Of a stretch of 64,000 bases of DNA, positions 1 to 64,000 are shown in pieces. Both the position numbers and the translations under genes were made by a program. This DNA comes from Caballeronia glathei (lineage in GTDB: Bacteria; Pseudomonadota; Gammaproteobacteria; Burkholderiales; Burkholderiaceae): NCBI RefSeq assembly GCF_000698595.1, contig NZ_JFHC01000046.1, positions 1 to 64,000 on the forward strand, given 5' to 3'. Every line of letters begins with the position of its first letter. Position 1 is the first letter of the stretch. Below the pieces are notes generated by a model. That model did not search any database, was not told the origin of the DNA, and was given only the letters and a program-made list of their open reading frames with translations.

Positions 1-6
1 ATCATA

Positions 7-417
7 CGGTGTTAGGACGTGACCACGTTTGATTCATTCAGAGTGGACCGACCGCGGGAGTGTCCGCCTCTGTATTTCACTCTGATAGGTACGCAGACCG
101 ACTGTGCCATCGCGCCCTTAAACGAAGTGACAAGGCAATCATTCCTCCGTCCTCGCTTCGCTCCGACGCAAGGTATGCCACAACCAATCGCTTCGCTCGT
201 CTCGCATGTATCCAAGCCCTTTGCCCTGACCCTACCCCTCCGATCTACCTTTCGTCGGGCACGCAGTGCCGAGACGGATGAATGACTGCCTTACCACTTC
301 GTTCGAGGGCGCGAGGGCGCAGTGGGTCCGCGTACCAAGCCCGGTGACATTCAGAGGTGGACACTCCTGCGGTCGGGCCACTCTGAAAAACTCGAACGTG
401 GTCACGTCCTAACACCG
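7..417. repeat. ~410 bp element with ~73 bp imperfect terminal inverted repeats
   Basis: The stretch from about 7-80 reappears inverted at about 344-417. Both ends read CGGTGTTAGGACGTGACCAC going inward and then differ at only about eight places over ~73 bp, including shared blocks such as TTCAGAGTGG and GGAGTGTCC. No convincing gene lies between the arms; the short open frames inside have no recognisable domain and overlap each other. The shape fits a MITE or an internally deleted insertion sequence. No target-site duplication is obvious at the edges, so mobility is inferred and the family is not recognised. Confidence 0.7.
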
Positions 418-441
418 CTGACCCAATAGCTGCTTTCTTTG

Positions 442-473
442 GTTACTTTCTTTGCAGCAGCAAAGAAAGTAAC
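442..473. repeat. Perfect 13-bp hairpin repeat
   Basis: GTTACTTTCTTTG (442-454) and CAAAGAAAGTAAC (461-473) are perfect inverted copies around a CAGCAG loop. The same kind of hairpin, followed by a CCGCCCCGCAC block, is familiar as a dispersed intergenic repeat in Burkholderia and Paraburkholderia genomes (from memory, not searched). It sits 25 bp beyond the inverted-repeat element and downstream of cheW. A role as terminator or REP-like element is possible, but no T-run follows. Confidence 0.65.
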
Positions 474-665
474 TGCCGCCCCGCACAGGGGCGAGCTAAT
501 AGACCGCGAACAAATCAAGCTTCCTAGAAGCACAAGCGCATCAAACGGTTCTGACAAGCATCAACGCCAAACCGTGCGCCAGTGACTTCCGCCCCGCACT
601 AGGGGCAAACCAGCCGGACTAGTGACAAAAACAAGCTCCATGCGGGCGCTAGCGCATCAAACGGT
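471..665. repeat. Two degenerate direct repeats of ~113 bp
   Basis: CCGCCCCGCAC at 476-486 recurs at 589-599, and AGCGCATCAAACGGT at 535-549 recurs at 651-665, in the same order and with nearly the same spacing (113 and 116 bp). The sequence between these anchors is poorly conserved. It looks like two worn tandem copies of one intergenic repeat unit lying between the hairpin repeat and the end of cheW. With the inverted-repeat element this accounts for most of the gene-free first 690 bases. Confidence 0.55.
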
Positions 666-690
666 GTACACCTCACCCGCGGAACAGACC

Positions 691-1215
691 TCAAGCCGCA
701 ACCGCATCAATGAGCTCCATCTCCCGACTGGTCATGAGCTTCTCGATATCCATGAGAATGAGCATGCGCCCGTCGACGGTGCCGAGCCCGGTCAGGTATT
801 CGGTCGTAAGCGTCGCGCCGAACTCGGGCGCCGGCATGACCTGTTCCGGCGTGAGCGTGAGCACATCCGACACGCCATCCACGACCATCCCCACCACGCG
901 ATGCGCGACGTTCAGAATGATCACGACCGTCTGGTTGTCATACTCGACGCGCCCCAGATTGAACTTGATGCGCATGTCGACGATCGGCACGATGATGCCG
1001 CGCAGATTGATCACGCCCTTGATGAACGCAGGCGCATTGGCGATACGTGTAACGTTGTCGTAGCCGCGAATTTCCTGAACCTTCAGGATGTCGATGCCGT
1101 ACTCTTCCGCGCCGAGCGTGAAGACGAGAAACTCCTGTCCGGCCGCTTCGGCATGTTGCGCGTCGCGGCGTTGCGACTGAGCGGCGGTCTGGATGGATTG
1201 AATGTCTGCTGCCAC
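691..1215 (-). CDS. cheW: Chemotaxis adaptor CheW
   Basis: This scaffold couples chemoreceptor tips to the CheA kinase at the inner membrane. After a short N-terminal extension the single CheW (SH3-like) domain fills the protein, with [19 protein letters not shown], the [11 protein letters not shown] loop and [10 protein letters not shown] at the end. An upstream TTG at 1227 is in frame, but GTG at 1215 is preferred because GGGGGC lies just before it; that gives 174 residues, close to the family norm. It is the last visible gene of the flagellar-chemotaxis operon, 15 to 27 nt after cheA. No receptor gene follows before the repeat-rich window edge, where one usually follows in related genomes. 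Confidence 0.95.
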
Positions 1216-1242
1216 GTGAGCCCCCAAGATATCGGCCGGGTG

Positions 1243-3567
1243 TTATGAAAGTGAGTGCGAGCCGTGCTGCGCGCGGCTTTCGCGATTCAGTGCTGCGACG
1301 TCGACGATCAGCGCGACACTGCCGTCGCCCAGGATGGTCGCGGCGGAAATGCCGTGCACCTTGCGGTAATTCGTTTCGAGGTTCTTCACCACGACCTGCT
1401 GCTGGCCGACCAGCTCGTCGATCAGCATCGCGAAGCGGCGTCCCTCGGCCTGCATGATCGTGACGATGCCCTGCGTGGGTTCGGTGCGCGCGCCGTCCAC
1501 CGAGAAGACGTTGTGCAGCGCGACGAGCGGCAGATATTCGCCGCGCACGCGCACGACACGCTCGCCGTTCGCGACCGTATAGATGTCCTCGGCCACCGGC
1601 TGCAGCGACTCCATCACGAAGTTGAGCGGCAGGATGAAGATCTCGTTGCCGACCTTGACCGACATGCCATCGAGGATCGCGAGCGTGAGCGGCAGCACGA
1701 TCTTCGTCGTCGTGCCCTTCCCCTCGCGCGACATGATCTCGACATGCCCGCCCATCGACTGGATGTTGCGCTTGACCACGTCCATGCCGACGCCGCGCCC
1801 GGAGATATCCGTCACCTGCTCGGCGGTGGAGAAGCCCGGCATGAAGATGAGCTGCCACACTTCCTCGTCGCTCATCGACTCGCTCACCTGCATGCCCTGC
1901 TTCTGCGCCTTCGCGATAATCTTGTCGCGGCGCAGGCCCGCGCCGTCGTCGCTCACTTCGATGACGATGTTGCCGCCGTGATGCGCCGCCGAGAGCACGA
2001 GCTGCCCGGTCGGCGACTTGCCCGCGGCACGCCGCGCATCCATGGTTTCGATGCCGTGATCGAGCGAGTTGCGCACGAGGTGCGTGAGCGGATCGATGAT
2101 GCGCTCGATCAGGCTCTTGTCGAGTTCGGTCGCCTGACCGAACGTGACGAGCTCCACTTCCTTGCCGAGCTTGCCCGCGATGTCGCGCACGAGCCGCGGG
2201 AAGCGGCTGAAGACGTAATCCATCGGCATCATGCGGATCGACATCACGGCTTCCTGCAGGTCGCGCGCGTTGCGCTCGAGCTGCGCCATGCCGTTGAAAA
2301 GCCGGTCGTGCAGTGCCGGATCGAACGTGCTGGTGGTCTCGGCCAGCATCGCCTGCGTAATCACCAGTTCGCCGACGAGGTTGATCAACTGGTCGACCTT
2401 CTCCACGCCGACGCGAATCGAGCTGCCTTCCGCTGATGCCGCCGCAGCGGGGCGAGCCTTCTTTTCGGCATCCGCGGCGGGAGCGGCCACCTTCGCCGGC
2501 GCCTCCGCCGACGCGCCTGGAAACGCCTCTGCCTGGCGGATGCCGGCGGCGGCCTGCGCCGCCGCCGGTGCCGCTTCTTCTCCCTTGGGCGCTGGTGCCG
2601 CGGCCTCTTGTGCCTGCTCATGCCCTGCCACTGCGACCTGCGCCGCCGGCGCGCTGCTCCGAGCCGCGTCGGCCGCGTCGCCGCGCCCGACGGTGATCTG
2701 TGACTCGTCGATCACGAAACAGCACACGGCGATGATGTCGTCGGAAGACACATCGGAGTCGAGCCACAACACGAGGTCGCCGCCAGACTTCTTCTCGCCG
2801 ACGACACTGCCCAGATTCCCGAGCTCCTCGGTCAGCAGTGCCTGGTCCTTCTCGCCCACCCCCCGTAGCGTAATTTTCAGGTGGGGTCCATCTTCCGCGG
2901 ACGCCGCGCCGGTGTGTCCCGGCGTCGTGCTTTCCACGGACCCTGCATCCAGTGCCGAGTCGGCCGATTCAGCCGTTTCAGCCGCATCGAAAGCGCCGTC
3001 CCAGCCGCCTGCGTCCTCGATCGCGTCCCGCGCCTCTGCGATCACATGCGCGGGCGGTGCGTTCGGGCCGTCGGCGAAATAGGGCTCTTCCGCTGCGTCA
3101 TCCGCGGCCGCGAACTGCAGTTCGAGTTCGGCTGCGGCTTCGTCTACGGCTTCGAGCGCGGGCGCCGCCATGAGCGCGTCCTCGTTCTTCAGGCGCTCCA
3201 GCTTCGCGCAGATCGCGGCGGCCGCGGCGGCGTCCGGCTCGGCGCTCGCGCGATACGCGGCGAGCTGGTCCGAGAGCACGTCCTTTGTCGCGAGGAAGGT
3301 GTCGATCATGTCGCGGCGCAGGACGAGTTCGTTGTTGCGCGCGCGGTCGAGCAGCGATTCCAGGATGTGCGTGGTCTCGGTGAGCGCGGTGAAGCCGAAG
3401 GTCGCGGCGCCGCCCTTGATCGAGTGCGCGGCGCGGAAGATCGCCGCGAGATCCTCGGGATCGGGATTCGCGATGTCGAGAACGAGCAGCAACTGCTCCA
3501 TTTGCGCGAGCAGTTCATCGGCCTCGTCGAAGAAGGTTTGATAGAACTGGGTAATGTCGAGTGTCAT
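1243..3567 (-). CDS. cheA: Chemotaxis sensor histidine kinase CheA
   Basis: CheA autophosphorylates in response to receptors and passes phosphate to CheY and CheB. At 774 residues it is full length. The N-terminal Hpt (P1) domain carries the phospho-accepting His48 in FRAAHSIKGGAATFGF. A long Ala/Pro/Glu-rich linker spans roughly residues 140-370, with a P2-like stretch around 220-290. Then come the dimerisation domain, the ATPase domain (HLVRNSLDHGIE N-box, VSDDGAGL, GRGVGMDVV) and a C-terminal CheW-like domain ending near VALIVDVAAL. It lies between the cheY-like gene and cheW in one minus-strand operon. The ribosome site is weak; translation may depend on upstream genes. Confidence 0.97.
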   Translation of the reverse strand: MTLDITQFYQTFFDEADELLAQMEQLLLVLDIANPDPEDLAAIFRAAHSIKGGAATFGFTALTETTHILESLLDRARNNELVLRRDMIDTFLATKDVLSDQLAAYRASAEPDAAAAAAICAKLERLKNEDALMAAPALEAVDEAAAELELQFAAADDAAEEPYFADGPNAPPAHVIAEARDAIEDAGGWDGAFDAAETAESADSALDAGSVESTTPGHTGAASAEDGPHLKITLRGVGEKDQALLTEELGNLGSVVGEKKSGGDLVLWLDSDVSSDDIIAVCCFVIDESQITVGRGDAADAARSSAPAAQVAVAGHEQAQEAAAPAPKGEEAAPAAAQAAAGIRQAEAFPGASAEAPAKVAAPAADAEKKARPAAAASAEGSSIRVGVEKVDQLINLVGELVITQAMLAETTSTFDPALHDRLFNGMAQLERNARDLQEAVMSIRMMPMDYVFSRFPRLVRDIAGKLGKEVELVTFGQATELDKSLIERIIDPLTHLVRNSLDHGIETMDARRAAGKSPTGQLVLSAAHHGGNIVIEVSDDGAGLRRDKIIAKAQKQGMQVSESMSDEEVWQLIFMPGFSTAEQVTDISGRGVGMDVVKRNIQSMGGHVEIMSREGKGTTTKIVLPLTLAILDGMSVKVGNEIFILPLNFVMESLQPVAEDIYTVANGERVVRVRGEYLPLVALHNVFSVDGARTEPTQGIVTIMQAEGRRFAMLIDELVGQQQVVVKNLETNYRKVHGISAATILGDGSVALIVDVAALNRESRAQHGSHSLS

Positions 3568-3640
3568 GCTTGATTCATCGCAGAAATGCTGTTCAGTCGG
3601 CGCCGCTGTGCGCTCCGGTGTCGTGTTCGCTACTTCGTTT

Positions 3641-4033
3641 TCAGTCGAATGCCTGCCCGTGCTGCTGCGCGTCCGAAAGCGCCGCGACGAGTTCCGTCAG
3701 CAGTTCCGGGTCGAGCGGCTTTTCGATCCAGCCGGTCGCGCCGGCAGCGCGCGCCGCATCCTTGAACGGCTCGCCGTCTTCGGTCGTGAGGACGAGTATC
3801 GGCGTCGCCCTGTACGCAGGATTGCCGCGCAGCGCGACGATCAGTTCCAGCCCGTTCCTGCCCGGCATGTGCTGATCGGTCAGCACGAGATCGAACGGCT
3901 GCGCGAGCGCCGATTCGAGCCCTTCGATGCCATCCGCCGCGACGGTCACGTCGTAGCCGGCAGTGATCAGCGTCGCCGAGAGGATCTGCCGCATGGCGGC
4001 GGAATCGTCGATTGCCAGAATGCTCTTGATCAT
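3641..4033 (-). CDS. cheY: CheY-like single-domain response regulator
   Basis: A 130-residue receiver domain with no output domain. Visible are the acidic pair in ILAIDDSAAMRQ, the phospho-acceptor Asp53 in LTDQHMPG, the Thr of VLTTEDGEP and the conserved Lys in IEKPLDPELL. ATG at 4033 is chosen over an in-frame ATG at 4063 because the receiver fold starts directly with MIKSILAIDD. It is placed between motB and cheA, as in related beta-proteobacterial operons, so CheA is the likely phosphodonor. Many of these genomes carry a second cheY beside cheZ elsewhere, so this may not be the main motor-switch CheY. Confidence 0.9.
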   Translation of the reverse strand: MIKSILAIDDSAAMRQILSATLITAGYDVTVAADGIEGLESALAQPFDLVLTDQHMPGRNGLELIVALRGNPAYRATPILVLTTEDGEPFKDAARAAGATGWIEKPLDPELLTELVAALSDAQQHGQAFD

Positions 4034-4059
4034 GAAAATCTCTTGCCTGTTATGTGCCG

Positions 4060-5163
4060 TCACTGATCGGCGGCAGGTGCCGGCACGGAGACGCGCTGCG
4101 CCACAGCCGACTCGTCCTCAGCCATCGCGGCGGGCGCGAGCGCGGCCTGCGGCGAGGGTTTCGGCGCGACCGTCACGGCGGGCGCCAGCTTGTCGAGGAG
4201 CGGCCTTGCACCCGCGCGAGGCGCGTCGCCCGTGGCGCCGGCGGCGTTGTCGAAGAGCGTCGTCGCCGAGGTGTCGTCGCGTGTCATCGCTTCCTCCGAC
4301 TTGCGGTTGAGCACGATAATGCTGATGCGGCGGTTCTCCGGATCGAGCGCGTCCTTCTTGTTCAGGTTCTGCGTGGAGGCGAGGCCGAGCACGCGCAGCA
4401 CCTTCGCTTCATCCATGCCGCCCGAGATCAGCTCGCGCCGCGACGCATTCGCACGGTCCGCCGACAGCTCCCAGTTGCTGTAGCCCTTCTCGCCGCCCGC
4501 GTACTGCACGGCGTCGGTGTGTCCCTGCACGACGATGCGGTTCGGCACGTCGTTCAGCGTCTTGCCGATCTCGCGCAGGATGTCGCGCATGTACGGCTGC
4601 ACGTTGTCGCTGGAGAGCGCGAACATCGGCCGCTTCTGCGTATCGACGATCTCGATGCGCAGACCGGTCAGCGTCGAATCGATGCGGATCTGCTGCTTGA
4701 ACTGCCGCAGCGTCGGATTCGCCTCGATCGCCGCCATCAGCTTCACCTGCAGGTCGTGCAGGCGCACCTGCTCGCGCCGCTCGAGTTCGCCCTGCGCGTC
4801 CTTCAGCGCCTGCTCGTCGGTCTTCGTGGAGGCGCGCTTGCCCCAGGTCAGCGTGCCGTCGCTCATGCGCGTCGTGGCCGGATCGGGGCTGGAGATGTCG
4901 CGTCCGCCGCCCTTCAGGATGGTCGAATCCATGCCGGTGCTCGGCCCGCCGAGAATCGCGGCCTTGAGCGGCATGTTGAAATACTCCGCGATACCGCGCC
5001 GCTGCACCGGCGACACCGAGCTCAGCAGCCACATCAGCAGGAAGAAGGCCATCATCGCGGTCATGAAGTCGGCGTAGGCGAGCTTCCACGCGCCGCCGTG
5101 ATGCGCCTTCTTGCCGGAAACGACGCGCTTGACGAAGATCGGACGGTCTTTTTCGTTACTCAT
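4060..5163 (-). CDS. motB: Flagellar motor stator protein MotB
   Basis: MotB is the peptidoglycan-anchored half of the proton-driven stator. The 367-residue protein has a short cytoplasmic N-terminus and one membrane helix (AMMAFFLLMWLLSSV). The proton-binding Asp lies in YADFMTAMMA, which marks it as a MotB and not a generic OmpA protein. A periplasmic linker follows, then an OmpA-like peptidoglycan-binding domain (VVQGHTDAVQ, NWELSADRANASRREL) and a low-complexity tail of about 75 residues. ATG at 5163 has a GAGAGGGG ribosome site. It follows motA by 40 nt and precedes the cheY-like gene by 26 nt. Confidence 0.97.
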   Translation of the reverse strand: MSNEKDRPIFVKRVVSGKKAHHGGAWKLAYADFMTAMMAFFLLMWLLSSVSPVQRRGIAEYFNMPLKAAILGGPSTGMDSTILKGGGRDISSPDPATTRMSDGTLTWGKRASTKTDEQALKDAQGELERREQVRLHDLQVKLMAAIEANPTLRQFKQQIRIDSTLTGLRIEIVDTQKRPMFALSSDNVQPYMRDILREIGKTLNDVPNRIVVQGHTDAVQYAGGEKGYSNWELSADRANASRRELISGGMDEAKVLRVLGLASTQNLNKKDALDPENRRISIIVLNRKSEEAMTRDDTSATTLFDNAAGATGDAPRAGARPLLDKLAPAVTVAPKPSPQAALAPAAMAEDESAVAQRVSVPAPAADQ

Positions 5164-5203
5164 CGCGGTGCCCCTCTCGTGACGTGCGGCGCGCGTGCGC
5201 CCG

Positions 5204-6064
5204 TCACTTCGCCTTCACCCGGCGCACGTGCTCCTCCAGTTCGGAGAACGACGGACGCTCGGTGGAGAACAGCACCTTGCGGCCGAACTCGACCGCAATG
5301 GCGGGCGCGTAGCCGTTCAGGCTCGCGAGGATCGTCACCTTGATGCACTGGAACATCTTCGTCGACTCGGCGACGCGCTGTTCCGCCACGCTCGCGAGCG
5401 GGCCGATCAGGCCGTAGGAAAGCAGAATGCCGAGGAACGTGCCGACGAGCGCCTGCGCGATCATCTCGCCGAGCACCGCGGGCGGCTGGTCGGCGGAAGC
5501 CATCGTATGCACGACGCCCATCACCGCCGCGACGATGCCGAACGCCGGCATCGCGTCGCCCACCTTGTGCAGCGCCTGTGCCGGGCCTTCGCCCTCGGCG
5601 TGATGCGTTTCGATTTCCTCGTCCATGAGACTTTCGATTTCAAACGCATTCATGTTGCCGCCCACCATCAGGCGCAGGTAGTCGGTCAGGAACTCGACGA
5701 TGTGCTTGTCGGCCAGGATTTTCGGGTACTGGTTGAAGATCGGGCTTTTCTCGGGATCGTCGATGTCGGCTTCGAGCGTGAGCGTCCCTTCCTTGCGCGC
5801 CTTCGCGAGCAGGACGTAGAGGAGCGCCATCAGCTCCATGTACACGTCCTTGTTGTACTTGGAGCCCTTGAAGAGCGTCGGAATGACTTTCAGCGTCGCC
5901 TTGATCGTCTTCGCGCCGTTGCCGAGAATGAATGCACCCACGCCCGCGCCCGCGATCATCAGGATTTCGACCGGTTGCACGAGCGCGCCCAGATGCCCGC
6001 CTTCGAGCGCATAACCGCCGAAGACCGACAACAGTGTCACGAGTGTTCCCACGAAAATCAGCAC
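5204..6064 (-). CDS. motA: Flagellar motor stator protein MotA
   Basis: MotA surrounds MotB and turns proton flow into torque on FliG. The 286 residues show the usual four membrane segments: two near the N-terminus (starting MLIFVGTLVTLLSVFGG) and two around residues 170-225 (FGIVAAVMGVVHTM and LVGTFLGILLSYGLIGPL). A charged cytoplasmic loop lies between, as expected for contact with FliG. The start is a GTG at 6064 preceded by GAGGA at good spacing. The gene sits 172 nt downstream of flhC; that gap holds a GC-rich stretch (GCACGGGGCGGGGC) but no clear terminator. Confidence 0.97.
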   Translation of the reverse strand: MLIFVGTLVTLLSVFGGYALEGGHLGALVQPVEILMIAGAGVGAFILGNGAKTIKATLKVIPTLFKGSKYNKDVYMELMALLYVLLAKARKEGTLTLEADIDDPEKSPIFNQYPKILADKHIVEFLTDYLRLMVGGNMNAFEIESLMDEEIETHHAEGEGPAQALHKVGDAMPAFGIVAAVMGVVHTMASADQPPAVLGEMIAQALVGTFLGILLSYGLIGPLASVAEQRVAESTKMFQCIKVTILASLNGYAPAIAVEFGRKVLFSTERPSFSELEEHVRRVKAK

Positions 6065-6235
6065 AGTCGAGTCCTCACGTTTCGATGCGGCAAGACCGCC
6101 GTTAAGTGGTTTACGGCACTCGATGCGAAAACTTTGGGGAAAAAAATCGGACGGGCAAACGGTAAACCCCGCACGGGGCGGGGCTCTCGCTTCTGACGAA
6201 TGACGCGCCGGCCAGACGGCCCGGCGCCGCTTGCG

Positions 6236-6820
6236 CTAGGCAGCCAGTTCGGCGTCGCGGTCCGCCTGTCCGGCGGCCCCGGCGGCTTCGGCGCGCACGG
6301 CGCTCGCCTTGCGCGTCTTGCCCGCGCGCGACGGCGGCTGGCACAGCCCGCACACGAAGCCGTGCCTCGGGTCGTAGGCATGTGCGACAAAATGCCCCGT
6401 ACAGCGGGTGCAGGTGGTGAGCTGCAGCATGCCCGAGTCGAAGAAGCGCACCAGCGTCCAGGCGCGCGTGAGACTCAGAACCGGCTCGTCGCCGTGCAGC
6501 TCCGTATGTTCGAGATAGAGGCGGTAGCTCTTCACGATCGACTGGATGTTCTCGCAGCCGCCGTGCTGGCTCATGAACCGGTAGATGTTGTAGAACAGCG
6601 ACGAATGAATGTTCGGCTGCCACGTGATGAACCAGTCGGTGGAAAACGGCAGCATGCCTTTCGGCGGCGAGACGCCTTTCAGCTCCTTGTAGAGCTTGAT
6701 CAGGCGATCGCGCGAAAGACTGGTTTCCGCCTCGAGCAGTTGCAGCCGGGCGCCGAGCTCGACCAGCTCGATCGCCAGGGTGATTTCGCGGACTTCCGCG
6801 ACTACGCTTTTCGTCGCCAT
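6236..6820 (-). CDS. flhC: Flagellar master activator subunit FlhC
   Basis: FlhC pairs with FlhD as the hetero-hexameric activator of class II flagellar promoters and carries the DNA-binding and zinc-binding parts. The 194-residue sequence contains the four-cysteine cluster (TTCTRCTGHF, then FVCGLCQPP) in the C-terminal half. The last ~30 residues form a basic, Ala-rich tail. Length matches the E. coli protein (192). Its start lies 20 nt after the flhD stop, so the two are co-transcribed and probably made in matched amounts. It heads the same strand as motA and the che genes. Confidence 0.96.
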   Translation of the reverse strand: MATKSVVAEVREITLAIELVELGARLQLLEAETSLSRDRLIKLYKELKGVSPPKGMLPFSTDWFITWQPNIHSSLFYNIYRFMSQHGGCENIQSIVKSYRLYLEHTELHGDEPVLSLTRAWTLVRFFDSGMLQLTTCTRCTGHFVAHAYDPRHGFVCGLCQPPSRAGKTRKASAVRAEAAGAAGQADRDAELAA

Positions 6821-6840
6821 GTTCGCCGCCCCGAGTCCGC

Positions 6841-7164
6841 TCAGCCGATCTGAGCGGCGGGCTGGCCCGCCATCAGGATCGCCGAATGCGTCTGGGCGAG
6901 CGCGGCGTTCTTTTCCTTGTCGGCGAGCGACGAGAGGATCGCGTGGTCGTCGAAACGGAAGCGGCAGAGCAGCTGGCTCGATCCGGCAATCTTCACCACC
7001 TGCGGCAGACTGAGCGAAGACAGGACGTCGGCAAGCTGCTCCGAAATGCCCATCCGGAACATCGCGGATGGCCGGTCTTCCCGCAGAAGGCGCTGCGCGA
7101 GCAGCAAATACGACAGATTCACCTCGCGGATCTCCGCGAGCGTGCTGGTATTACTGGTCGTCAT
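6841..7164 (-). CDS. flhD: Flagellar master activator subunit FlhD
   Basis: The 107-residue partner of FlhC. It contains the conserved N-terminal helix region IREVNLSYLLLAQRLLREDR, the block MFRMGISEQLADVLSSLSLP and the FRFDD loop, all typical of FlhD. ATG at 7164 is preceded by GGGGAAAAG. It is the first gene of the flagellar-chemotaxis operon, so its 624-nt upstream gap, shared with a divergent glycosyltransferase gene, should carry the promoter and operators that decide motility. A long palindrome lies 172-206 nt upstream of the start. Confidence 0.96.
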   Translation of the reverse strand: MTTSNTSTLAEIREVNLSYLLLAQRLLREDRPSAMFRMGISEQLADVLSSLSLPQVVKIAGSSQLLCRFRFDDHAILSSLADKEKNAALAQTHSAILMAGQPAAQIG

Positions 7165-7788
7165 CTTTTCCCCGTCGATACTCGTGGCTGGTCAGGCCAT
7201 TGCGGAAACGTTTGCTCGAATTCACGCATGAAAAGGCGAATCCGGCCGCGCTCCATAGTGTTGGAGCCGATTGTCGGTGAATGTAAGGCGCGGTGATATC
7301 GGACAAACGTGCCGATTTATCGGCAGAAAAACACGTAATCCCGTGTAGGAATAATTCCTACACGGGATTAATGTCGGGTTACCGTGGATTAATTCTGATT
7401 AACGGCACCGATCCCAATTACTGAAGCGCTCCGGCTTTCAACGTCCGCGTTGTGCGCAAAACGGGGCAGGCTCAAAAACTGCTCCCTGATCTCACGTCCG
7501 ATCGACGAGAGGCTTTTGGAATTCGCCCGCGAAGCCGTGTTTGCTGGCTTTCGCCTGAATTTTGATCTTCGTAACAGGCGGTGTTTCGTCCTGTAACAAG
7601 GTTAAGCGATTGAAAAATGACTCGAAAACCTCGGCCCGATACCGATAATGAGCGTAAGGGATAACCCGGCTGATGTCCGGGCCGATCTTCGGACGGCGGC
7701 AAACACGTTGTCCGTCCGACAGGCATTCGCTTGGCGCTCGACAGGGGCGCGACCGTGCGATGCCCTCACGAAACAGGAGAGTCACGTT
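7165..7788. promoter_or_regulatory. Divergent regulatory gap upstream of flhDC and a glycosyltransferase
   Basis: This 624-bp gap has no credible gene. It holds two palindromes close together: TGCCGAT-TT-ATCGGCA at 7310-7325 and a 35-nt palindrome at 7336-7370. The rest is less GC-rich than its surroundings, particularly 7316-7440. Promoters for flhDC (leftward) and the glycosyltransferase (rightward) must lie here, but I cannot place -35/-10 boxes with confidence. Confidence 0.6.
7336..7370. promoter_or_regulatory. 35-nt perfect palindrome upstream of flhD
   Basis: TAATCCCGTGTAGGAAT (7336-7352) and ATTCCTACACGGGATTA (7354-7370) are exact inverted copies around a single central A. No T-run follows on either strand and the gap to flhD is long, so an operator or other protein-binding site fits better than a terminator. 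The binding protein is unknown. Confidence 0.6.
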
Positions 7789-8853
7789 ATGCGAATCGCC
7801 CAAATTGCACCGTTGCACGAAGCAGTCCCCCCGAAATTCTACGGCGGCACTGAGCGCGTGGTGTCCTACCTCACCGACGCGCTCGTCGACCTCGGCCACG
7901 ATGTGACGCTTTTCGCAAGCGGCGATTCGCAGACGAAGGCAACGCTCGAAGCGGCGTGGCCGCGCGCGTTGCGCCTCGATCCGTCGATCCGCGACGCCCT
8001 CGCGCCGCACATGCTGCTGCTGGAGAGCGTCCGTCAGCGCGCGCACGAGTTCGACGTGCTGCACTTTCACCTCGACTACATGCCGTTTTCGCTGTTTTCC
8101 CAGCTCGACACGCCGTTCGTCACCACGCTGCACGGCCGCCTCGACCTGCCGGAACTACAGCCGATCTTCAACACGTTCACGAAGGCGCCGGTGATTTCGA
8201 TCTCCGATTCGCAGCGCCTGCCGCTGCCGCAAGCCGCGTGGCTGAACACGATTTACCACGGTCTCCCGGAAAACCTCCTGACGCCCCAGACGCACAAGGA
8301 ACCGGAATATCTCGCGTTTCTCGGCCGCATTTGTCCGGAAAAACGCGCCGATCTCGCCATCAAGATCGCTGCGCAAAGCGGTCTGCCGCTGAAGATCGCC
8401 GCCAAGGTGGACAAGGTCGACCAGGAATACTTCAAGACGACGATCGAGCCGCTGCTCTCGCAGGCGCACGTGGAGTTCGTCGGCGAGATCAACGAGGCGC
8501 AGAAGCCGGAGTTCCTCTCGGGTGCGAAGGCGCTGCTGTTCCCGATCGACTGGTCCGAGCCGTTCGGCCTCGTGATGATCGAGGCGATGGCGTGCGGCAC
8601 GCCGGTGATCGCGTTCAACCGCGGTTCCGTGCCGGAAGTGATCGACCACGGCGTGACCGGCTTCATCTGCGAGGACGTGCAGGGCGCGGTGGGCGCACTG
8701 CAGCGCCTCGACGAACTGTCGCGCCCGGAAATCCGCGCGCAATTCGAACGCCGCTTCAGCGCGCGGACGATGGCGCAGAATTACGTCGAAAGCTATACGA
8801 CGATGCTGCAGGCAGCAAAGCGTCCGGTGCTGCGCCAGGTCGCCGTGGGGTAA
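7789..8853 (+). CDS. Family 4 glycosyltransferase
   Basis: A 354-residue GT-B fold enzyme of the GT4 group, which transfers a sugar from a nucleotide sugar to a glycan, lipid or protein acceptor. The N-terminal domain starts MRIAQIAPLHEAVPPKFYGG with the GGTERVV loop. The C-terminal domain has YLAFLGRICPEKRADLAI and the nucleotide-binding stretch GLVMIEAMACGTPVIAFNRGSVPE. ATG at 7789 follows AGGAGAG; upstream in-frame codons lack a ribosome site. It is divergent from flhDC and alone on its strand. Acceptor and pathway cannot be told; flagellin or surface-glycan glycosylation is a guess from location only. Confidence 0.9.
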   Translation: MRIAQIAPLHEAVPPKFYGGTERVVSYLTDALVDLGHDVTLFASGDSQTKATLEAAWPRALRLDPSIRDALAPHMLLLESVRQRAHEFDVLHFHLDYMPFSLFSQLDTPFVTTLHGRLDLPELQPIFNTFTKAPVISISDSQRLPLPQAAWLNTIYHGLPENLLTPQTHKEPEYLAFLGRICPEKRADLAIKIAAQSGLPLKIAAKVDKVDQEYFKTTIEPLLSQAHVEFVGEINEAQKPEFLSGAKALLFPIDWSEPFGLVMIEAMACGTPVIAFNRGSVPEVIDHGVTGFICEDVQGAVGALQRLDELSRPEIRAQFERRFSARTMAQNYVESYTTMLQAAKRPVLRQVAVG

Positions 8854-8913
8854 TCCTGAAACGGCTTGCCGCTTCGGCAGCCGTTGCGCCAGCTGCGCGC
8901 CATATCGTCCGAC

Positions 8914-8944
8914 AATACCGCCCGATTTCGGGCGGTATTTTTTT
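8914..8944. terminator. Bidirectional hairpin terminator
   Basis: AATACCGCCCGA (8914-8925) pairs with TCGGGCGGTATT (8928-8939), followed by a run of Ts to 8944 on the plus strand and preceded by As serving the minus strand. It separates the converging glycosyltransferase and H-NS-like genes. Confidence 0.9.
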
Positions 8945-8976
8945 GCGCGGATATTTGCTGCCCGCGCCATGTGAAT

Positions 8977-9277
8977 CTAGGCGCGGTCGATCAGAAACCG
9001 GTCGCGATTCTTCCCCGCGATCCAGCGGGGGCGGCTTGCCCCGCCCATTCCACGTCACGCCGGTTTTCGGGTCCTGATAGACGGGCGGCAGCGGTTCCTT
9101 TTTCGGCGGACGGCCGCGCCGTGCAAGGCCGAAACCCAGATCCCGCGCGGTGAGTCCGTATTCGACGATCTTCCGGCGAATGTCCGCGACCACGGCTTCG
9201 AGTTCCGCCTCACGGGCGCGATCCGCCTGCGCCTGAAGCTTTGTGATCTGTGCCTTCAGCTCGGTGTATTGGGACAT
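8977..9277 (-). pseudogene. H-NS-family nucleoid protein, C-terminus frameshifted as given
   Basis: The frame opens at ATG 9277 (AAAGGCAG ribosome site) with an H-NS-like coiled coil (MSQYTELKAQITKLQAQADR) and the linker LGFGLARRGRPPKKE, then the DNA-binding start VYQDPKTGVTWNGRGKPP. At the five-G run 9027-9031 (five Cs in the coding strand) the frame is lost. Removing one base restores RWIAGKNRDRFLIDRA and a stop at 8977-8979, giving 99 residues, the normal length with the normal ending. As written, the frame runs on through the terminator to 8756, antisense to the glycosyltransferase, making a 173-residue protein with an unrelated tail. Either a real mutation or a base-calling error. Confidence 0.8.
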
Positions 9278-9587
9278 TGTTTCTGCCTTTAATTGGAAAT
9301 CGGAGTAATCGTAAAGACTAGCGATATCGAATAGAAGACGCAATTGGCGGCAAATGTTATTTGCAAATTGCGCCAAGTATTTGCGCCGAATATTTATTTC
9401 CCCTCCAAAGCCGCGCTGACGCTACTTGTCTCGAAAAAAGATCCACGCTTTATAAAGCCAGTTAACCATTTTTGACAAACTCGCGGGGCGGGCGACATTA
9501 AACTGCGCACCCGCACGGGACATTATTCTTTAGTCCGCTTTATTTAATCCCCGGCTTTATTTCATCTTTTTCAGGACAAGCAGAATC
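9278..9587. promoter_or_regulatory. Divergent promoter gap between the H-NS-like gene and aqpZ
   Basis: The 310-bp gap is clearly AT-richer than its neighbours. On the plus strand TTGACA at 9472-9477 followed 18 nt later by CATTAA (9496-9501) is a possible aqpZ promoter, with a good -35 and a poor -10 box. The AT-rich character would suit H-NS binding, but this is inference. No open frame of note is present. Confidence 0.4.
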
Positions 9588-10284
9588 ATGCAATTATCAA
9601 AGCGCCTCGGCGCAGAAATGTTCGGTACTTTCTGGCTGGTGCTGGGCGGCTGCGGAAGCGCCGTGCTCGCCGCCGCTTTCCCGCACGTCGGCATCGGCCT
9701 TGCGGGTGTCTCGCTCGCGTTCGGTCTCACCGTGCTCACGATGGCTTACGCGATCGGCCATATTTCCGGCTGCCACCTCAACCCGGCGGTGAGCATCGGC
9801 CTGGGTCGCCGGCCGCTTCCCGGCTCGCGATCTCGTGCCCTACATCGTCGCGCAGGTCATCGGCGCGACGCTCGGCGCGTACACGCTGTCGGTGATCGCC
9901 ACGGGCGCGCCGGGCTTCGATCTCGTTGCGAGCGGCTTCGCCACGAACGGTTTCGGCGAGCACTCCCCCGGCCAGTACACGATGGTCGCCGCGCTCGTCT
10001 GCGAAGTCGTGATGACGTTCTTCTTCCTGTTCGTGATTCTCGGCGCGACCGACCACCGCGCGCCCTCGGGCTTCGCGCCTATCGCGATCGGCCTGTGCCT
10101 CACGCTGATCCACCTGATCTCGATTCCTGTCACGAACACGTCGGTCAATCCGGCGCGCTCGACCGGGCCGGCGCTTTTCGTCGGCGGCGCCGCGATCGGA
10201 CAACTGTGGCTGTTCTGGGTTGCACCGATCATCGGCGCGGTCATGGCCGGCGTGGTTTATCCGCTTCTCTCCCGTGAGAAGTAA
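9588..10284 (+). pseudogene. aqpZ: Aquaporin Z, interrupted by one frameshift
   Basis: A water channel of the MIP family with six membrane helices. The first frame (9588 to ~9803) encodes [19 protein letters not shown] through the first NPA motif in [12 protein letters not shown]. The second frame (from ~9806 to the stop at 10284) continues [18 protein letters not shown] and contains the second NPA motif with the selectivity Arg, [13 protein letters not shown]. The break falls at the GGG at 9803-9805: removing one G gives [13 protein letters not shown], while the common [11 protein letters not shown] form would imply loss of two bases. All other features are intact, so this is a very recent lesion or a sequencing error. 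Confidence 0.85.
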
Positions 10285-10610
10285 GCCGGACGGCATCGGC
10301 TGACCACGAAAATGGGCGCTTCGGCGCCCGTTTCTTTGCTGGCGCGGGCGCGAAGGGCCGCCGAATATGAATTCGGCGCGACAAATGTAATGCCCGTTTA
10401 CAAGCGCCGACGCTTTTTCCTTCCCACGGCGCGTGACGCAAGCGCTCAAACAGGCCGCAGGCCGCTTGGCGCCAAGGCGGGCGCTGCGGTCACGCCGCAC
10501 TCGAACCCTTACGAGACGCTTGCATCCCGTAACAACTCGTCGAAGCGTGTAAGACGGCCGCTGCTTACATTGGACTCATGCGACAGACGTCGCTTTCCAG
10601 GAGAAACAAC
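10285..10610. other. Intergenic region aqpZ to small exported protein
   Basis: Apart from the aqpZ terminator at its start, this 326-bp gap shows nothing identifiable. The last ~60 bases must carry the leader of the downstream gene. A TGTAATG-like AT-rich patch lies near 10380-10395. Confidence 0.4.
10309..10334 (+). terminator. Hairpin terminator after aqpZ
   Basis: GGGCGC (10314-10319) and GCGCCC (10324-10329) form a stem with a TTCG-type tetraloop, preceded by AAAA and followed by TTTC TTT. It lies 25-50 nt after the aqpZ stop. Confidence 0.75.
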
Positions 10611-10919
10611 ATGAAGCGCATCGTCACCCATCTGCTCGTTGCCACCGGTCTCGCGCTTGGCGCCGCCGGCGCCGCTCAGGCACACACCGACCTGAACATC
10701 GGTCTGTCGCTCGGCGCTCCGGCTTATGCGCCGGCTTATGCGCCTACCTATGTGCGCCCCGCCCCGGTCTATGTCCGGCCCGCGCCGGTGTACCGCGCGC
10801 CGCACTGGCGCCACGCCGAACCGCGCTGGGACGGGTACGGCCATGACAACGGCCGCTGGAACCGCACGGGCTGGGATCACGGCCGCGGCCACGGCGGCGG
10901 CTGGGATCGTCGCGGATAA
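10611..10919 (+). CDS. Small exported His/Tyr/Pro-rich protein of unknown function
   Basis: A 102-residue protein with a clear Sec signal peptide (MKRIVTHLLVATGLALGAAG, cleavage probably after AQA). The mature part begins HTDLNIGLSLGAP and then consists of short repeats: YAPAYAPTY and a twice-repeated PAPVYVRPAPVY-like unit, then a His/Gly/Trp/Arg-rich tail (HDNGRWNRTGWDHGRGHGGG). ATG at 10611 follows AGGAGAAAC, so the in-frame ATG 33 nt upstream is rejected. Such PXV/YRP-rich proteins are common in Burkholderiaceae, and I know of no assigned function. The His-rich tail could bind metal; that is a guess. Confidence 0.8.
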   Translation: MKRIVTHLLVATGLALGAAGAAQAHTDLNIGLSLGAPAYAPAYAPTYVRPAPVYVRPAPVYRAPHWRHAEPRWDGYGHDNGRWNRTGWDHGRGHGGGWDRRG

Positions 10920-10942
10920 CACGCCCGGCGCGACATGAACGA

Positions 10943-10970
10943 AAAAGGGAGCGACTGCTCCCTTTTCTGT
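10943..10970 (+). terminator. Hairpin terminator after the small exported protein
   Basis: AAAAGGGAGC (10943-10952) and GCTCCCTTTT (10957-10966) form a perfect 10-bp stem with a GACT loop and a T-rich end. The A/T flanks make it usable on both strands, but the minus-strand HAD gene ends further right at 11011, so it may serve that gene too. Confidence 0.85.
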
Positions 10971-11010
10971 TTGTGATGCCCGCATGGATTGCGATGCCCT
11001 CCGGTGACGC

Positions 11011-11850
11011 CTAGTCCGGCGCCTGCCCCGGCGACGCCAGTTCGTCGGCGATCCCGAACAGCTTGCGCAACTGGTGCGCGACACCCGCCTCGAAGTTGTT
11101 GCCGATGCGCGGCACGTGCGGCAGACGGCTGATCAGATGCGGGTTCGCGTTGTTCATCATGAACGGATGGCCGGCCGTCTCCAGCAGGTCGATGTCGTTC
11201 ATGTTGTCGCCGAACGCAACGCAGTGCGCCGGATCGACGTCGAGCCGGTCCAGCACGAAGCGAAGCGCCCTTCCCTTCGATACATCCGCCGTCATCACCT
11301 CGAGACAGTCCGGCAGCGAATAGGTGACGTAGAGCGCGTCGCCGAACTCACGCCTCAGGTTGGCCGCCGTTTCCTCCAGATCCTTCGGCTCGCCGATGTA
11401 CAGCACCTTCGCGATATCCTCGCCATCGTGCTCGCGCAGGTCCATCACCTCGTACTTGAAGCCCGAATCCTGGTGGAACACGAGCAGCTCGGGTGCGTGG
11501 CGGTCGATCAGCCAGGCGTCGTCGGCGAACAGATTGACGATCACCCGGCCCTCGCCGCCCGCCAGTTCGGGCTGCACGAGCTGGCGCACCGCGGCCGGAT
11601 CGAGGTCGCGCGAGTAGACGCGCGTGTCGTCCGGCGCGTGAACCCGCGCGCCATTCGACGTGATCAGGTACGCGTCGATGCCGAGCACGTCGCGAATGCC
11701 CGCCACGTCGCGGTAATGGCGCCCCGTCGCGATCACGAAGCGCACGCCCTCCGATTCGAGTCGGCGAAGGGTTGCGACGGTGAACGCGTCGACCTGATGG
11801 TCGCTGTTGAGAAGCGTGCCGTCGAGATCGGTGGCAATGACTGGATACAT
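11011..11850 (-). CDS. Cof-type HAD hydrolase (phosphatase)
   Basis: A 279-residue member of the Cof/IIB branch of the haloacid dehalogenase superfamily, usually sugar-phosphate or cofactor phosphatases. Motif I is IATDLDGTLLNSDHQ with the nucleophile and acid/base Asp pair, motif II lies in FVIATGRHYRDV, and motifs III/IV appear as the Lys in VSKGRAL and HCVAFGDNMNDIDLLETAG. Between them is the C2 cap (about residues 85-190). The length is typical. It is divergent in transcription from nothing close and ends 45 nt before the BadF-type kinase gene on the same strand, so the two may be co-transcribed. Substrate unknown. Confidence 0.9.
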   Translation of the reverse strand: MYPVIATDLDGTLLNSDHQVDAFTVATLRRLESEGVRFVIATGRHYRDVAGIRDVLGIDAYLITSNGARVHAPDDTRVYSRDLDPAAVRQLVQPELAGGEGRVIVNLFADDAWLIDRHAPELLVFHQDSGFKYEVMDLREHDGEDIAKVLYIGEPKDLEETAANLRREFGDALYVTYSLPDCLEVMTADVSKGRALRFVLDRLDVDPAHCVAFGDNMNDIDLLETAGHPFMMNNANPHLISRLPHVPRIGNNFEAGVAHQLRKLFGIADELASPGQAPD

Positions 11851-11895
11851 GAACGCCTTTTTGCGGCAATGGCCGGTAGAACGAAGCTTGCTATT

Positions 11896-12819
11896 TTAAC
11901 TTGCGCGCGAGTGCCCGGCCGGTGCAGCCGCCAGCGCGCGCCGCGCGAGTTGCAGCGCACCGGCCGCCGAATCGGCGGCGGGCGCGCGCAAGCGGTCCCG
12001 CAGCGCGGGCGGCACCAGCGGCTCGTACGGCTCGGCCAGCCCGCCGCACAGGGCGACTGGCAGCGCGCCTGCCGGGTCGAGCGCGGCCACGAGCCGCTCG
12101 ATTTCGCGGCCCGCATCCGCGAGCAGGGCCGCGGCGAACGGGTGGCCGCGATGCTCGAACACGCTCGGCGCGAGCGTCGCGTAGGCGGTCTGGTTGGCTG
12201 CGCACAGCCACACGACGAGGTTGTCGCGATCCGTCGCGCCCGTCAGCGCGAGCAGCGCGTCCGACCATGCGTCGGCAGGCGCACGGCCGTCGAGCACCCG
12301 CTGCAGATGGACGACGGCGCGCAGGCCGAGCCAGGCCCCGCTTGCCTCGTCACCGCTCGGAAATCCGTAGCCGCCCGCGATCCGGCACGCGCCCTTTGCA
12401 TCGAGCGCCGCCGCGATGCTGCCGGTGCCGAGCGCGACGATCACGCCGGGCGCGCCGCCATGAGCACCGAGAAGGGTCGTATAGGCGTCGCTTTCGACCG
12501 CGAGCGCACGCAGGCCGGGCGCGAGCGCGCGAAATTCCGCGAGCCAGCCGGCGTGGTTCACGCCCGCGAGCCCGCAGCCGAGCGAACATGCCGCCCAGTC
12601 CAGCGACAGGCCGGCCGCCGCGAAGGCGCGCTCGCAGGCGGCTTCGATCTCGCGCCACGCCCGCGCGACACCCAGTCCGAGCCCTGACGGGCCGCCCGCC
12701 GCGCGCGCCAGTTCGCGCCCGCGCGTATCGGCCAGCACGACGCGCGTGCCGCTGCCGCCGCCGTCGATGCCGATCAGATACCCCTGCGGGGCCATATTCG
12801 AATGCAATGAAGTAGTCAT
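11896..12819 (-). CDS. BadF/BadG-type sugar kinase (glucosamine or N-acetylglucosamine kinase-like)
   Basis: An ASKHA-fold kinase of 307 residues. The phosphate-1 loop is YLIGIDGGGSGTRVVLADTR and the phosphate-2/adenosine region includes [18 protein letters not shown] and GGYGFPSGDEASGAWLGL. Proteins of this length in this family phosphorylate glucosamine, N-acetylglucosamine or similar amino sugars, so the substrate is inferred. ATG at 12819 is chosen because the family starts shortly before the IGIDGG loop; ATG 12795 is possible and the much longer frame to 12984 would overlap the tag gene. It lies upstream of the HAD phosphatase on the same strand, 45 nt apart, suggesting a small amino-sugar salvage unit. 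Confidence 0.85.
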   Translation of the reverse strand: MTTSLHSNMAPQGYLIGIDGGGSGTRVVLADTRGRELARAAGGPSGLGLGVARAWREIEAACERAFAAAGLSLDWAACSLGCGLAGVNHAGWLAEFRALAPGLRALAVESDAYTTLLGAHGGAPGVIVALGTGSIAAALDAKGACRIAGGYGFPSGDEASGAWLGLRAVVHLQRVLDGRAPADAWSDALLALTGATDRDNLVVWLCAANQTAYATLAPSVFEHRGHPFAAALLADAGREIERLVAALDPAGALPVALCGGLAEPYEPLVPPALRDRLRAPAADSAAGALQLARRALAAAPAGHSRAS

Positions 12820-12931
12820 GCCCGCAAGCTTACCGGCGCGGCCACTCGCCGCCAATCGCCGCCAATCGGCCGAACGGACGATGTTGCCGGCGATGCCCAT
12901 TCCGCTATGCTGACGCGACACGAAAATACCG

Positions 12932-13573
12932 ATGGACGAGACCATGGATACAACAGCGCAACACCGATGCAGTTGGGCCACCACCGAAGCGATGGCGCAC
13001 TACCACGACACCGAATGGGGCGTGCCGTCTCACGACGACCAGCATCTTTTCGAAATGCTGGTGCTGGAGGGCGCGCAGGCGGGGTTGTCGTGGTCGACGA
13101 TCCTCAACAAGCGCGAAGGCTATCGCGCGCTGTTCGCCGGGTTCGACATCGACAAGGTCGCGCGCTTCACCGAGGACGACGTCGCGCGGATCGTCGTCGA
13201 CGCCCGCATCGTGCGCAACCGCGCGAAGATCGAGTCCGCGATTCTCAATGCCCGCGCGATCCAGCGCATCCAGGCGGAGCACGGCTCGTTCGGGGCCTTC
13301 GTGTGGTCGTTCGTCGGCGACACGCCGATCGACACGCCGCGCGACTCCTATCACCACGCGCCGGCGTCCACGGCCGAATCCGACGCGCTGAGCCGCGCGC
13401 TCAAGCAATACGGCTGCAAGTTCATCGGCACGACCATCTGCTACGCGTTCATGCAGGCGACGGGCATGGTCAACGACCACGAGGCCGATTGTCTCGCGCG
13501 CACCGCGAAGAAGCCCGCCAGGAAGGCAGCGGCCAAGGCGCCGCGCAAGACTGCCCCGAAGGCGGCGAAATAG
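12932..13573 (+). CDS. tag: DNA-3-methyladenine glycosylase I
   Basis: Excises 3-methyladenine from alkylated DNA as the first step of base-excision repair. The N-terminal HRCSWATTEAMAHYHDTEWG carries the Cys and His of the structural zinc site, completed by MVNDHEADCLA near the C-terminus. The core LFEMLVLEGAQAGLSWSTIL is the family signature for base binding. At 213 residues it is longer than E. coli Tag (187) because of a Lys/Ala-rich tail (KKPARKAAAKAPRKTAPKAA), probably a nonspecific DNA contact. ATG 12944 is an alternative start. It is divergent from the sugar kinase gene. Confidence 0.93.
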   Translation: MDETMDTTAQHRCSWATTEAMAHYHDTEWGVPSHDDQHLFEMLVLEGAQAGLSWSTILNKREGYRALFAGFDIDKVARFTEDDVARIVVDARIVRNRAKIESAILNARAIQRIQAEHGSFGAFVWSFVGDTPIDTPRDSYHHAPASTAESDALSRALKQYGCKFIGTTICYAFMQATGMVNDHEADCLARTAKKPARKAAAKAPRKTAPKAAK

Positions 13574-14056
13574 CGGCGCCTTCCGGTTTTATCAGGCGAA
13601 GATCTTTGCTTTTTCGCAACGCTTCCGGGTGCTTCTTCCCCCGCCTACGGGAAAATCCCGATAGAGCCTGCTTTTTTTGCGGTGAAGCACGCCGCGTTGC
13701 TTGTCCTGCAATGAACCAATGGATTCTTGCCGCACTGCACGATCGTTCGCTCCGTGTCAAAATTGCGCGCTCGCGTGTGCTAGCGCACCTTTTAACCGGG
13801 GCGAATCGTTATAACTGACGGTGAGGCGAACCCTTCAACGAAGTGTGGGAGCCGTCGCGAGCACACGAGGCGCTGTGAGACCGTGCGCCAGATGGTGGCA
13901 AAACCAAGTGCTCGAAGCGGTCCGCGGACACGAAGCGCGTCTTCTTTTTATTGCTGGCAACGGTCTGGCAACGACGCTCGAATCCGGGACTGCAAGTGCA
14001 GGTTGCTCGATATTCAACGATTGGCCGCTGCGCCAGAGGCGCAGGGGAGAACGAAC
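13574..14056. other. Intergenic region tag to the small-protein pair
   Basis: A 483-bp gap. A short CGGGA/TCCCG stem at 13648-13660 is followed 12 nt later by seven Ts (13672-13678), a weak candidate for the tag terminator. AT-rich patches around 13750-13820 and 13935-13950 could hold the promoter for the two small genes downstream. No open frame in it has a recognisable domain or good codon use. Confidence 0.4.
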
Positions 14057-14482
14057 ATGAAAAGCCTTAACTTCCTGACACATCAGGAGATTTTCAACAG
14101 CGCCGTGCAGCATCTTTTCGGCCAGGGGCAAACGGCTTTGCTGCCTCACGGGGGCGGCGCGTATCGCGGTTACTGCGGGGGCTGCCCGGTCGGCAGGTTC
14201 ATCAAGCCGCGTGACTACATGACGGCGATGGAAGGGGTGCCGATCCGCTACATCGCGAAAGCGCCGGAGGCCGTGCCGGCGTATATGGATGTCGGCGTCG
14301 CGGCGCTCAAGCGCGCGCTCCTTCGCTCGCGGATCAACGTGTTCGACCCGACCACCGTCGAACTGCTGAGCTGCCTGCAGAACGTGCACGACGTGTTCGG
14401 CAGATGGGAATGGCGCGAGCGGCTGGCGTCGATCGCGCGACAATTCGGCCTCTCGGCCGAGCTTCTGAAAACCGCTGCGTGA
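14057..14482 (+). CDS. Small protein of unknown function, first of a tandem related pair
   Basis: A 141-residue protein beginning MKSLNFLTHQEIFNSAVQHL, with ATG at 14057 after AGGGGAG. It shows a Cys pair in YCGGCPVGRFIKPRDY, then MEGVPIRYI and the C-terminal block INVFDPTTVELLSCLQNVHD, ending in a helical stretch WRERLASIARQFGL. The next gene repeats this plan: CAIG for CPVG, YDPDIEGIGI for YMTAMEGVPI, and NAYDPSIVELLIELEQVHDD. Proteins with a C-x-I/V-G...M/I-E-G...L..VHD pattern are, as I recall, widespread hypothetical proteins in phages and bacteria. Function unknown; no signal peptide or membrane segment. Confidence 0.75.
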   Translation: MKSLNFLTHQEIFNSAVQHLFGQGQTALLPHGGGAYRGYCGGCPVGRFIKPRDYMTAMEGVPIRYIAKAPEAVPAYMDVGVAALKRALLRSRINVFDPTTVELLSCLQNVHDVFGRWEWRERLASIARQFGLSAELLKTAA

Positions 14483-14498
14483 GGTTGCAGGTGTTGTG

Positions 14499-14858
14499 AT
14501 GTTGAGTGCCAGAGAGATTTACGAGCGCGTGAGCGCGCATCTGCTGAAACAGCGCGCCGTGTCGGAAGACGACAACGGCTCATGCCGGCTGCGCAGCGCG
14601 CACGGGCGCAAATGCGCGATCGGCTCGCTCGTGAGCGACGACGTATATGACCCGGACATCGAGGGCATCGGCATCTCGTATTACCGCCACGCACGGGACG
14701 GCAAGCTGCTGCAGGCGCTGTACGCATCGAATGTAAACGCGTACGACCCGAGCATCGTCGAGTTGCTGATCGAACTGGAGCAGGTTCACGACGACGCCAG
14801 CGTCGACCAGTGGCCCCATCTGCTCAACGCGCTCGGCAGGCGGCACGCGTTCATCTAG
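14499..14858 (+). CDS. Small protein of unknown function, second of a tandem related pair
   Basis: A 119-residue protein starting MLSAREIYERVSAHLLKQ, 16 nt after the previous stop. ATG 14499 is preferred to the adjoining in-frame GTG 14496. It carries RKCAIGSLVSDDVYDPDIEG, then SYYRHARDGKLLQALYASNV and NAYDPSIVELLIELEQVHDD, matching the upstream gene in order and spacing. It is 22 residues shorter, mainly between the Cys motif and the INVFDP/NAYDPS block. The two probably arose by duplication and are likely co-transcribed; a bidirectional terminator follows at once. Confidence 0.75.
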   Translation: MLSAREIYERVSAHLLKQRAVSEDDNGSCRLRSAHGRKCAIGSLVSDDVYDPDIEGIGISYYRHARDGKLLQALYASNVNAYDPSIVELLIELEQVHDDASVDQWPHLLNALGRRHAFI

Positions 14859-14893
14859 CCGGGCGCAAGCCACACGCATACGGGCAAAACAAA

Positions 14894-14936
14894 GCAAAAC
14901 GGCGGTGCGCCCTTTCGGGTCGCACCGCCGTTTTGC
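14894..14936. terminator. Strong bidirectional terminator
   Basis: GCAAAACGGCGGTGCG (14894-14909) and CGCACCGCCGTTTTGC (14921-14936) are perfect 16-bp arms, and the loop itself contains CCC-TTTC-GGG, which extends the stem. T-runs lie on both strands. It ends the small-protein pair and the converging rpsU. Confidence 0.92.
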
Positions 14937-14972
14937 TTGCCGCAGCCGTTTTCGGCCGCGGCTTGAAGATGC

Positions 14973-15185
14973 TCAGTGCATCTTCTTCGGCAGCATCTGG
15001 CTGCGCAGGCGCTTGCGCAGACGGCTCACCGCGGCGGCCTTCTTGCGCTTGCGCGCCGTGGTCGGCTTTTCGTAGGACTGGCGTTCGCGCAGTTCGGCGA
15101 TCAGGCCGTTCTTTTCGATCGTGCGACGGAAACGGCGAATCGCCACGTCGAACGGCTCGTTTTCTTTCAAAACAATAGTGGTCAT
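14973..15185 (-). CDS. rpsU: 30S ribosomal protein S21
   Basis: The small basic S21 protein, required for efficient initiation on natural mRNAs. Its 70 residues are the normal length: N-terminal [20 protein letters not shown], then [16 protein letters not shown] and the Lys/Arg-rich [19 protein letters not shown]. Start ATG 15185 has AGGAA upstream. It stands alone on its strand, without the dnaG/rpoD neighbours seen in other bacteria. Burkholderia genomes often carry more than one rpsU; whether this is the main copy cannot be seen here. Confidence 0.97.
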
Positions 15186-15501
15186 GGAATTCCTAAATCG
15201 CTAAACGTATTTGTGACTGCGTCGAGCCGGGCCTTGCGGTCCAGTACCACGCGCCGGCACTCCGATCGTCCGCCCGACACGGCGGACACGAGCAAAGCGG
15301 CCACGGAGGCCGGAAAAGAGAGAGTTGGGATTCACCGCCGAAAACGGCATGCGCATTCGAGAAAAACACTGAAATGGCGCACTTTGGGCCGCCGGGCGCC
15401 GCCTGAAAACGCCGCGCCGTCGGGCAAAAATCTCGATTCGGGCGCGATGTTACCAGAACGAAGCGCGCCCGCCAACCCTTCCAACTATCTGATGTGATTC
15501 A
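15186..15501. other. Intergenic region upstream of rpsU
   Basis: A 316-bp gap between rpsU and the aldo/keto reductase stop. It must hold the rpsU promoter and leader, but I cannot place boxes. The segment 15440-15500 is the 3' side of the reductase gene and shows no clear hairpin terminator. Confidence 0.35.
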
Positions 15502-16452
15502 TTATTTCGACGCTGCGCTGGCTTCGTCGAGCGCCGCGAGGTCCTCGGGGGGAAGCGCGAGGCGCGTCGCCGCAGCCAGGCTTTCGAGCTGCGCGACCGA
15601 CGTGGCGCTCGCAATCGGCGCCGTCACGCTCGGCCGGGCGATGATCCAGGCGAGCGCGACCGTCGCGGGGGTCGTGTCGTTGCGTCTGGCCACGTCGACG
15701 AGCGCATCGATGATCCGGAAGCCCCGGTCGTTCATGTACTTCTCCACGCGTGAGCCGCGCGCCGCCTGCTCCGTGTCCGCCTTCGAGCGGTATTTGCCGC
15801 TCAGAAAGCCGCTCGCCAGGCTGAAATACGTGACGACCGCCAGCTTGTGCGCCTGCGCGACCGGCTCGATGTCGATTTCGTAGCCCTCGCGGTTGTAAAG
15901 GTTGTACTCGGGCTGAAGCACCTGATAGGCCGGCAAGCCCGCCTCCTTCGACACCGCGAGCGCCTCCGCGACCCGCTCGCCGGTGTAATTCGACGCCCCG
16001 ATCACCCGCACCTTGCCCGCCTTGACGAGCTTCTGGTAGGCGCCGAGCGTCTCCTCGAGCGGCGTCGCGGCGTCGTCGATATGGGAGAAATAGACGTCGA
16101 TGTAATCCGTTTTCAGGCGGCGCAGCGAATCGTTGACGGCCGCCTCGATGTTCGCCGCCGACAGCCCCGCGCGCGTGCCCAGCATGCCGACCTTGGTCGC
16201 GAGCACGATCTTGTCGCGCTTGCCGCTCTCCCTGAACCACTTGCCGATGATCGTCTCCGACTCGCCGCCCACGTGGCCGTCGATCCAGGCGGAGTAGACA
16301 TCTGCGGTGTCGATGAAATTCAGGCCGTGGTCGACAAACGCGTCGAGGATGGAAAACGACGTGCGTTCGTCGGCGGTCCAGCCGAAGACGTTGCCGCCGA
16401 ACATGAGCGGCGCGACTTGAAGTTCCGAGGTTCCGATGGTGCGGCGTGGCAT
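15502..16452 (-). CDS. Aldo/keto reductase
   Basis: A 316-residue NADPH-dependent oxidoreductase with a TIM barrel. The N-terminal RTIGTSELQVAPLMFGGNVF is typical of the YajO/YdhF-like bacterial group. Catalytic Asp and Tyr lie in FIDTADVYSAW, the Lys in IVLATKVGML and the His in YFSHIDDAATPLEET. The NADP-binding end is the IASATSVAQLESL region. ATG 16452 has AGGAGAGCGTC ahead of it; longer in-frame starts lack a ribosome site. It is divergent from fliC with a 219-bp shared gap, but no functional link is implied. Substrate unknown. Confidence 0.9.
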   Translation of the reverse strand: MPRRTIGTSELQVAPLMFGGNVFGWTADERTSFSILDAFVDHGLNFIDTADVYSAWIDGHVGGESETIIGKWFRESGKRDKIVLATKVGMLGTRAGLSAANIEAAVNDSLRRLKTDYIDVYFSHIDDAATPLEETLGAYQKLVKAGKVRVIGASNYTGERVAEALAVSKEAGLPAYQVLQPEYNLYNREGYEIDIEPVAQAHKLAVVTYFSLASGFLSGKYRSKADTEQAARGSRVEKYMNDRGFRIIDALVDVARRNDTTPATVALAWIIARPSVTAPIASATSVAQLESLAAATRLALPPEDLAALDEASAASK

Positions 16453-16553
16453 GACGCTCTCCTGTCGATTGAATACCGGACAAGAAGGATACGCGCGATT
16501 GCGGGCGGTTGCCGGCCGCCTCCTATTCATTACACAAATCGTTTGCGAGCCCC

Positions 16554-16580
16554 TCAAGTTTTTTTTTCATGGGCCGCTAA
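16554..16580 (+). promoter_or_regulatory. Sigma-28 (FliA) promoter of fliC
   Basis: TCAAGTTT (16554-16561), an 11-nt spacer and GCCGCTAA (16573-16580) match the flagellar sigma-28 consensus TAAAGTTT-N11-GCCGATAA at 14 of 16 positions with exact spacing. It lies 92 nt before the fliC start, leaving a leader of roughly 80 nt. Confidence 0.88.
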
Positions 16581-16671
16581 CCACAAGTAGGCGGCCGGCT
16601 ATCACACGCAGCGCGGGACCGCCAGGCAACAAGACGGTGTATTCGCCAATAGATCTCTCAGGAGAATTCAT

Positions 16672-18192
16672 ATGATCGGTATCAATAGCAATATCAACTC
16701 GCTGGTCGCCCAGCAGAACCTGAACGGCACGCAGAACGCACTGTCGTCGGCAATCACGCGTCTGTCGTCTGGCAAGCGCATCAACAGCGCAGCGGACGAT
16801 GCAGCGGGCCAGGCGATTGCGTCGCGCATGACGTCGCAGATCAACGGCTTGAACCAGGGTGTGTCGAACGCGAACGACGGCGTTTCGATGACGCAAACCG
16901 CATCGAGCGGCCTGAACCAGATTACGGACAACCTGCAGCGTATCCGCCAGCTGGCGGTGCAGGCTTCGAGCGGCTCGCTGTCGGCGACCGACCAGGCGGC
17001 GCTCCAGAAGGAAGTGACGCAGCGTATCGCTGAAGTGAACCGTATCGCTTCGCAAACGACGTACAACGGCACGAACGTGCTCGACGGCTCGGCTGGCAAT
17101 GTGACGTTCCAGGTTGGCGCGAACGTCGGCCAGACGATCAACATCGACCTGACCAAGGGCGTGTCGGCGGCCCAGCTGGGCGGCGGCGTGGCGCAAAAGG
17201 GTTCGACGATCGGCTCGATCACGGGCGTCAGCCTGCAAGCCGACGGCACGGCATACACGGGCACCGGCACGGCTGCCGTCACGACGATCAACGTTCTCGC
17301 TGACGGCAAGGGCGGCTTCACGTTCACCGACCAGAACAACCAGGCTCTGTCGTCGGCGGCTTCGACCGCGCTGTTCGGTGCGGCCACGGCAGGCAGCGGC
17401 CAGCCGCTGACCCTGAAGGCTACCGCCGCCGGCGCTTTCGGCACGACGGTGCAGGCGACGGCTCAGACGGCCGCAGCAGCCACGCTGACCACCCTCAGCA
17501 CGGCCAACGGCGCGACCCTCGGCACGACGGCTTCGCCGTACGCCGGCAACAACGCCAAGCTCGGCACGATCACCGGCGTGCTGCTCAACGCCGACGGCAC
17601 GGCCGCCACGGGCTCGACCGCGGCGATCACGTCGATCAACGTCCTCGGCGACGGCAACGGCGGATTCAAGTTCACCGACCAGGACGGCAACGCACTGAGC
17701 GGCAGCGCAGCAGCACTCTTCACCATCACGCCGGGCACGGGCACGCCGCCCGCAGGCAGCACGATCGCCTTCACGGCCGGCGGCGCACTCGGCGCCACCG
17801 CACCGACCGGCTTCGGCACGACGAACGAACTGGCAGGCCGCGCCGGTGTTGCTACGGCCAACGCGCAGAACAACCCGGTCCAGGTGTCGGCAATCGACCT
17901 CACGACGGCAAACGGCGCCAATATCGCGATCGAATCGATCGACAACGCGCTGAACACCGTGAACGCGCTGCAAGCAAACCTCGGCGCTGCGCAAAACCGC
18001 TTCAGCTCGATCGCTTCGACGCAAACGGCCCAGGCGACCAACCTGTCGTCCGCTCAATCGCAGATCACCGACGCGAACTTCGCGCAGGAAACCGCGAACC
18101 TGAGCAAGGCGCAAGTGCTGCAACAAGCCGGTATCTCGGTGCTGGCTCAGGCGAACTCGCTGCCGCAGCAGGTCCTGAAGCTCCTCGGCTAA
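16672..18192 (+). CDS. fliC: Flagellin FliC with an internally duplicated central domain
   Basis: The filament subunit, 506 residues. The conserved D0/D1 ends are intact: N-terminal IGINSNINSLVAQQNLNGTQ and SGKRINSAADDAAGQAIASR, C-terminal QISDAN-type QITDANFAQETANLSKAQVL and QANSLPQQVLKLL. The exposed central domain holds two related units of about 117 residues, from residues ~181 and ~298, each with GxITGV, ADGTA, INVLxDGxGGFxFTDQ and an AxALF stretch. ATG 16672 follows AGGAGAATTC. Sequence is Ala/Thr/Ser/Gly-rich with no Cys. It is transcribed from its own sigma-28 promoter, ahead of fliD. Confidence 0.97.
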   Translation: MIGINSNINSLVAQQNLNGTQNALSSAITRLSSGKRINSAADDAAGQAIASRMTSQINGLNQGVSNANDGVSMTQTASSGLNQITDNLQRIRQLAVQASSGSLSATDQAALQKEVTQRIAEVNRIASQTTYNGTNVLDGSAGNVTFQVGANVGQTINIDLTKGVSAAQLGGGVAQKGSTIGSITGVSLQADGTAYTGTGTAAVTTINVLADGKGGFTFTDQNNQALSSAASTALFGAATAGSGQPLTLKATAAGAFGTTVQATAQTAAAATLTTLSTANGATLGTTASPYAGNNAKLGTITGVLLNADGTAATGSTAAITSINVLGDGNGGFKFTDQDGNALSGSAAALFTITPGTGTPPAGSTIAFTAGGALGATAPTGFGTTNELAGRAGVATANAQNNPVQVSAIDLTTANGANIAIESIDNALNTVNALQANLGAAQNRFSSIASTQTAQATNLSSAQSQITDANFAQETANLSKAQVLQQAGISVLAQANSLPQQVLKLLG

Positions 18193-18210
18193 GCATCGCC
18201 GACGCTGTAA

Positions 18211-18247
18211 CCGGCGCGCAATGCAACGCAGCTAGAATGCGCGCCGG
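18211..18247. other. Stem-loop between fliC and fliD
   Basis: CCGGCGCGCA (18211-18220) and TGCGCGCCGG (18238-18247) are perfect 10-bp arms around a 17-nt loop, 18 nt after the fliC stop. No T-run follows; the sequence after it is A-rich. It may act as partial terminator or stabilise the abundant fliC transcript. Confidence 0.55.
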
Positions 18248-18340
18248 ATGAAGCAAAAAAGAAAACGCTGGGGGGCTTGCCTCCCAGTCCGCGTTTCCAG
18301 AACATTTCAACGATCCGCAGTGCCACGAACGGAGTAATTG

Positions 18341-19867
18341 ATGACCACCGTAACCAGTACATCGGGTTCCACTGTCGATCCGAACAGCGCGGTACAGCAG
18401 GCAGCGCAGTCGATCATCAGCGGCTCGACCAACTCGTCGATGGACGTGAACTCCCTCGTCAGCGCGATCGTCAACGCCAAGGTGGCGGGTCAGACCGACA
18501 CGCTCAACGCGAAGCTGAACAGCGACAACACGCAACTGACCGCCGTCGGTTCGCTCAAATCGGTCCTGTCGCTCCTGCAAAGCTCGCTGAAGTCGCTCTA
18601 CGACGGCACGACGCTCTCCGCATTCACCGCCACCGCCGACGGCAAGGGCGTGACGGCAACCACGGCGGCCGGCGCCGTCGCGGGCAGCTACGCGGTGAAC
18701 GTTACGAACATCGCCACGTCGCAGTCAATCACGTCCGGCGCGTTCAACGCGACAGACAAGCTCGGCACCGGCACGATGAAGCTGTCGGTGGGCGGCAAGG
18801 ACATGACGATCAACATCACCGACGGCAACAACACTCTGTCGGGCATCGCCTCGGCAATCAACTCGGCGCCGGACAATCCGGGCGTCACGGCGGCCATCGT
18901 CAACGGCAAGGACGGCGCGCATCTCGTGCTGCGCTCCTCGTCGACAGGTCTCGCGAACGGCATCGACATCGACGTCACCTCCAGCGACGCGGCGCTCAAC
19001 AAGCTCGACGTCACATCGAGCACCTCGACCACCGGTCCCGATCCGGACGACCCGACGAAGACGATCACCGTGCCGGAACATACGGTCGTCGACGGCTCCG
19101 GCAACTGGACGCAGAGCGTCGCCGGACAGGACGCGCTCTTCACGATCGCGGGCACCGAAGTCACGAGCGCAAGCAATACGGTCAAGGACGCGATCTCGGG
19201 CGTCACGCTTACGCTCACGTCCGAATCGGTCGGCGATCCGCAGACGCTCACCATCGGGCAGGACACGGACGGCCAGAAGACGGCGATCGAAGCCTTCGTC
19301 ACCGCGTACAACAACTACGTCAGCACGGCGTCCTCGCTGACGACCTTCGATGCAACGCAGGCAAAGGGCTCGCAAGGCGGCGCGCTGCTCGGCGACTCGA
19401 TGATGAACACCATCAAGAACACGCTCGCAACCATCATCAGCAAGGGCGTGGGCACGGGCAAGGATCAGGTCAATCTCGCGTCGATCGGGATCACGCTGCA
19501 GCCGGACGGCACACTCAAGACCGACGAAGACGCGCTTACCGCCGCGATCTCCAGCAACTCCGGCACGGTCGCATCGCTCTTCAACTCGGTGACCGGGGTC
19601 GCGGCCACGCTGAACAACAGCCTGTCGTCGTTCCTCTCGACCGGCGGCATCATCGACACCCGCACCACCGCGCTCAACGCCGACCTGAAGAGCATCGCCG
19701 ACCAGCAAACGCAACTCGCTGCGTACACCGCCGACCTCACCACGTCGTACAACCAGCAATTCACCGCGCTCAACACGCTGATGTCGCAGATGGCGAACCA
19801 GTCGAACTACCTGACGCAGCTCTTCGGCGGCACCAACAGCGCCGGCGCGCTCGCGACCAACAAGTAA
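18341..19867 (+). CDS. fliD: Flagellar filament cap protein FliD
   Basis: FliD sits as a cap at the filament tip and folds incoming flagellin. The 508-residue protein has the FliD N-domain (GSTNSSMDVNSLVSAIVNAK, then LKSVLSLLQSSLKSLYDGTT), the variable D2/D3 part with TTITVPEHT-like Thr/Asp-rich sequence, and the C-domain YNNYVSTASSLTTFDATQAK through a terminal coiled coil ending YNQQFTALNTLMSQMANQ. ATG 18341 has GGAG ten nt ahead. It follows fliC by 148 nt and precedes a fliT-like gene by 18 nt; no fliS lies between. Confidence 0.96.
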   Translation: MTTVTSTSGSTVDPNSAVQQAAQSIISGSTNSSMDVNSLVSAIVNAKVAGQTDTLNAKLNSDNTQLTAVGSLKSVLSLLQSSLKSLYDGTTLSAFTATADGKGVTATTAAGAVAGSYAVNVTNIATSQSITSGAFNATDKLGTGTMKLSVGGKDMTINITDGNNTLSGIASAINSAPDNPGVTAAIVNGKDGAHLVLRSSSTGLANGIDIDVTSSDAALNKLDVTSSTSTTGPDPDDPTKTITVPEHTVVDGSGNWTQSVAGQDALFTIAGTEVTSASNTVKDAISGVTLTLTSESVGDPQTLTIGQDTDGQKTAIEAFVTAYNNYVSTASSLTTFDATQAKGSQGGALLGDSMMNTIKNTLATIISKGVGTGKDQVNLASIGITLQPDGTLKTDEDALTAAISSNSGTVASLFNSVTGVAATLNNSLSSFLSTGGIIDTRTTALNADLKSIADQQTQLAAYTADLTTSYNQQFTALNTLMSQMANQSNYLTQLFGGTNSAGALATNK

Positions 19868-19885
19868 CCGCGGAGCGACGAGGCC

Positions 19886-20185
19886 ATGAACCAGCAGGAT
19901 GCAATCCAACAAGCCTGGTCGCTGACCGAAGCGATCGAAGCCGCCGCAGCTGCGGGCGACTGGCCGCGCGCCGCGCACCTCGCCGAGGCGCGCTCGCCGT
20001 ATCTGATGTCGCTGGAGGCAGACCAGGATGCCTACGCGCTCGCGACGATCCGCCGGATCCAGTCGAGCACCGCATCGATGATGCAGGCGGCCCAGACGGC
20101 TCAGGCGGCGCTCGTTGCGAATCATCGGCGCTCGATGGATCAGGCGAACGCGGCGGGCCTCTATCAGCAGGCCGCACGCTTATGA
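19886..20185 (+). CDS. fliT: FliT-like flagellar chaperone
   Basis: A 99-residue all-helical protein immediately downstream of fliD. In other bacteria FliT binds FliD before export and restrains FlhDC. Support is the position, size and a FliT-like pattern: N-terminal helix MNQQDAIQQAWSLTEAIEAA, a DWPRAAHLAEARSPYLMSLE segment resembling the FliT substrate-binding helix, and a long C-terminal helix. Sequence conservation of FliT is low, so the call rests largely on context. It ends the fliC-fliD unit, before a hairpin terminator. Confidence 0.75.
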   Translation: MNQQDAIQQAWSLTEAIEAAAAAGDWPRAAHLAEARSPYLMSLEADQDAYALATIRRIQSSTASMMQAAQTAQAALVANHRRSMDQANAAGLYQQAARL

Positions 20186-20246
20186 AGGACACCCGGTAAC
20201 AAAAAGAACAACGCGCCGGTAGCAGCGGCGCGGTGCTTCGCCTTCG

Positions 20247-20272
20247 ATGCCCGCCATGTGCGGGCATTTTTT
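20247..20272 (+). terminator. Hairpin terminator of the fliC-fliD-fliT unit
   Basis: ATGCCCGC (20247-20254) and GCGGGCAT (20260-20267) form an 8-bp stem with a CATGT loop followed by six Ts. It lies 62 nt after the fliT-like stop and also faces the converging antiporter gene. Confidence 0.85.
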
Positions 20273-20314
20273 ATCGCCCCTCACGCGGCGCCGGGTCGCC
20301 CCGCGATTCGGCGC

Positions 20315-21325
20315 TCAGCGCCCGAGCGTCAGCCCGAGATAGGCCCCGTAGAGCACGCCGTTACCGAGCAGCGCCCACAGCACGACGCCGTTGCGGCGCG
20401 CATTGAAGCGCAGCCACGCCGCCGCCGCGATCGTGATCAGCACGCCCGTCAGCACTTCGACGCGCGGCTCCCAAGGCGTCAGCATGATGCCGATGGCGGG
20501 CAGCAGCGTGCCCTGGAACACCATCGCGCCCGTGATGTTGCCGAACGCGAGCGTATCCTTGCCGCGCCGCGCCCACAGGATGCTGTTCACCTTTTCTGGC
20601 AGTTCGGTCGCGATCGGGATGATGATCAGCGACAGCAGCAGCGCCGAGACGCCCAGCGCCTGCGACACGCCCTCGACGCCGTGGATGAAGCCCTTCGCGC
20701 CGCCGACCAGAAGCGCGATGCCAAAACAGAACTGCAGCACGATGGTGGCGAGCGTCGTCGGGAGGCCGAGCCGCGCAATGAAGAGATGCTCCGGCGCCTC
20801 GGTGACATGCCCGTTCTCCACGAGCCCCGCCGACGCCCTAAATGTCGAGATCACATAGATCACATACAGCCCGACGAGACCCGCGGCGAACAGCGCCCGC
20901 ACCTGCCACGCGTGATGCGGCACGAACATCGCGCCGGCCGCGATCAGGAACGCGCAGAGAAAGAAGTTGAGGTCGCGCTTGAAGCCGCTGCGCTCGGGGC
21001 TGATCACGCCTTTCATGCCGCGCGACTTCAGGATCGCGAGCGTCATCAGGCAGGTTGAAAGCGTCGCGAGCATGAGCGGCGCGCCGAGAATCGCGCCCAC
21101 GCCGATCTCCTCGTTGACCGCGCGGCTCGCCGTGCCGCCGAGGAGCGCGATGATCGGCACGGTAGTCTCGGGCAGCGCAGTGCCGACCGCTGCGAAGAGC
21201 GAGCCGGTCACGCCTTCGGAGATGCCCAGCCTGTCGCCGAGATGTTCGAGCGCGTTGGTGAAGAGCTCCGACGCCACGAGAATGACGGCGAGCATCAGCG
21301 CGAGTTCGATGAACAGCGTCGTCAT
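20315..21325 (-). CDS. CaCA-family sodium/calcium exchanger-like membrane protein
   Basis: A 336-residue integral membrane protein with about ten predicted helices and the two inverted alpha-repeats of cation/Ca2+ antiporters: VGTALPETTVPIIALLGG in the first half and IIIPIATELPEKVNSILWA in the second. The acidic residue in each (LPET, LPEK) is the cation-binding position in the family. ATG 21325 is preceded by GAGGTG; the frame stays open upstream, but that part is hydrophilic and lacks a start with ribosome site. It stands alone, divergent from the solute-binding protein gene. Ion specificity cannot be told from sequence alone. Confidence 0.88.
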   Translation of the reverse strand: MTTLFIELALMLAVILVASELFTNALEHLGDRLGISEGVTGSLFAAVGTALPETTVPIIALLGGTASRAVNEEIGVGAILGAPLMLATLSTCLMTLAILKSRGMKGVISPERSGFKRDLNFFLCAFLIAAGAMFVPHHAWQVRALFAAGLVGLYVIYVISTFRASAGLVENGHVTEAPEHLFIARLGLPTTLATIVLQFCFGIALLVGGAKGFIHGVEGVSQALGVSALLLSLIIIPIATELPEKVNSILWARRGKDTLAFGNITGAMVFQGTLLPAIGIMLTPWEPRVEVLTGVLITIAAAAWLRFNARRNGVVLWALLGNGVLYGAYLGLTLGR

Positions 21326-21767
21326 GCGGCACCTCGTGCGGAAACGGGCACGGACGCGATGGCGCGCAGCAGGGAAAGTATTGTAAGTTTTGGGGACACG
21401 ATGATTCCACGGTCGGACGTCTGCGAACCACGATGCACCACGCGCCGTCCGACCAGGAACGACACGATGCATCGATGGTCTCGCCAGACCTGACCGGCCG
21501 AACGCGCCACGGCAGAAAAGCCGAGGATGTTGACGCGTTCTCCTCCCATGAGCGGAAGGAAGGCTACTCCCCAAAGACGGGGTCGAGTTTATCCCGCGGG
21601 GCGCAATTCGGCAAGGCGCGCGTCGTTGATCACGAACAGGGATATGTCGATATGCGGATCGCGTCGTTGTCGCGGCCGCCGCGCTTCGATAATCTACCGG
21701 CGCGGGTGCGCGCCTTGCGTTAAAGGCGCCGCGCCCTTCGAACAACAAGGAATGACCGGGAGATCCC
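21326..21767. other. Divergent intergenic region
   Basis: A 442-bp gap between the antiporter and the solute-binding protein gene. Short overlapping open frames are present on the plus strand (for example 21433-21723), but they have no ribosome site, no recognisable domain and codon use unlike the neighbours. A short stretch near 21620-21710 is AT-richer. Promoters for both genes must lie here; none could be placed. Confidence 0.35.
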
Positions 21768-23354
21768 ATGCGCTTCAACCTGCTCGCGGCGGCAGTGCTG
21801 CTTGCCACACCCATGCTCGCAACGGCCAAGCCGCTCACCGTCTGCACGGAATCGAGCCCGGACGGCTTCGACGTCGTGCAGTTCAATTCGCTCGTCACGA
21901 CGAATGCATCGGCGGACGTGATCTTCAACACGCTCGTCTCCTACGACGAAGCATCGAAGAAAGTCGCGCCGTCGCTGGCGGAAAAGTGGGACGTCAGCGG
22001 CGACGGCCTCACCTACACGTTCCATCTGCGGCCCAACGTGCAGTTCCAGACCACCGACTACTTCAAGCCAACCCGCACGCTCGACGCCGACGACGTCGTG
22101 TTCACGTTCGAGCGCATGCTCTCCGACAGCAACCCCTGGCACAAGGTCGCGGGCGCAAGCGGCTTTCCGCATGCGCAGTCGATGGGGCTCGTGAAGCTGA
22201 TCAAGTCGGTGAGCAAGGTGGACGACAGCACCGTCAGGTTCGAACTCAACGAACCGAACGCCACTTTCCTGCCGATCCTGACGATGGGCTTCGCGTCGAT
22301 CTATTCGGCGCAGTACGCCGATCAGCTGCTCAAGGCGAACCGCCAGACCGATCTGAACGCGAAGCCGGTGGGCACCGGCCCGTTCGTGCTGAAGAGCTAC
22401 ACGAAGGACGCGGTGATCCGCTACGACGTGAACCCCGCGTACTGGGGACCGAAGCCGAAGGTGGACCGCCTGATCTACGCGATCACGCCCGACGCATCGG
22501 TGCGCGCGCAGAAGATCAAGGCGGGCGAATGCCAGATTGCGCTCTCGCCGAAGCCGCAGGACGTGCTCGATGCGAGGCGCGACAAGGCGCTGAAGGTCAG
22601 CGAGACGCCCGCGTTCATGACTGCGTTCGTCGCGCTGAACACGCAGAAAAAGCCGCTCGACAACCCGAAGGTGCGCCAGGCGCTCAACGAGGCGTTCGAT
22701 CGCTCGACGTATCTCAAGGCCGTCTTCGACAACACGGCGACGCCCGCCGTGAATCCGTTCCCGCCGAACACGTGGAGCTATGACAAGTCGGTGAGCGCGT
22801 ACGCGTATTCAGCCGACAAGGCGAAGAAGCTGCTCGCCGAAGCGGGCTTTCCGAACGGCTTCGAAACGACGATCTGGGTTCGCCCGAACGGCAGCGTGCT
22901 GAATCCGAATCCGAAGGCCGGCGCCGAACTGCTGCAGGCCGACCTCGCGAAGATCGGCGTGAAGGCCCAGGTGAAGGTGATCGAATGGGGCGAACTGATC
23001 CGGGAAGCGAAGCAGGGTCAGCACGACATGCTGTTCATGGGCTGGGCCGGCGACAACGGCGACCCGGACAATTATCTGTCGCCGCTCTTCAGTTGCAGCG
23101 CGGTGAAGTCGGGCATCAACTTCGCGCGCTATTGCGACCCGCAGCTCGACAAGCTCATCGCCGACGGCAAGGCCACGCCCGATGTCGCGAAGCGCACGAA
23201 GGCCTACGTGGATGCGCAACGGATCATCCACGATCAGGCGCTGTGGATTCCGCTCGCGTATCCGACGGCGGCCGCGCTCACGCGCACCAACGTGAGCGGC
23301 TACCACGTGAGCCCGTTCGGACGGCAGAACTTCGCGGGCGTGTCGGTGCAGTAG
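21768..23354 (+). CDS. Periplasmic dipeptide/oligopeptide-type ABC solute-binding protein
   Basis: A 528-residue SBP_bac_5 protein with a Sec signal peptide (MRFNLLAAAVLLATPMLATA). The mature part starts KPLTVCTESSPDGFDVVQFN and has the DppA-like pattern: LAEKWDVSGDGLTYTFHLRP, GTGPFVLKSY and DMLFMGWAGDNGDPDNYLSP, the last being typical of dipeptide/haem-binding DppA. ATG 21768 follows GGGAGATCCC. No permease or ATPase gene is adjacent, so it must share a transporter encoded elsewhere. Two Cys pairs (TVCTES, LFSCSAV/RYCDPQ) may form disulfides as in DppA. Confidence 0.92.
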   Translation: MRFNLLAAAVLLATPMLATAKPLTVCTESSPDGFDVVQFNSLVTTNASADVIFNTLVSYDEASKKVAPSLAEKWDVSGDGLTYTFHLRPNVQFQTTDYFKPTRTLDADDVVFTFERMLSDSNPWHKVAGASGFPHAQSMGLVKLIKSVSKVDDSTVRFELNEPNATFLPILTMGFASIYSAQYADQLLKANRQTDLNAKPVGTGPFVLKSYTKDAVIRYDVNPAYWGPKPKVDRLIYAITPDASVRAQKIKAGECQIALSPKPQDVLDARRDKALKVSETPAFMTAFVALNTQKKPLDNPKVRQALNEAFDRSTYLKAVFDNTATPAVNPFPPNTWSYDKSVSAYAYSADKAKKLLAEAGFPNGFETTIWVRPNGSVLNPNPKAGAELLQADLAKIGVKAQVKVIEWGELIREAKQGQHDMLFMGWAGDNGDPDNYLSPLFSCSAVKSGINFARYCDPQLDKLIADGKATPDVAKRTKAYVDAQRIIHDQALWIPLAYPTAAALTRTNVSGYHVSPFGRQNFAGVSVQ

Positions 23355-23385
23355 GCCTTCCCGCAGCAGCCCGGTGATTGCGTGA

Positions 23386-24468
23386 TCAGGCCGGGGAAAA
23401 GCGGATCACGTGATCGTCGCCGACACGCCGCACCAGTTCTCCGTCGAGCCACAAGAGATGCAGGTGCGCGAGCGCTTCGCCGAGCGCGAAGGTCATCTGG
23501 TGAATGTCGAGCTTGCGCTTGAACATCATCGGCACGATGTCCGCCGCGCTTTGCGCCCTGCTCGCGCAGGCCTCGCGCACCTCGGCAAGCCGCGCCCTGT
23601 GGTGATCGCGCAGTTGCGCGATGCGCGTATGCATGCCGCGAAACGGCTTGCCGTGCGAGGGCAGCACGAGCGTGTCCGCGGGCATCGTTTCGTAGCGTCC
23701 CAGCGATTCCAGATACAGCGCGAGCGGATTGCCTTCCGGCTCGATGTCGAAAACGGAGACGTTCGTCGAAATGCGCGGCAGCACCATGTCGCCCGAGATC
23801 AGCAGCCTGGCCTCCGCGCAAAAGAGCGCGCTATGTTCAGGTGAATGCCCATAGCCCGACACGACTTCCCACTTGCGCCCGCCGATGGTCAGCGTGTCGC
23901 CGTCGCGCATGCGCCGAAACTGAGGCGCAATGGAAGGCACGAGCGTCGGGTAGTAGCTGTCGCGCTTGCGCAGCGTTTCGAGCGACGCTTCGTCGGTGAG
24001 GCCGTGCCTCGCGAAATGCCGCGCCGCCCGCTCGCCGCCCGCGTTCGAGACGTCGCCGACGGCCATCACGCGGCCCATCGCGTATTCGCCGAGCGAGATC
24101 CACAGCCGCGCGTGCCAGCGCTTGCGATCACCGCCGTTGCAGATCCAGTCCGCGAGGCCGAGATGATCCGGATGGCAGTGCGTGACGATCACGCGCAGCA
24201 CCGGCAGGCCATCGAGCACCGAATCGAACACGCGTTCCCAGTTCGCCCTGATCGTGTCGCTCGCGATGCCGCAATCGACGATGGTCCAGCCTCGCTCGCC
24301 GTCGACTTCGTCGCGCAGCAGCCAGAGATTGATGTGATCGAGCGCGAACGGCAGCGGCATGCGCACCCAGAACACGCCGGGTGCCACTTCCATGACGCCG
24401 CCGGATTCCGGCAGCGTGTCGGCAAAAACGTAATCGAGTTGATGTTCGAGGGCGTTCATTCGAGCCAT
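23386..24468 (-). CDS. MBL-fold metallo-hydrolase
   Basis: A 360-residue metallo-beta-lactamase-fold protein. The metal motif HxHxDH is IVTHCHPDHLGLADW, with further ligands in GYGHSPEHSALF, ISGDMVLPRIS and VLPSHGKPFRGM. A C-terminal helical extension of about 90 residues (from HHRARLAEVREAC to the end) resembles the winged-helix tail of LACTB2/beta-lactamase-like thioesterases. The start may be ATG 24468 or ATG 24459; a GGAGA lies just ahead. It is divergent from a MerR regulator with 90 bp between, which suggests control by that regulator. Substrate unknown; a CoA-thioester is plausible. Confidence 0.88.
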   Translation of the reverse strand: MARMNALEHQLDYVFADTLPESGGVMEVAPGVFWVRMPLPFALDHINLWLLRDEVDGERGWTIVDCGIASDTIRANWERVFDSVLDGLPVLRVIVTHCHPDHLGLADWICNGGDRKRWHARLWISLGEYAMGRVMAVGDVSNAGGERAARHFARHGLTDEASLETLRKRDSYYPTLVPSIAPQFRRMRDGDTLTIGGRKWEVVSGYGHSPEHSALFCAEARLLISGDMVLPRISTNVSVFDIEPEGNPLALYLESLGRYETMPADTLVLPSHGKPFRGMHTRIAQLRDHHRARLAEVREACASRAQSAADIVPMMFKRKLDIHQMTFALGEALAHLHLLWLDGELVRRVGDDHVIRFSPA

Positions 24469-24504
24469 GTCTCCGGGTTGCCGCGCCGTTGCATTTTGGC
24501 GAGG

Positions 24505-24535
24505 TTGACGATAACGTAAACGTACATTTTAACGT
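24505..24535 (+). promoter_or_regulatory. MerR-type promoter/operator between the divergent pair
   Basis: TTGACG at 24505-24510 is followed by ACGTAAACGT (24514-24523), a near-palindrome, and TTTAAC/TAACGT around 24528-24535. An operator inside an unusually spaced promoter is the hallmark of MerR-family control. The ACGTAAACG core resembles motifs described for the leucine-catabolism regulator LiuR. The exact -10 box is uncertain. Confidence 0.45.
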
Positions 24536-24558
24536 CCGCGAAGGTTTCGCGCATCGCG

Positions 24559-24981
24559 ATGAATCAACAGACGCAATACACGATCACCGAGCTCGCGCGC
24601 GAATTCGACGTCACGCCGCGTGCCATTCGCTTTTACGAGGATCAGGGACTGCTCGCCCCGACCCGCGAAGGATCGAGCGGGTTGCGCCGCGTGTATTCGC
24701 CGCGCGATCGCACGCGGCTGAGGCTCACGCTGCGCGGCAAGCGGCTCGGCTTCACGCTCTCGGAAATCCGTACGCTGCTCGACCTCTACGATTCGCCGAC
24801 CGGCACCGTCTCGCAACTGCATGCGTTTCTCGACACGATCGCGGCGCACCGCAAGGTGCTGGAGCGGCAACGGGAGGACCTGGACGCCACGCTCGCCGAG
24901 CTCGACCAGTACGAGCGACAAGGGCGCGCGCTGCTTTCAGCAAGCGCTGAAAAGCGCGCGCGCAAGTCGCGCGCCGCATAG
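24559..24981 (+). CDS. MerR-family transcriptional regulator (LiuR-like)
   Basis: A 140-residue regulator. The N-terminal winged helix-turn-helix starts [20 protein letters not shown] and continues [12 protein letters not shown] and [21 protein letters not shown] dimerisation coiled coil follows ([20 protein letters not shown]), and the tail is basic. No Cys is present, so it is not a metal sensor. In the beta- and gamma-proteobacteria this type (LiuR) represses branched-chain amino-acid breakdown genes; nearby thiolase, enoyl-CoA hydratase and HMG-CoA lyase genes fit that role. The assignment to LiuR is inference. Confidence 0.85.
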
Positions 24982-25070
24982 CAGGAAGCCGTGACGATGA
25001 GGATGACCCTCATGGCGGCGATACAATATCGTGCGAAGAAACCACGCGACACCACACGCGCAGGGCCGAC

Positions 25071-26885
25071 ATGAATCACTTTCCCAAGCTGCTTTCGTCG
25101 CAAATCGGCTTCGACGTCGCGCAGACGATGCTCGAAGGCTTCGATCGCCACTACCGGGTGTTTCGCGACGCCGCGGTCAGGGCGAAGTCGCTCTTCGAGA
25201 AGGGTGACTGGGTCGCGCTGCAACAGCTCGCGCGCGACCGGATCACCTCGTACGACGACCGTGTCGATGAATGCGTGGCGCTGCTCGAAGACGAATACGA
25301 CGCGGAGAACATCGACGACGAAGTCTGGCAGCAGATCAAGCTTCACTACATCGGGCTGCTCACGTCGCATCGCCAGCCCGAATGTGCCGAGACGTTCTTC
25401 AACTCGGTGTGCTGCAAGATCCTGCATCGCTCGTACTTCAACAACGACTTCATTTTCGTGCGTCCGGCCATTTCGACCGAGTACATCGAAAACGGCGAAC
25501 CTGCCGCGAAGCCGACCTATCGCGCGTATTACCCGGGCAAGGACGGCCTCGCCGCGACGCTCGAGCGAATCGTCACGAACTTCCAGCTGGAGCCGCCGTT
25601 CGAGGACCTCTCCCGCGACGTGCAATGCGTGATGCAGGCCATCTCCGAAGCCTTCGGCGAATTCAAGGCCGCGCCGAATTTCCAGATCCACGCGCTGTCG
25701 TCGCTGTTCTATCGCAACAAGGCCGCGTATATCGTCGGGCGCATCATCAACGGCGACCTCGTGATTCCGTTCGCCGTGCCCGTGCGCCATACGCAACCGA
25801 ACCTGCTCGCACTCGACACCGTGCTGCTCAATCGCGAGCAGTTGCTCATCATCTTCAGCTTCGCGCACTCGTACTTTCTCGTCGACATGGAAGTGCCCTC
25901 GGCGTACGTGCAGTTCCTGCGCTCGATCATGCCGGGCAAGCCGAAGGCGGAAATCTATACGTCCGTGGGGCTGCAAAAGCAGGGCAAGAACCTGTTCTAT
26001 CGCGACCTGCTGCACCACCTCTCGCACTCCAGCGACCAGTTCATCATCGCGCCCGGCATCAAGGGGCTCGTGATGATCGTGTTCACGCTGCCGTCGTTCC
26101 CGTACGTGTTCAAGCTGATCAAGGACTACTTTCCCCCGCCGAAGGAAACCACGCGCAGGAAGATCCAGGACAAGTATCTGCTGGTGAAGCGCCACGACCG
26201 GCTCGGACGCATGGCCGATACGCTCGAGTATTCGAGCGTCGCGCTGCCCGTCGCGCGGCTCGACGACGCGCTGATCCGCGAGCTGGAGAAAGAGGCGCCG
26301 TCGATGATCGAATACGAAGGCGACAACCTCGTGATCAAGCATCTGTACATCGAGCGCCGCATGGTCCCGCTCAATCTCTTCCTGCAGAATGGCAGCGACG
26401 CGGACATCGAGCATGGCATCAGGGAATACGGCGATGCGATCAAGGAACTGATCCAGGCCAACATCTTTCCGGGCGACATGCTGTACAAGAACTTCGGCGT
26501 GACACGGCACGGGCGCGTGGTGTTCTACGACTACGACGAGATCGAGTACCTGACCGACTGCAACGTGCGCAAGGTGCCCGAGCCGCGCAACGAGGAAGAC
26601 GAACTCGCGGGCGAGCCGTGGTACACGGTCGGCGCGCACGACATCTTCCCGGAGACGTACGACACGTTCCTGCTTGGCGACCCGCGCGTGCGCGAGGTGT
26701 TCATGCGCCATCACGCCGATTTCTTCGATCCCGCCCTCTGGCAAAGACACAAGGATCAACTGTTGCGCGGCGAACTCGCCGACTTCTTTCCCTATGACAA
26801 GTCCGCGCGATTCTGCGTCCGCTACCCGGAACGCTTCGCGCAGACCCGCGACCCGGACGCCGACGCGTCCGCACGGGCCGCATGA
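25071..26885 (+). CDS. aceK: Isocitrate dehydrogenase kinase/phosphatase
   Basis: AceK phosphorylates and dephosphorylates isocitrate dehydrogenase to switch carbon between the TCA cycle and the glyoxylate bypass. The 604-residue length fits. Visible are the N-terminal regulatory region ([40 protein letters not shown]), the ATP loop [20 protein letters not shown], where the Lys of FKLIKDYF binds ATP, and the catalytic region [20 protein letters not shown] with [14 protein letters not shown]. The gene stands 89 nt after the MerR gene and 24 nt before the carbonic anhydrase gene. No aceA or aceB is nearby. Confidence 0.97.
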
Positions 26886-26909
26886 CCGCGGCCGCACCGA
26901 CCTGACAAC

Positions 26910-27692
26910 ATGAATACGACCGACGACAAGACCGACGCTCCCAACCCGCTCTCGCACCTGTTCGACAATAACTCGGCATGGGTCGAGCGCATGCTCGGGG
27001 AGGACCCCGAATACTTCTCGCGCCTCGCGCATCAGCAGGCGCCGGAGTATCTGTGGATCGGCTGCTCCGACTCGCGCGTGCCGGCGAACCAGATCATCGG
27101 CCTGCCGCCGGGCGAAGTGTTCGTGCACAGAAACATCGCGAACGTGGTGGTGCCATCGGACCTGAACTGCCTCTCCGTGATCCAGTTTGCCGTGGACCTG
27201 CTCAAGGTGAAGCACATCATGGTGGTCGGACACTACGGGTGCTCGGGCGTGGGCGCGGCGCTCGTGGGCCGCCGCGTGGGGCTCGCGGACAACTGGCTGC
27301 GCCACGTCGAGGACGTGCGCGAAAAACATGCCTCGCTGCTCGACGAATGGCCGATGGGCAGCGCGCGACATCGGCGGCTCGTCGAACTGAACACGATCGA
27401 GCAGACCATGAACGTGTGCCGCACGACCATCGTGAACGATGCATGGGCGCGCGGCCAGCAACTCACCATTCACGGCTGGACCTACGGCGTGCACGATGGC
27501 CGCGTGCGCAACATGGGCATGATGATCGGCGCGCCCGAGGAGATGGAATCGACGTACCGGTCCTGTATCGCAGCCCTTTCACGCGGCGGCGCGCATTCCA
27601 CGGAGAACGACGTGCTCGCCTCCGATGCCGCGCGCCTCGGCGACATTCCCGCCATTGTCGAAGGCGTCATCAAGGAGTTGAATCATGAGTGA
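26910..27692 (+). CDS. can: Beta-class carbonic anhydrase
   Basis: Interconverts CO2 and bicarbonate, supplying bicarbonate to carboxylases. The 260-residue sequence has the zinc ligands Cys in IGCSDSRVPANQI and His/Cys in VVGHYGCSGVGAAL, with the Asp-Arg dyad in CSDSR. NMGMMIGAPEEM and the length are typical of the proteobacterial Can group with a C-terminal extension. It starts 24 nt after aceK, and its end overlaps the thiolase start by 8 nt, so these three probably share a transcript. Confidence 0.93.
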   Translation: MNTTDDKTDAPNPLSHLFDNNSAWVERMLGEDPEYFSRLAHQQAPEYLWIGCSDSRVPANQIIGLPPGEVFVHRNIANVVVPSDLNCLSVIQFAVDLLKVKHIMVVGHYGCSGVGAALVGRRVGLADNWLRHVEDVREKHASLLDEWPMGSARHRRLVELNTIEQTMNVCRTTIVNDAWARGQQLTIHGWTYGVHDGRVRNMGMMIGAPEEMESTYRSCIAALSRGGAHSTENDVLASDAARLGDIPAIVEGVIKELNHE

Positions 27693-28878
27693 GACAAATC
27701 GTGATCCGGTCGTCATCGTGTCGGCAACACGCACGCCGATGGCCGCGTTCCAGGGCGACTTCGCATCGCTCACCGCGCCGCAGCTCGGCTCGGTCGCGAT
27801 TGCCGCGGCACGCGAGCGCGCGGGCCTCTCTCCCGAGCAGATCGACGAGGTGGTGTTCGGCTGCGTGCTGCCCGCGGGACAGGGACAGGCGCCCGCACGG
27901 CAGGCGGCGCTCGGCGCGGGGCTGCCGCTTTCGACGGGCAGCACTACCGTCAACAAGATGTGCGGCTCCGGCATGCGCGCTGCGATGTTCGCGCACGACA
28001 TGCTCATTGCCGGCTCGATCGACGTGATCGTCGCGGGCGGCATGGAGAGCATGACGAATGCGCCCTATCTGCTGCCGAAGGCGCGCGGCGGCATGCGCAT
28101 GGGACATGGGCAGGTGCTCGATCACATGTTCCTCGACGGCCTCGAAGACGCCTACGAAAAAGGCCGCCTGATGGGCACGTTCGCCGAGCAGTGCGCGTCG
28201 TCGTATTCGTTCTCGCGCGATGCGCAGGATGCGTTCGCCATCGAGTCGCTGCGCCGGGCGAAGGGTGCGAACGAAGACGGCTCGTTCGCGTGGGAGATCG
28301 CGCCCGTCACCGTGCAGGGCCGCAAGGGCGACACCGTGATCGATCGCGACGAGCAGCCGTTCAAGGCGAACATCGAAAAGATTCCTTCGCTCAAGCCTGC
28401 GTTCGCCAAGGACGGCACGGTGACGGCGGCCAATTCCTCGTCGATTTCCGACGGCGCCGCGGCGCTCGTGATGATGCGCGAATCGACGGCCAAACGCCTC
28501 GGCGTCACGCCGCTCGCGCGCGTGGCGGGCCACAGCACGTTCGCGCAGCAGCCGGCGCTCTTCACGACGGCGCCCGTGGGCGCGATCCGCAAGCTCTTCG
28601 AGAAGAACGGCTGGCGCGCGAACGAAGTCGATCTCTACGAAATCAATGAAGCGTTCGCCGTCGTCACGATGGCCGCGATGCGCGAGCACGACCTGCCGCA
28701 CGACAAGGTGAACGTGCACGGCGGCGCGTGCGCGCTCGGGCATCCGATCGGCGCATCGGGTGCGCGCATCATCGTCACGCTGATCGGCGCATTGAGGGCG
28801 CGCGGTCTGAAGCGCGGCGTCGCGAGCCTGTGCATCGGCGGCGGCGAAGCGACGGCAATGGGCATCGAACTCGTCTGA
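27685..28878 (+). CDS. Acetyl-CoA acetyltransferase (thiolase)
   Basis: A 397-residue thiolase that cleaves acetoacetyl-CoA or condenses two acetyl-CoA. The nucleophilic Cys is in NKMCGSGMRAAMFAHDM, the catalytic His in YEINEAFAVVTMAA, and the second Cys and His in GGACALGHPIGASGAR. ATG 27685 follows AAGGAGTTGAATC and overlaps the carbonic anhydrase end by 8 nt. With the MerR regulator, enoyl-CoA hydratase and HMG-CoA lyase in the window, it fits the last step of leucine catabolism, but a role in polyhydroxybutyrate metabolism is equally possible. Confidence 0.95.
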   Translation: MSETNRDPVVIVSATRTPMAAFQGDFASLTAPQLGSVAIAAARERAGLSPEQIDEVVFGCVLPAGQGQAPARQAALGAGLPLSTGSTTVNKMCGSGMRAAMFAHDMLIAGSIDVIVAGGMESMTNAPYLLPKARGGMRMGHGQVLDHMFLDGLEDAYEKGRLMGTFAEQCASSYSFSRDAQDAFAIESLRRAKGANEDGSFAWEIAPVTVQGRKGDTVIDRDEQPFKANIEKIPSLKPAFAKDGTVTAANSSSISDGAAALVMMRESTAKRLGVTPLARVAGHSTFAQQPALFTTAPVGAIRKLFEKNGWRANEVDLYEINEAFAVVTMAAMREHDLPHDKVNVHGGACALGHPIGASGARIIVTLIGALRARGLKRGVASLCIGGGEATAMGIELV

Positions 28879-28885
28879 GCCCCGA

Positions 28886-28909
28886 GGTTCGGACCTTTCG
28901 GTCCGAACC
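28886..28909. other. Stem-loop between the thiolase and SDR genes
   Basis: GGTTCGGACC (28886-28895) and GGTCCGAACC (28900-28909) form a perfect 10-bp stem with a TTTC loop. There is no T-run, so it is not a classic terminator; it may be an attenuating or mRNA-end structure. Confidence 0.5.
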
Positions 28910-28941
28910 CTCGAATCTGAGCCCTTGAATCAGGGATCGAA

Positions 28942-29619
28942 ATGAAAACGGTACTGATCGTCGGAGCTTCGCGTGGCATCGGCCACGAGTTCGCACGCGC
29001 GTACTGCCGCGACGGCTGGCGCGTGCTCGCCACCGCGCGCGACAAGGCCTCGCTGTCGGCGCTCGACGCCATGGGCGCGCAGACCTTCTCGCTCGATGTC
29101 ACGCAGCCGGAGCAGGTCGCCGCGCTCGCGTGGCAACTCGACGGCGAAGCGCTCGATGTCGCGATCATCGTGTCGGGCGTCTACGGTCCGCGCACGGAAG
29201 GCGTGGAGACGGTCACCGCCGAAGACTTCGATCAGGTGATGCAGACCAACGTGCGCGGCCCGATGCAGCTGATTCCCGTGCTGCTGCCGCTCACCGACGC
29301 CGCCGGCGGCGTGCTCGCGGTGCTGTCGAGCAAGATGGGCAGCATCGGCGCGGCGAGCGGCACGACGGGCTGGCTCTATCGCGCGAGCAAGGCCGCGCTG
29401 AACGCGACGCTGAAGGTGGCGTCGCTGGAAACGCGGCGCTCCGTATGCATCGCGCTGAATCCGGGGTGGGTGCGCACGGAGATGGGCGGCTCGTCGGCGG
29501 CGATCGACGCGGCGCACAGTGTGAGCGGCATGCGCGCGATGATCGCCGAGGCGGCCGCGATGCGCGAGCGCTTCAACGGCAGCTTCGTGCAATACGACGG
29601 CACGATGCTCGACTGGTGA
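28942..29619 (+). CDS. Short-chain dehydrogenase/reductase
   Basis: A 225-residue classical SDR. The NAD(P)-binding motif is LIVGASRGIGHEFARAY, the catalytic Ser is around VLSSKMGSIGA and the YxxxK motif is WLYRASKAALNATL. The Asp in ATARDKASLS region and the N-terminal GASRGIG favour NADP. ATG 28942 has AGGGA ahead. The substrate cannot be predicted. It lies 63 nt after the thiolase (with a stem-loop between) and 29 nt before the GST gene. Confidence 0.92.
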   Translation: MKTVLIVGASRGIGHEFARAYCRDGWRVLATARDKASLSALDAMGAQTFSLDVTQPEQVAALAWQLDGEALDVAIIVSGVYGPRTEGVETVTAEDFDQVMQTNVRGPMQLIPVLLPLTDAAGGVLAVLSSKMGSIGAASGTTGWLYRASKAALNATLKVASLETRRSVCIALNPGWVRTEMGGSSAAIDAAHSVSGMRAMIAEAAAMRERFNGSFVQYDGTMLDW

Positions 29620-29648
29620 CGACAACTTCAAACTCGAAAGGATCACTC

Positions 29649-30257
29649 GTGACTTATCAGGTACATGGCGTTGCTTCATCGGGCAATTGCTACAAGGTCC
29701 GGCTCGCGCTCGAACAGCTGAATCTGCCCTACGCATGGCATGAAGTCGACATGATGCACGGCGCGACGCGCACGGAGACGTTCCTCAAGCTCAATCCGAA
29801 CGGCAAGGTGCCGGTGCTCCGTATCGACGACATGACCTGCCTCTGCGAGTCCGGTGCGATTCTCTGCTATCTCGCCGAGGGCACGCCGCTGATGCCCACC
29901 GATCGCCTCGCACGCGCGCAGGTGTTGCAGTGGATGTTCTTCGAGCAGTACAGCCACGAGCCGAATGTGGCCGTGGCGCGCTTCATCCTGCAGTTCCTCA
30001 AGCGTGCCGACGATCCGCGCCTGCCTGAAAAGACCGCGGGGTCGTATCGCGCGCTCGACGTGATGGAAGCGCATCTCGCGACGCGCACGTTTTTCGTCGG
30101 CGAGCGCTATACGGTCGCGGATATCGCGCTCTACGCGTACACGCACGTCGCGGATCAGGCGAATCTCGATCTGTCCCGCTATCCGGCGATCCGCGCGTGG
30201 CTCGGGCGCGTGCGCTCGCAGCCGCGCCACGTCGAGATGCCGGCGGTCGATCAATGA
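29649..30257 (+). CDS. Glutathione S-transferase family protein
   Basis: A 202-residue GST with an N-terminal thioredoxin-like domain (VASSGNCYKVRLALEQLNLP, LNPNGKVPVLRIDD, and the glutathione-binding CESGAILCYLAEGT) and a helical C-terminal domain (YTVADIALYAYTHVADQANL). It starts with GTG at 29649, after AAAGGATCAC. The N-terminal Ser/Cys region (SSGNCYK) marks it as a Ser/Cys-type bacterial GST. Its TGA overlaps the ATG of the YchJ-like gene (ATGA), implying translational coupling. Confidence 0.92.
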   Translation: MTYQVHGVASSGNCYKVRLALEQLNLPYAWHEVDMMHGATRTETFLKLNPNGKVPVLRIDDMTCLCESGAILCYLAEGTPLMPTDRLARAQVLQWMFFEQYSHEPNVAVARFILQFLKRADDPRLPEKTAGSYRALDVMEAHLATRTFFVGERYTVADIALYAYTHVADQANLDLSRYPAIRAWLGRVRSQPRHVEMPAVDQ

Positions 30258-30676
30258 ACGCCATGCCGTGCCCTTGCGCGGGTGCGTCGCCCGAGCGTCG
30301 CCAGCCTGATCGCGCCCCGCTATTCGCCGAGTGTTGCGGACGATTCATCGAAGGCGGCGCGACGCCATCGAACGCGATGGAACTGATGCGCTCGCGCTAC
30401 ACCGCCTACGTGCTCGGCGACACGGCGTACCTGCGTGAGACGTGGTCTGAGGAAACGCGTCCCGCCGACCTCGACGCGTCCGCCGATCCCGCGAGGCGAT
30501 GGCTCGGGCTGCAGATCAAGCGCCACGTCCCGCTCGACGCGGACCATGCGGAAGTCGAATTCGTCGCGCGCTACAAAGTGGGCGGACGCGCCCACCGGCT
30601 CCACGAAACGAGCCGTTTTGTCCGCAATGAAGCAGGTCGCTGGCTGTATGTCGACGGCATCGTAAGTGAAGCGTAG
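30254..30676 (+). CDS. YchJ-family protein with SEC-C motif
   Basis: A 140-residue protein of the UPF0225/YchJ group. It opens with the zinc-binding Cys pattern MNAMPCPCAGAS and APLFAECCGRFI, then the YchJ middle domain (AMELMRSRYTAYVLGDTAYL, RWLGLQIKRH, EVEFVARYKVGGRAHRLHE). The C-terminal second SEC-C motif found in E. coli YchJ is absent, as in many beta-proteobacteria. ATG 30254 overlaps the GST stop by 4 nt; the two are probably co-translated. Function is unknown. Confidence 0.88.
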   Translation: MNAMPCPCAGASPERRQPDRAPLFAECCGRFIEGGATPSNAMELMRSRYTAYVLGDTAYLRETWSEETRPADLDASADPARRWLGLQIKRHVPLDADHAEVEFVARYKVGGRAHRLHETSRFVRNEAGRWLYVDGIVSEA

Positions 30677-30972
30677 GCTTAATTACATCGGTATAAATTC
30701 CCGGCTTCGACTCGTATGATTAAGAGAGTAGTTACAGGGGTTCTCTCTAATTGTGCAGATGCTTTTTGACCGGTTAATCTCGCTCTAACGCCTGACGTTG
30801 CAGTTCGATGTCCAGGCGCCGTATTGAAGCCAATTGTCCTGTCTTTTCAAGGCATGACTCCCGGAACCCAGACTGCATACTGCTCCCAGGATGAGCAGTG
30901 AGATCGGTTTGTGACTTCAATTCGGGCCTCATCGCATTAGCGCCTCGTCAAAGAGCAGTCGGAGTCACAGGG

Positions 30973-32211
30973 ATGGCAATTAAAACCTGGTTGGTCGGAT
31001 TCAGCATCCTGTGCTCACTCGGCGCGATGCAGTCGATCGCACATGCAGACCCGGTCGGCGGCACGCGACAATCTGAAGGCCTCCAGGCACCCGTTTTCGG
31101 GCAGATCCCCGACGCGATCGATTCGACCCTCCCCGTTGTGGACAATAGTCTGAACGAAACGGTAATCCGCGTTCCGTCCGGCGATGTCACGCTCGAAACC
31201 ACGATCTTCAAGCCGGATGGCACCGGCCCCTTCCCGATGATCGTGTTCAATCACGGCAAGCTCCCCGGCGACTCGCACAGCCAGCCGCGCAATCGTCCGC
31301 TCGCGCTCGCGCGCGAATTCGTGCGCCACGGCTATGTGGTCGTGGTGCCGAATCGCCGCGGTTTTGCCGGCTCGGGCGGCGACTACGCCGGCAGCGGCTG
31401 CAACGTCGAAGCGAACGGCTACGCGCAGGCGCGCGACGTGACCGCGACGGTTGCCTATATGAGCGAACAGCCGTATGTGGACAAGACGCACATCGTCGTT
31501 GCAGGCACGTCGCATGGCGGCCTGACGACGATGGCCTACGGCGCGCGCGACGCCGTTTCCGCACCCGGCGTGCGCGGGCTCATCAACTTCTCCGGCGGCC
31601 TGCGTCAGGACGAGTGCGCGGGCTGGCAGAAAAACCTCACCAGCGCATTTGGCGCATACGGTGAAGAAGTGCGGCTCCCGTCGCTGTGGCTGTACGGCAC
31701 GAACGATTCCGTGTGGCAGGGCGAACTCGCGAGCCAGATGTATTCGGCCTACACCGAGCACGGCGCCGCCGCGCAGATGTTCGATTTCGGTGCATACAAG
31801 AACGACGCGCACCGGCTCGTCGGCGATCGCGACGGCGTGCAGATCTGGTGGCCGCGCGTGAAGACGTTCCTCGCGAAGATCGGCATGCCGACGTCGGTGC
31901 AGTATCAGGTCTCGGAGCCGCATGCACCGAAGCCCACCGGCTATGCGACCCTGGATGCCGTGGCGGCGGTCCCGTTCGTCGACGAAAACGGCCGCGCCGG
32001 CTACCGCAACTTCCTCCACCAGTATTCGAGCCGCGCGTTTGCCGTGTCGGATTCGGGCGCGTGGTCGTGGGCCGAAGGCGGCGACGATCCGATGTCGGTC
32101 GCGCTCGCCGGCTGCCAGAAGCAGAGCAACGATCCGTGCCGCCTCTATGCGGTGGACGACGCTGTGGTCTGGCACGACAACAACGCCCAGACGCAAACGG
32201 CATCGCGCTAG
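30973..32211 (+). CDS. Exported alpha/beta hydrolase (dienelactone hydrolase / S9-like)
   Basis: A 412-residue secreted enzyme. The signal peptide MAIKTWLVGFSILCSLGAMQ ends near AHA. The alpha/beta-hydrolase core has PMIVFNHGKLPGD, the oxyanion region VVVPNRRGFAGSGG, the Ser nucleophile in VVAGTSHGGLTTMAYG, the Asp in SLWLYGTNDSVWQGE and the His in YKNDAHRLVGDRDG. About 120 residues after the core (from PTSVQYQVSEPHAPKPTGYA) form a Cys-containing C-terminal part. ATG 30973 has ACAGGG ahead; an upstream in-frame ATG would spoil the signal peptide. Substrate unknown. Confidence 0.87.
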   Translation: MAIKTWLVGFSILCSLGAMQSIAHADPVGGTRQSEGLQAPVFGQIPDAIDSTLPVVDNSLNETVIRVPSGDVTLETTIFKPDGTGPFPMIVFNHGKLPGDSHSQPRNRPLALAREFVRHGYVVVVPNRRGFAGSGGDYAGSGCNVEANGYAQARDVTATVAYMSEQPYVDKTHIVVAGTSHGGLTTMAYGARDAVSAPGVRGLINFSGGLRQDECAGWQKNLTSAFGAYGEEVRLPSLWLYGTNDSVWQGELASQMYSAYTEHGAAAQMFDFGAYKNDAHRLVGDRDGVQIWWPRVKTFLAKIGMPTSVQYQVSEPHAPKPTGYATLDAVAAVPFVDENGRAGYRNFLHQYSSRAFAVSDSGAWSWAEGGDDPMSVALAGCQKQSNDPCRLYAVDDAVVWHDNNAQTQTASR

Positions 32212-32235
32212 GCGGGCCCCTCAAGCAGATTTCCC

Positions 32236-32260
32236 GCGCCGGCTCCAAGCCGGCGCTTTT
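32236..32260 (+). terminator. Hairpin terminator after the exported hydrolase
   Basis: GCGCCGGCT (32236-32244) and AGCCGGCGC (32248-32256) form a 9-bp stem with a 3-nt loop, followed by TTTT, 25 nt after the stop. Confidence 0.85.
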
Positions 32261-32438
32261 GCATTTTCGCGCGCCAATCGTCATAACAAGCCGGCGCGTT
32301 GCACGAAGTTACGCGCGATATCGGCACCGCCGCAGCACCGTCCCGGTCCCTGCGCGCGAGCGCGAGCCGTGCCGGAATCGAATTGCATCTCAAATTTAGC
32401 GATAATCGGCTTCTCGTCGTCCACTTCGAAGAATTTCC

Positions 32439-33236
32439 ATGACCGACGCACTCAATCTGCAGCGCCTGAAGCTCACCGTCGACGGCCACGTTGCGCGCGT
32501 GACGCTCGACCGGCCCGACGTGCGCAACGCGTTCGACGACGCGACCATCGTGGAACTCACCGCCGCCTTCCGCGCGCTCGACGACGACGCCACCGTGCGC
32601 GCGATCGTCCTCGCCGCCAGCGGCCCGGCATTTTGTGCGGGCGCGGACCTGAACTGGATGAAGCGCATGGCGGGCTACTCGGACACCGAGAACCGCGCCG
32701 ACGCGCTCGGCCTCGCCACGATGCTCAACACGATCTACGCGTGCAAAAAGCCCGTGATCGCGCGCGTGCAGGGCGACGCCTACGCGGGCGGCATGGGGCT
32801 GGTCGCCGCATGCGACATCGCAGTGAGCGCGGACACGGCGAACTATTGTCTGTCGGAAGCGAGGCTCGGCCTGATGCCCGCGACGATCGCGCCCTATGTC
32901 ATCCGCGCGATGGGCGCACGCGCGGCGCATCGCTACTTCGTCAGCGCCGAGCGGTTCGATGCGGCGGAGGCGCTGCGCATCGGCTTCGTGCATCAGGTCG
33001 TGAAGGCCGATCAGCTCGATGCGACCGTTGACGCGCTCGCGGCAGCGATCGCCGCGAACAGCCCGAACGCCGTGGCCGAATGCAAGCGTCTCGTGGTGGA
33101 TCTGGCCGACAAGGCGATCGACGAAGTGCTGATTGCGGACACCGCCGACCGTATCGCACGCATTCGCGCATCCGACGAAGGACGCGAAGGCGTGCGCAGT
33201 TTCCTGGAAAAACGCAAGCCGTCCTGGCTCGCGTGA
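32439..33236 (+). CDS. Enoyl-CoA hydratase/isomerase (possibly methylglutaconyl-CoA hydratase)
   Basis: A 265-residue crotonase-fold enzyme. The oxyanion-hole regions are IVLAASGPAFCAGADLNWMK and VQGDAYAGGMGLVAACDIAV, the latter with the Gly that stabilises the thioester enolate, and the catalytic Glu lies in SEARLGLMPATIAPYVI. ADLNWMKRM is typical of LiuC/AtuE-type methylglutaconyl-CoA hydratases, which would place it in leucine breakdown before HMG-CoA lyase. The other liu genes are not adjacent. A terminator precedes it and it ends 40 nt before bioA. Confidence 0.9.
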   Translation: MTDALNLQRLKLTVDGHVARVTLDRPDVRNAFDDATIVELTAAFRALDDDATVRAIVLAASGPAFCAGADLNWMKRMAGYSDTENRADALGLATMLNTIYACKKPVIARVQGDAYAGGMGLVAACDIAVSADTANYCLSEARLGLMPATIAPYVIRAMGARAAHRYFVSAERFDAAEALRIGFVHQVVKADQLDATVDALAAAIAANSPNAVAECKRLVVDLADKAIDEVLIADTADRIARIRASDEGREGVRSFLEKRKPSWLA

Positions 33237-33276
33237 AGCACTGGGCCCGCGCCCACGCGCAGGCCATGGAGTCGTT

Positions 33277-34605
33277 TTGAACACAGAAGCCAACGAAGCC
33301 TGGGTCGCGCGGTCGCTCGCCGCGGTCTGGCATCCCTGCACCCAGATGAAGCATCACGAGCGGTTCCCGCTCGTGCCCGTCGCACGCGGCAAAGGCGCGT
33401 GGCTGTATGACCGCGAAGGCCATCGTTATCTCGACGGCATCAGTTCCTGGTGGGTCAACCTGTTCGGTCACGCGAATCCGGACATCAACGCCGCGCTCAA
33501 GGATCAGCTCGACACCCTCGAACATGCGATGCTCGCGGGCTGCACGCATGAGCCGGCCGTGCTGCTCGCCGAGCGTCTTTTCGCGCTGACCGGCCGCACG
33601 CTCGGCCACGCGTTCTTCGCATCAGATGGCGCATCGGCCGTCGAAATCGCGCTGAAGATGAGCTTTCACTTCTGGCGCAACAGCGGCAAGCCGCAGAAAA
33701 GCGAGTTCGTGTGCCTCGCGAACAGCTATCACGGCGAGACGATCGGCGCGCTTGGCGTCACCGATGTCGCACTGTTCAAGGACGCCTACGACCCGCTGAT
33801 CCGTCACGCGCATGTGGTCGCGTCGCCGGATGCGCGCAAAGGCGACGATGCCGCAGAACACGCACTCGCCGCGATGCGCACGCTTTTCGAGGCCCGCGCG
33901 CAGCATCTTGCAGCCGTCATCGTCGAGCCGCTCGTGCAGTGTGCCGCCGGCATGGCGATGCACGATGCGTCGTATCTGAAGGGACTTCGCGCACTGTGCG
34001 ACGAATTCGGCGTGCATCTGATCGCCGATGAAATCGCCGTCGGGTGCGGGCGCACCGGCACGTTCTTCGCGTGCGAACAGGCTTCGATCTGGCCGGATTT
34101 CATCTGCCTCTCGAAAGGGATCAGCGGCGGCTACCTGCCGTTGTCGATCGTGCTGACGCGCGACGAAATCTACCGCGCCTTCTACGACGACGACATCACG
34201 CGCGGCTTTCTGCATTCGCACTCGTACACGGGCAATCCGCTCGCGTGCCGCGCGGCGCTCGCCACGCTCGATCTGTTCGAAAGCGCGGACGTGCTCAACG
34301 AGAACCGCCGCAAGGCATCGCTCCTGCGCGCCGCGCTGGCGCCGCTCACGGATCATCCGAACGTGCGCAATCTGCGCGAGCGCGGCACGATTTTCGCCTT
34401 CGATACGGCACTCGCCGACACGGCGCAGGCCCGCACCTTCTCGCGCCGCTTCTTCGAAAACGCCCTGAAACAGGAGCTTTTGCTGCGCCCGATCGGCACG
34501 ACGGTGTACCTGATGCCGCCCTACATTCTCGACGACGAAGAACTCATGCTGCTCGTCGAGCGCACGCGCGTGACCTTCGAAGCCACGCTCGCGGAGGCCG
34601 CATGA
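33277..34605 (+). CDS. bioA: Adenosylmethionine-8-amino-7-oxononanoate aminotransferase
   Basis: Transfers an amino group from S-adenosylmethionine to 8-amino-7-oxononanoate in biotin synthesis, using PLP. The 442 residues show [18 protein letters not shown], the PLP loop [28 protein letters not shown], the Asp of [18 protein letters not shown] and the Lys in [14 protein letters not shown]. The start is a TTG at 33277 with GGAG seven nt before; no ATG is suitable nearby. It leads a tightly packed bioA-bioF-bioD-bioB operon; its TGA overlaps the bioF ATG. Confidence 0.95.
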
Positions 34606-35807
34606 GCCGCACCGCCGACGCGCTCTTCGATGCGCTCAAGCAGGGTCTCGCCGATATCGACCGGCACGGCCTGCGCCGCCGGCGCCGCATCGCGGACAGC
34701 GCCTGCGCCGCGCACATGACGGTGGACGGGCACGAGATCGTCGGCTTCGCGAGCAACGATTACCTCGGGCTCGCGGCGCACGAGACGCTGCGCGCGGCGC
34801 TCGCCGAAGGCGCGCGCCTCTACGGCGCGGGCAGCGGCGGCTCGCATCTGCTCGGCGGCCATTCGCGCGCGCACGCGCAACTCGAAGACGATCTCGCCGC
34901 GTTTTCCGGCGGCTTCGTCGACAACCCGCGCGCGCTGTATTTCAGCACCGGCTACATGGCGAACCTCGCGGCGCTCACGACGCTCGCCGGCCGCGGCACG
35001 CTCGTCTTCTCCGATGCGCTGAACCACGCGTCGCTGATCGACGGCGTGCGGCTCTCGCGTGCCGAGGTGCAGATCTATCCGCACGCGGACGTGGAGGCGC
35101 TCGATGCGATGCTCGACGCGTCGTCGGATGAAGCGGTCACGAAAGTGATCGTCACCGACACGGTCTTCAGCATGGACGGCGACATCGCACCGCTCGCCCG
35201 TCTGCTGGAACTGGCCGAGCGCTACGGCGCGTGGCTCGTCGTCGACGATGCGCACGGCTTCGGCGTGCTCGGGCCGCAAGGGCGCGGCGCGCTGGCTCAG
35301 GCGGCGCTGCGCTCGCCGCATCTCGTCTATGTCGGCACGCTCGGCAAGGCCGCGGGCGTGGCGGGCGCATTCGTCGCCGCGCACGAGACCGTGATCGAAT
35401 GGCTCGTGCAGCGCGCGCGTCCTTACATCTTCACGACCGCGTCGCCGCCCGCCGTCGCGCATGCGGTGTCCGCGAGCGTCGCGCTGATCGCGAGCGACGA
35501 GGGCGATGCGCGCCGCAGGCATCTCGCGTCGCTGATCGAGACGACCCGCGCGATGCTCAAACGCACGCGCTGGCTGCCGGTCGATTCGCACACGGCGGTG
35601 CAGCCGCTCGTGATCGGCGGCAACGACGAAACGCTCGCGCTCGCCGCCGCGCTCGACGCGAAGGGCCTGTGGGTGCCCGCGATCCGGCCGCCCACCGTGC
35701 CCGCCGGCACCTCGCGTCTGCGCATCTCGCTGTCGGCGGCGCATAGCGGCGAAGACCTTGCTCGTCTCGATGACGCGCTCAACACGTTAAGCGGGCCTCG
35801 GCCATGA
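34602..35807 (+). CDS. bioF: 8-amino-7-oxononanoate synthase
   Basis: PLP enzyme that condenses pimeloyl thioester with alanine in biotin synthesis. The 401 residues contain [36 protein letters not shown], the acidic [18 protein letters not shown] and the PLP Lys in [16 protein letters not shown]. The N-terminus is [19 protein letters not shown], as in other BioF. ATG 34602 and TGA 34605 of bioA overlap (ATGA), and its own end overlaps bioD by 4 nt. Confidence 0.96.
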
Positions 35808-36529
35808 ACGCGCCGCTCTCCTTTTTCGTCGCGGGCACCGATACCGAGATCGGCAAGACGCTGGTGTCGGCGGCCTTTCTGCATGCTTTCGCGCAGCAGG
35901 GCTTGCGCGCCGCCGCGATGAAGCCGATCGCGGCCGGCGCCTTCCTGCGCGACGGCGTATGGCACAACGAGGACGCGGATCAGCTCGACGCCGCCGCCAA
36001 CGTGCCGCTGCCGCCCGAGATCCGCACGCCATTCCTGCTGAAGGAGCCGATCGCGCCGCATATCGCCGCTGCACGCGAGAACGTGTCGCTCGATATCGCG
36101 CGCATCGTCGATGCGCACAAGCTCGCCGTGGCGCAAGCTGATATCGTGGTGGTCGAGGGCGTCGGCGGATTTCGCGTGCCGCTCACCGACGTGCACGACA
36201 CGGCCGACCTCGCGTTCGCGCTGAACCTGCCGGTGGTGCTCGTCGTCGGCATGCGGCTCGGCTGCATCAGCCATGCGCTGCTGACGGCCGAAGCCATCGC
36301 CGCGCGCGGATTGCGGCTCGCGGGCTGGGTGGCGAACCGCATCGACCCGGACATGCTGTTTCCCGGCGAGAACATCGAGGCGATCGGGCTCAGGCTCGAC
36401 CGCCAGTACAACGCGCCGCTCATCGGCACGATTCCGTTTCTCGCGCCGCCGGATGCGGCGCAGGCGGCGGCTCACATCGATTCGACCTTGCTGTTGCAGA
36501 CGCTTCGCGCAGTCGACGCAGGTCACTGA
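35804..36529 (+). CDS. bioD: Dethiobiotin synthetase
   Basis: ATP-dependent ring closure of 7,8-diaminononanoate with CO2. The 241-residue sequence has the P-loop [18 protein letters not shown], the Lys of MKPIAAGAF, the [15 protein letters not shown] loop and [19 protein letters not shown]. It overlaps bioF by 4 nt (ATGA) and ends 26 nt before bioB. Confidence 0.96.
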
Positions 36530-36555
36530 CTCACGCTTTAGAAAAGGATTGCCCC

Positions 36556-37614
36556 ATGACGCAAGCACAAACCGTCGAGACTTCGAATCAGGCCGCTTCA
36601 CAGACGCAAACGCAGGAGCAAACGCAGGCACGCTGGCGCGTCGCCGATGTCGTCGCGCTCTACGAACTGCCGTTCAACGATCTGCTCTATCGCGCGCAGA
36701 CCGTGCATCGCGAGCACTTCGACCCGAACGCCGTGCAGCTCTCGACGCTGCTGTCCATCAAGACGGGCGGCTGCGAGGAGGATTGCGCCTATTGTCCGCA
36801 GTCGGTGCATCACGACACGGGCCTGAAGGCCGAGAAGCTGATGGCCGTGGACGAGGTGCTCAAGGCCGCCGGGGTCGCGAAGTCCAACGGCGCGACGCGC
36901 TTCTGCATGGGCGCGGCCTGGCGCAATCCGAAGGACCGCCATCTCGAGCCGATCAAGGAAATGATCCGCGGCGTGAAGGCGATGGGCCTGGAAACCTGCG
37001 TGACGCTCGGCATGCTCGAAGCGCATCAGGCGGCGGGCCTCCGCGAAGCGGGCCTCGACTACTACAACCACAATCTCGACACGTCGCCCGAGTTCTACGG
37101 ACAGATCATCTCGACGCGCACGTACCAGGACCGTCTCGACACGCTCGAACACGTGCGCGATGCGGGCATCAACGTGTGCTGCGGCGGCATCGTGGGCATG
37201 GGCGAATCGCGGCGCGAACGTGCCGGCCTGATCACGCAGCTGGCGAACATGGAGCCGTATCCGGAATCGGTGCCGATCAACAATCTGGTGCAGGTGGAAG
37301 GCACGCCGCTCACGGGCACGGCGCCACTCGATCCGTTCGAATTCGTGCGCACGATCGCGGTTGCGCGCATCACGATGCCGCGCGCGATGGTGCGTCTCTC
37401 CGCGGGCCGCGAGCAGATGGACGAAGCGTTGCAGGCGCTGTGCTTCGCGGCGGGCGCGAATTCGATCTTCTACGGCGACCAGTTGCTCACGACGAGCAAC
37501 CCGCAAGCGGAAGCCGATCGCAAGCTGCTGGAGCGGCTCGGCATTCGCGCCGAAACGTCGCAGCAGATGGAAGAGTCGCCAGCCTGCGACGCGAAGTGCG
37601 GACACGCGCACTGA
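36556..37614 (+). CDS. bioB: Biotin synthase
   Basis: Radical-SAM enzyme that inserts sulfur into dethiobiotin. Of its 352 residues, the radical cluster ligands are in [18 protein letters not shown] (CxxxCxxC), followed by [30 protein letters not shown] (YNHN motif) and [13 protein letters not shown]. The last segment is [20 protein letters not shown], with a Cys-rich tail [10 protein letters not shown]. The first ~20 residues are Gln/Thr-rich ([11 protein letters not shown]). ATG 36556 has AAAGGA ahead. It closes the bio operon, followed by a strong terminator. Confidence 0.97.
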
Positions 37615-37630
37615 CGCACCGGCCTCCGAA

Positions 37631-37667
37631 AAAAAAGCCCGCGCTTTCGATGAGCGCGGGCTTTTTT
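37631..37667. terminator. Strong terminator between bioB and the sulfate-binding protein gene
   Basis: AAAAAAGCCCGCGCT (37631-37645) and AGCGCGGGCTTTTTT (37653-37667) form a perfect 15-bp stem with a TTCGATG loop. Both strands carry T-runs, so it serves both converging genes. Confidence 0.93.
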
Positions 37668-37689
37668 CCTTAATCGATCAGCAATGGCG

Positions 37690-38724
37690 TCACCGTTTGT
37701 CGGCGACGACCTGATCGAACGTGCCGCCATCGGAGAAGTGCGCCTGCTGCGCCTTCTGCCAGCTTCCGAACACCTGCTCGACGGTGAACGTCTTCAGCGG
37801 CTTGAACTCGCTCGCATGCTTCGCGAGCACCTGAGCGTTGCGCGGGCGCAAGTGGTGCTGCGCGATGATCTCCTGCCCGGCGGGCGAGTACAGAAAGTCG
37901 AGATACGCCTGCGCCTCCTTGCGGGTGCCGCGCTTGTCCACCACCTTGTCGACGATCGTCACCGGCGGCGCGGCAAGCAGGCTCATCGACGGATACACGG
38001 CATCGAAGTCCTTCGCGCCCACGCCGCTGTCGATCAGCGCAACCTCGTTTTCGAACGTCACCAGCACGTCGCCGATACCGCGCTGCGTGAAGGTCGTCGT
38101 GGCGCCGCGGCCGCCCGTGTCGAGCACCGGCACGTTTTTGAAGATCGCGCGCTCGAAGTCCTGCGCCTGCGCGTCCGTCGCACCCTGCTGCTTCTTGTAC
38201 CCCCACGCGGCGAGATACGTATAGCGTCCGTTGCCCGAAGTCTTCGGATTCGCGATCACCACCTGCACGCCGGGCCGCGCGAGATCGCTCCAGTCCCTGA
38301 TGTTCTTGGGATTGCCCTGGCGCACGAGGAACACCATCGTCGTCGTGTAGGGCGCGCTGTCGTCCGGCAGGCGCGTGCGCCACGTGGCGGGCACGAGCTG
38401 GCCGCGCTCGGCGAGCAGGTCGATGTCGTTCGGCTGGTTCATCGTCACGACATCCGCCTGCAGGCCCTGCGTCACCGAGAGCGCCTGCGCGCTCGAAGCC
38501 CCGTGCGACTGCCGGATCGACACGGTCTCGCCGGTCTTGTTCTTGTAGTCCGCGATGAACGCAGTATTGATGTCCTTATACAGTTCGCGCGTCACGTCGT
38601 AGGAGACGTTGAGCAGCGACGTATCCGCGTGCGCCATGCCTGCCGCCGATCCCAGCATCAGTGCCAGCACCAGCCCCCGTGCCGCTACCCGTGCCGTTAC
38701 CTGCGTCTTCCTGAATCCCGCCAT
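37690..38724 (-). CDS. Periplasmic sulfate-binding protein
   Basis: The receptor of a sulfate/thiosulfate ABC importer, 344 residues. It has a signal peptide (ARGLVLALMLGSAAGMAHA) and the family landmarks LLNVSYDVTRELYKDINTAF, IRQSHGASSAQALSV, ADVVTMNQPNDIDLLAE and ANPKTSGNGRYTYLAAWGYK. These match Sbp rather than CysP, although I cannot exclude CysP. ATG 38724 follows GGGGAGTTC. The permease and ATPase genes (cysTWA) are not adjacent on either side, so it must serve a transporter encoded elsewhere. Confidence 0.93.
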   Translation of the reverse strand: MAGFRKTQVTARVAARGLVLALMLGSAAGMAHADTSLLNVSYDVTRELYKDINTAFIADYKNKTGETVSIRQSHGASSAQALSVTQGLQADVVTMNQPNDIDLLAERGQLVPATWRTRLPDDSAPYTTTMVFLVRQGNPKNIRDWSDLARPGVQVVIANPKTSGNGRYTYLAAWGYKKQQGATDAQAQDFERAIFKNVPVLDTGGRGATTTFTQRGIGDVLVTFENEVALIDSGVGAKDFDAVYPSMSLLAAPPVTIVDKVVDKRGTRKEAQAYLDFLYSPAGQEIIAQHHLRPRNAQVLAKHASEFKPLKTFTVEQVFGSWQKAQQAHFSDGGTFDQVVADKR

Positions 38725-38756
38725 GAACTCCCCCGATGTCAGATGCGAAGCCAGTC

Positions 38757-38786
38757 AAAAAAAACGAAGGCCGCTCGAAAGCGGCC
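38757..38786 (-). terminator. Hairpin terminator for the serine hydrolase gene
   Basis: On the minus strand GGCCGCT and AGCGGCC (38786-38769) form a 7-bp stem with a TTCG-type loop, followed by a run of eight Ts (38764-38757). It lies about 35 nt after the hydrolase stop. Confidence 0.85.
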
Positions 38787-38819
38787 GTGAAGCGGGAGGC
38801 TATCGTAATGCCGTGCCGG

Positions 38820-39428
38820 TCAGCCATAGGCATGCTGTGTTCCCGGGCCGGCCGGATCGCGCTCCACGTCAAGGCGCAGCGGCGCCGCGTAGTGCGTCAG
38901 TGTATCGATGAAATGCTTCGCGCGCGGCCACGGACCGAATCCCGCCGCCGTGTTGATGTGCCCCGCGTCGCCGAGATTGACGAACGCGCTGCCGAAGCGC
39001 CGCGCGAGTTCGTGCGCGCGATCGAAGGGCATCCACGGATCGGTCTCGCTCGCGACGAGAATGGACGGCACGTTCAGACGCCGCGCATCGAACGTCCCGG
39101 CAAAGCGGAATTTTTCCGGACTGGCGGGCGCGACGAACAGCACGCCCGCGACATCCGCGCCGTGTGCCTGCGACAGCGCGTGCGCCGTCGCGAGACAGCC
39201 GAAGCTGTGCGCGGCGATCACGACCGGGCCGCGCTGCTTCGCGAGCAATGAGCGCAGCGCGCCCGCCCAGGTATCGAGGTGCGGCGCGTCCCAGTCGTCC
39301 TGCTCGACCCGCGCGGCCCTCGGATACTGCCGCTCGAGCCATGTCTGCCAGTGCGCGCCTTCGCTGCCATGAAGGCCAGGCACGGTCACGAGCCTCGGCG
39401 GCCAGTTCGATTTGCTGCATCCGCTCAT
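38820..39428 (-). CDS. RBBP9/YdeN-type serine hydrolase
   Basis: A small alpha/beta hydrolase of the DUF1234-like RBBP9 group. The core begins PRLVTVPGLHGSEGAHWQTW, with VEQDDWDAPHLDTW, the Ser nucleophile in VVIAAHSFGCLATAHAL, and the Asp/His part in ILVASETDPWMPFDRAHE and LGDAGHINTAAGFGPWP. That arrangement matches the family well. The start is uncertain: ATG 39428 gives 202 residues and the usual length; ATG 39473 and 39515 are in frame but add Arg-rich sequence unlike the family. Function is unknown; esterase activity is reported for relatives. Confidence 0.85.
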   Translation of the reverse strand: MSGCSKSNWPPRLVTVPGLHGSEGAHWQTWLERQYPRAARVEQDDWDAPHLDTWAGALRSLLAKQRGPVVIAAHSFGCLATAHALSQAHGADVAGVLFVAPASPEKFRFAGTFDARRLNVPSILVASETDPWMPFDRAHELARRFGSAFVNLGDAGHINTAAGFGPWPRAKHFIDTLTHYAAPLRLDVERDPAGPGTQHAYG

Positions 39429-39595
39429 CTCGCCCCCGCTGCCGGCATCGGCCGGCGTTTCACGAGTGATCATTCTCCGGCGTGCCCGCGGCCGGACGAA
39501 CCAATATTTCGTCATTTGTTTATGGGCGCCCGCGCTCGGCGGCGCGCGCAGGCGCGGGCAAGACCGTAAAATGGAAGCTTCCCTGCGGAGGTCTT

Positions 39596-39766
39596 ATGTC
39601 TGACCTGGCCGAAGTGTTCAGCGGTCGTCGGGATGCGTCGAGAGCACGGTGCACGCTGCAGCCGCTCCACTTTGCTTTCGCCGTCACGGGCTTCGATCAC
39701 GCGCGCGCTGGACGCGGAAGGCTTCAGGCATATCGGCCGGCTGTTCACAAAGTAAGGCAAGCATGA
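39596..39766 (+). CDS. Possible small ORF or frameshifted gene remnant before ghrA
   Basis: ATG 39596 follows a good ribosome site (GCGGAGGTCTT) and opens MSDLAEVFSG, with good codon use. The frame runs 56 codons and its TGA overlaps the next gene's ATG (ATGA). After about ten codons codon use turns poor. Another frame in the same stretch (39691-39750) has excellent codons and reads SITRALDAEGFRHIGRLFTK before a TAA. The two halves look like one small gene broken by indels, or a small gene that never was. Not recognised; low confidence. Confidence 0.35.
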   Translation: MSDLAEVFSGRRDASRARCTLQPLHFAFAVTGFDHARAGRGRLQAYRPAVHKVRQA

Positions 39767-40704
39767 AAATCATCTTCTACGAGCAACACGCGGACGCAGC
39801 CCTGTGGATGCGCGATCTCGCCCACGCCCTGCCCGAGGCCGACTTGCGCGAGTGGCAGCCCGGCGACACGGCGCCCGCCGACTACGCGATCGTCTGGCGC
39901 GCGCCGCGCGAACTGTTCGCGAACCGTCCGGACCTGAAGGCCGTGTTCAATCTGGGTGCGGGCGTCGATGCGATTCTCGACGTCGAGCGCACGCAGCCCG
40001 GCACACTGCCGGCGAACGCCATGCTCGTGCGGCTGGAAGACACCGGCATGTCGCAGCAGATGGTGGAGTACGCGACTCACGCGGTGCTGCGCTACATGCG
40101 CCGTTTCGACGAATACGAAACGCTCCAGCGCGAAGGCCGATGGGAAAAACTCAAGGCGCATCCGCGCGCGAGCTTCACGGTGGGCGTGCTCGGACTGGGG
40201 GTGCTCGGCACCCAGGTCGCGCGGGCGCTGGCCGCGTTCGGCGTGCCCGTGCGCGGCTACAGCCGCGGCGAGAAACGGATCGAAGGCGTGACGACCTACG
40301 CAGGCGAAGCCCGTTTCGACGCCTTCCTCGACGGCGTCAAGGTGCTGATCAACCTGCTGCCCCACACCCCGGACACGGAAGGCATCCTCAACGGCCGCAC
40401 GTTCGCGAAGCTCGCGCGCGGCGCCTATCTCGTGAACCTGGCGCGCGGCCCGCATCTCGTTGACGAAGATTTGCTCGACGCACTCCGAAGCGGCCAGATC
40501 GCGGCTGCGACACTCGACGTCTTCCACACCGAGCCGCTGCCGCACGATCATCCGTTCTGGCGCACGCCGCGCATCACCGTCACGCCACATATTTCCGCGG
40601 AAACGCTGCGCGAGGAAAGCGTCGTGCAGATCGCGCAGAAGATCCAGGCGCTCGAGCGCGGCGAGCCGGTGAGCGGCGTCGTCGACCCGAAGCGCGGCTA
40701 CTAG
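39763..40704 (+). CDS. ghrA: Glyoxylate/hydroxypyruvate reductase A (D-2-hydroxyacid dehydrogenase)
   Basis: An NAD(P)H-dependent D-2-hydroxyacid dehydrogenase of 313 residues, resembling E. coli GhrA (312). The nucleotide-binding motif is VGVLGLGVLGTQVARALAAF, followed by LINLLPHTPDTEGILN, the catalytic Arg in LVNLARGPHLVDEDL, the Glu in DVFHTEPLPHDHPFW and the His in ITVTPHISAETL. FNLGAGVDAIL is the substrate loop. ATG 39763 has TAAGG at proper distance. HMG-CoA lyase follows by 33 nt on the same strand. Annotation as ghrA rests on overall pattern and length. Confidence 0.9.
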   Translation: MKIIFYEQHADAALWMRDLAHALPEADLREWQPGDTAPADYAIVWRAPRELFANRPDLKAVFNLGAGVDAILDVERTQPGTLPANAMLVRLEDTGMSQQMVEYATHAVLRYMRRFDEYETLQREGRWEKLKAHPRASFTVGVLGLGVLGTQVARALAAFGVPVRGYSRGEKRIEGVTTYAGEARFDAFLDGVKVLINLLPHTPDTEGILNGRTFAKLARGAYLVNLARGPHLVDEDLLDALRSGQIAAATLDVFHTEPLPHDHPFWRTPRITVTPHISAETLREESVVQIAQKIQALERGEPVSGVVDPKRGY

Positions 40705-40737
40705 AAGCAACGAAGCTGGACCAAGGAGGAGACACAC

Positions 40738-41661
40738 ATGATTCCCGCCAAAGTGAAGATCGTCGAAGTCGGGCCGCGTGACGGCCTGCAGAACGAAAAG
40801 GATTTCGTCGCGACGGCAACGAAGATCGAGCTCGTGAACCGGCTGTCGCGAGCGGGGTTGCAGAACGTGGAGTCGGCGTCGTTCGTATCGCCGAAATGGG
40901 TTCCGCAGATGGCCGACGGCGGCGCGGTGCTGGCCGGCATCGAGCGGCGGCCCGGCACGATCTACTCGGTGCTCACGCCGAACATGCGCGGTTTCGAGGG
41001 CGCGCTGGAGGCGAAGGCCGACGAGATCGTCATCTTCGGCGCGGCGAGCGAGGCGTTCTCGCAGAAGAACATCAATTGCAGCATCGCCGAAAGCATCGCG
41101 CGCTTCGAGCCGGTCGCCAAGGCCACGAAGGACGCGGGCCTGCGCCTGCGCGCGAGCATTTCGTGCGCGCTCGGCTGCCCGTACCAGGGTGAGGTGCCGG
41201 TGGCGGCGGTCGTCGACGTCGTCGAGCGCATGAAGGCGCTCGGCTGCGACGAGATCGATATCGCCGACACCATCGGCGTCGGCACGCCCGCGCGCACGCG
41301 CGAAGTGCTGGCCGCGGCGTCGCGGGTGTTTCCGCGCGAGCGCCTGTCGGGCCACTTTCACGATACCTACGGCCAGGCCATCGGCAACATTTACGCGGCG
41401 CTAGAGGAAGGCATCGAGATTTTTCACGCATCGGTGGCCGGGCTCGGCGGGTGTCCCTATGCGAAGGGCGCGACCGGCAACGTGGCGACCGAGGACGTCG
41501 TGTATCTGATGAACGGGCTCGGTATCGAAACCGGCGTGAATCTGGATCAGCTGGTCGAGATCGGCGACTTCATTTCGCGCGCGATCGGCAAGCCGAGCGC
41601 ATCGCGTGCGGGCAAGGCGCTGCTCGCGAAGAAGCTCGCCGGCGCCGCGCCCTGCGTCTGA
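40738..41661 (+). CDS. mvaB: Hydroxymethylglutaryl-CoA lyase
   Basis: Cleaves HMG-CoA to acetyl-CoA and acetoacetate, the final split in leucine degradation. The 307-residue TIM barrel has VKIVEVGPRDGLQNEKDFVA with the catalytic Arg-Asp pair, ESASFVSPKWVPQMADG, the metal-binding His pair in LSGHFHDTYGQAIGN and the signature VAGLGGCPYAKGATGNVATE with the active-site Cys. ATG 40738 follows a strong AGGAGG. It lies between ghrA and the ybaK-type gene on one strand. Together with the nearby enoyl-CoA hydratase and thiolase this supports leucine breakdown. Confidence 0.95.
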   Translation: MIPAKVKIVEVGPRDGLQNEKDFVATATKIELVNRLSRAGLQNVESASFVSPKWVPQMADGGAVLAGIERRPGTIYSVLTPNMRGFEGALEAKADEIVIFGAASEAFSQKNINCSIAESIARFEPVAKATKDAGLRLRASISCALGCPYQGEVPVAAVVDVVERMKALGCDEIDIADTIGVGTPARTREVLAAASRVFPRERLSGHFHDTYGQAIGNIYAALEEGIEIFHASVAGLGGCPYAKGATGNVATEDVVYLMNGLGIETGVNLDQLVEIGDFISRAIGKPSASRAGKALLAKKLAGAAPCV

Positions 41662-41683
41662 TTTTTATCCGGGTAAGGAAACG

Positions 41684-42190
41684 ATGAACGACATGCACAA
41701 CATCGATGCGCTGCCCGATTCGGCGCGGCGCGTCGCCCGCCTGTTGCAGGAGCGCGGCCATTCGCGGCCGGTCGTGATGCTGCCGGAAACAGGCAAGACG
41801 TCGGCGGAAGCGGCGGCCGGGCTCGGCTGCTCGGTCGCGCAGATCGCCAAGTCGATCCTGTTTCGCCGCCGCGCGGACGACGCGCCGGTGCTCGTGATCG
41901 CGAGCGGATCGAATCGCGTCGACGAAGCGAAGGTCGCGGCGCGCGTGGGCGCGCTCGCGCGGGCGGACGCGAAGTTCGTGCGCGAAAAGACCGGCTATGC
42001 GATCGGCGGCGTATGCCCGATCGGCCATGCCACCGAGCCGGTCACGCTGATCGACGAAGACCTGCTTTCGCTCGACAGCCTCTGGGCCGCCGCCGGGCAT
42101 CCGCACGCGGTGTTCAATCTCACGCCGCGCGAACTGGTCGCGCTCACGGGCGCGCCGGTCGCCGACGTCGCCCTGCGCGAACCGGCGTGA
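41684..42190 (+). CDS. YbaK/EbsC-type aminoacyl-tRNA deacylase
   Basis: A 168-residue YbaK-domain protein, of the group that removes mischarged amino acids from tRNAPro or tRNACys. Visible are the Lys in QIAKSILFRRRADDAPVLVI, GYAIGGVCPIGH, the loop that recognises substrate, and AAAGHPHAVFNLTPRELVAL with the family's conserved final segment. ATG 41684 has AAGGAA ahead; upstream in-frame codons have no ribosome site. It follows HMG-CoA lyase by 22 nt, and its TGA overlaps a GTG start of the next gene. Confidence 0.9.
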   Translation: MNDMHNIDALPDSARRVARLLQERGHSRPVVMLPETGKTSAEAAAGLGCSVAQIAKSILFRRRADDAPVLVIASGSNRVDEAKVAARVGALARADAKFVREKTGYAIGGVCPIGHATEPVTLIDEDLLSLDSLWAAAGHPHAVFNLTPRELVALTGAPVADVALREPA

Positions 42191-42798
42191 GCATGCCGCC
42201 CGACGACGCCGTCGCCTCGCCGTGCATCGACCTCTGCAGGATGAATGCCGCCACCGGATTCTGCGACGGGTGTCTGCGCACGATCGATGAAATCGCCGGC
42301 TGGGCATCGTTCGACGACGCCCGCAAGCAGGCCGTGCTGGCGCGCACGGCGAGCCGGCGCAAGGGGGCGCGCGTCGTCATGATCGGCGAGCGGTTCTCGG
42401 CCACGCTCACGCTTTTGCCGGAATCGATCAAGAGCTTCGCGACGCTCGTCAACGACCTGAACCCGCTGCATCACGACGAAGCTTATGCACAGGCAAGCCG
42501 ATTCGGTTCGCTGATCGCGTCGGGCACTCAGCCCACCGCGCATCTGATGGCGATGCTCGCCACGCACTTTTCGCAATACGCGCAGCCGCTCGGCCTCGAA
42601 TTCGGCATCAGGCTCACGCGCGCGGTGAAGGCCGGCGACACGCTGAGCATGAAGTGGCAGGTCACCGACGCGAAGTGGAAAGCGAGCCTCAACGGCGACC
42701 TGGTGAAGCTGGAAGGCGAGGCGTCGAACCAGCACGGAGAGAACGTGATGAAAGCGAGCGCGACGATTGTCGTAATGGAGAGGGAGGCGGCGCCATGA
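42187..42798 (+). CDS. DUF1289 domain fused to a MaoC-like hot-dog domain
   Basis: A 203-residue frame with two domains. Residues ~10-55 are DUF1289, with four Cys in SPCIDLCRMNAATGFCDGCL and TIDEIAGWASFDDARKQAVL. From about residue 65 a MaoC-type hot-dog follows: GERFSATLTLLPESIKSFAT, the dehydratase-like NDLNPLHHDEAYAQASRFGS and LIASGTQPTAHLMAMLATHF, which carry the Asp/His pair of (R)-hydratases. In related genomes these usually are separate proteins, so it could also be two coupled genes with MaoC starting at ATG 42379. GTG 42187 overlaps the previous stop; ATG 42193 is an alternative start. Its stop overlaps the next ATG. Confidence 0.75.
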   Translation: MSMPPDDAVASPCIDLCRMNAATGFCDGCLRTIDEIAGWASFDDARKQAVLARTASRRKGARVVMIGERFSATLTLLPESIKSFATLVNDLNPLHHDEAYAQASRFGSLIASGTQPTAHLMAMLATHFSQYAQPLGLEFGIRLTRAVKAGDTLSMKWQVTDAKWKASLNGDLVKLEGEASNQHGENVMKASATIVVMEREAAP

Positions 42799-43706
42799 TC
42801 GCCCTGCCCGCGTCGATGCGCGTGTTCGAGCGCGGCTGGCTTTCGGCGAACAACGTGCTCTTCGTCGACGGCGAGCAGAGCGCGCTCGTCGACACCGGCT
42901 ACGCGGCGCACGCGCCGCAGACGCTCGCGCTCGTGCAGCAGGCGCTCGGCGCGCGCAGGCTCGATCTGATCGTCAACACGCATCTGCATTCGGATCATTG
43001 CGGCGGCAACGCGACGCTGCAGGCGGCCCACGCGTGCGCGACGCTGATTCCCGCGAGCGAAGCGAACGCCGTGCGCGACTGGGACGAGGAAGCCCTGACG
43101 TTTCGCGCGACGGGTCAGCGCTGCGAGCGCTTCGGCTTCACCGGCACGATCGCCCCGGGCGCGACGCTCACGCTCGGCGGGCTCGCGTGGTCGGTGCTCG
43201 GCGCACCCGGCCACGATCCGCATTCGCTGATGCTGTACAGCGCGGACGAGCGGCTGTTGATCAGCGCCGACGCGCTGTGGGAAAACGGCTTCGGCGTGAT
43301 CTTCCCGGAACTGGAAGGCGAGAGCGGCTTCGCGGAACAGCGCGCGGTGCTCGACCTGATCGCGACGCTCGACGTCCGTGCGGTCATCCCGGGCCATGGT
43401 GCGCCGTTCGCCGATATCGGGCGTGCACTCGACGCCGCGTCGTCGCGGCTCGACTACCTGCGCGCCGACCCCGCACGCAATGCGAAGAATGCGCTCAAGG
43501 TGCTGATCGTGTTCAAGCTGATGGAAACGCGCGCGATGTCGTTCGATGTCCTGCTGCGCATGACAGAAGCGGCACGCTCGATGCGCGCCGCCGCCCACAT
43601 GCTGGCGGCGCCCGGCGAACTGCCGGCGTTGCTTGCGAAGTGTGTCGGGGAACTGGCGCGCAGTGGCGCGGTGCGTGTCGATGGCGACACGGTGTTCGTC
43701 GCCTGA
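42795..43706 (+). CDS. MBL-fold metallo-hydrolase
   Basis: A 303-residue metallo-beta-lactamase-fold enzyme. HxHxDH is in IVNTHLHSDHCGGNATLQ, with further metal ligands at APGHDPHSLMLY, ISADALWENGFG and VIPGHGAPFADI. A C-terminal helical domain (from VLIVFKLMETRAMSFDVLLR) matches the winged-helix-like tail of this hydrolase group. ATG 42795 overlaps the DUF1289-MaoC stop (ATGA), so the pair should be coupled. Substrate unknown; acyl-thioester hydrolysis would suit the MaoC neighbour, but this is inference. Confidence 0.88.
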   Translation: MIALPASMRVFERGWLSANNVLFVDGEQSALVDTGYAAHAPQTLALVQQALGARRLDLIVNTHLHSDHCGGNATLQAAHACATLIPASEANAVRDWDEEALTFRATGQRCERFGFTGTIAPGATLTLGGLAWSVLGAPGHDPHSLMLYSADERLLISADALWENGFGVIFPELEGESGFAEQRAVLDLIATLDVRAVIPGHGAPFADIGRALDAASSRLDYLRADPARNAKNALKVLIVFKLMETRAMSFDVLLRMTEAARSMRAAAHMLAAPGELPALLAKCVGELARSGAVRVDGDTVFVA

Positions 43707-43712
43707 CAAAAA

Positions 43713-43742
43713 GAAAGCCGCTTGTCAGCTAAGGCAAGCGGC
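43713..43742 (-). terminator. Hairpin at the end of converging genes
   Basis: GCCGCTTG (43717-43724) and CAAGCGGC (43735-43742) form an 8-bp stem with a 10-nt loop. On the minus strand it is followed by TTTCTTTTT, which suits termination of the dehalogenase-like gene, although that gene's stop is about 130 nt away. It may also help end the plus-strand hydrolase gene. Confidence 0.55.
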
Positions 43743-43870
43743 AGAATCGTAGACGTGATCAGCGTCGATTGCATCGTAACGCGATGCCTGTGTCACACGC
43801 ATCCGTGCTTTCCCTACAAAAGAATAACGGCCGCCCGCAGAGCGCAGAGCGACGCGGCGGCAAACCCCGC

Positions 43871-44794
43871 TCAGCGCTCGCTTGCCTCGAAGAACGAGAG
43901 GATTTCTTCGAGTAGCGCCTGAGGCTGCTCTTCGGGAATGTAGTGCCCGCACGGCAACGCCCGGCCGCTCACGTCGCGCGCCACGCGGCGCCATTCGTCG
44001 AGCGGCCTGAAGCAGCGCTCGATCACGCCCTCCTCGCCCCACAGCACTCGCAGCGGACACGCGACCTTGTGTCCGCGTTCGAGGTCGGCGCGATCGTGTT
44101 CGAGATCGATTGTCGCGGACGCGCGGTAGTCCTCGCACATCGCGTACACGGCTCCGGGAGAGGCAAGTGCGTCGCGATACGCCTGCAACGCATGCGGTGC
44201 GAACGGCGCAAGCCCCGCGTGACGGCTGCCCATCACGCGCTCGATGTACGCATTCGTATTCCCGCCGATCAGCAACTCGGGCAACGGCGACGGCTGGATC
44301 AGGAAGAACCAGTGGAAATAGGCCGTGGCGAACTCGCGAGTAGTGGCTTCGTACATCGCGAGCGTCGGCGCGATGTCGAGCAGCATCAGGCGCTCCACGG
44401 CGTCGGGGAAATCGAGCGCCATGCGGTGCGCGACGCGCGCGCCGCGGTCGTGCGCGCAGACGAGAAAGCGCTCGAAGCCGAAGTGGCGCATGACCGCGAT
44501 CTGGTCGGCGGCCATCGTGCGCTTCGAATACGGCGTGTGCTGCGCGTCGCTCTCGGGTTTCGCGGAAGCGCCGTAGCCGCGCAGATCCGTTGCGATCACG
44601 GTGAAGTGCTGCGCAAGTGCGGCCGCGCATTTGTGCCAGATCTGATGCGTCTGCGGATGGCCGTGCAGCAACAGCAGCGGCGGACCGCTGCCGCCCTTCA
44701 TCCCGAAAATATCGACGCCCGCGGCGTCGACGTGAAATGGCTGGTAGGCGTCGAAGGGCATGATGGCGTGCGGGTCGTGACGGTTGCGGATCAT
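43871..44794 (-). CDS. Alpha/beta hydrolase of the fluoroacetate/haloacetate dehalogenase type
   Basis: A 307-residue alpha/beta hydrolase whose active site copies fluoroacetate dehalogenase. The nucleophile is Asp, not Ser, in FLVCAHDRGARVAHRMALDF, next to the two Arg that hold the carboxylate. FHWFFLIQPSPLPELL contains the His-Trp pair of the halide pocket, YRASATIDLEHD a Tyr position, and the catalytic His lies in GHYIPEEQPQALLEEIL. LLLLHGHPQTHQIWHK is the oxyanion region. ATG 44794 or ATG 44761 may be the start; neither has a clear ribosome site. Relatives include epoxide hydrolases, but the active-site pattern favours dehalogenase. Confidence 0.87.
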   Translation of the reverse strand: MIRNRHDPHAIMPFDAYQPFHVDAAGVDIFGMKGGSGPPLLLLHGHPQTHQIWHKCAAALAQHFTVIATDLRGYGASAKPESDAQHTPYSKRTMAADQIAVMRHFGFERFLVCAHDRGARVAHRMALDFPDAVERLMLLDIAPTLAMYEATTREFATAYFHWFFLIQPSPLPELLIGGNTNAYIERVMGSRHAGLAPFAPHALQAYRDALASPGAVYAMCEDYRASATIDLEHDRADLERGHKVACPLRVLWGEEGVIERCFRPLDEWRRVARDVSGRALPCGHYIPEEQPQALLEEILSFFEASER

Positions 44795-44899
44795 TGTATG
44801 CGCCGCACTCGCTGGTTACATGCATGCCACAGGACACATTCGTGAAAATCGAGCACTTCCTCGGAATCGTATTTTGCACTTTCGGCCGCACCGCAAGGC

Positions 44900-44918
44900 T
44901 ATAATAGAACGATCGTTC
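44900..44918 (+). promoter_or_regulatory. Perfect -10 box and overlapping palindromic operator
   Basis: TATAAT at 44900-44905 is followed directly by GAACGATCGTTC (44907-44918), a perfect 12-bp palindrome lying across the expected transcription start. This arrangement is typical of a repressor site; TetR-family operators often have such AACGATCGTT cores. The -35 is weak (TTGCAC at 44874-44879, 20-bp spacing). The leader to the nitronate monooxygenase start is about 130 nt. No TetR-type gene is adjacent. Confidence 0.6.
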
Positions 44919-45044
44919 GCAAAGATGCCGGTGGCTGCCGCCAGAGGCGGCCATTTCTCAAAAACGGAATGCGCGGCAGGCCCGCAAGGCGCCGACAGTA
45001 AAATCATCGAACAGCGTCGAACGTCATATCAGGAGACTCGTGCC

Positions 45045-46007
45045 ATGGCATTACCCACCGTCCTGCAACATCTTGCGCTGCCCGTCGTCGCCTCGCCGAT
45101 GTTCATCGTCAGCTATCCCGAACTCGTGCTCGCGCAGTGCAAGGCGGGCATCGTCGGCTCGTTTCCGGCGCTCAATGCCCGGCCCGCCGGGCTGCTCGAC
45201 GAGTGGCTCACGCAGATTCAGGCGTCGCTCGCGGCGCACAAGGCCGCGCACCCGGACGCCGTGATCGGGCCGATCGCGGTGAACCAGATCGTGCATCAGT
45301 CGAACGCGCGGCTCGAACAGGACGTGCGCGTGTGCGTCGAGCACGAGGTGCCGATCTTCATCACGAGCCTGCGCGCGCCGGTCAAGGAAATGATCGACGC
45401 GGTGCACAGCTACGGCGGCATCGTGCTCCACGACGTGATCAACCTGCGGCACGCGCAGAAGGCGCTGGATGCGGGCGTCGACGGCCTGATCCTGGTCGCG
45501 GCCGGCGCGGGCGGCCATGCGGGCACGACGTCGCCGTTCGCGCTCGTCGGCGAGGTGCGGCGCATCTTCGACGGGCCGATCGTGCTGTCGGGGTCGATCG
45601 CGAACGGCGGCTCGATTCTCGCCGCGCAGGCAATGGGCGCGGATCTCGCGTACATGGGCACGCGCTTCATCGCGACTCGCGAGGCGCACGCGCACGAAAG
45701 CTACAAGAACGCGATCATCGACTCGAACGCCTCCGACATCATCTACACGAACCTCTTCACCGGCGTGCACGGCAACTACATCCGCAAGAGCATTCTGAAC
45801 GCGGGCCTCGATCCCGACGCGCTGCCCGCATCGGACAAGACGGCGATGAACTTCGGCGACGGTTCGAGCAAGACCAAGGCGTGGAAGGATATCTGGGGCG
45901 CCGGTCAGGGCGTCGGGCTGATGCACGACGTGCCGAGCGTCGAGGAACTGGTTGCGCGGCTCAAGCAGGAATACGCCGAAGCGAAGGCGCGAATCGGCGT
46001 TCGGTGA
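45045..46007 (+). CDS. Nitronate monooxygenase family flavoprotein
   Basis: A 320-residue FMN TIM-barrel enzyme of the nitronate monooxygenase / 2-nitropropane dioxygenase family, which oxidises nitroalkanes such as propionate-3-nitronate. It starts MALPTVLQHLALPVVASPMF, with GIVGSFPALNARP, the catalytic-His region QNQIVH-like AVNQIVHQSNARLEQD, the FMN-phosphate loop VAAGAGGHAGTTSPFALVGE and LSGSIANGGSILAAQAMGAD. ATG 45045 follows AGGAGACTC. Its promoter carries a palindromic repressor-type site. It converges with the porin gene. Confidence 0.9.
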   Translation: MALPTVLQHLALPVVASPMFIVSYPELVLAQCKAGIVGSFPALNARPAGLLDEWLTQIQASLAAHKAAHPDAVIGPIAVNQIVHQSNARLEQDVRVCVEHEVPIFITSLRAPVKEMIDAVHSYGGIVLHDVINLRHAQKALDAGVDGLILVAAGAGGHAGTTSPFALVGEVRRIFDGPIVLSGSIANGGSILAAQAMGADLAYMGTRFIATREAHAHESYKNAIIDSNASDIIYTNLFTGVHGNYIRKSILNAGLDPDALPASDKTAMNFGDGSSKTKAWKDIWGAGQGVGLMHDVPSVEELVARLKQEYAEAKARIGVR

Positions 46008-46032
46008 AGCGCCGGCGCCGTGGTCCGCAATG

Positions 46033-46066
46033 AAAAACACCGCGTCCGGAAAGCCGGAACGCGGTG
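46033..46066 (-). terminator. Hairpin terminator of the porin gene
   Basis: CACCGCGTCCGG (46038-46049) and CCGGAACGCGGTG (46054-46066) form a long stem with one mismatch and an AAAG loop. On the minus strand TTTTT follows (46037-46033), 44 nt after the porin stop. It lies between converging genes. Confidence 0.85.
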
Positions 46067-46109
46067 CATTGATTGAGCGCCGGTGCGACGGTGCGCGCCG
46101 AGCGAGCGC

Positions 46110-47192
46110 TCAGAACTTCGCGCGCACGCCGACGCCGTAGGTGTCGCCCGACGACATGCTCGTGTACTTGTCGTTCAGGTAGGCCGCGTAGACGTCGGTG
46201 CGCTTCGAGAGCGGATAGTCGTAGCCGACCGCCCAGCTCTTGTGCGTCTGGTCGAGCCCGCCGTTGCTGCGCGAATACGCATACGACGCCATCACCGAAC
46301 CCGGTCCGAGCGGCACCGTCACACCGCCCTGCGCCGTGTTCACGTGGAAGGAGCCGACGTCGATATCGTTGTTCGTGTACATGTACTGCCCGAAGAACTT
46401 CACGTACTTCAGGTCGTATGAGAGGCCGATCTGCGCGACGCTCTGGCTTTTGTAGCCGGTGATGAACGTGCTGAGGTCGCCCGGGTTGTTGTTGAAGTTC
46501 ACGTACTGATAGACGCCCGTCGCCGCGAACGGCCCGCGGAAGTACAGGAACTGCGCGCTGTACTTCTTCGAGCGGCCGTCGCCCGGCTGGTTGCCGAAGC
46601 TGTACATCGCGCTGCCGGAGAGGCCGTTGAAGTCAGGCGTCGTGTACTGCACGGAGTTGTTCCAGCCCGAATCGCCGACTACGCCCTGGTCCGTCGTGTA
46701 GGTCGGGAAGGTGCCGAGCCCGAGGAATACGTGGTACACCATCGGCGAGAACACGTACGAATCGACGAACGGGTTGAAGAGGATCGTCGATACGAACAGC
46801 TGCGTCGTAAGGCGGCCAGCCGTAAATGTTCCGTAAGGCGCCTGAATGCCGACGTACGAGTTGCGCGCGAAGAAAGTGTCGCCCTGGAAGCGGCCGAACT
46901 GGCCGTTCTGCGCACGGAAGAAGCTCTCGAGAGCGAAGATCGCCTTGTAGCCGTTGCCCAGATCCTCGGCACCCTTCAAGCCCCAGTAGGACGTGGACAT
47001 GCCGCCGCCGCTCACGTTCCACGCCCGGTCGCTGCCCGGGAACTTCGTTGCGCCCACCCATTCGTCGACCTGACCGTAAAGCTGCACGCTCGATTGCGCA
47101 TTCGCCGCCCCGGCGGCAAAGAGGCCAAGCATGCCGGCGATTACAGTGGCCTTAACCGTTGCCTTCAGCGCACGGTTGACGGTTGGCTTCAT
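46110..47192 (-). CDS. Gram-negative porin (Burkholderia type)
   Basis: A 360-residue outer-membrane beta-barrel. It has a signal peptide (VKATVIAGMLGLFAAGAANA) and mature N-terminus QSSVQLYGQVDEWVGATKF, the PorB/OmpC-like opening. Barrel strands alternate through the length, for example STSYWGLKGAEDLGNGYKAI, FFARNSYVGIQAPYGTFTAG and QIGLSYDLKYVKFFGQY, and the protein ends with the Phe required for outer-membrane insertion (YGVGVRAKF). ATG 47192 follows AGGAGAGTTC; a longer frame upstream has no ribosome site. It converges with the nitronate monooxygenase gene. Substrate selectivity cannot be predicted. Confidence 0.95.
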   Translation of the reverse strand: MKPTVNRALKATVKATVIAGMLGLFAAGAANAQSSVQLYGQVDEWVGATKFPGSDRAWNVSGGGMSTSYWGLKGAEDLGNGYKAIFALESFFRAQNGQFGRFQGDTFFARNSYVGIQAPYGTFTAGRLTTQLFVSTILFNPFVDSYVFSPMVYHVFLGLGTFPTYTTDQGVVGDSGWNNSVQYTTPDFNGLSGSAMYSFGNQPGDGRSKKYSAQFLYFRGPFAATGVYQYVNFNNNPGDLSTFITGYKSQSVAQIGLSYDLKYVKFFGQYMYTNNDIDVGSFHVNTAQGGVTVPLGPGSVMASYAYSRSNGGLDQTHKSWAVGYDYPLSKRTDVYAAYLNDKYTSMSSGDTYGVGVRAKF

Positions 47193-47683
47193 GAACTCTC
47201 CTGTCTTTGTCAAAGTTAAAGCGTCGGCGGGCAAGGGGCATGACCTCGCCTCGTCAGACCGGCGTAATGTTCCGCGGGGCAAGCGGCCTTTTGTTGGAGC
47301 GCGACCATCTTTACGGACCATTTTTCCGGTCAAAAATGTTTTTGGTTATTGCCGGTATAGCGATTCGGATAGCTGACGCTTGCGCCTTATGCGCGAGCAG
47401 CTTGAATCACGCGCGAGCCGTGCATCGAGCTGAAGCGGGCCGCGCCCCGCGATACGCGATGGCGTCGGGCTTTAGCGACTTCAGGGACGCAAACTGCAAT
47501 CAGGGAGGACGCGATGTCGCGCGCAGGGCGCATTGTCCTTGCGCGGAAAAAGAGGGGAATGTTTAAGAAGATTCGCGCACGCGACTGTGGCGCGCTTGCG
47601 TCACCGCAGCGCGTGGTCTGGACGGACAAATAATTTCTCGCTCTCGACGCGAGGGGGTCCAGGCGGGAAGTGAATGACTCGCG
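47193..47683. other. Intergenic region upstream of the porin
   Basis: A 491-bp gap between the porin start and a small exported protein gene that reads in the same direction. The 60 bases at 47300-47375 are AT-rich (TTTTTCCGGTC, TTTTTGGTTATTGCC) and may hold the porin promoter. An AT-rich patch also lies at 47550-47580. No open frame with good codon use or terminator was seen. Confidence 0.4.
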
Positions 47684-48070
47684 TCAGTTGCGGTAGTTCG
47701 CGTTCGAAGGGGCGCGGGTATCGTCCGTCGGACGGCCTTGCGGACGCGGGACGCTGCGCTCTTCGTTGTAGCGGGTGATATCGGCGCGGATGGAACCGGC
47801 TCCGCGGATCGGGGCCGATTGCTCGGCGCGCGGCACGGCACGCACTTCCGTGCTGACCGGCGTCAGCCCGTCGCCCTTCGCACCGGTTTGAACGTAGCGT
47901 TGCGACTGGGTGGATTGCACGGCGTCGACGCGCGTGGCCTCTTCACTGGAACCCGACAGCCAGTTGGCTGCCGGCTGTGCGGCGAGTGCAAGCGATGCCG
48001 CCACCGTGACCGAACCGATCACAGTGGAAACCAGCCATCGAGTACTCGTGCGTAAGCCTTTGAGCGCCAT
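47684..48070 (-). CDS. Small membrane-anchored or exported protein of unknown function
   Basis: A 128-residue protein beginning MALKGLRTSTRWLVSTVIGS, a basic tip then a hydrophobic segment (VTVAASLALAAQPAANWL), so it is exported or anchored. The rest is hydrophilic, with no Cys: SSEEATRVDAVQSTQSQRYV and a Pro/Arg-rich end (RSVPRPQGRPTDDTRAPSNA). No domain is recognised. ATG 48070 lacks a clear ribosome site; an in-frame ATG at 48208 would add sequence with Cys and Arg before the hydrophobic segment and is less likely. Confidence 0.6.
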   Translation of the reverse strand: MALKGLRTSTRWLVSTVIGSVTVAASLALAAQPAANWLSGSSEEATRVDAVQSTQSQRYVQTGAKGDGLTPVSTEVRAVPRAEQSAPIRGAGSIRADITRYNEERSVPRPQGRPTDDTRAPSNANYRN

Positions 48071-48570
48071 TTCGAAACTGCGGATGTCCGACTCGATTCG
48101 ACTTGCCGCGAAGGACGTTTCGTCCGGCGAGCAAGCGACCGGGCGTCGTCGGAGCGTTTCGGTTGCACCGTCTGGAAAACGGGCACCCGCCGACCGGTCT
48201 ATGAACAATTTATGGTGGGAAGCCTGGAGAGTCGAGCCAAAAAGTGTTAGACCTGCTCAATGGTTGTAACACCATGTTACTAATGGGTTTTTCAGCATTT
48301 CCGGGGTCCGTGAAAACGCGGATTTGTGTGAGTTGAAGGCCGCCCGCGCGCTGGCTCAAACGTTGCATCAGATACACGTCGCGCGACGCTCGCTCATACC
48401 TCAAGCGCATTAATAGATCATTTAAATGAATTTGCCTATTTAATCAAAAAGGGGCGAAAATACTGGTTTTCCTTACTTGACGTTTAGCAGCGTTGTGCAT
48501 TCAAGCCAACGCCGATTCAGCAAACGTCGAGGCGTTCATAACCGAATGCACGTTCGAGTAAGAGATTTCG
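48071..48570. promoter_or_regulatory. Divergent intergenic region with an AT-rich island
   Basis: A 500-bp gap between divergent genes. 48400-48480 is a marked AT-rich island with the palindrome TCATTTAAATGA (48418-48429) and TTTAATCAAAAAGG. Such an island is a plausible promoter or nucleoid-protein binding region for the symporter gene. No open frame with support was found. Confidence 0.4.
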
Positions 48571-49587
48571 ATGGCGCGCCCCAAATTTCTCCCCGATAAC
48601 TTCACGCTGGCCCTTGTCGGCACCGTCACCCTCGCCAGCCTGCTTCCATGCCGCGGCAGCACGGCGGTCGCCTTCGACTGGCTCACCGACATCGCCATCG
48701 GGCTGCTGTTCTTCCTCCACGGCGCAAAGCTGTCGCGCGAAGCAATCGTGGCGGGGGCCACGCACTGGCGGCTGCATCTGGTCGTGCTGCTCAGCACCTT
48801 CGCGCTCTTTCCGCTGCTCGGGCTCGCGCTGAAGCCGGTTCTCTCGCCGCTCGTCACCCCGGCCCTGTACACGGGCATCCTGTTTCTGTGCACGCTGCCC
48901 TCCACGGTGCAGTCGTCGATCGCCTTCACCTCGATGGCCAAGGGCAACGTTCCCGCCGCCGTCTGCAGCGCGTCCGCCTCGAGCCTGCTCGGCATCTTCA
49001 TCACGCCCGCGCTCGTCGGGCTGGTGGTGAGCAACCACGGCGAGATGACCGGTTCGCCCTGGCACACGGTCGGCAATATCGTGCTGCAATTGCTCGTGCC
49101 GTTTATCGCCGGGCAACTGCTGCGCCCCGTGATCGGCAAATGGGTCGACCGCAACCGCACGGTGCTGCGCTTCGTCGATCAGGGCTCGATCCTGCTCGTC
49201 GTCTACGTGGCCTTCAGCGAGGCCGTGAACGAGGGCATCTGGCACTCGATTTCGCTTTCCACGCTTGCCGGACTCGTGGTCGCCAACATCGTGCTGCTCG
49301 CGCTCGCGCTTTTTTCCACTGCTTTTGCCGCAAAGCGCCTCGGATTCAGCCGAGCCGACCAGATCACCATCATCTTTTGCGGCTCTAAAAAGAGTCTCGC
49401 CGCCGGAATCCCGATGGCGAAGGTGATCTTCGCTTCGAGCACGGTGGGCGCCGTGGTGCTGCCGCTCATGCTGTTCCATCAGATCCAGTTGATGGTGTGC
49501 GCCGTGCTCGCCCAGCGGTGGGGCGCACGCAAGACGGCCGCGGACAAGTCACACAAGAGCGAGGCTGCCGCCGCCGTGCGCCGCTGA
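48571..49587 (+). CDS. SBF-like (bile acid:sodium symporter family) membrane protein
   Basis: A 338-residue integral membrane protein of the SBF-like/YfeH group, with about nine or ten hydrophobic helices. Features are FDWLTDIAIGLLFFLHGAKL, where the helix carries the LFFLHGAKL signature, the LPSTVQSSIAFTSMAKGN segment with crossed-helix and cation-site residues, and FCGSKKSLAAGIPMAKVIF near the end. The C-terminus is basic (RWGARKTAADKSHKSEAA). Relatives move organic anions with Na+, but substrates of the YfeH branch are largely unknown. It stands alone and ends 64 nt before a terminator hairpin. Confidence 0.9.
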   Translation: MARPKFLPDNFTLALVGTVTLASLLPCRGSTAVAFDWLTDIAIGLLFFLHGAKLSREAIVAGATHWRLHLVVLLSTFALFPLLGLALKPVLSPLVTPALYTGILFLCTLPSTVQSSIAFTSMAKGNVPAAVCSASASSLLGIFITPALVGLVVSNHGEMTGSPWHTVGNIVLQLLVPFIAGQLLRPVIGKWVDRNRTVLRFVDQGSILLVVYVAFSEAVNEGIWHSISLSTLAGLVVANIVLLALALFSTAFAAKRLGFSRADQITIIFCGSKKSLAAGIPMAKVIFASSTVGAVVLPLMLFHQIQLMVCAVLAQRWGARKTAADKSHKSEAAAAVRR

Positions 49588-49930
49588 GGGGCGTTGCGCT
49601 CCGTCCCCTGGAGCGCTGCATTGAAAGGACACCCCGTTCCCCAAAGCCGGAAAGCCGCCTCGTGCGGCTTTTTTGCTATTTGACCCGGTAACGGGCGGGG
49701 TGTCGATTCGGCCGGAAGGCATAAGCAAGAACGTATTTCTGCCAGCGAGCGCGGCGCGGCGGCGCACCCGCTTTTCATGCGTCTTGCCTATTGCTTTCGG
49801 CCAGCTGGCGCCCGGGCATGTGCCTTGCCACACTGGTTCCATACAGAACCACGCGGCACGCCGACAGGGAGAGCGTCATGCAGATCAGTTTCAGCCGCAC
49901 CGGCACCCGCGGGTGGCTTCGAGGTCCGCC
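49588..49930. other. Intergenic region ahead of the dehydrogenase/deacetylase operon
   Basis: A 343-bp gap that holds the symporter terminator and, after it, the likely promoter of the downstream operon. The span 49675-49760 includes TTTGCTATTTGACC and TATTTCTG, possible promoter material, but no boxes could be assigned. Confidence 0.35.
49651..49674 (+). terminator. Hairpin terminator after the SBF-like symporter gene
   Basis: AAAGCCGC (49651-49658) and GCGGCTTT (49664-49671) form an 8-bp stem with a short CTCGT loop, followed by a T-run to 49674. Confidence 0.88.
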
Positions 49931-50977
49931 ATGGCATACGTGATGAGCGCGCCTGCGCGCGCCTGCGCCACCGAGCTGAAGGCATTCCTGCGCGAACTGA
50001 ACATCGAACGAGGCACACCTGCCGAAGCCGCGCATGCGTTGCGAACGTTGATCGACGCCGGGCTCGACCGCATTGACCTGCCCGGCAAGGGCGCGACGCT
50101 CGAGCGATGGAGGATTCTCGGCGCGGTGGCCGCTTTTGACCTGTCCCTCGTGAAGCTGTACGAGGGCCACACCGATGCCCTCGCGATTCTCGCCGAACTG
50201 GAGTGCATCGAAACCGGCAGCGGTGAGGCCTGGGGCGTCTGGGCCGCGGAGCCGCCGTCCGCCCGCCTCGCTGCGATGACGACTCGCGCGGACCGCCGGA
50301 TCAGGCTTCGAGGCACAAAAGCGTGGTGCTCGGGCGCGGCGTTTCTCACGCACGCGCTCGTGAGTGCATGGAACGAGCGGGACGAGCCGATACTCGCCGC
50401 GGTGGATCTGCACCAGCCCTCGGTTTGCGTGACGAACGAAGGCTGGAAAGCCGTGGGCATGAGTGCAAGCGCGAGCGTCGACGTGCATTTCGACAACGCG
50501 GCCGCCGTGCAGATCGGCGCGCCGCGTGCCTATCTGGATCGGCCGGGTTTCTGGCAAGGAGGCGCAGGCATCGCGGCGTGCTGGTTCGGCGCGGCTGCGG
50601 CCATCGGAAATTTCGTCAGGCAGGAAGCCGCCCGGCGGCCGGACCCGTACAGGCTCGCGCATCTGGGCGCGATCGACACGGCGCTCGCGAGCGCCGCAAG
50701 CCTGATGCGCGAAGCGGCGGCGCAAATCGACCGCGAACCGAAGGCCGACGCCATAGTGCCCGCGTTGCGCGCGCGGCTCGCGGTGGAACGCGCTGCCACA
50801 ACGGTGATGGAACACGCGGGACGCGCACTCGGTGCCGCTCCGCTTTGCCGCAACGAGCATTTCGCCCGCCTGATGGCCGATCTCCCCGTGTTCATCCGGC
50901 AAAGCCACGCTGAACGCGACGAAGCCGCGCTCGCGGAGCGCATCGTCGAAGAGGAGCGCGGCTCATGGCCACTGTAA
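49931..50977 (+). CDS. Acyl-CoA dehydrogenase-like protein, first gene of an unusual operon
   Basis: A 348-residue protein with the acyl-CoA dehydrogenase fold in shortened form. The middle domain shows the beta-barrel pattern RIRLRGTKAWCSGAAFLTHA and a WGVWAAEPPSARLAAMTTRA loop, and the C-terminal helical bundle is AAAIGNFVRQEAARRPDPYR through LARLAVERAATTVMEHAGRA. The usual catalytic Glu cannot be placed by eye, so activity is uncertain. ATG 49931 follows GAGGTCC. Its end overlaps the PIG-L gene by 13 nt, and the methyltransferase overlaps that in turn. In other genomes a glycosyltransferase often joins this set; none is present here. Confidence 0.82.
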   Translation: MAYVMSAPARACATELKAFLRELNIERGTPAEAAHALRTLIDAGLDRIDLPGKGATLERWRILGAVAAFDLSLVKLYEGHTDALAILAELECIETGSGEAWGVWAAEPPSARLAAMTTRADRRIRLRGTKAWCSGAAFLTHALVSAWNERDEPILAAVDLHQPSVCVTNEGWKAVGMSASASVDVHFDNAAAVQIGAPRAYLDRPGFWQGGAGIAACWFGAAAAIGNFVRQEAARRPDPYRLAHLGAIDTALASAASLMREAAAQIDREPKADAIVPALRARLAVERAATTVMEHAGRALGAAPLCRNEHFARLMADLPVFIRQSHAERDEAALAERIVEEERGSWPL

Positions 50978-51741
50978 TCAGCAAGACACACAAGGACCGC
51001 GTGCTCGCCGGCACGGGTACGCCCGAATCCTCATGGCAGAACTGGGCGAGGCTTGGCGCGCTGCCCGAGGTCAAACCCGCCGAACTCGTGCCGCCCGGCG
51101 CGCGGGCGGTCGTTGTCGCGCCGCATCCCGACGACGAGGTCCTCGGCACCGGCGGCCTGCTCGCCCACCTGTCCGCGCTCGGGCGCAGGGTGCTGATCGT
51201 CGCCGTGACGGACGGCACTGCGAGTCATCCGGATTCGCCGGCATGGCCCGTCGAGCGCCTCGCGGCGGTCCGTCCGCAGGAAACGCGCGAAGCGCTGCAG
51301 CGTCTTCACATGCGGCAGGTGCAACTCGCGCGGCTCGGCCTGCCCGACGGCGGCGGCAAGCGGTTCGAGGCGCAACTCGCGGCGTCGCTCGCCGATCACC
51401 TTGGCCCGGGCGACGTCGTCTTCGGCACGTGGCGCCACGACGGCCATCCGGACCATGAAGCGGTAGGGCGAGCGGTATCAATGGTTGCGGGGAGCCTCGA
51501 TGTCCCCTTCGTCGAAGTCCCGGTATGGACGTGGCACTGGGCGACGCCCGAAGATCCCCGCGTGCCGTGGAGCCGTGCGCGGCGCATCGTGCTGGATGCC
51601 GCGACGCACGCCCGCAAGCTCCACGCGGTGGAGGCGTTTCGCAGCCAGATGGAACCGGATGTCGCGACAGGCCGCGCGCCGATCCTGCCGGATCATGTGC
51701 TGGCGCGGCTCACGCGACCCTACGAGGTGGTCCTGATATGA
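50965..51741 (+). CDS. PIG-L family N-deacetylase
   Basis: A 258-residue zinc-dependent deacetylase of the PIG-L/LmbE family, which removes N-acetyl groups from sugars or related amines. The metal motif is VVVAPHPDDEVLGTGGLLAH, with the third ligand in TWRHDGHPDHEAVGRAV. The C-terminal half carries RIVLDAATHARKLHAVEAFR and the terminal DHVLARLTRPYEVVLI. The first ~45 residues are an extra N-terminal segment. It overlaps the dehydrogenase-like gene by 13 nt and the methyltransferase by 4 nt (ATGA). Tight overlap implies that the three products act on the same compound. Confidence 0.92.
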   Translation: MATVISKTHKDRVLAGTGTPESSWQNWARLGALPEVKPAELVPPGARAVVVAPHPDDEVLGTGGLLAHLSALGRRVLIVAVTDGTASHPDSPAWPVERLAAVRPQETREALQRLHMRQVQLARLGLPDGGGKRFEAQLAASLADHLGPGDVVFGTWRHDGHPDHEAVGRAVSMVAGSLDVPFVEVPVWTWHWATPEDPRVPWSRARRIVLDAATHARKLHAVEAFRSQMEPDVATGRAPILPDHVLARLTRPYEVVLI

Positions 51742-52343
51742 TCGGCGGGCCGCCAGCACGGCAATACTTCGACGGCCTGTACGCGCAAAGCGACGATCCC
51801 TGGCTTCTTCGCGAGCGCTGGTACGAGCGCCGCAAGCGCGCGCTCACGCTCGCCATGCTTCCGGACGAGCACTACGTGCGCGCTTTCGAGCCGGGCTGCG
51901 CGAACGGTGAGCTGACGGCCGCGCTGGCGCCCCGCTGCGGCGCGCTGCTCGCCGCCGATCTCAGCGAAGAAGCGGTCGCGCTCGCGCGCCGCCGCGTCGC
52001 GCATCTGAGCCACGTGCATGTCGAGCGGCGAGCAGTCCCCGACGACTGGCCGGACGGCCGCTTCGATCTGATCGTCATCAGCGAGCTCGCCTACTACCTC
52101 GACCCCGCGCAGGTGTCGCGGCTGATCGAGCGCGTGACGGCAACCCTCGCTCCCGGCGGCACCCTGCTCGCCTGCCATTGGCGACGGCCAATCGAAGGCT
52201 GGTCATACACGGGCGATACCATCCACGCCGAACTGATGGACAAGCTCGCGATTCCGCTCCTCGCCCACTATCAGGATGACGACGTGGTCATCCATGTCCT
52301 GTCGTCCAACGCCGCCTCGATTCATCAGCGCGAAGGGCGGTGA
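51738..52343 (+). CDS. SAM-dependent methyltransferase (NodS-like)
   Basis: A 201-residue class I methyltransferase. The SAM-binding motif I is VRAFEPGCANGELTAALAPR, motif II LLAADLSEEAVALARRRV, motif III DDWPDGRFDLIVISELAYYL and a post-motif LAPGGTLLACHWRRPIEGWS. QYFDGLYAQSDDPWLLRERW is the opening seen in NodS-type N-methyltransferases, which methylate deacetylated amino-sugar oligomers in nodulation-factor synthesis. Its ATG overlaps the PIG-L stop. No nod genes are nearby, so the amine of a PIG-L product is the suggested substrate by inference. Confidence 0.9.
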   Translation: MIGGPPARQYFDGLYAQSDDPWLLRERWYERRKRALTLAMLPDEHYVRAFEPGCANGELTAALAPRCGALLAADLSEEAVALARRRVAHLSHVHVERRAVPDDWPDGRFDLIVISELAYYLDPAQVSRLIERVTATLAPGGTLLACHWRRPIEGWSYTGDTIHAELMDKLAIPLLAHYQDDDVVIHVLSSNAASIHQREGR

Positions 52344-52360
52344 CCGGCGCTGTTTAAGCC

Positions 52361-52507
52361 TTTTTACTAAACAAAAGCAAGCCAACAAAACCCATACACA
52401 ACAAGCATCTACTGGTTTTCTCTAGTCTGCCGCCGAGCGTTTTCGCGCCATTTTTACTATACAATCGCCGCAGCGAAGCGAACGTATGACACGCAAGTAA
52501 ACAAGCG
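52361..52507. promoter_or_regulatory. Repeated TTTTTACTAWACAA motif before the LacI-type gene
   Basis: TTTTTACTAAACAAAAGC (52361-52378) recurs as TTTTTACTATACAATCGC (52451-52468), 90 bp apart, and CGCAAGTAAACAAGCG (52492-52507) looks like a related copy in reverse. The gap is 201 bp. They are likely operator sites for the LacI-type regulator downstream, with the TATACA part of the second copy resembling a -10 box. No central CG symmetry is seen, so the match to LacI-family sites is incomplete. Confidence 0.4.
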
Positions 52508-52544
52508 CAGAACCAGTCATCTTCCGGAGACAGAGAACACCACG

Positions 52545-53552
52545 ATGGGCACCACCATTCGCGATGTCGCGCGTGCGGCCAGCGTCTCGATCGGCACTGT
52601 GTCGAGGGCGCTGAAGAACCAGCCGGGCCTGTCCGAAGCGACGCGCGTTCGCGTCGTCGAAGTGGCGCAGCAGCTCGGCTACGATCCCGCCCAGTTGCGC
52701 ACGCGCATCCGCCGCGTCACGTTCCTGCTGCACCGGCAGCACAACAACTTCGCCGTCAGCCCGTTTTTCTCGCATGTGCTGAACGGCTTCGAGGAAGCGT
52801 GCCGCGAGCGACGTCTCGTGCCCTCGGTGCTCACGGCCGGTCCCACGCAGGATCTCGCGCAGCAGATGCGCCTGCATGCGCCCGACGCCATCGCGGTCGC
52901 CGGTTTCGTCGAGCCCGAACTGCTCGCGCATCTGCATTCGCTGAACCGGCCGATCGTCCTCATCGACCTGCGCGCGCCCGGCTTCCGCTCGGTCAATATC
53001 GACAACGTCAAGGGCGCGTCCCTCGCGATGCAGCATCTCTTCGCCCTCGGGCGGCGGCGCGTCGCGTTCATCGGCGGGTCGCTCGCGCATCACAGCATCG
53101 CGCAGCGCGCGCTCGGCTACCGGCGCGCCTATTTCGAGGCGGGCCTGCTGTTCGATCCGATGCTCGAAGTCACGACGCAGCCCGGCCTCGCCGCCGATCT
53201 CGCCGCCGCCGACGCGATGGAGCGGCTGATCCGCGACGCACGCGCGCAATCGAGTCCCCTCCCCGACGCCGTTTTCGCCTATAACGATGCAGCGGCCCTC
53301 GCCGCGATGCGCGTCTGCCTTGCGCATGGCTTACGGGTGCCGGAAGACATCGCGTTCGTCGGTTTCGACGACATTCCGGCCGCCGCGCAGAGCACGCCGC
53401 CGCTGTCGACCGTAACGGTCGACAAAGAGGCGCTCGGCAGGCGCGGCGTGGAGCTGCTGCTGGAGGACAGCCCGAATTCCCCCGACCCGGCCGACACGCT
53501 GGTGCCGGTAAATTTCATCCCTCGCGCGAGCTCCGGCTCGACCACGACATGA
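52545..53552 (+). CDS. LacI-family transcriptional regulator
   Basis: A 335-residue repressor. The N-terminal helix-turn-helix starts TTIRDVARAASVSIGTVSRA and the hinge includes ATRVRVVEVAQQLGYDPAQL. The sugar-binding core has VAGFVEPELLAHLHSLNRPI, FIGGSLAHHSIAQRALGYRR and PDAVFAYNDAAALAAMRVCL, ending PEDIAFVGFDDIPAAAQSTP. It lies 3 to 4 nt upstream of the isomerase gene, which its stop overlaps, so it should control its own operon together with the isomerase and kinase. The inducer is unknown, presumably the sugar handled by those enzymes. Confidence 0.93.
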   Translation: MGTTIRDVARAASVSIGTVSRALKNQPGLSEATRVRVVEVAQQLGYDPAQLRTRIRRVTFLLHRQHNNFAVSPFFSHVLNGFEEACRERRLVPSVLTAGPTQDLAQQMRLHAPDAIAVAGFVEPELLAHLHSLNRPIVLIDLRAPGFRSVNIDNVKGASLAMQHLFALGRRRVAFIGGSLAHHSIAQRALGYRRAYFEAGLLFDPMLEVTTQPGLAADLAAADAMERLIRDARAQSSPLPDAVFAYNDAAALAAMRVCLAHGLRVPEDIAFVGFDDIPAAAQSTPPLSTVTVDKEALGRRGVELLLEDSPNSPDPADTLVPVNFIPRASSGSTTT

Positions 53553-54793
53553 ACTCGACCGCTTCGACCGTTGCCGCCACCAACGCGGACATCGACTTCC
53601 GCAGCCGCGACTTCCTGCTCTCGCACGTGCGCGACACGCTCGCGTTCTACGCGCCGACCGCCCGCGATCCGTCGGGCGGCTTCTTCCACTTCTTCAAGGA
53701 CGACGGCCGCATCTACGACAGCACGACACGCCACCTCGTCAGCAGCACGCGTTTTGTCTTCAATTACGCGATGGCCTATCGCCACTTCGGCGACGTCTCC
53801 TATCAGGACGACGCGCGTCACGCCTTCAAATTCCTGCGCGACGCCCACTGGGACGCCGCCCGCGAAGGCTACGACTGGGAAATCGAATGGCGCGACGGCG
53901 CGAAGCGCACGCTGGACGGCACGCGCCACTGCTACGGGCTCGCGTTCGTGCTGCTCGCCTGCGCGCACGCGTCGATGGCGGGCATCGAGGAAGCGACACC
54001 GCTGATCAGCGACACGTTCCATCTTCTCGAGCGCCGTTTCTGGGACGCCGAAGCCGGCCTCTACGCCGACGAAGCCACGCCCGACTGGCAGTTGTCCGAC
54101 TATCGCGGGCAGAACGCGAACATGCACGCAACCGAGGCACTGCTTGCCGCGTACGAGGCGACCGGCCATGTGATCTATCTGGACCGCGCGGAGAAAATCG
54201 CGGGGAACATCACGCTGCGGCAGGCGAAGCTCTCGAACGGGCTCGTCTGGGAGCACTTCCGCCCGGACTGGTCGGTCGACTGGCACTACAACGAATCGGA
54301 CAGCTCGAACATCTTCCGTCCGTGGGGTTTCCAGCCCGGCCATCAGACGGAGTGGGCCAAGCTCCTCCTGATTCTCGAACGGCATCGCGCGCTGCCGTGG
54401 CTCGCGCCGCGCGCCGTCGAACTGTTCGACGCCGGCTTCAACCGCGCCTGGGACAGCCGCCACGGCGGCCTCTACTACGGCTTCGGCCCCGACGACACCA
54501 TCTGCGACCACGACAAGTATTTCTGGGTGCAGGCCGAAAGCTTCGCCGCCGCCGCGCTGCTCGGCGCACGCACGGGGCGCGAGCGCTTCTGGGATTGCTA
54601 CGACGAACTATGGCGCTATAGCTGGGCGCATTTCGTCGATCACCGGCACGGCGCGTGGTACCGCATCCTCACGTGCGACAACCGCAAGTACGGCGACGAA
54701 AAAAGCCCCGCCGGCAAGACCGACTACCACACGATGGGCGCGTGCTACGAGGTGCTGAACGCCCTTACCGCCCCGGACACGAGCAAACGGTGA
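53549..54793 (+). CDS. AGE-family sugar isomerase/epimerase
   Basis: A 414-residue (alpha/alpha)6-barrel enzyme of the N-acylglucosamine 2-epimerase superfamily. This bacterial subgroup usually interconverts mannose and fructose or similar aldose/ketose pairs (YihS/mannose isomerase type). Visible are GGFFHFFKDDGRIYDSTTRH, the Arg in HLVSSTRFVFNYAMAYRHFG, GQNANMHATEALLAAYEATG, with the catalytic His, and KYFWVQAESFAAAALLGART near the second. ATG 53549 overlaps the LacI stop by 4 nt; its own TGA overlaps a GTG of the kinase gene. Confidence 0.9.
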   Translation: MNSTASTVAATNADIDFRSRDFLLSHVRDTLAFYAPTARDPSGGFFHFFKDDGRIYDSTTRHLVSSTRFVFNYAMAYRHFGDVSYQDDARHAFKFLRDAHWDAAREGYDWEIEWRDGAKRTLDGTRHCYGLAFVLLACAHASMAGIEEATPLISDTFHLLERRFWDAEAGLYADEATPDWQLSDYRGQNANMHATEALLAAYEATGHVIYLDRAEKIAGNITLRQAKLSNGLVWEHFRPDWSVDWHYNESDSSNIFRPWGFQPGHQTEWAKLLLILERHRALPWLAPRAVELFDAGFNRAWDSRHGGLYYGFGPDDTICDHDKYFWVQAESFAAAALLGARTGRERFWDCYDELWRYSWAHFVDHRHGAWYRILTCDNRKYGDEKSPAGKTDYHTMGACYEVLNALTAPDTSKR

Positions 54794-54798
54794 GAAAG

Positions 54799-55710
54799 AT
54801 GGCAGCAGAACAGCAGACTCTTCCGAAATTCGTCTCAGCCGGCGACATCCTCACCGACATGATCCGCACCGACACGTCCACCTGGCTCTCGCGCCCGGGC
54901 GGCGCCGGGTGGAACGTCGCGCGGGCGGTCGCGCGGCTCGGCGTGCCTACCGCGTGCGCGGGGTCGCTCGGCGTCGACAATTTCTCCGATGACCTGTGGG
55001 ACGCGAGCGTCGCGGCCGGTCTCGACATGCGCTTCATGCAGCGCGTCGAGCGTCCGCCCCTGCTTGCGATCGTCCACAAGACCCAGCCGCCGACCTACTA
55101 CTTCATGGGCGAGAACGGCGCCGATCTCGCGTTCGATCCGTCGACGCTGCCGCAAGGCTGGATGGACCAGGTGAAGTGGGCGCATTTCGGCTGCATCAGC
55201 CTCGTGCGCCAGCCGCTCGGCGCGACGCTCGCCGCGCTCGCCGCGCAGTTGCGCGCGCACGGCGTGAAGATCAGCTTCGATCCGAACTACCGCAACCTGA
55301 TGGAAACCGGCTACGAGCCGATCCTGCACAACATGGCGTCGCTCGCCGACCTGATCAAGGTATCGGACGAAGACCTGCACATGCTCTTTCGCGGCATCCC
55401 GGAAGCCGATGCGCTCGCTGAGGTCCGCGCGATGAACCCGCGCGCCACGGTCCTCGTCACGCGCGGCGCGAACGAGGCGGCGCTCTATGTCGGCGATGCC
55501 GTCCATCGCGCGAAGCCGCCGCAGGTGCAGGTCGCGGATACGGTCGGCGCGGGCGACGCGTCGATCGGCGGCCTGCTCTACAGCCTGATGGCGCGCGAAG
55601 GCGAATGGCCCGATCATCTGCGCTTCGCGCTCGCGTCCGGCGCGGCGGCGTGCCGATTTTCGGGCGCGCATTCGCCGTCGCTCGAAGAGGTCGAGGATTT
55701 GCTGACGTAG
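54799..55710 (+). CDS. PfkB-family sugar kinase (fructokinase-like)
   Basis: A 303-residue ribokinase/PfkB-type kinase. The substrate-binding GG is LSRPGGAGWNVARAVARLG, and the anion-hole signature with catalytic Asp is QVADTVGAGDASIGGLLYSL. VSAGDILTDMIRTDTSTWLS, PNYRNLMETGYEP and VTRGANEAALY complete the fold. Start is ATG 54799; GTG 54790 overlapping the isomerase stop is possible. With an AGE-type isomerase it would convert, for example, mannose via fructose to fructose 6-phosphate; that substrate is inferred. No transporter gene lies in the operon. Confidence 0.92.
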   Translation: MAAEQQTLPKFVSAGDILTDMIRTDTSTWLSRPGGAGWNVARAVARLGVPTACAGSLGVDNFSDDLWDASVAAGLDMRFMQRVERPPLLAIVHKTQPPTYYFMGENGADLAFDPSTLPQGWMDQVKWAHFGCISLVRQPLGATLAALAAQLRAHGVKISFDPNYRNLMETGYEPILHNMASLADLIKVSDEDLHMLFRGIPEADALAEVRAMNPRATVLVTRGANEAALYVGDAVHRAKPPQVQVADTVGAGDASIGGLLYSLMAREGEWPDHLRFALASGAAACRFSGAHSPSLEEVEDLLT

Positions 55711-55806
55711 CGCGCCGCGCCCGTGAGCACTCCGGCGGCCATGCTGTTCACACGCTTTGCATATCAGCGTGCTAGCATGAATTTTCGTCAACGCCTGAGC
55801 CGCATC

Positions 55807-56028
55807 ATGGACGACACGACCTACACGAAAGGCATCTACACCGCGACGATCGGCGTTCGGGCCATCGACGGCGGCCAGTTCCAGGGTCTCGTATCGCTCG
55901 CCCGCGACAACGGCGAGGAAACCGATGCGACGCTCTACGAAGTCGAGGCAGCGTCGCAGAACGAGGACGAGGCGCTCGAAGAAGCGCGCGCGCTCGCGCA
56001 CCGGATTCTCGGGGAAATCGAACTCTAG
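55807..56028 (+). CDS. Small conserved-looking protein of unknown function
   Basis: A 73-residue soluble protein: MDDTTYTKGIYTATIGVRAI, GGQFQGLVSLARDNGEETDA, then an acidic helix NEDEALEEARALAHRILGEI. It has no Cys, signal peptide or membrane segment. ATG 55807 is preferred because the in-frame GTG 55723 would add an unlikely hydrophobic N-terminus, though the ribosome site is weak. The design, a short beta-rich part followed by an acidic helix, resembles the next gene. Not recognised. Confidence 0.65.
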   Translation: MDDTTYTKGIYTATIGVRAIDGGQFQGLVSLARDNGEETDATLYEVEAASQNEDEALEEARALAHRILGEIEL

Positions 56029-56088
56029 GCAGGGCCGGCAGCGCCCGCGCGAAGCAGCGCGCCGCCGTCCGGCCCGTTGGAGGACATC

Positions 56089-56334
56089 ATGCCGGAACAG
56101 CTCTTCCTCTATGGCGTCTACGCGATCCATGTGCGTCCGATCGAACTGCAGGGCGCGCACTGGGACGCCGAATACGAAATCCGCCACCACGACAAACCCG
56201 TGCAGACCTGGACGACGGTCGGCGGCGACGGCGGTCTCGTGAACGCGGCTGAAGCCATCGAGCTTGCGCACAGGCAGGCCGTCGCCGACATCGAGGCCGG
56301 CGCGGGCATTCCGAAGCCGCGGTCATTTCCGTAA
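56089..56334 (+). CDS. Small conserved-looking protein of unknown function
   Basis: An 81-residue soluble protein: MPEQLFLYGVYAIHVRPIEL, HWDAEYEIRHHDKPVQTWTT, then a helix NAAEAIELAHRQAVADIEAG and a Pro end. It is His-rich and has no Cys. ATG 56089 follows GGAGGACATC, a good ribosome site. It comes 60 nt after the other small gene and likely shares its transcript. Layout (beta-rich start, helix with A-x-E/A-x-A-H pattern) is similar, but sequence identity between the two is low. Not recognised. Confidence 0.65.
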   Translation: MPEQLFLYGVYAIHVRPIELQGAHWDAEYEIRHHDKPVQTWTTVGGDGGLVNAAEAIELAHRQAVADIEAGAGIPKPRSFP

Positions 56335-56430
56335 TCGCCTGACGCGAGATCGCCGCCGCCCGCCACGGCGGCGGCATGGTTGCGCACTCGGCTGACTGAG
56401 CGCCGCGCACCGCGCCTGTGCGCGGCCGCT

Positions 56431-57072
56431 TCACCCCCGCACGCCGACGTCCGACGAATGCGGCAACGCAAGCCGCTGCGCCTCGCGATGGTCGATTGCC
56501 GCCGCGCGCTCGTGCCCGTCGCGCGCGACCGCGCGATCGACATACTCCGACAGCACGCCGCCCGGCTCGATCAGCTTCGCCATGAAACCGCTCTGCAGCG
56601 TGCTCGCCAGGAGAATGTCGGCGGCGGTGAAGCGCTCGCCGAGCAGCCACGGCCCGTCCTTCAGCGCGGCTTCGACCGCTTGCTCGACGCGCACGAGATC
56701 GCCCCAGCCGAAGCTCACCGTATTGCCCGGCGCGCCCGTCATGCGCTCGGCCATCGCGGGTTCGAGGCACGCGCCGGTGAAGAACATCCATTGCAGGAAG
56801 CGCCCGCGTTGCGGATCGTCCGGGGGTGCGCCGAGTTGCGCACCGGGAAACCGGTCCGCGAGATAGAGCAGCACGGCGCCCGATTCGGCCACGCACACGC
56901 CGTCGTGGTCCAGTGCGGGCAGCTTGCACATCGGATTGACGCGGCAAAACTCCGGCTCGTTCTGCGCGCCCGCGCGTATGTTGACGAACGCGAACTCGTA
57001 CGGCACCCGCAACTCCTCGAGCATCCACAGCGCGCGGAACGCGCGCGTCTTCGGCCAGTAGTAGAGCTTCAT
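56431..57072 (-). CDS. Glutathione S-transferase family protein
   Basis: A 213-residue GST. The thioredoxin-like N-domain is MKLYYWPKTRAFRALWMLEE, with EFCRVNPMCKLPALDHDGVC and the glutathione contact VAESGAVLLYLADRFPGAQL. The C-domain includes FLQWMFFTGACLEPAMAERM and ERFTAADILLASTLQSGFMA. The first Trp/Tyr motif (YYWP) differs from the Ser/Cys type GST at 29649-30257, so they are not recent duplicates. ATG 57072 has AGGGACG ahead. It is divergent from the indolepyruvate oxidoreductase gene. Confidence 0.92.
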   Translation of the reverse strand: MKLYYWPKTRAFRALWMLEELRVPYEFAFVNIRAGAQNEPEFCRVNPMCKLPALDHDGVCVAESGAVLLYLADRFPGAQLGAPPDDPQRGRFLQWMFFTGACLEPAMAERMTGAPGNTVSFGWGDLVRVEQAVEAALKDGPWLLGERFTAADILLASTLQSGFMAKLIEPGGVLSEYVDRAVARDGHERAAAIDHREAQRLALPHSSDVGVRG

Positions 57073-57315
57073 CGCGCATCGTCCCTGGAGGCTGGCAGGC
57101 TTTCAGGTTAGTCCGAACGAGGCCGCCCTCGCGTCCGGGTTTACCTGAACCCGCACCACGCGCAGGGGATTCTCACTCGACTATCTCGAAAAGAAGCGTT
57201 TTCCTTTCGCATCGGCGAAGACACGCGGCAAGTGAGTAAAAAAATTCCGGTTGTGTCAGCCAAAAATGGAGTCCTTGCGCACCCCACGCCAAACCATAAC
57301 AACGCCGGAGAATTC

Positions 57316-60300
57316 ATGAACGCTCGCGTTCCCTTCGATGCCGTCCATTCCCCCGACGCGGCGGGCCACCGCGGCCTGACCCCGGCCCTGTCCGACTACA
57401 AGCTCACCGACAACCTGTCCGCCACGCGCGGGCGCATCTTCCTGACCGGCACGCAGGCGCTCGTGCGGCTCGTGCTGATGCAGCGCGAGCTCGATCGCGC
57501 GGCCGACCTGAACACGGCGGGCTTCGTCAGCGGCTATCGCGGCTCGCCGCTCGGCATGGTCGACCAGCAGTTGTGGAAGGCGAAGAAACTGCTCGCGTCG
57601 CATGACGTGCGCTTTCTGCCCGCGATCAACGAGGAACTGGGCGGCACCGCCGTGCTCGGCACGCAGCGGGTGGAGTCGGATGAGGAGCGCACCGTCGATG
57701 GCGTGTTCGCGATGTGGTACGGCAAGGGCCCCGGCGTGGACCGCGCGGGCGACGCGCTCAAGCACGGCAACGCCTACGGCTCGTCGCCGCACGGCGGCGT
57801 GCTGGTCGTCGCGGGCGACGACCACGGCTGCGTGTCGTCGTCGATGCCGCACCAGAGCGATCAGGCGATGATCGCCTGGAGCATGCCGGTCGTGAACCCG
57901 TCGAACATCGCCGACATGCTGGAGTTCGGGCTGTACGGCTGGGCGCTGTCGCGCTTTTCGGGCGCGTGGATCGGCTACAAGGCGATTTCCGAGACGGTGG
58001 AATCCGGCTCGACCGTCGATCTCGACGCGATCCGCACCGCGTGGAAAGCCCCCGAGGATTTCGTCGCGCCCGCGGGCGGCCTGCACAACCGCTGGCCCGA
58101 TTTGCCGAGCCTCACGATCGAGGCGCGGCTCGCCGCCAAGCTCGACGCCGTGCGCCACTTCGCGCGCGTGAACAGCATCGACAAATGGATCGCGCCGAGC
58201 GGCCATGCGAACGTCGGAATCGTGACGTGCGGCAAGGCGCACCTCGATCTGATGGAAGCGCTGCGCCGCCTCGACCTCACCGTCGATGACCTCGATGCCG
58301 CGGGTGTGCGCATCTACAAGGTCGGGCTGTCGTTCCCGCTGGAGACGACGCGGCTCGAGCAGTTCGTCGAAGGGCTGTCGGAAGTGCTCGTGATCGAGGA
58401 GAAGGGCCCGATCATCGAGCAGCAGATCAAGGATCATCTCTACAACCGCACGAGCGGCGCGCGGCCGGTCGTGATCGGCAAGCATGCGAAGGACGGCGCG
58501 ATGCTGCTGTCCTCGCTCGGCGAGCTGCGTCCGTCGCGCGTGCTGCCGGTGTTCGCCGACTGGCTCGCGCGCCACAAGCCCGCGCTCGATCGCCGCGAGA
58601 AAGTGGTCGATCTCGTCGCGCCGCAGATCCTGTCGAATGTCGCCGATGCGGTGAAGCGCACGCCCTACTTCTGCTCGGGCTGCCCGCACAACACGTCGAC
58701 GAAGGTGCCCGAGGGCTCGGTCGCGCAGGCGGGCATCGGCTGCCACTTCATGGCCTCGTGGATGGAGCGGGACACCACCGGCCTCATCCAGATGGGCGGG
58801 GAAGGCGTGGACTGGGCCTCGCACTCGATGTTCACGAAGACGCCGCACGTCTTCCAGAACCTCGGCGACGGCACCTATTTCCACTCCGGCATTCTCGCGA
58901 TCCGCCAGGCGGTCGCGGCGAAGGCGAACATCACCTACAAGATCCTCTATAACGATGCGGTCGCGATGACGGGCGGCCAGCCGGTCGACGGCAGCATCTC
59001 CGTGCCGCAGATCGCGCGGCAGGTGGAGGCGGAAGGCACAGCGCTGCTCGTCGTGGTCAGCGACGAGCCGGAAAAGTACGAAGGCCACGAAGACCAGTTC
59101 CCGCGCGGCACGACATTCCACCATCGCAGCGAACTCGACACCGTGCAGCGCCGCCTGCGCGACACGCCGGGCGTGACCGTGCTGATCTACGACCAGACCT
59201 GCGCGGCGGAAAAGCGCCGCCGCCGGAAAAAAGGCGAGTTTCCCGACCCGGACAAGCGCCTGTTCATCAACGAGGCCGTCTGCGAAGGATGCGGCGACTG
59301 CGGCGTGCAATCGAATTGCCTCTCCGTCGAGCCGGTCGAAACCGAACTGGGGCGCAAGCGCCGCATCGACCAGTCGTCGTGCAACAAGGACTATTCGTGC
59401 GTGAACGGCTTCTGCCCGAGCTTCGTCACGCTCGAAGGCGCGAAGCTGAAGAAAGCCGCCGGCAGCGCGTTCGATCCGGAAGAACTCGCGCGACGCGTCG
59501 ACGCACTGCGGGCCCCGGTGCAGCATCTCGACAACGCGCCCTACGACATCCTGATCACGGGCGTCGGCGGCACGGGCGTCGTGACGGTCGGCGCGCTCAT
59601 CAGCATGGCGGCGCACCTGGAAGGCAAGAGCGCCTCGGTGCTCGATTTCATGGGCTTCGCGCAGAAAGGCGGCTCGGTGCTGTCGTTCGTGCGCTTCGCC
59701 GCGACCGACGCGCTGCTGAACCAGGTTCGCATCGACACGCAGCAGGCCGACGTGCTGCTCGCCTGCGACATGGTCGTCGGCGCGAGCGCGGACGCCCTGC
59801 AGACGGTGCGTCACGGCCGCACGCAGATGGTCGTCAATACGCATGCGATTCCGAATGCAAGCTTCGTGCAGAACCCCGACGCGAACCTGCACGCCGACGC
59901 GCTGCTCGACAAGATGCGGCACGCGGCGGGCACCGAGCACATGAAGACCTGCGACGCACAGGCGCTCGCCACACGCTTTCTCGGCGACACGATCGGTGCC
60001 AACATCCTGATGCTGGGCTACGCGTGGCAGCTGGGCCTCGTGCCGGTGTCGCTCGCAGCGATGATGCGCGCGATCGAGCTGAACAACGTCGCGGTGCCGA
60101 TGAACAAGCTGGCGTTCGCGATCGGGCGGCTCGCCGCCGCAGACATCGACGCGCTCGACGCGCTGCGCAAGAGCGCGCAGACGCCGCGCGTCGAAATGAA
60201 CGCGCTGCCGCTGCCCGCGCTGATCTCCGATCGCGAGCGGCGTCTCGCGGAATATGGCGGCGCGAAGTATGTCGAGCGTTATCGCAGGCTCGTGAACGCG

Positions 60301-60921
60301 GCGGCCGCGAAGCGCGATGACGCGATCACGCGCGCCGTCGCCGGGACGTTCTACAAGCTGCTCGCGGTGAAGGACGAGTACGAAGTCGCCCGCCTGCACG
60401 CCGATCCGGCCTTCCGCGCGGCGCTCGAATCGCAGTTCGAAGGCACGGCCGGGCAGGACTTCACGGTGAAGTTCAATCTCGCGCCGCCGGTTCTGTCGAA
60501 GGCGAAGCATGGCGGGCAGCCGCGCAAGATGACGTTCGGCCAGTGGCTGTGGCCCGTGCTCGGCACGATGGCGAAATTCCGCAGTCTGCGCGGCGGCATG
60601 CTCGATCCGTTCGGGAAGACGCTCGAGCGCCGCATGGAACGCCAGCTCGCGGACGACTACGAAGCCACGATGTCGCGTGCACTCGGCGCATTCACCGCCG
60701 ACAACGCGAGAGACGTCGAAGCGCTCGCCGCGCTCTTCGAGCGCGTGCGCGGCTACGGCCACGTGAAGCTCGCGAACCTGTCGATGGTGAAGCGCCGCGA
60801 GCGCGATCTGGCGGCGAAGCTCGGCATCGAGGCGGCGACGGGCGCGTCCGTGCGCGCGTCGCTCGACGAGATGAAGGGCGCCGCGAGCCTGAAGGGGATT
60901 CCGGTCGTCGTGGCGAAGTAG
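57316..60921 (+). CDS. Indolepyruvate ferredoxin oxidoreductase (fused alpha and beta/gamma parts)
   Basis: A single 1201-residue enzyme that decarboxylates indolepyruvate (and other aryl- or branched-chain 2-oxoacids) to acyl-CoA, passing electrons to ferredoxin. The N-terminal TPP-type pyrimidine domain includes RIFLTGTQALVRLVLMQREL and FVSGYRGSPLGMVDQQLWKA. The TPP-binding part is PYFCSGCPHNTSTKVPEGSV to GDGTYFHSGILAIRQAVAAK. A Cys-rich segment (VCEGCGDCGVQSNCLSVEPV and DYSCVNGFCPSF) may hold Fe-S. The gamma part is ILITGVGGTGVVTVGALISM. ATG 57316 follows GGAG; 57232 gives a poorer start. Confidence 0.94.
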   Translation: MNARVPFDAVHSPDAAGHRGLTPALSDYKLTDNLSATRGRIFLTGTQALVRLVLMQRELDRAADLNTAGFVSGYRGSPLGMVDQQLWKAKKLLASHDVRFLPAINEELGGTAVLGTQRVESDEERTVDGVFAMWYGKGPGVDRAGDALKHGNAYGSSPHGGVLVVAGDDHGCVSSSMPHQSDQAMIAWSMPVVNPSNIADMLEFGLYGWALSRFSGAWIGYKAISETVESGSTVDLDAIRTAWKAPEDFVAPAGGLHNRWPDLPSLTIEARLAAKLDAVRHFARVNSIDKWIAPSGHANVGIVTCGKAHLDLMEALRRLDLTVDDLDAAGVRIYKVGLSFPLETTRLEQFVEGLSEVLVIEEKGPIIEQQIKDHLYNRTSGARPVVIGKHAKDGAMLLSSLGELRPSRVLPVFADWLARHKPALDRREKVVDLVAPQILSNVADAVKRTPYFCSGCPHNTSTKVPEGSVAQAGIGCHFMASWMERDTTGLIQMGGEGVDWASHSMFTKTPHVFQNLGDGTYFHSGILAIRQAVAAKANITYKILYNDAVAMTGGQPVDGSISVPQIARQVEAEGTALLVVVSDEPEKYEGHEDQFPRGTTFHHRSELDTVQRRLRDTPGVTVLIYDQTCAAEKRRRRKKGEFPDPDKRLFINEAVCEGCGDCGVQSNCLSVEPVETELGRKRRIDQSSCNKDYSCVNGFCPSFVTLEGAKLKKAAGSAFDPEELARRVDALRAPVQHLDNAPYDILITGVGGTGVVTVGALISMAAHLEGKSASVLDFMGFAQKGGSVLSFVRFAATDALLNQVRIDTQQADVLLACDMVVGASADALQTVRHGRTQMVVNTHAIPNASFVQNPDANLHADALLDKMRHAAGTEHMKTCDAQALATRFLGDTIGANILMLGYAWQLGLVPVSLAAMMRAIELNNVAVPMNKLAFAIGRLAAADIDALDALRKSAQTPRVEMNALPLPALISDRERRLAEYGGAKYVERYRRLVNAAAAKRDDAITRAVAGTFYKLLAVKDEYEVARLHADPAFRAALESQFEGTAGQDFTVKFNLAPPVLSKAKHGGQPRKMTFGQWLWPVLGTMAKFRSLRGGMLDPFGKTLERRMERQLADDYEATMSRALGAFTADNARDVEALAALFERVRGYGHVKLANLSMVKRRERDLAAKLGIEAATGASVRASLDEMKGAASLKGIPVVVAK

Positions 60922-60962
60922 GACTCAACTGGCGCGCACCGGCCCTGAACGGCCGGCGCGTG

Positions 60963-62321
60963 TCATTCGTCGTCGTCCGGTGCGATCCAGTCGATATCGC
61001 CGCACAGCACGCAACGCTTCCCGCCGACGCGCGTCTCCACCGACAGCGTCACGCACGGCAACGCCTCGTTGATCGACAGATACGGCTTCGTCACGTGCAC
61101 GCGCTCGGGGTCGCCGAGCGCCTCGCGGAAATACGGCCGGCGCAGCCAGTTCGCGCCCTGCGCGTCGACGAGCGGCAAGAAGCGCGCTTCGTGCGCCGCC
61201 CGATCCGCGCGCAGCACGACGTTGCGGCCCGCCTGCCGTCCGTTCTGGTCGAGCAGGAAACAGCGCGCCGCGTTGTCGAGCGCGAGGAAATTCCAGCACA
61301 CCTCCTCCAGCGGCTCGCCGGCCGCAAGCCGCTCGGCGGCCCGCTCGAACGCGCGCACATACGGCTGAAGCCGCGTGGCGACGCGCCGCTCGCGCGCTTC
61401 GGTCTGCATCCGGTAGCGCTCCGTCAGCTCGCTGATGACCGTCTGCGCGTGCACGCTGTCGGCGAGCCCGGGGTGCGGACGCGCGAAGAAAAAGCCCTGC
61501 ACGAAATCAGCGCCGCTCGCGAGCGCGAGCTGCGCTTCATGCTCCGTTTCCACACCCTCGATCAGCACCAGCTTGCCCGCCTCGTGCAGCAGTGAAACGA
61601 TGCCCGAGAGCACCGCCTCCATGTTGCGCCGCTGCTTCGACGAGCGCGCCGTGGCTGCGTGCACGTTGTGGCCGGCGTGCGAAAGCATCACGCGGTCGAG
61701 CTTCACCAAGTCGGGGTCCAGTTGCCAGATCCGCTCGATATTGGAGTGCCCCGCGCCGAAGTCATCCAGCGCGATCAGGAATCCGTGCTCGCGGAACTGC
61801 TGCACGGCTTCCGCGAGCCGCTCGATGTCCTCCGCGCGCTGTTCGAGCACTTCGAGCACGACGCGGCGCGGCTCGATCTTCAGGCGCTTCAGGTTCGCGA
61901 GCAGCGCGGCCGCGTGATACGGCTCGGTCAGCGCGCCCGGATGGACGTTGAGAAAGAGCCACTCGGTCTGCGCGCCGAGCATCTTGAAATTCTCCAGATG
62001 CAGCGCCTGCGAGAGCCGGTCCACCTGAAGCGCCTCGCCCACGCGCGCCGCCTGCCCGAACACGTCGAGCGGCGAGACGACGCGATCGAGCATGTCGTGT
62101 GCGCGCAGCAGGCCCTCGTAGCCGACCGCGCGCATGTGCGACAGGCTGAACACCGGCTGAAACACGCTCGAAAGGGTCCATTCACCATGCTCGACGGAAT
62201 ACCGGTCGTATCCCGACGTCACGCTGAGCTCGAAGCTGCGTGAGGAGATCGTCGCCTTCTCGGGGTTCGCGATCACCATCTTTGCATCCTCGCCTGCATG
62301 CGGACCCGAAGCACCGTCCAT
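60963..62321 (-). CDS. EAL-domain cyclic-di-GMP phosphodiesterase
   Basis: A 452-residue protein with an EAL domain at about residues 48-300. Catalytic residues look present: Glu in VGYEGLLRAHD (the EAL motif reads EGL), Asn in FLNVHPGALTE, Asp-Asp in LIALDDFGAGHSNIERI, Lys in DLVKLDRVML, Glu in VLIEGVETEHEAQLALA and Gln in FVQGFFFARPHPG. It should hydrolyse c-di-GMP and promote motility. A further ~150 residues (ERRVATRLQPYVRAFERAAE to DWIAPDDDE) form a C-terminal PAS/GAF-like region, ligand unknown. ATG 62321 follows AAAGGCG; ATG 62279 is an alternative. Confidence 0.9.
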   Translation of the reverse strand: MDGASGPHAGEDAKMVIANPEKATISSRSFELSVTSGYDRYSVEHGEWTLSSVFQPVFSLSHMRAVGYEGLLRAHDMLDRVVSPLDVFGQAARVGEALQVDRLSQALHLENFKMLGAQTEWLFLNVHPGALTEPYHAAALLANLKRLKIEPRRVVLEVLEQRAEDIERLAEAVQQFREHGFLIALDDFGAGHSNIERIWQLDPDLVKLDRVMLSHAGHNVHAATARSSKQRRNMEAVLSGIVSLLHEAGKLVLIEGVETEHEAQLALASGADFVQGFFFARPHPGLADSVHAQTVISELTERYRMQTEARERRVATRLQPYVRAFERAAERLAAGEPLEEVCWNFLALDNAARCFLLDQNGRQAGRNVVLRADRAAHEARFLPLVDAQGANWLRRPYFREALGDPERVHVTKPYLSINEALPCVTLSVETRVGGKRCVLCGDIDWIAPDDDE

Positions 62322-62715
62322 ATCGCCTTTCGAAGCCTCGTGCAAATCCGTTCCCCGATACCCGCGCCGACATACGGGGCAGCGCCGCAACGCGCGCCCG
62401 AACCGAACGATTCCGTTTTCATTTGAACAGCCCTCTTTGATCTCGCCGGGAATCTCTCGCGTCCCGTGACAGTCGATAAAGCAAGCTCCGTGCTCGCGTT
62501 TCCCGGCCGCGTCTGCCGATGTTTCACAGGGCCGATGCACCGACAGAACGCTCCTGCCGCGTGATCGCTTGTGCGGCGCGCACCATCTCGGTGCATCGTC
62601 CGGGCGTAATCTGCCCGAATGCCGCGCGCAAGCTAAACTGCGGCTGATCCTCAAATCAACCCTAGACGCCGCGCGGTCGGATTTCCATGTGCGCGTCGTG
62701 CTGTCTTTCGAACAA
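62322..62715. other. Divergent intergenic region
   Basis: A 394-bp gap between the EAL gene and the antiporter gene. It is GC-rich with no strong AT island; no palindromes longer than 8 bp stand out. Open frames on the minus strand continue upstream of the EAL start but lack ribosome sites and codon bias. Nothing else identified. Confidence 0.35.
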
Positions 62716-64000
62716 ATGGAAATTGTCTTTACCGTCCTGATCCTGCTGCTCGCCGTCGCGCTCTCGGGCTTCGGCCTGAGTCTTTTGCCGTTCAAGCTTC
62801 CGCTGCCGCTGATCCAGATCGCGATCGGCGCGGTGCTCGCGTGGCCGGGCTTCGGGCTGCACGTCACGTTCGACCCCGAACTGTTCATGCTGCTGTTCAT
62901 CCCGCCGCTGCTGTTCGCGGACGGCTGGCGCATCCCGAAGCGCGAACTGTTCATGCAGCGCCGCGCGATCCTGATGCTCGCGCTCGGGCTCGTCTTCATC
63001 ACGGTCGGGGTGGTCGGCTACTTCCTGCACGCGCTGATTCCCGGCATGCCGCTGCCCGTCGCCTTCGCGCTCGCGGCGGTGCTCTCGCCGACCGATGCCG
63101 TCGCGCTGAGCGGCATCGTGGGCCGCGGGCGGATCCCTGCGCACCTCATGCACATCCTCGAAGGCGAGGCGCTGATGAACGACGCGTCGGGCCTCGTCGC
63201 GCTGAAGTTCGCGATCGCCGCGGCGCTCACCGGCGTCTTTTCATTGCGCGACGCGACGGTGAGCTTCGTCGTGATCGCGGCGGGCGGCCTCGTGATCGGC
63301 GCGGCGATCAGCTGGATCGCGACCGAGCTGCCCGCGCGCCTGCTCAGGTTTTCCGAAGACGACGACCCCGCCGCCGGCGTGGTCCTCACGTTGCTGATCC
63401 CGTTCGCCGCCTACGCGATCGCCGAGCATTTCGGCTGCTCGGGCATCCTGGCGGCGGTGTCGGCGGGCATGGTGATGAACATCCAGAGCCTGCGCGAAGG
63501 CATTCCGACCGTCGTGCGCATCCGCATGACGAGCACGTGGACGATGATCGAATTCGTGTTCAACGGCATGGTGTTCATCCTGCTCGGGCTGCAGTTTCCG
63601 CACATCATCGGGCGCGCGCTGATCGAGGCGCACCGCGACGGAAACCAACAGGTGGGCCTGCTGCTCGGCTATGTGATGGCCGTCATGGTCGCGCTGTACG
63701 CGCTGCGCTTCGTGTGGGTGTGGCTGCTGCGCTGGTTCGCCGCCCGCGGAGCCGCGAAGCGGGGCATGGAGAGCGCCGCGCCCGGCGCCCGCGCGATCGC
63801 GATGACGACCATCGGCGGCGTGCGCGGCGCGGTAACGCTCGCGGGCGTGCTGTCACTGCCCGTCACGCTGACCGACGGCACGCCGCTGCCCGGCCGCGAT
63901 CTCGCGATCTTCATCGCGTCCGGGGCGATCCTCGTGTCGCTGCTGATCGCCGTGGTGGGCCTGCCGATCCTGCTCGCCGGCATCGAGCGCAATCGCAACC
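62716..64000 (+). CDS. CPA1-family Na+(K+)/H+ antiporter, 3' end outside the window
   Basis: The frame is open to the right edge (428 codons seen). It encodes a 12-helix type antiporter: MEIVFTVLILLLAVALSGFG, LLFIPPLLFADGWRIPKREL, the transport-site signature VLSPTDAVALSGIVGRGRIP and EGEALMNDASGLVALKFAIA, and later GGVRGAVTLAGVLSLPVTL. These are hallmarks of NhaP/NHE-like CPA1 exchangers that move Na+ or K+ against H+. ATG 62716 is chosen; in-frame GTG codons at 62689 and 62698 have no better ribosome site. A cytoplasmic C-terminal domain probably follows outside. Confidence 0.93.
   Translation, partial: MEIVFTVLILLLAVALSGFGLSLLPFKLPLPLIQIAIGAVLAWPGFGLHVTFDPELFMLLFIPPLLFADGWRIPKRELFMQRRAILMLALGLVFITVGVVGYFLHALIPGMPLPVAFALAAVLSPTDAVALSGIVGRGRIPAHLMHILEGEALMNDASGLVALKFAIAAALTGVFSLRDATVSFVVIAAGGLVIGAAISWIATELPARLLRFSEDDDPAAGVVLTLLIPFAAYAIAEHFGCSGILAAVSAGMVMNIQSLREGIPTVVRIRMTSTWTMIEFVFNGMVFILLGLQFPHIIGRALIEAHRDGNQQVGLLLGYVMAVMVALYALRFVWVWLLRWFAARGAAKRGMESAAPGARAIAMTTIGGVRGAVTLAGVLSLPVTLTDGTPLPGRDLAIFIASGAILVSLLIAVVGLPILLAGIERNRN

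Follow-up and report, generated by a model that had tools for sequence, protein, structure and literature searches.

A conserved set of acyl-CoA dehydrogenase-fold, PIG-L deacetylase, NodS-like methyltransferase and glycosyltransferase genes in Caballeronia, with a probable amino-sugar product

Genome analysis of Caballeronia glathei showed that the genes of an acyl-CoA dehydrogenase (ACAD)-fold protein, a PIG-L family N-deacetylase and a NodS-like methyltransferase (MT) form a real gene set, which is part of a conserved four-enzyme set. On balance, we regard the trio as three quarters of a cytosolic four-enzyme biosynthetic pathway with an amino-sugar product and a role under stress, its fourth enzyme being a small glycosyltransferase (GT2) encoded at an unlinked locus. 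The four-enzyme set probably makes a modified amino-sugar compound; the best reading is a cytosolic pathway whose product is an N-methylated, flavin-oxidised amino-sugar compound with a use under stress. Each part belongs to a known kind; no description of their combination or product was found in the searched open-licence literature.

The window analysed, a stretch of 64,000 nucleotides (G000:C46:1-64000), is part of an 8.6 Mb genome. The three genes lie on one strand and overlap (Table 1), as the first-pass annotation had noted, which supports their reading as one translational unit. A sigma-70-type promoter was looked for upstream of the trio and not found. Terminator-like sites are represented in the region by three matches versus 2.2 expected, i.e., without excess. 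The MT query sequence used in the searches started at 51735, one codon 5' of the ATG.

Table 1. Positions of the trio genes, their overlaps, nearby terminator-like sites and the unlinked glycosyltransferase gene (window coordinates, unless a contig is named)
Feature	Position	Strand	Basis or remark
ACAD-fold flavoprotein-like protein (ACAD)	49931..50977	+	open frame, 348 aa; best profile matches are the flavin monooxygenases DszC/TdsC and MsuC
PIG-L family N-deacetylase	50965..51741	+	open frame, 258 aa; HPDDE and DGHxDH motifs present
NodS-like SAM methyltransferase (MT)	51738..52343	+	open frame, 201 aa; closest solved relative 4isc
Overlap of ACAD and PIG-L genes, 13 nt	50965..50977	+	open-frame coordinates
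Overlap of PIG-L and MT genes, ATGA stop/start, 4 nt	51738..51741	+	open-frame coordinates
Terminator-like hairpin between upstream SBF-like transporter gene and trio	49649..49673	+	consensus match only, not above expectation
Terminator-like site at 3' end of trio	52335-52355		201-nt gap downstream of trio
GT2 glycosyltransferase gene	G000:C57:26443-27087		other contig, same genome; 57% identical to Massilia GT2

Conservation was analysed in PIG-L-anchored loci of GTDB genomes. At least 526 stretches were confirmed and the 80 best of them compared, so that the counts describe close relatives; related genomes were counted separately in all tallies. Genes of ACAD and MT were found beside PIG-L in 73 of the best 80 of 526 loci, so the arrangement is no product of chance. 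All four genes lie within about 6 kb in 57 of these 80, only ACAD-PIG-L-MT is present in 16, PIG-L stands alone in six, and in one (L067) PIG-L, MT and GT2 are present and ACAD is cut by the contig end. The same best 80 of 526 loci belong to Caballeronia, Pseudomonas, Variovorax, Massilia, Duganella, Janthinobacterium, Halomonas, Salinicola, Psychrobacter, Acinetobacter and others. Accordingly, the neighbourhood search bears out the earlier statements that the trio is conserved across diverse proteobacterial genera and that a glycosyltransferase often accompanies it. Among 398 sampled genomes of the phylum, 26 have ACAD at E 1e-20 or better; four of these lie outside the class and show 32-35% identity.

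Plasmid searches gave 28 records, namely, 18 of Acinetobacter, three of Cupriavidus, two of Pandoraea, two of Comamonas and three of Actinomycetota; coverage of the last phylum consists of these three plasmid matches. Three of the 18 Acinetobacter records are chromosome-sized and filed as plasmids. A Kitasatospora plasmid contains genes of ACAD, PIG-L and MT, and an open frame between its annotated genes matches GT2 in two pieces.

A complementary layout, ACAD-MT-GT2 without the family PIG-L, was found in C. udeis (G002), Burkholderia sp. 8Y (G063), P. wayambapalatensis (G065), the genomes G388 and G323, and one Cupriavidus plasmid. The first three retain the family PIG-L alone at a separate locus, while Pfam analysis revealed a divergent PIG-L directly after GT2 in G323 and on a different contig in G388; on the Cupriavidus plasmid, an annotated PIG-L lies 3.2 kb from ACAD-MT-GT2. 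The motif scan for PIG-L beside ACAD-MT-GT2 loci gave no match, though Pfam and annotation do show PIG-L genes. The full operons together with the two complementary layouts suggest one shared pathway, although some genomes retain PIG-L on its own.

The first-pass annotation had also pointed to the absence of the glycosyltransferase, which was not borne out: a GT2 relative is encoded on contig C57 of the same genome, and across the genus its presence goes with that of the trio. The protein passes the PF00535 cut-off (55.7 versus 23.3 bits). Its nearest NCBIfam models, the arsenosugar glycosyltransferase TIGR04283, which is the best one (46 bits versus a cut-off of 182), and glucosyl-phosphoglycerate synthase, are both matched below their cut-offs. 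A UdgX/DUF4130 gene adjoins GT2, and this neighbour is kept in two of five other Caballeronia GT2 loci examined. An intact ACAD is present in 29 of 37 genomes of the genus and an intact GT2 in the identical 29 (Fisher 2.6e-8 for 37 genomes, kinship ignored). Neither gene is intact in the remaining eight (G003, G008, G012, G017, G025, G034, G035 and G036), among which G003 is only 60% complete; G017 contains remnants of both genes, G008 and G034 contain ACAD remnants, and G025 contains GT2 remnants. G002 is the one genome of the 29 with ACAD and the best GT2 on the same contig; in G001, G011 and G033, assembled in 5 to 7 contigs each, the two genes lie on different contigs.

In the phylum sample, GT2 was detected in 21 of the 398 genomes, and all 21 are among the 26 with ACAD (Fisher 1.5e-30, kinship ignored). 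No GT2 match was obtained for five of the ACAD genomes, namely G208 and the four distant ones. With the family HMM, GT2-like frames were found within the fetched stretches of G213, G237 and G095, and none within those of G338 or G208. G306 represents a second case of a trio with GT2 on another contig; five trio-only genomes lie outside Caballeronia (L048, L052, L055, L069 and L096), and the genome-wide search for GT2 covered the 37 genomes of the genus and the phylum sample.

The PIG-L protein passes the PF02585 cut-off (91.4 versus 28.2 bits), and its closest solved relatives by profile are diacetylchitobiose deacetylases, followed by GlcNAc-malate deacetylase, MshB and teicoplanin deacetylases. 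The motifs HPDDE and DGHxDH are both kept in 108 of 109 PIG-L sequences, some genomes being counted twice, and the gene overlaps that of ACAD in 96 of 103 loci, a count that includes same-genome duplicates and chosen starts. This conservation argues against an alternative that we regard as unlikely, in which ACAD, MT and GT2 form the core pathway and PIG-L is either a hydrolase with a use of its own that is frequently co-transcribed with them or an enzyme that cleaves a conjugate instead of deacetylating an intermediate. For such a core speak the five genomes with ACAD-MT-GT2 and no family PIG-L beside it, as well as the lone PIG-L genes in six of the best 80 of 526 loci, which in the PIG-L tree are nested among trio copies. 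At three loci with a lone PIG-L (L036/G061, L074/G064 and L100/G066), the genome has no intact ACAD; at L036 the intact PIG-L is flanked on both sides by remnants of ACAD and MT. G012 likewise retains PIG-L, with ACAD and GT2 both absent as intact genes. From their position in the tree, the lone copies may be leftovers or may have been retained for other use. In Burkholderia sp. 8Y, HPDAE replaces HPDDE in the lone PIG-L; we take this to be a likely loss of a zinc ligand, although the genome encodes ACAD-MT-GT2. Some PIG-L gene is present in every ACAD-MT-GT2 genome checked, which also counts against a core of three, but a copy elsewhere in the genome adds little since such genes occur widely (in 7 of 14 control genomes).

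In Pfam, the sole match of the ACAD-like protein is to the middle domain of ACADs, below the cut-off (28.1 versus 33.3 bits). Its AlphaFold model (mean pLDDT 93.1, pTM 0.92) comprises the complete three-domain ACAD fold, and in the fold search dehydrogenases and DszC score within 1 Z of one another. The family profile gave 13 PDB matches: the top five are DszC/TdsC and MsuC, followed by four dehydrogenase-named chains, DnmZ, one more dehydrogenase, 3m9v and 4kcf. DnmZ and 3m9v, the latter being KijD3, are presumably amino-sugar N-oxygenases. Identity to DszC, TdsC and MsuC is about 18-20%; the protein is shorter than these enzymes and SfnB (348 versus about 415 aa) and misses the monooxygenase equivalog cut-offs (39 versus 430.9 bits for SfnB, 20.6 versus 850 for the DszC model). 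Ser134, invariant in 46 ACAD-like sequences, aligns with Ser163 of the CSG motif of DszC, which we take to be the active-site serine, and three family motifs are kept in 97 of 99 sequences.

It is rather improbable, in our judgement, that the protein is a true dehydrogenase acting on an acyl group, with the operon making or trimming an acylated glycan or lipid. The complete ACAD fold, the many acyl-CoA dehydrogenases among the best fold matches and the alignment to nine ACADs of the same genome (probability 97.6, in forced global, end-to-end mode) are consistent with that alternative. Against it, this forced alignment places a gap opposite the YEGT loop of these nine ACADs, and the invariant Gly210 occupies the isovaleryl-type position, which directly precedes the Arg of LEGGR; we assume these to be the catalytic base positions of acyl-CoA dehydrogenases. 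A catalytic Glu was thus found at neither the MCAD-type nor the isovaleryl-type position. Moreover, a PF00441 search of the genome gave 19 places, the ACAD-like gene not being among them, and none of the four conserved genes encodes an acyltransferase or a carrier protein. Because no Glu occupies either base position and the best profile matches are flavin monooxygenases, dehydrogenation of an acyl carbon is unlikely, as far as sequence comparison can tell. Of the earlier suggestion that the dehydrogenase-like protein oxidises an acyl or amine carbon, the acyl-carbon part is therefore unlikely to hold; the structure prediction proposed with it upheld the ACAD fold, and the alignment did not uphold the dehydrogenase base positions.

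The methyltransferase passes the Pfam NodS cut-off (PF05401, 57.9 versus 24 bits) and misses the NCBIfam NodS equivalog cut-off (72.2 versus 300 bits). Its best solved match is 4isc (E 6e-50), labelled only 'Methyltransferase', with NodS next; no paper on 4isc was found in the open-licence literature. The reasoning of the first-pass annotation that PIG-L deacetylation followed by N-methylation suggests work on an amino sugar or amine is supported, as an inference.

Downstream of the trio lie genes of a LacI regulator, a GlcNAc 2-epimerase-like isomerase and a PfkB kinase. That they form a sugar-use operon with the trio is very improbable: the genes are adjacent, on the same strand and in an order kept in Caballeronia-type loci, but no LacI-epimerase-PfkB cluster was found beside the trio in the remaining 66 of the best 80 of 526 loci, the LacI and epimerase genes persist in L036, L038 and L045 where ACAD and MT are gone, and the two groups are separated by the 201-nt gap with its terminator-like site. 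The link was rejected on this neighbourhood comparison.

In the four-enzyme pathway that we favour, GT2 would transfer an N-acetylated amino sugar onto a small acceptor, PIG-L would remove the acetyl group from the product, the NodS-like MT would methylate the freed amine, and the ACAD-fold protein would oxygenate or oxidise the product, the order of these reactions being a proposal. No strongly hydrophobic segment, scored as a 19-residue window over 1.6, was found in any of the four proteins.

Two known systems are similar in part. In the biosynthesis of bacillithiol and mycothiol (BshA-BshB and MshA-MshB), a glycosyltransferase puts GlcNAc on a small acceptor, and deacetylation by a PIG-L enzyme follows. 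The best NCBIfam matches of the trio PIG-L are BshB1 and BshB2, but it remains far under their equivalog cut-offs (41.7 versus 182.5 and 41.6 versus 195.25 bits); the four-gene set lacks a cysteine ligase, has an added methyltransferase and flavoprotein, and contains a GT2 enzyme, whereas the glycosyltransferase of these thiol pathways is, we assume, of the GT4 family. Nod factor synthesis by NodC, NodB and NodS combines a GT2 enzyme with removal of an acetyl group and methylation of the amine thus freed. The NodS domain of the trio MT fits this scheme, but the MT falls short of the NodS equivalog, the deacetylase is PIG-L and not of the NodB type, no NodA is present among the four genes, and the unlinked GT2 has no strongly hydrophobic segment.

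The product would serve survival under drying, osmotic or stationary-phase stress. This role is suggested because the genes adjoin those of trehalose and glycogen metabolism and of NHEJ in several lineages, and because they fall together with otsAB and catalase in A. baumannii. At least one of eight stress markers was found within 6 kb in 29 of the best 80 of 526 loci (LigD in 13, TreY in 9, GlgX in 9, Ku in 8, DUF2934 in 6, an EEP-family gene in 6, OtsA in 6 and OtsB in 5), and none within 6 kb in 51 of these 80, including all 14 Caballeronia-type loci. The Comamonas antarctica plasmid has the order otsA-ACAD-PIG-L-MT-GT-otsB, with gene ends overlapping or 2 nt apart; the A. ursingii plasmid contains catalase, DUF421, the four genes, an MFS gene and otsAB; and G421, inspected by eye, has Ku and LigD together with the four-gene set, an EEP gene and GlgX. 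In loci with the set flanked by otsA and otsB, the metabolite may be built on trehalose or its phosphate.

In A. baumannii, ACICU_02432-02435, annotated as a glycosyltransferase, a SAM-dependent methyltransferase, an LmbE protein and an acyl-CoA-dehydrogenase-related protein and marked as one operon (PMC5660220), represent the same four types in the same order, and four gene types of the same annotation are located near blsA (PMC6240043); no function is assigned to them in the parts of these two papers covered here. Correspondence with the set studied is based on annotation and order, and on the locus of another A. baumannii strain (L232), which contains all four genes with 39-45% identity. 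According to Table 2 of PMC5660220, ACICU_02432-02435 were down 31- to 62-fold in two colistin-dependent mutants versus their parents, and in the same mutants trehalose-6-phosphate synthase and phosphatase were down 12- to 50-fold and catalase 22- and 31-fold. The comparison made there is one of colistin-dependent mutants and parents, and not a stress condition. Trehalose genes are cited as raised by BfmR (PMC6181384), and katE and otsAB are lowered in a dksA mutant (PMC10325922). In Acinetobacter sp. Tol 5, drying lowers the expression of several acyl-CoA dehydrogenase genes, the ACAD-like gene not being singled out in the portion of that paper covered (PMC13130816). Term searches of PMC13232832, PMC13130816 and PMC9162365 revealed no account of the cluster, and no product assignment for the four-gene set was found in the open-licence literature, in line with the first-pass annotation.

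The set is found in many bacteria, often near genes of drought and damage survival. Tentatively, and with considerable doubt, it may define a widespread class of soluble N-methyl amino-sugar metabolites, made by GT2, PIG-L, a NodS-like MT and an ACAD-fold amino-sugar oxygenase, that acts beside trehalose in drying or osmotic survival in Pseudomonadota and some Actinomycetota. Co-variation with trehalose genes and catalase in Acinetobacter, together with trehalose and NHEJ neighbours elsewhere, would tie the set to the survival of dry or resting cells. A near-perfectly co-occurring four-enzyme set for which no product was found is a good target for metabolite discovery, and since GT2 is unlinked in Caballeronia, the idea of a single pathway can be addressed there at two separate loci.

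The LacI regulator, GlcNAc 2-epimerase-like and PfkB kinase genes form a unit separate from the trio encoding the acyl-CoA-dehydrogenase-like protein (ACAD), PIG-L deacetylase and NodS-like methyltransferase, and this unit is conserved in Caballeronia-type loci (14 of the best 80 of 526 confirmed PIG-L-anchored loci).

PIG-L genes without adjoining ACAD and methyltransferase genes were also found; those of six L-numbered loci are nested among the PIG-Ls of trios, which suggests that lone PIG-Ls have a separate role or are leftovers. In reduced genomes of the same genus, namely, L032/L064 (‘Ca. Paraburkholderia kirkii’) and contig G034:C174, the ACAD and PIG-L genes are fragmented. Pseudomonas loci carry an extra PIG-L paralogue. 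In the PIG-L tree, the paralogues of L054, L062, L063, L081 and L067 form a single clade, and all of these except L063 have an EEP-family gene after the paralogue.

Genes and gene sets in the window and related loci
Feature	Location	Position
LacI regulator, GlcNAc 2-epimerase-like, PfkB kinase genes	window 52545-55710	downstream of trio
Second PIG-L paralogue	L054:8060-8950	downstream of cluster
Second PIG-L paralogue	L062:8151-8945	downstream of cluster
Second PIG-L paralogue	L063:8186-8947	downstream of cluster
Second PIG-L paralogue	L081:8211-8969	downstream of cluster
Second PIG-L paralogue	L067:2316-3074	downstream of cluster
Second PIG-L paralogue	L198, L200, L201, L202	downstream of cluster
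PIG-L without adjoining ACAD and methyltransferase	L036, L038, L045, L074, L092, L100	
PIG-L without adjoining ACAD and methyltransferase	G012:C1:71670-72401	
BLUF-like protein (identified by eye)	L215:11475-11870	directly after four genes
Four genes	L230 (Comamonas antarctica plasmid) 6628-11624	between otsA and otsB

ACAD relatives from Actinomycetota (Kitasatospora plasmid L231 and plasmid-collection entries from Embleya and Streptomyces) show 44-49% identity, and a spore photoproduct lyase-family gene lies near the relative in L231. The BLUF-like gene next to the four genes (trio plus glycosyltransferase) in locus L215 resembles in placement blsA of A. baumannii, which, according to PMC6240043, lies near the same four gene types.

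In L230, the genes from otsA to otsB have ends that overlap or lie 2 nt apart. In the plasmid collection, 18 records from Acinetobacter contain the ACAD gene; three of the 18 are as large as a chromosome. In one Acinetobacter record, L229, the four genes are accompanied by trehalose genes, a catalase gene and DUF421, and the set may thus be spreading within a stress island.
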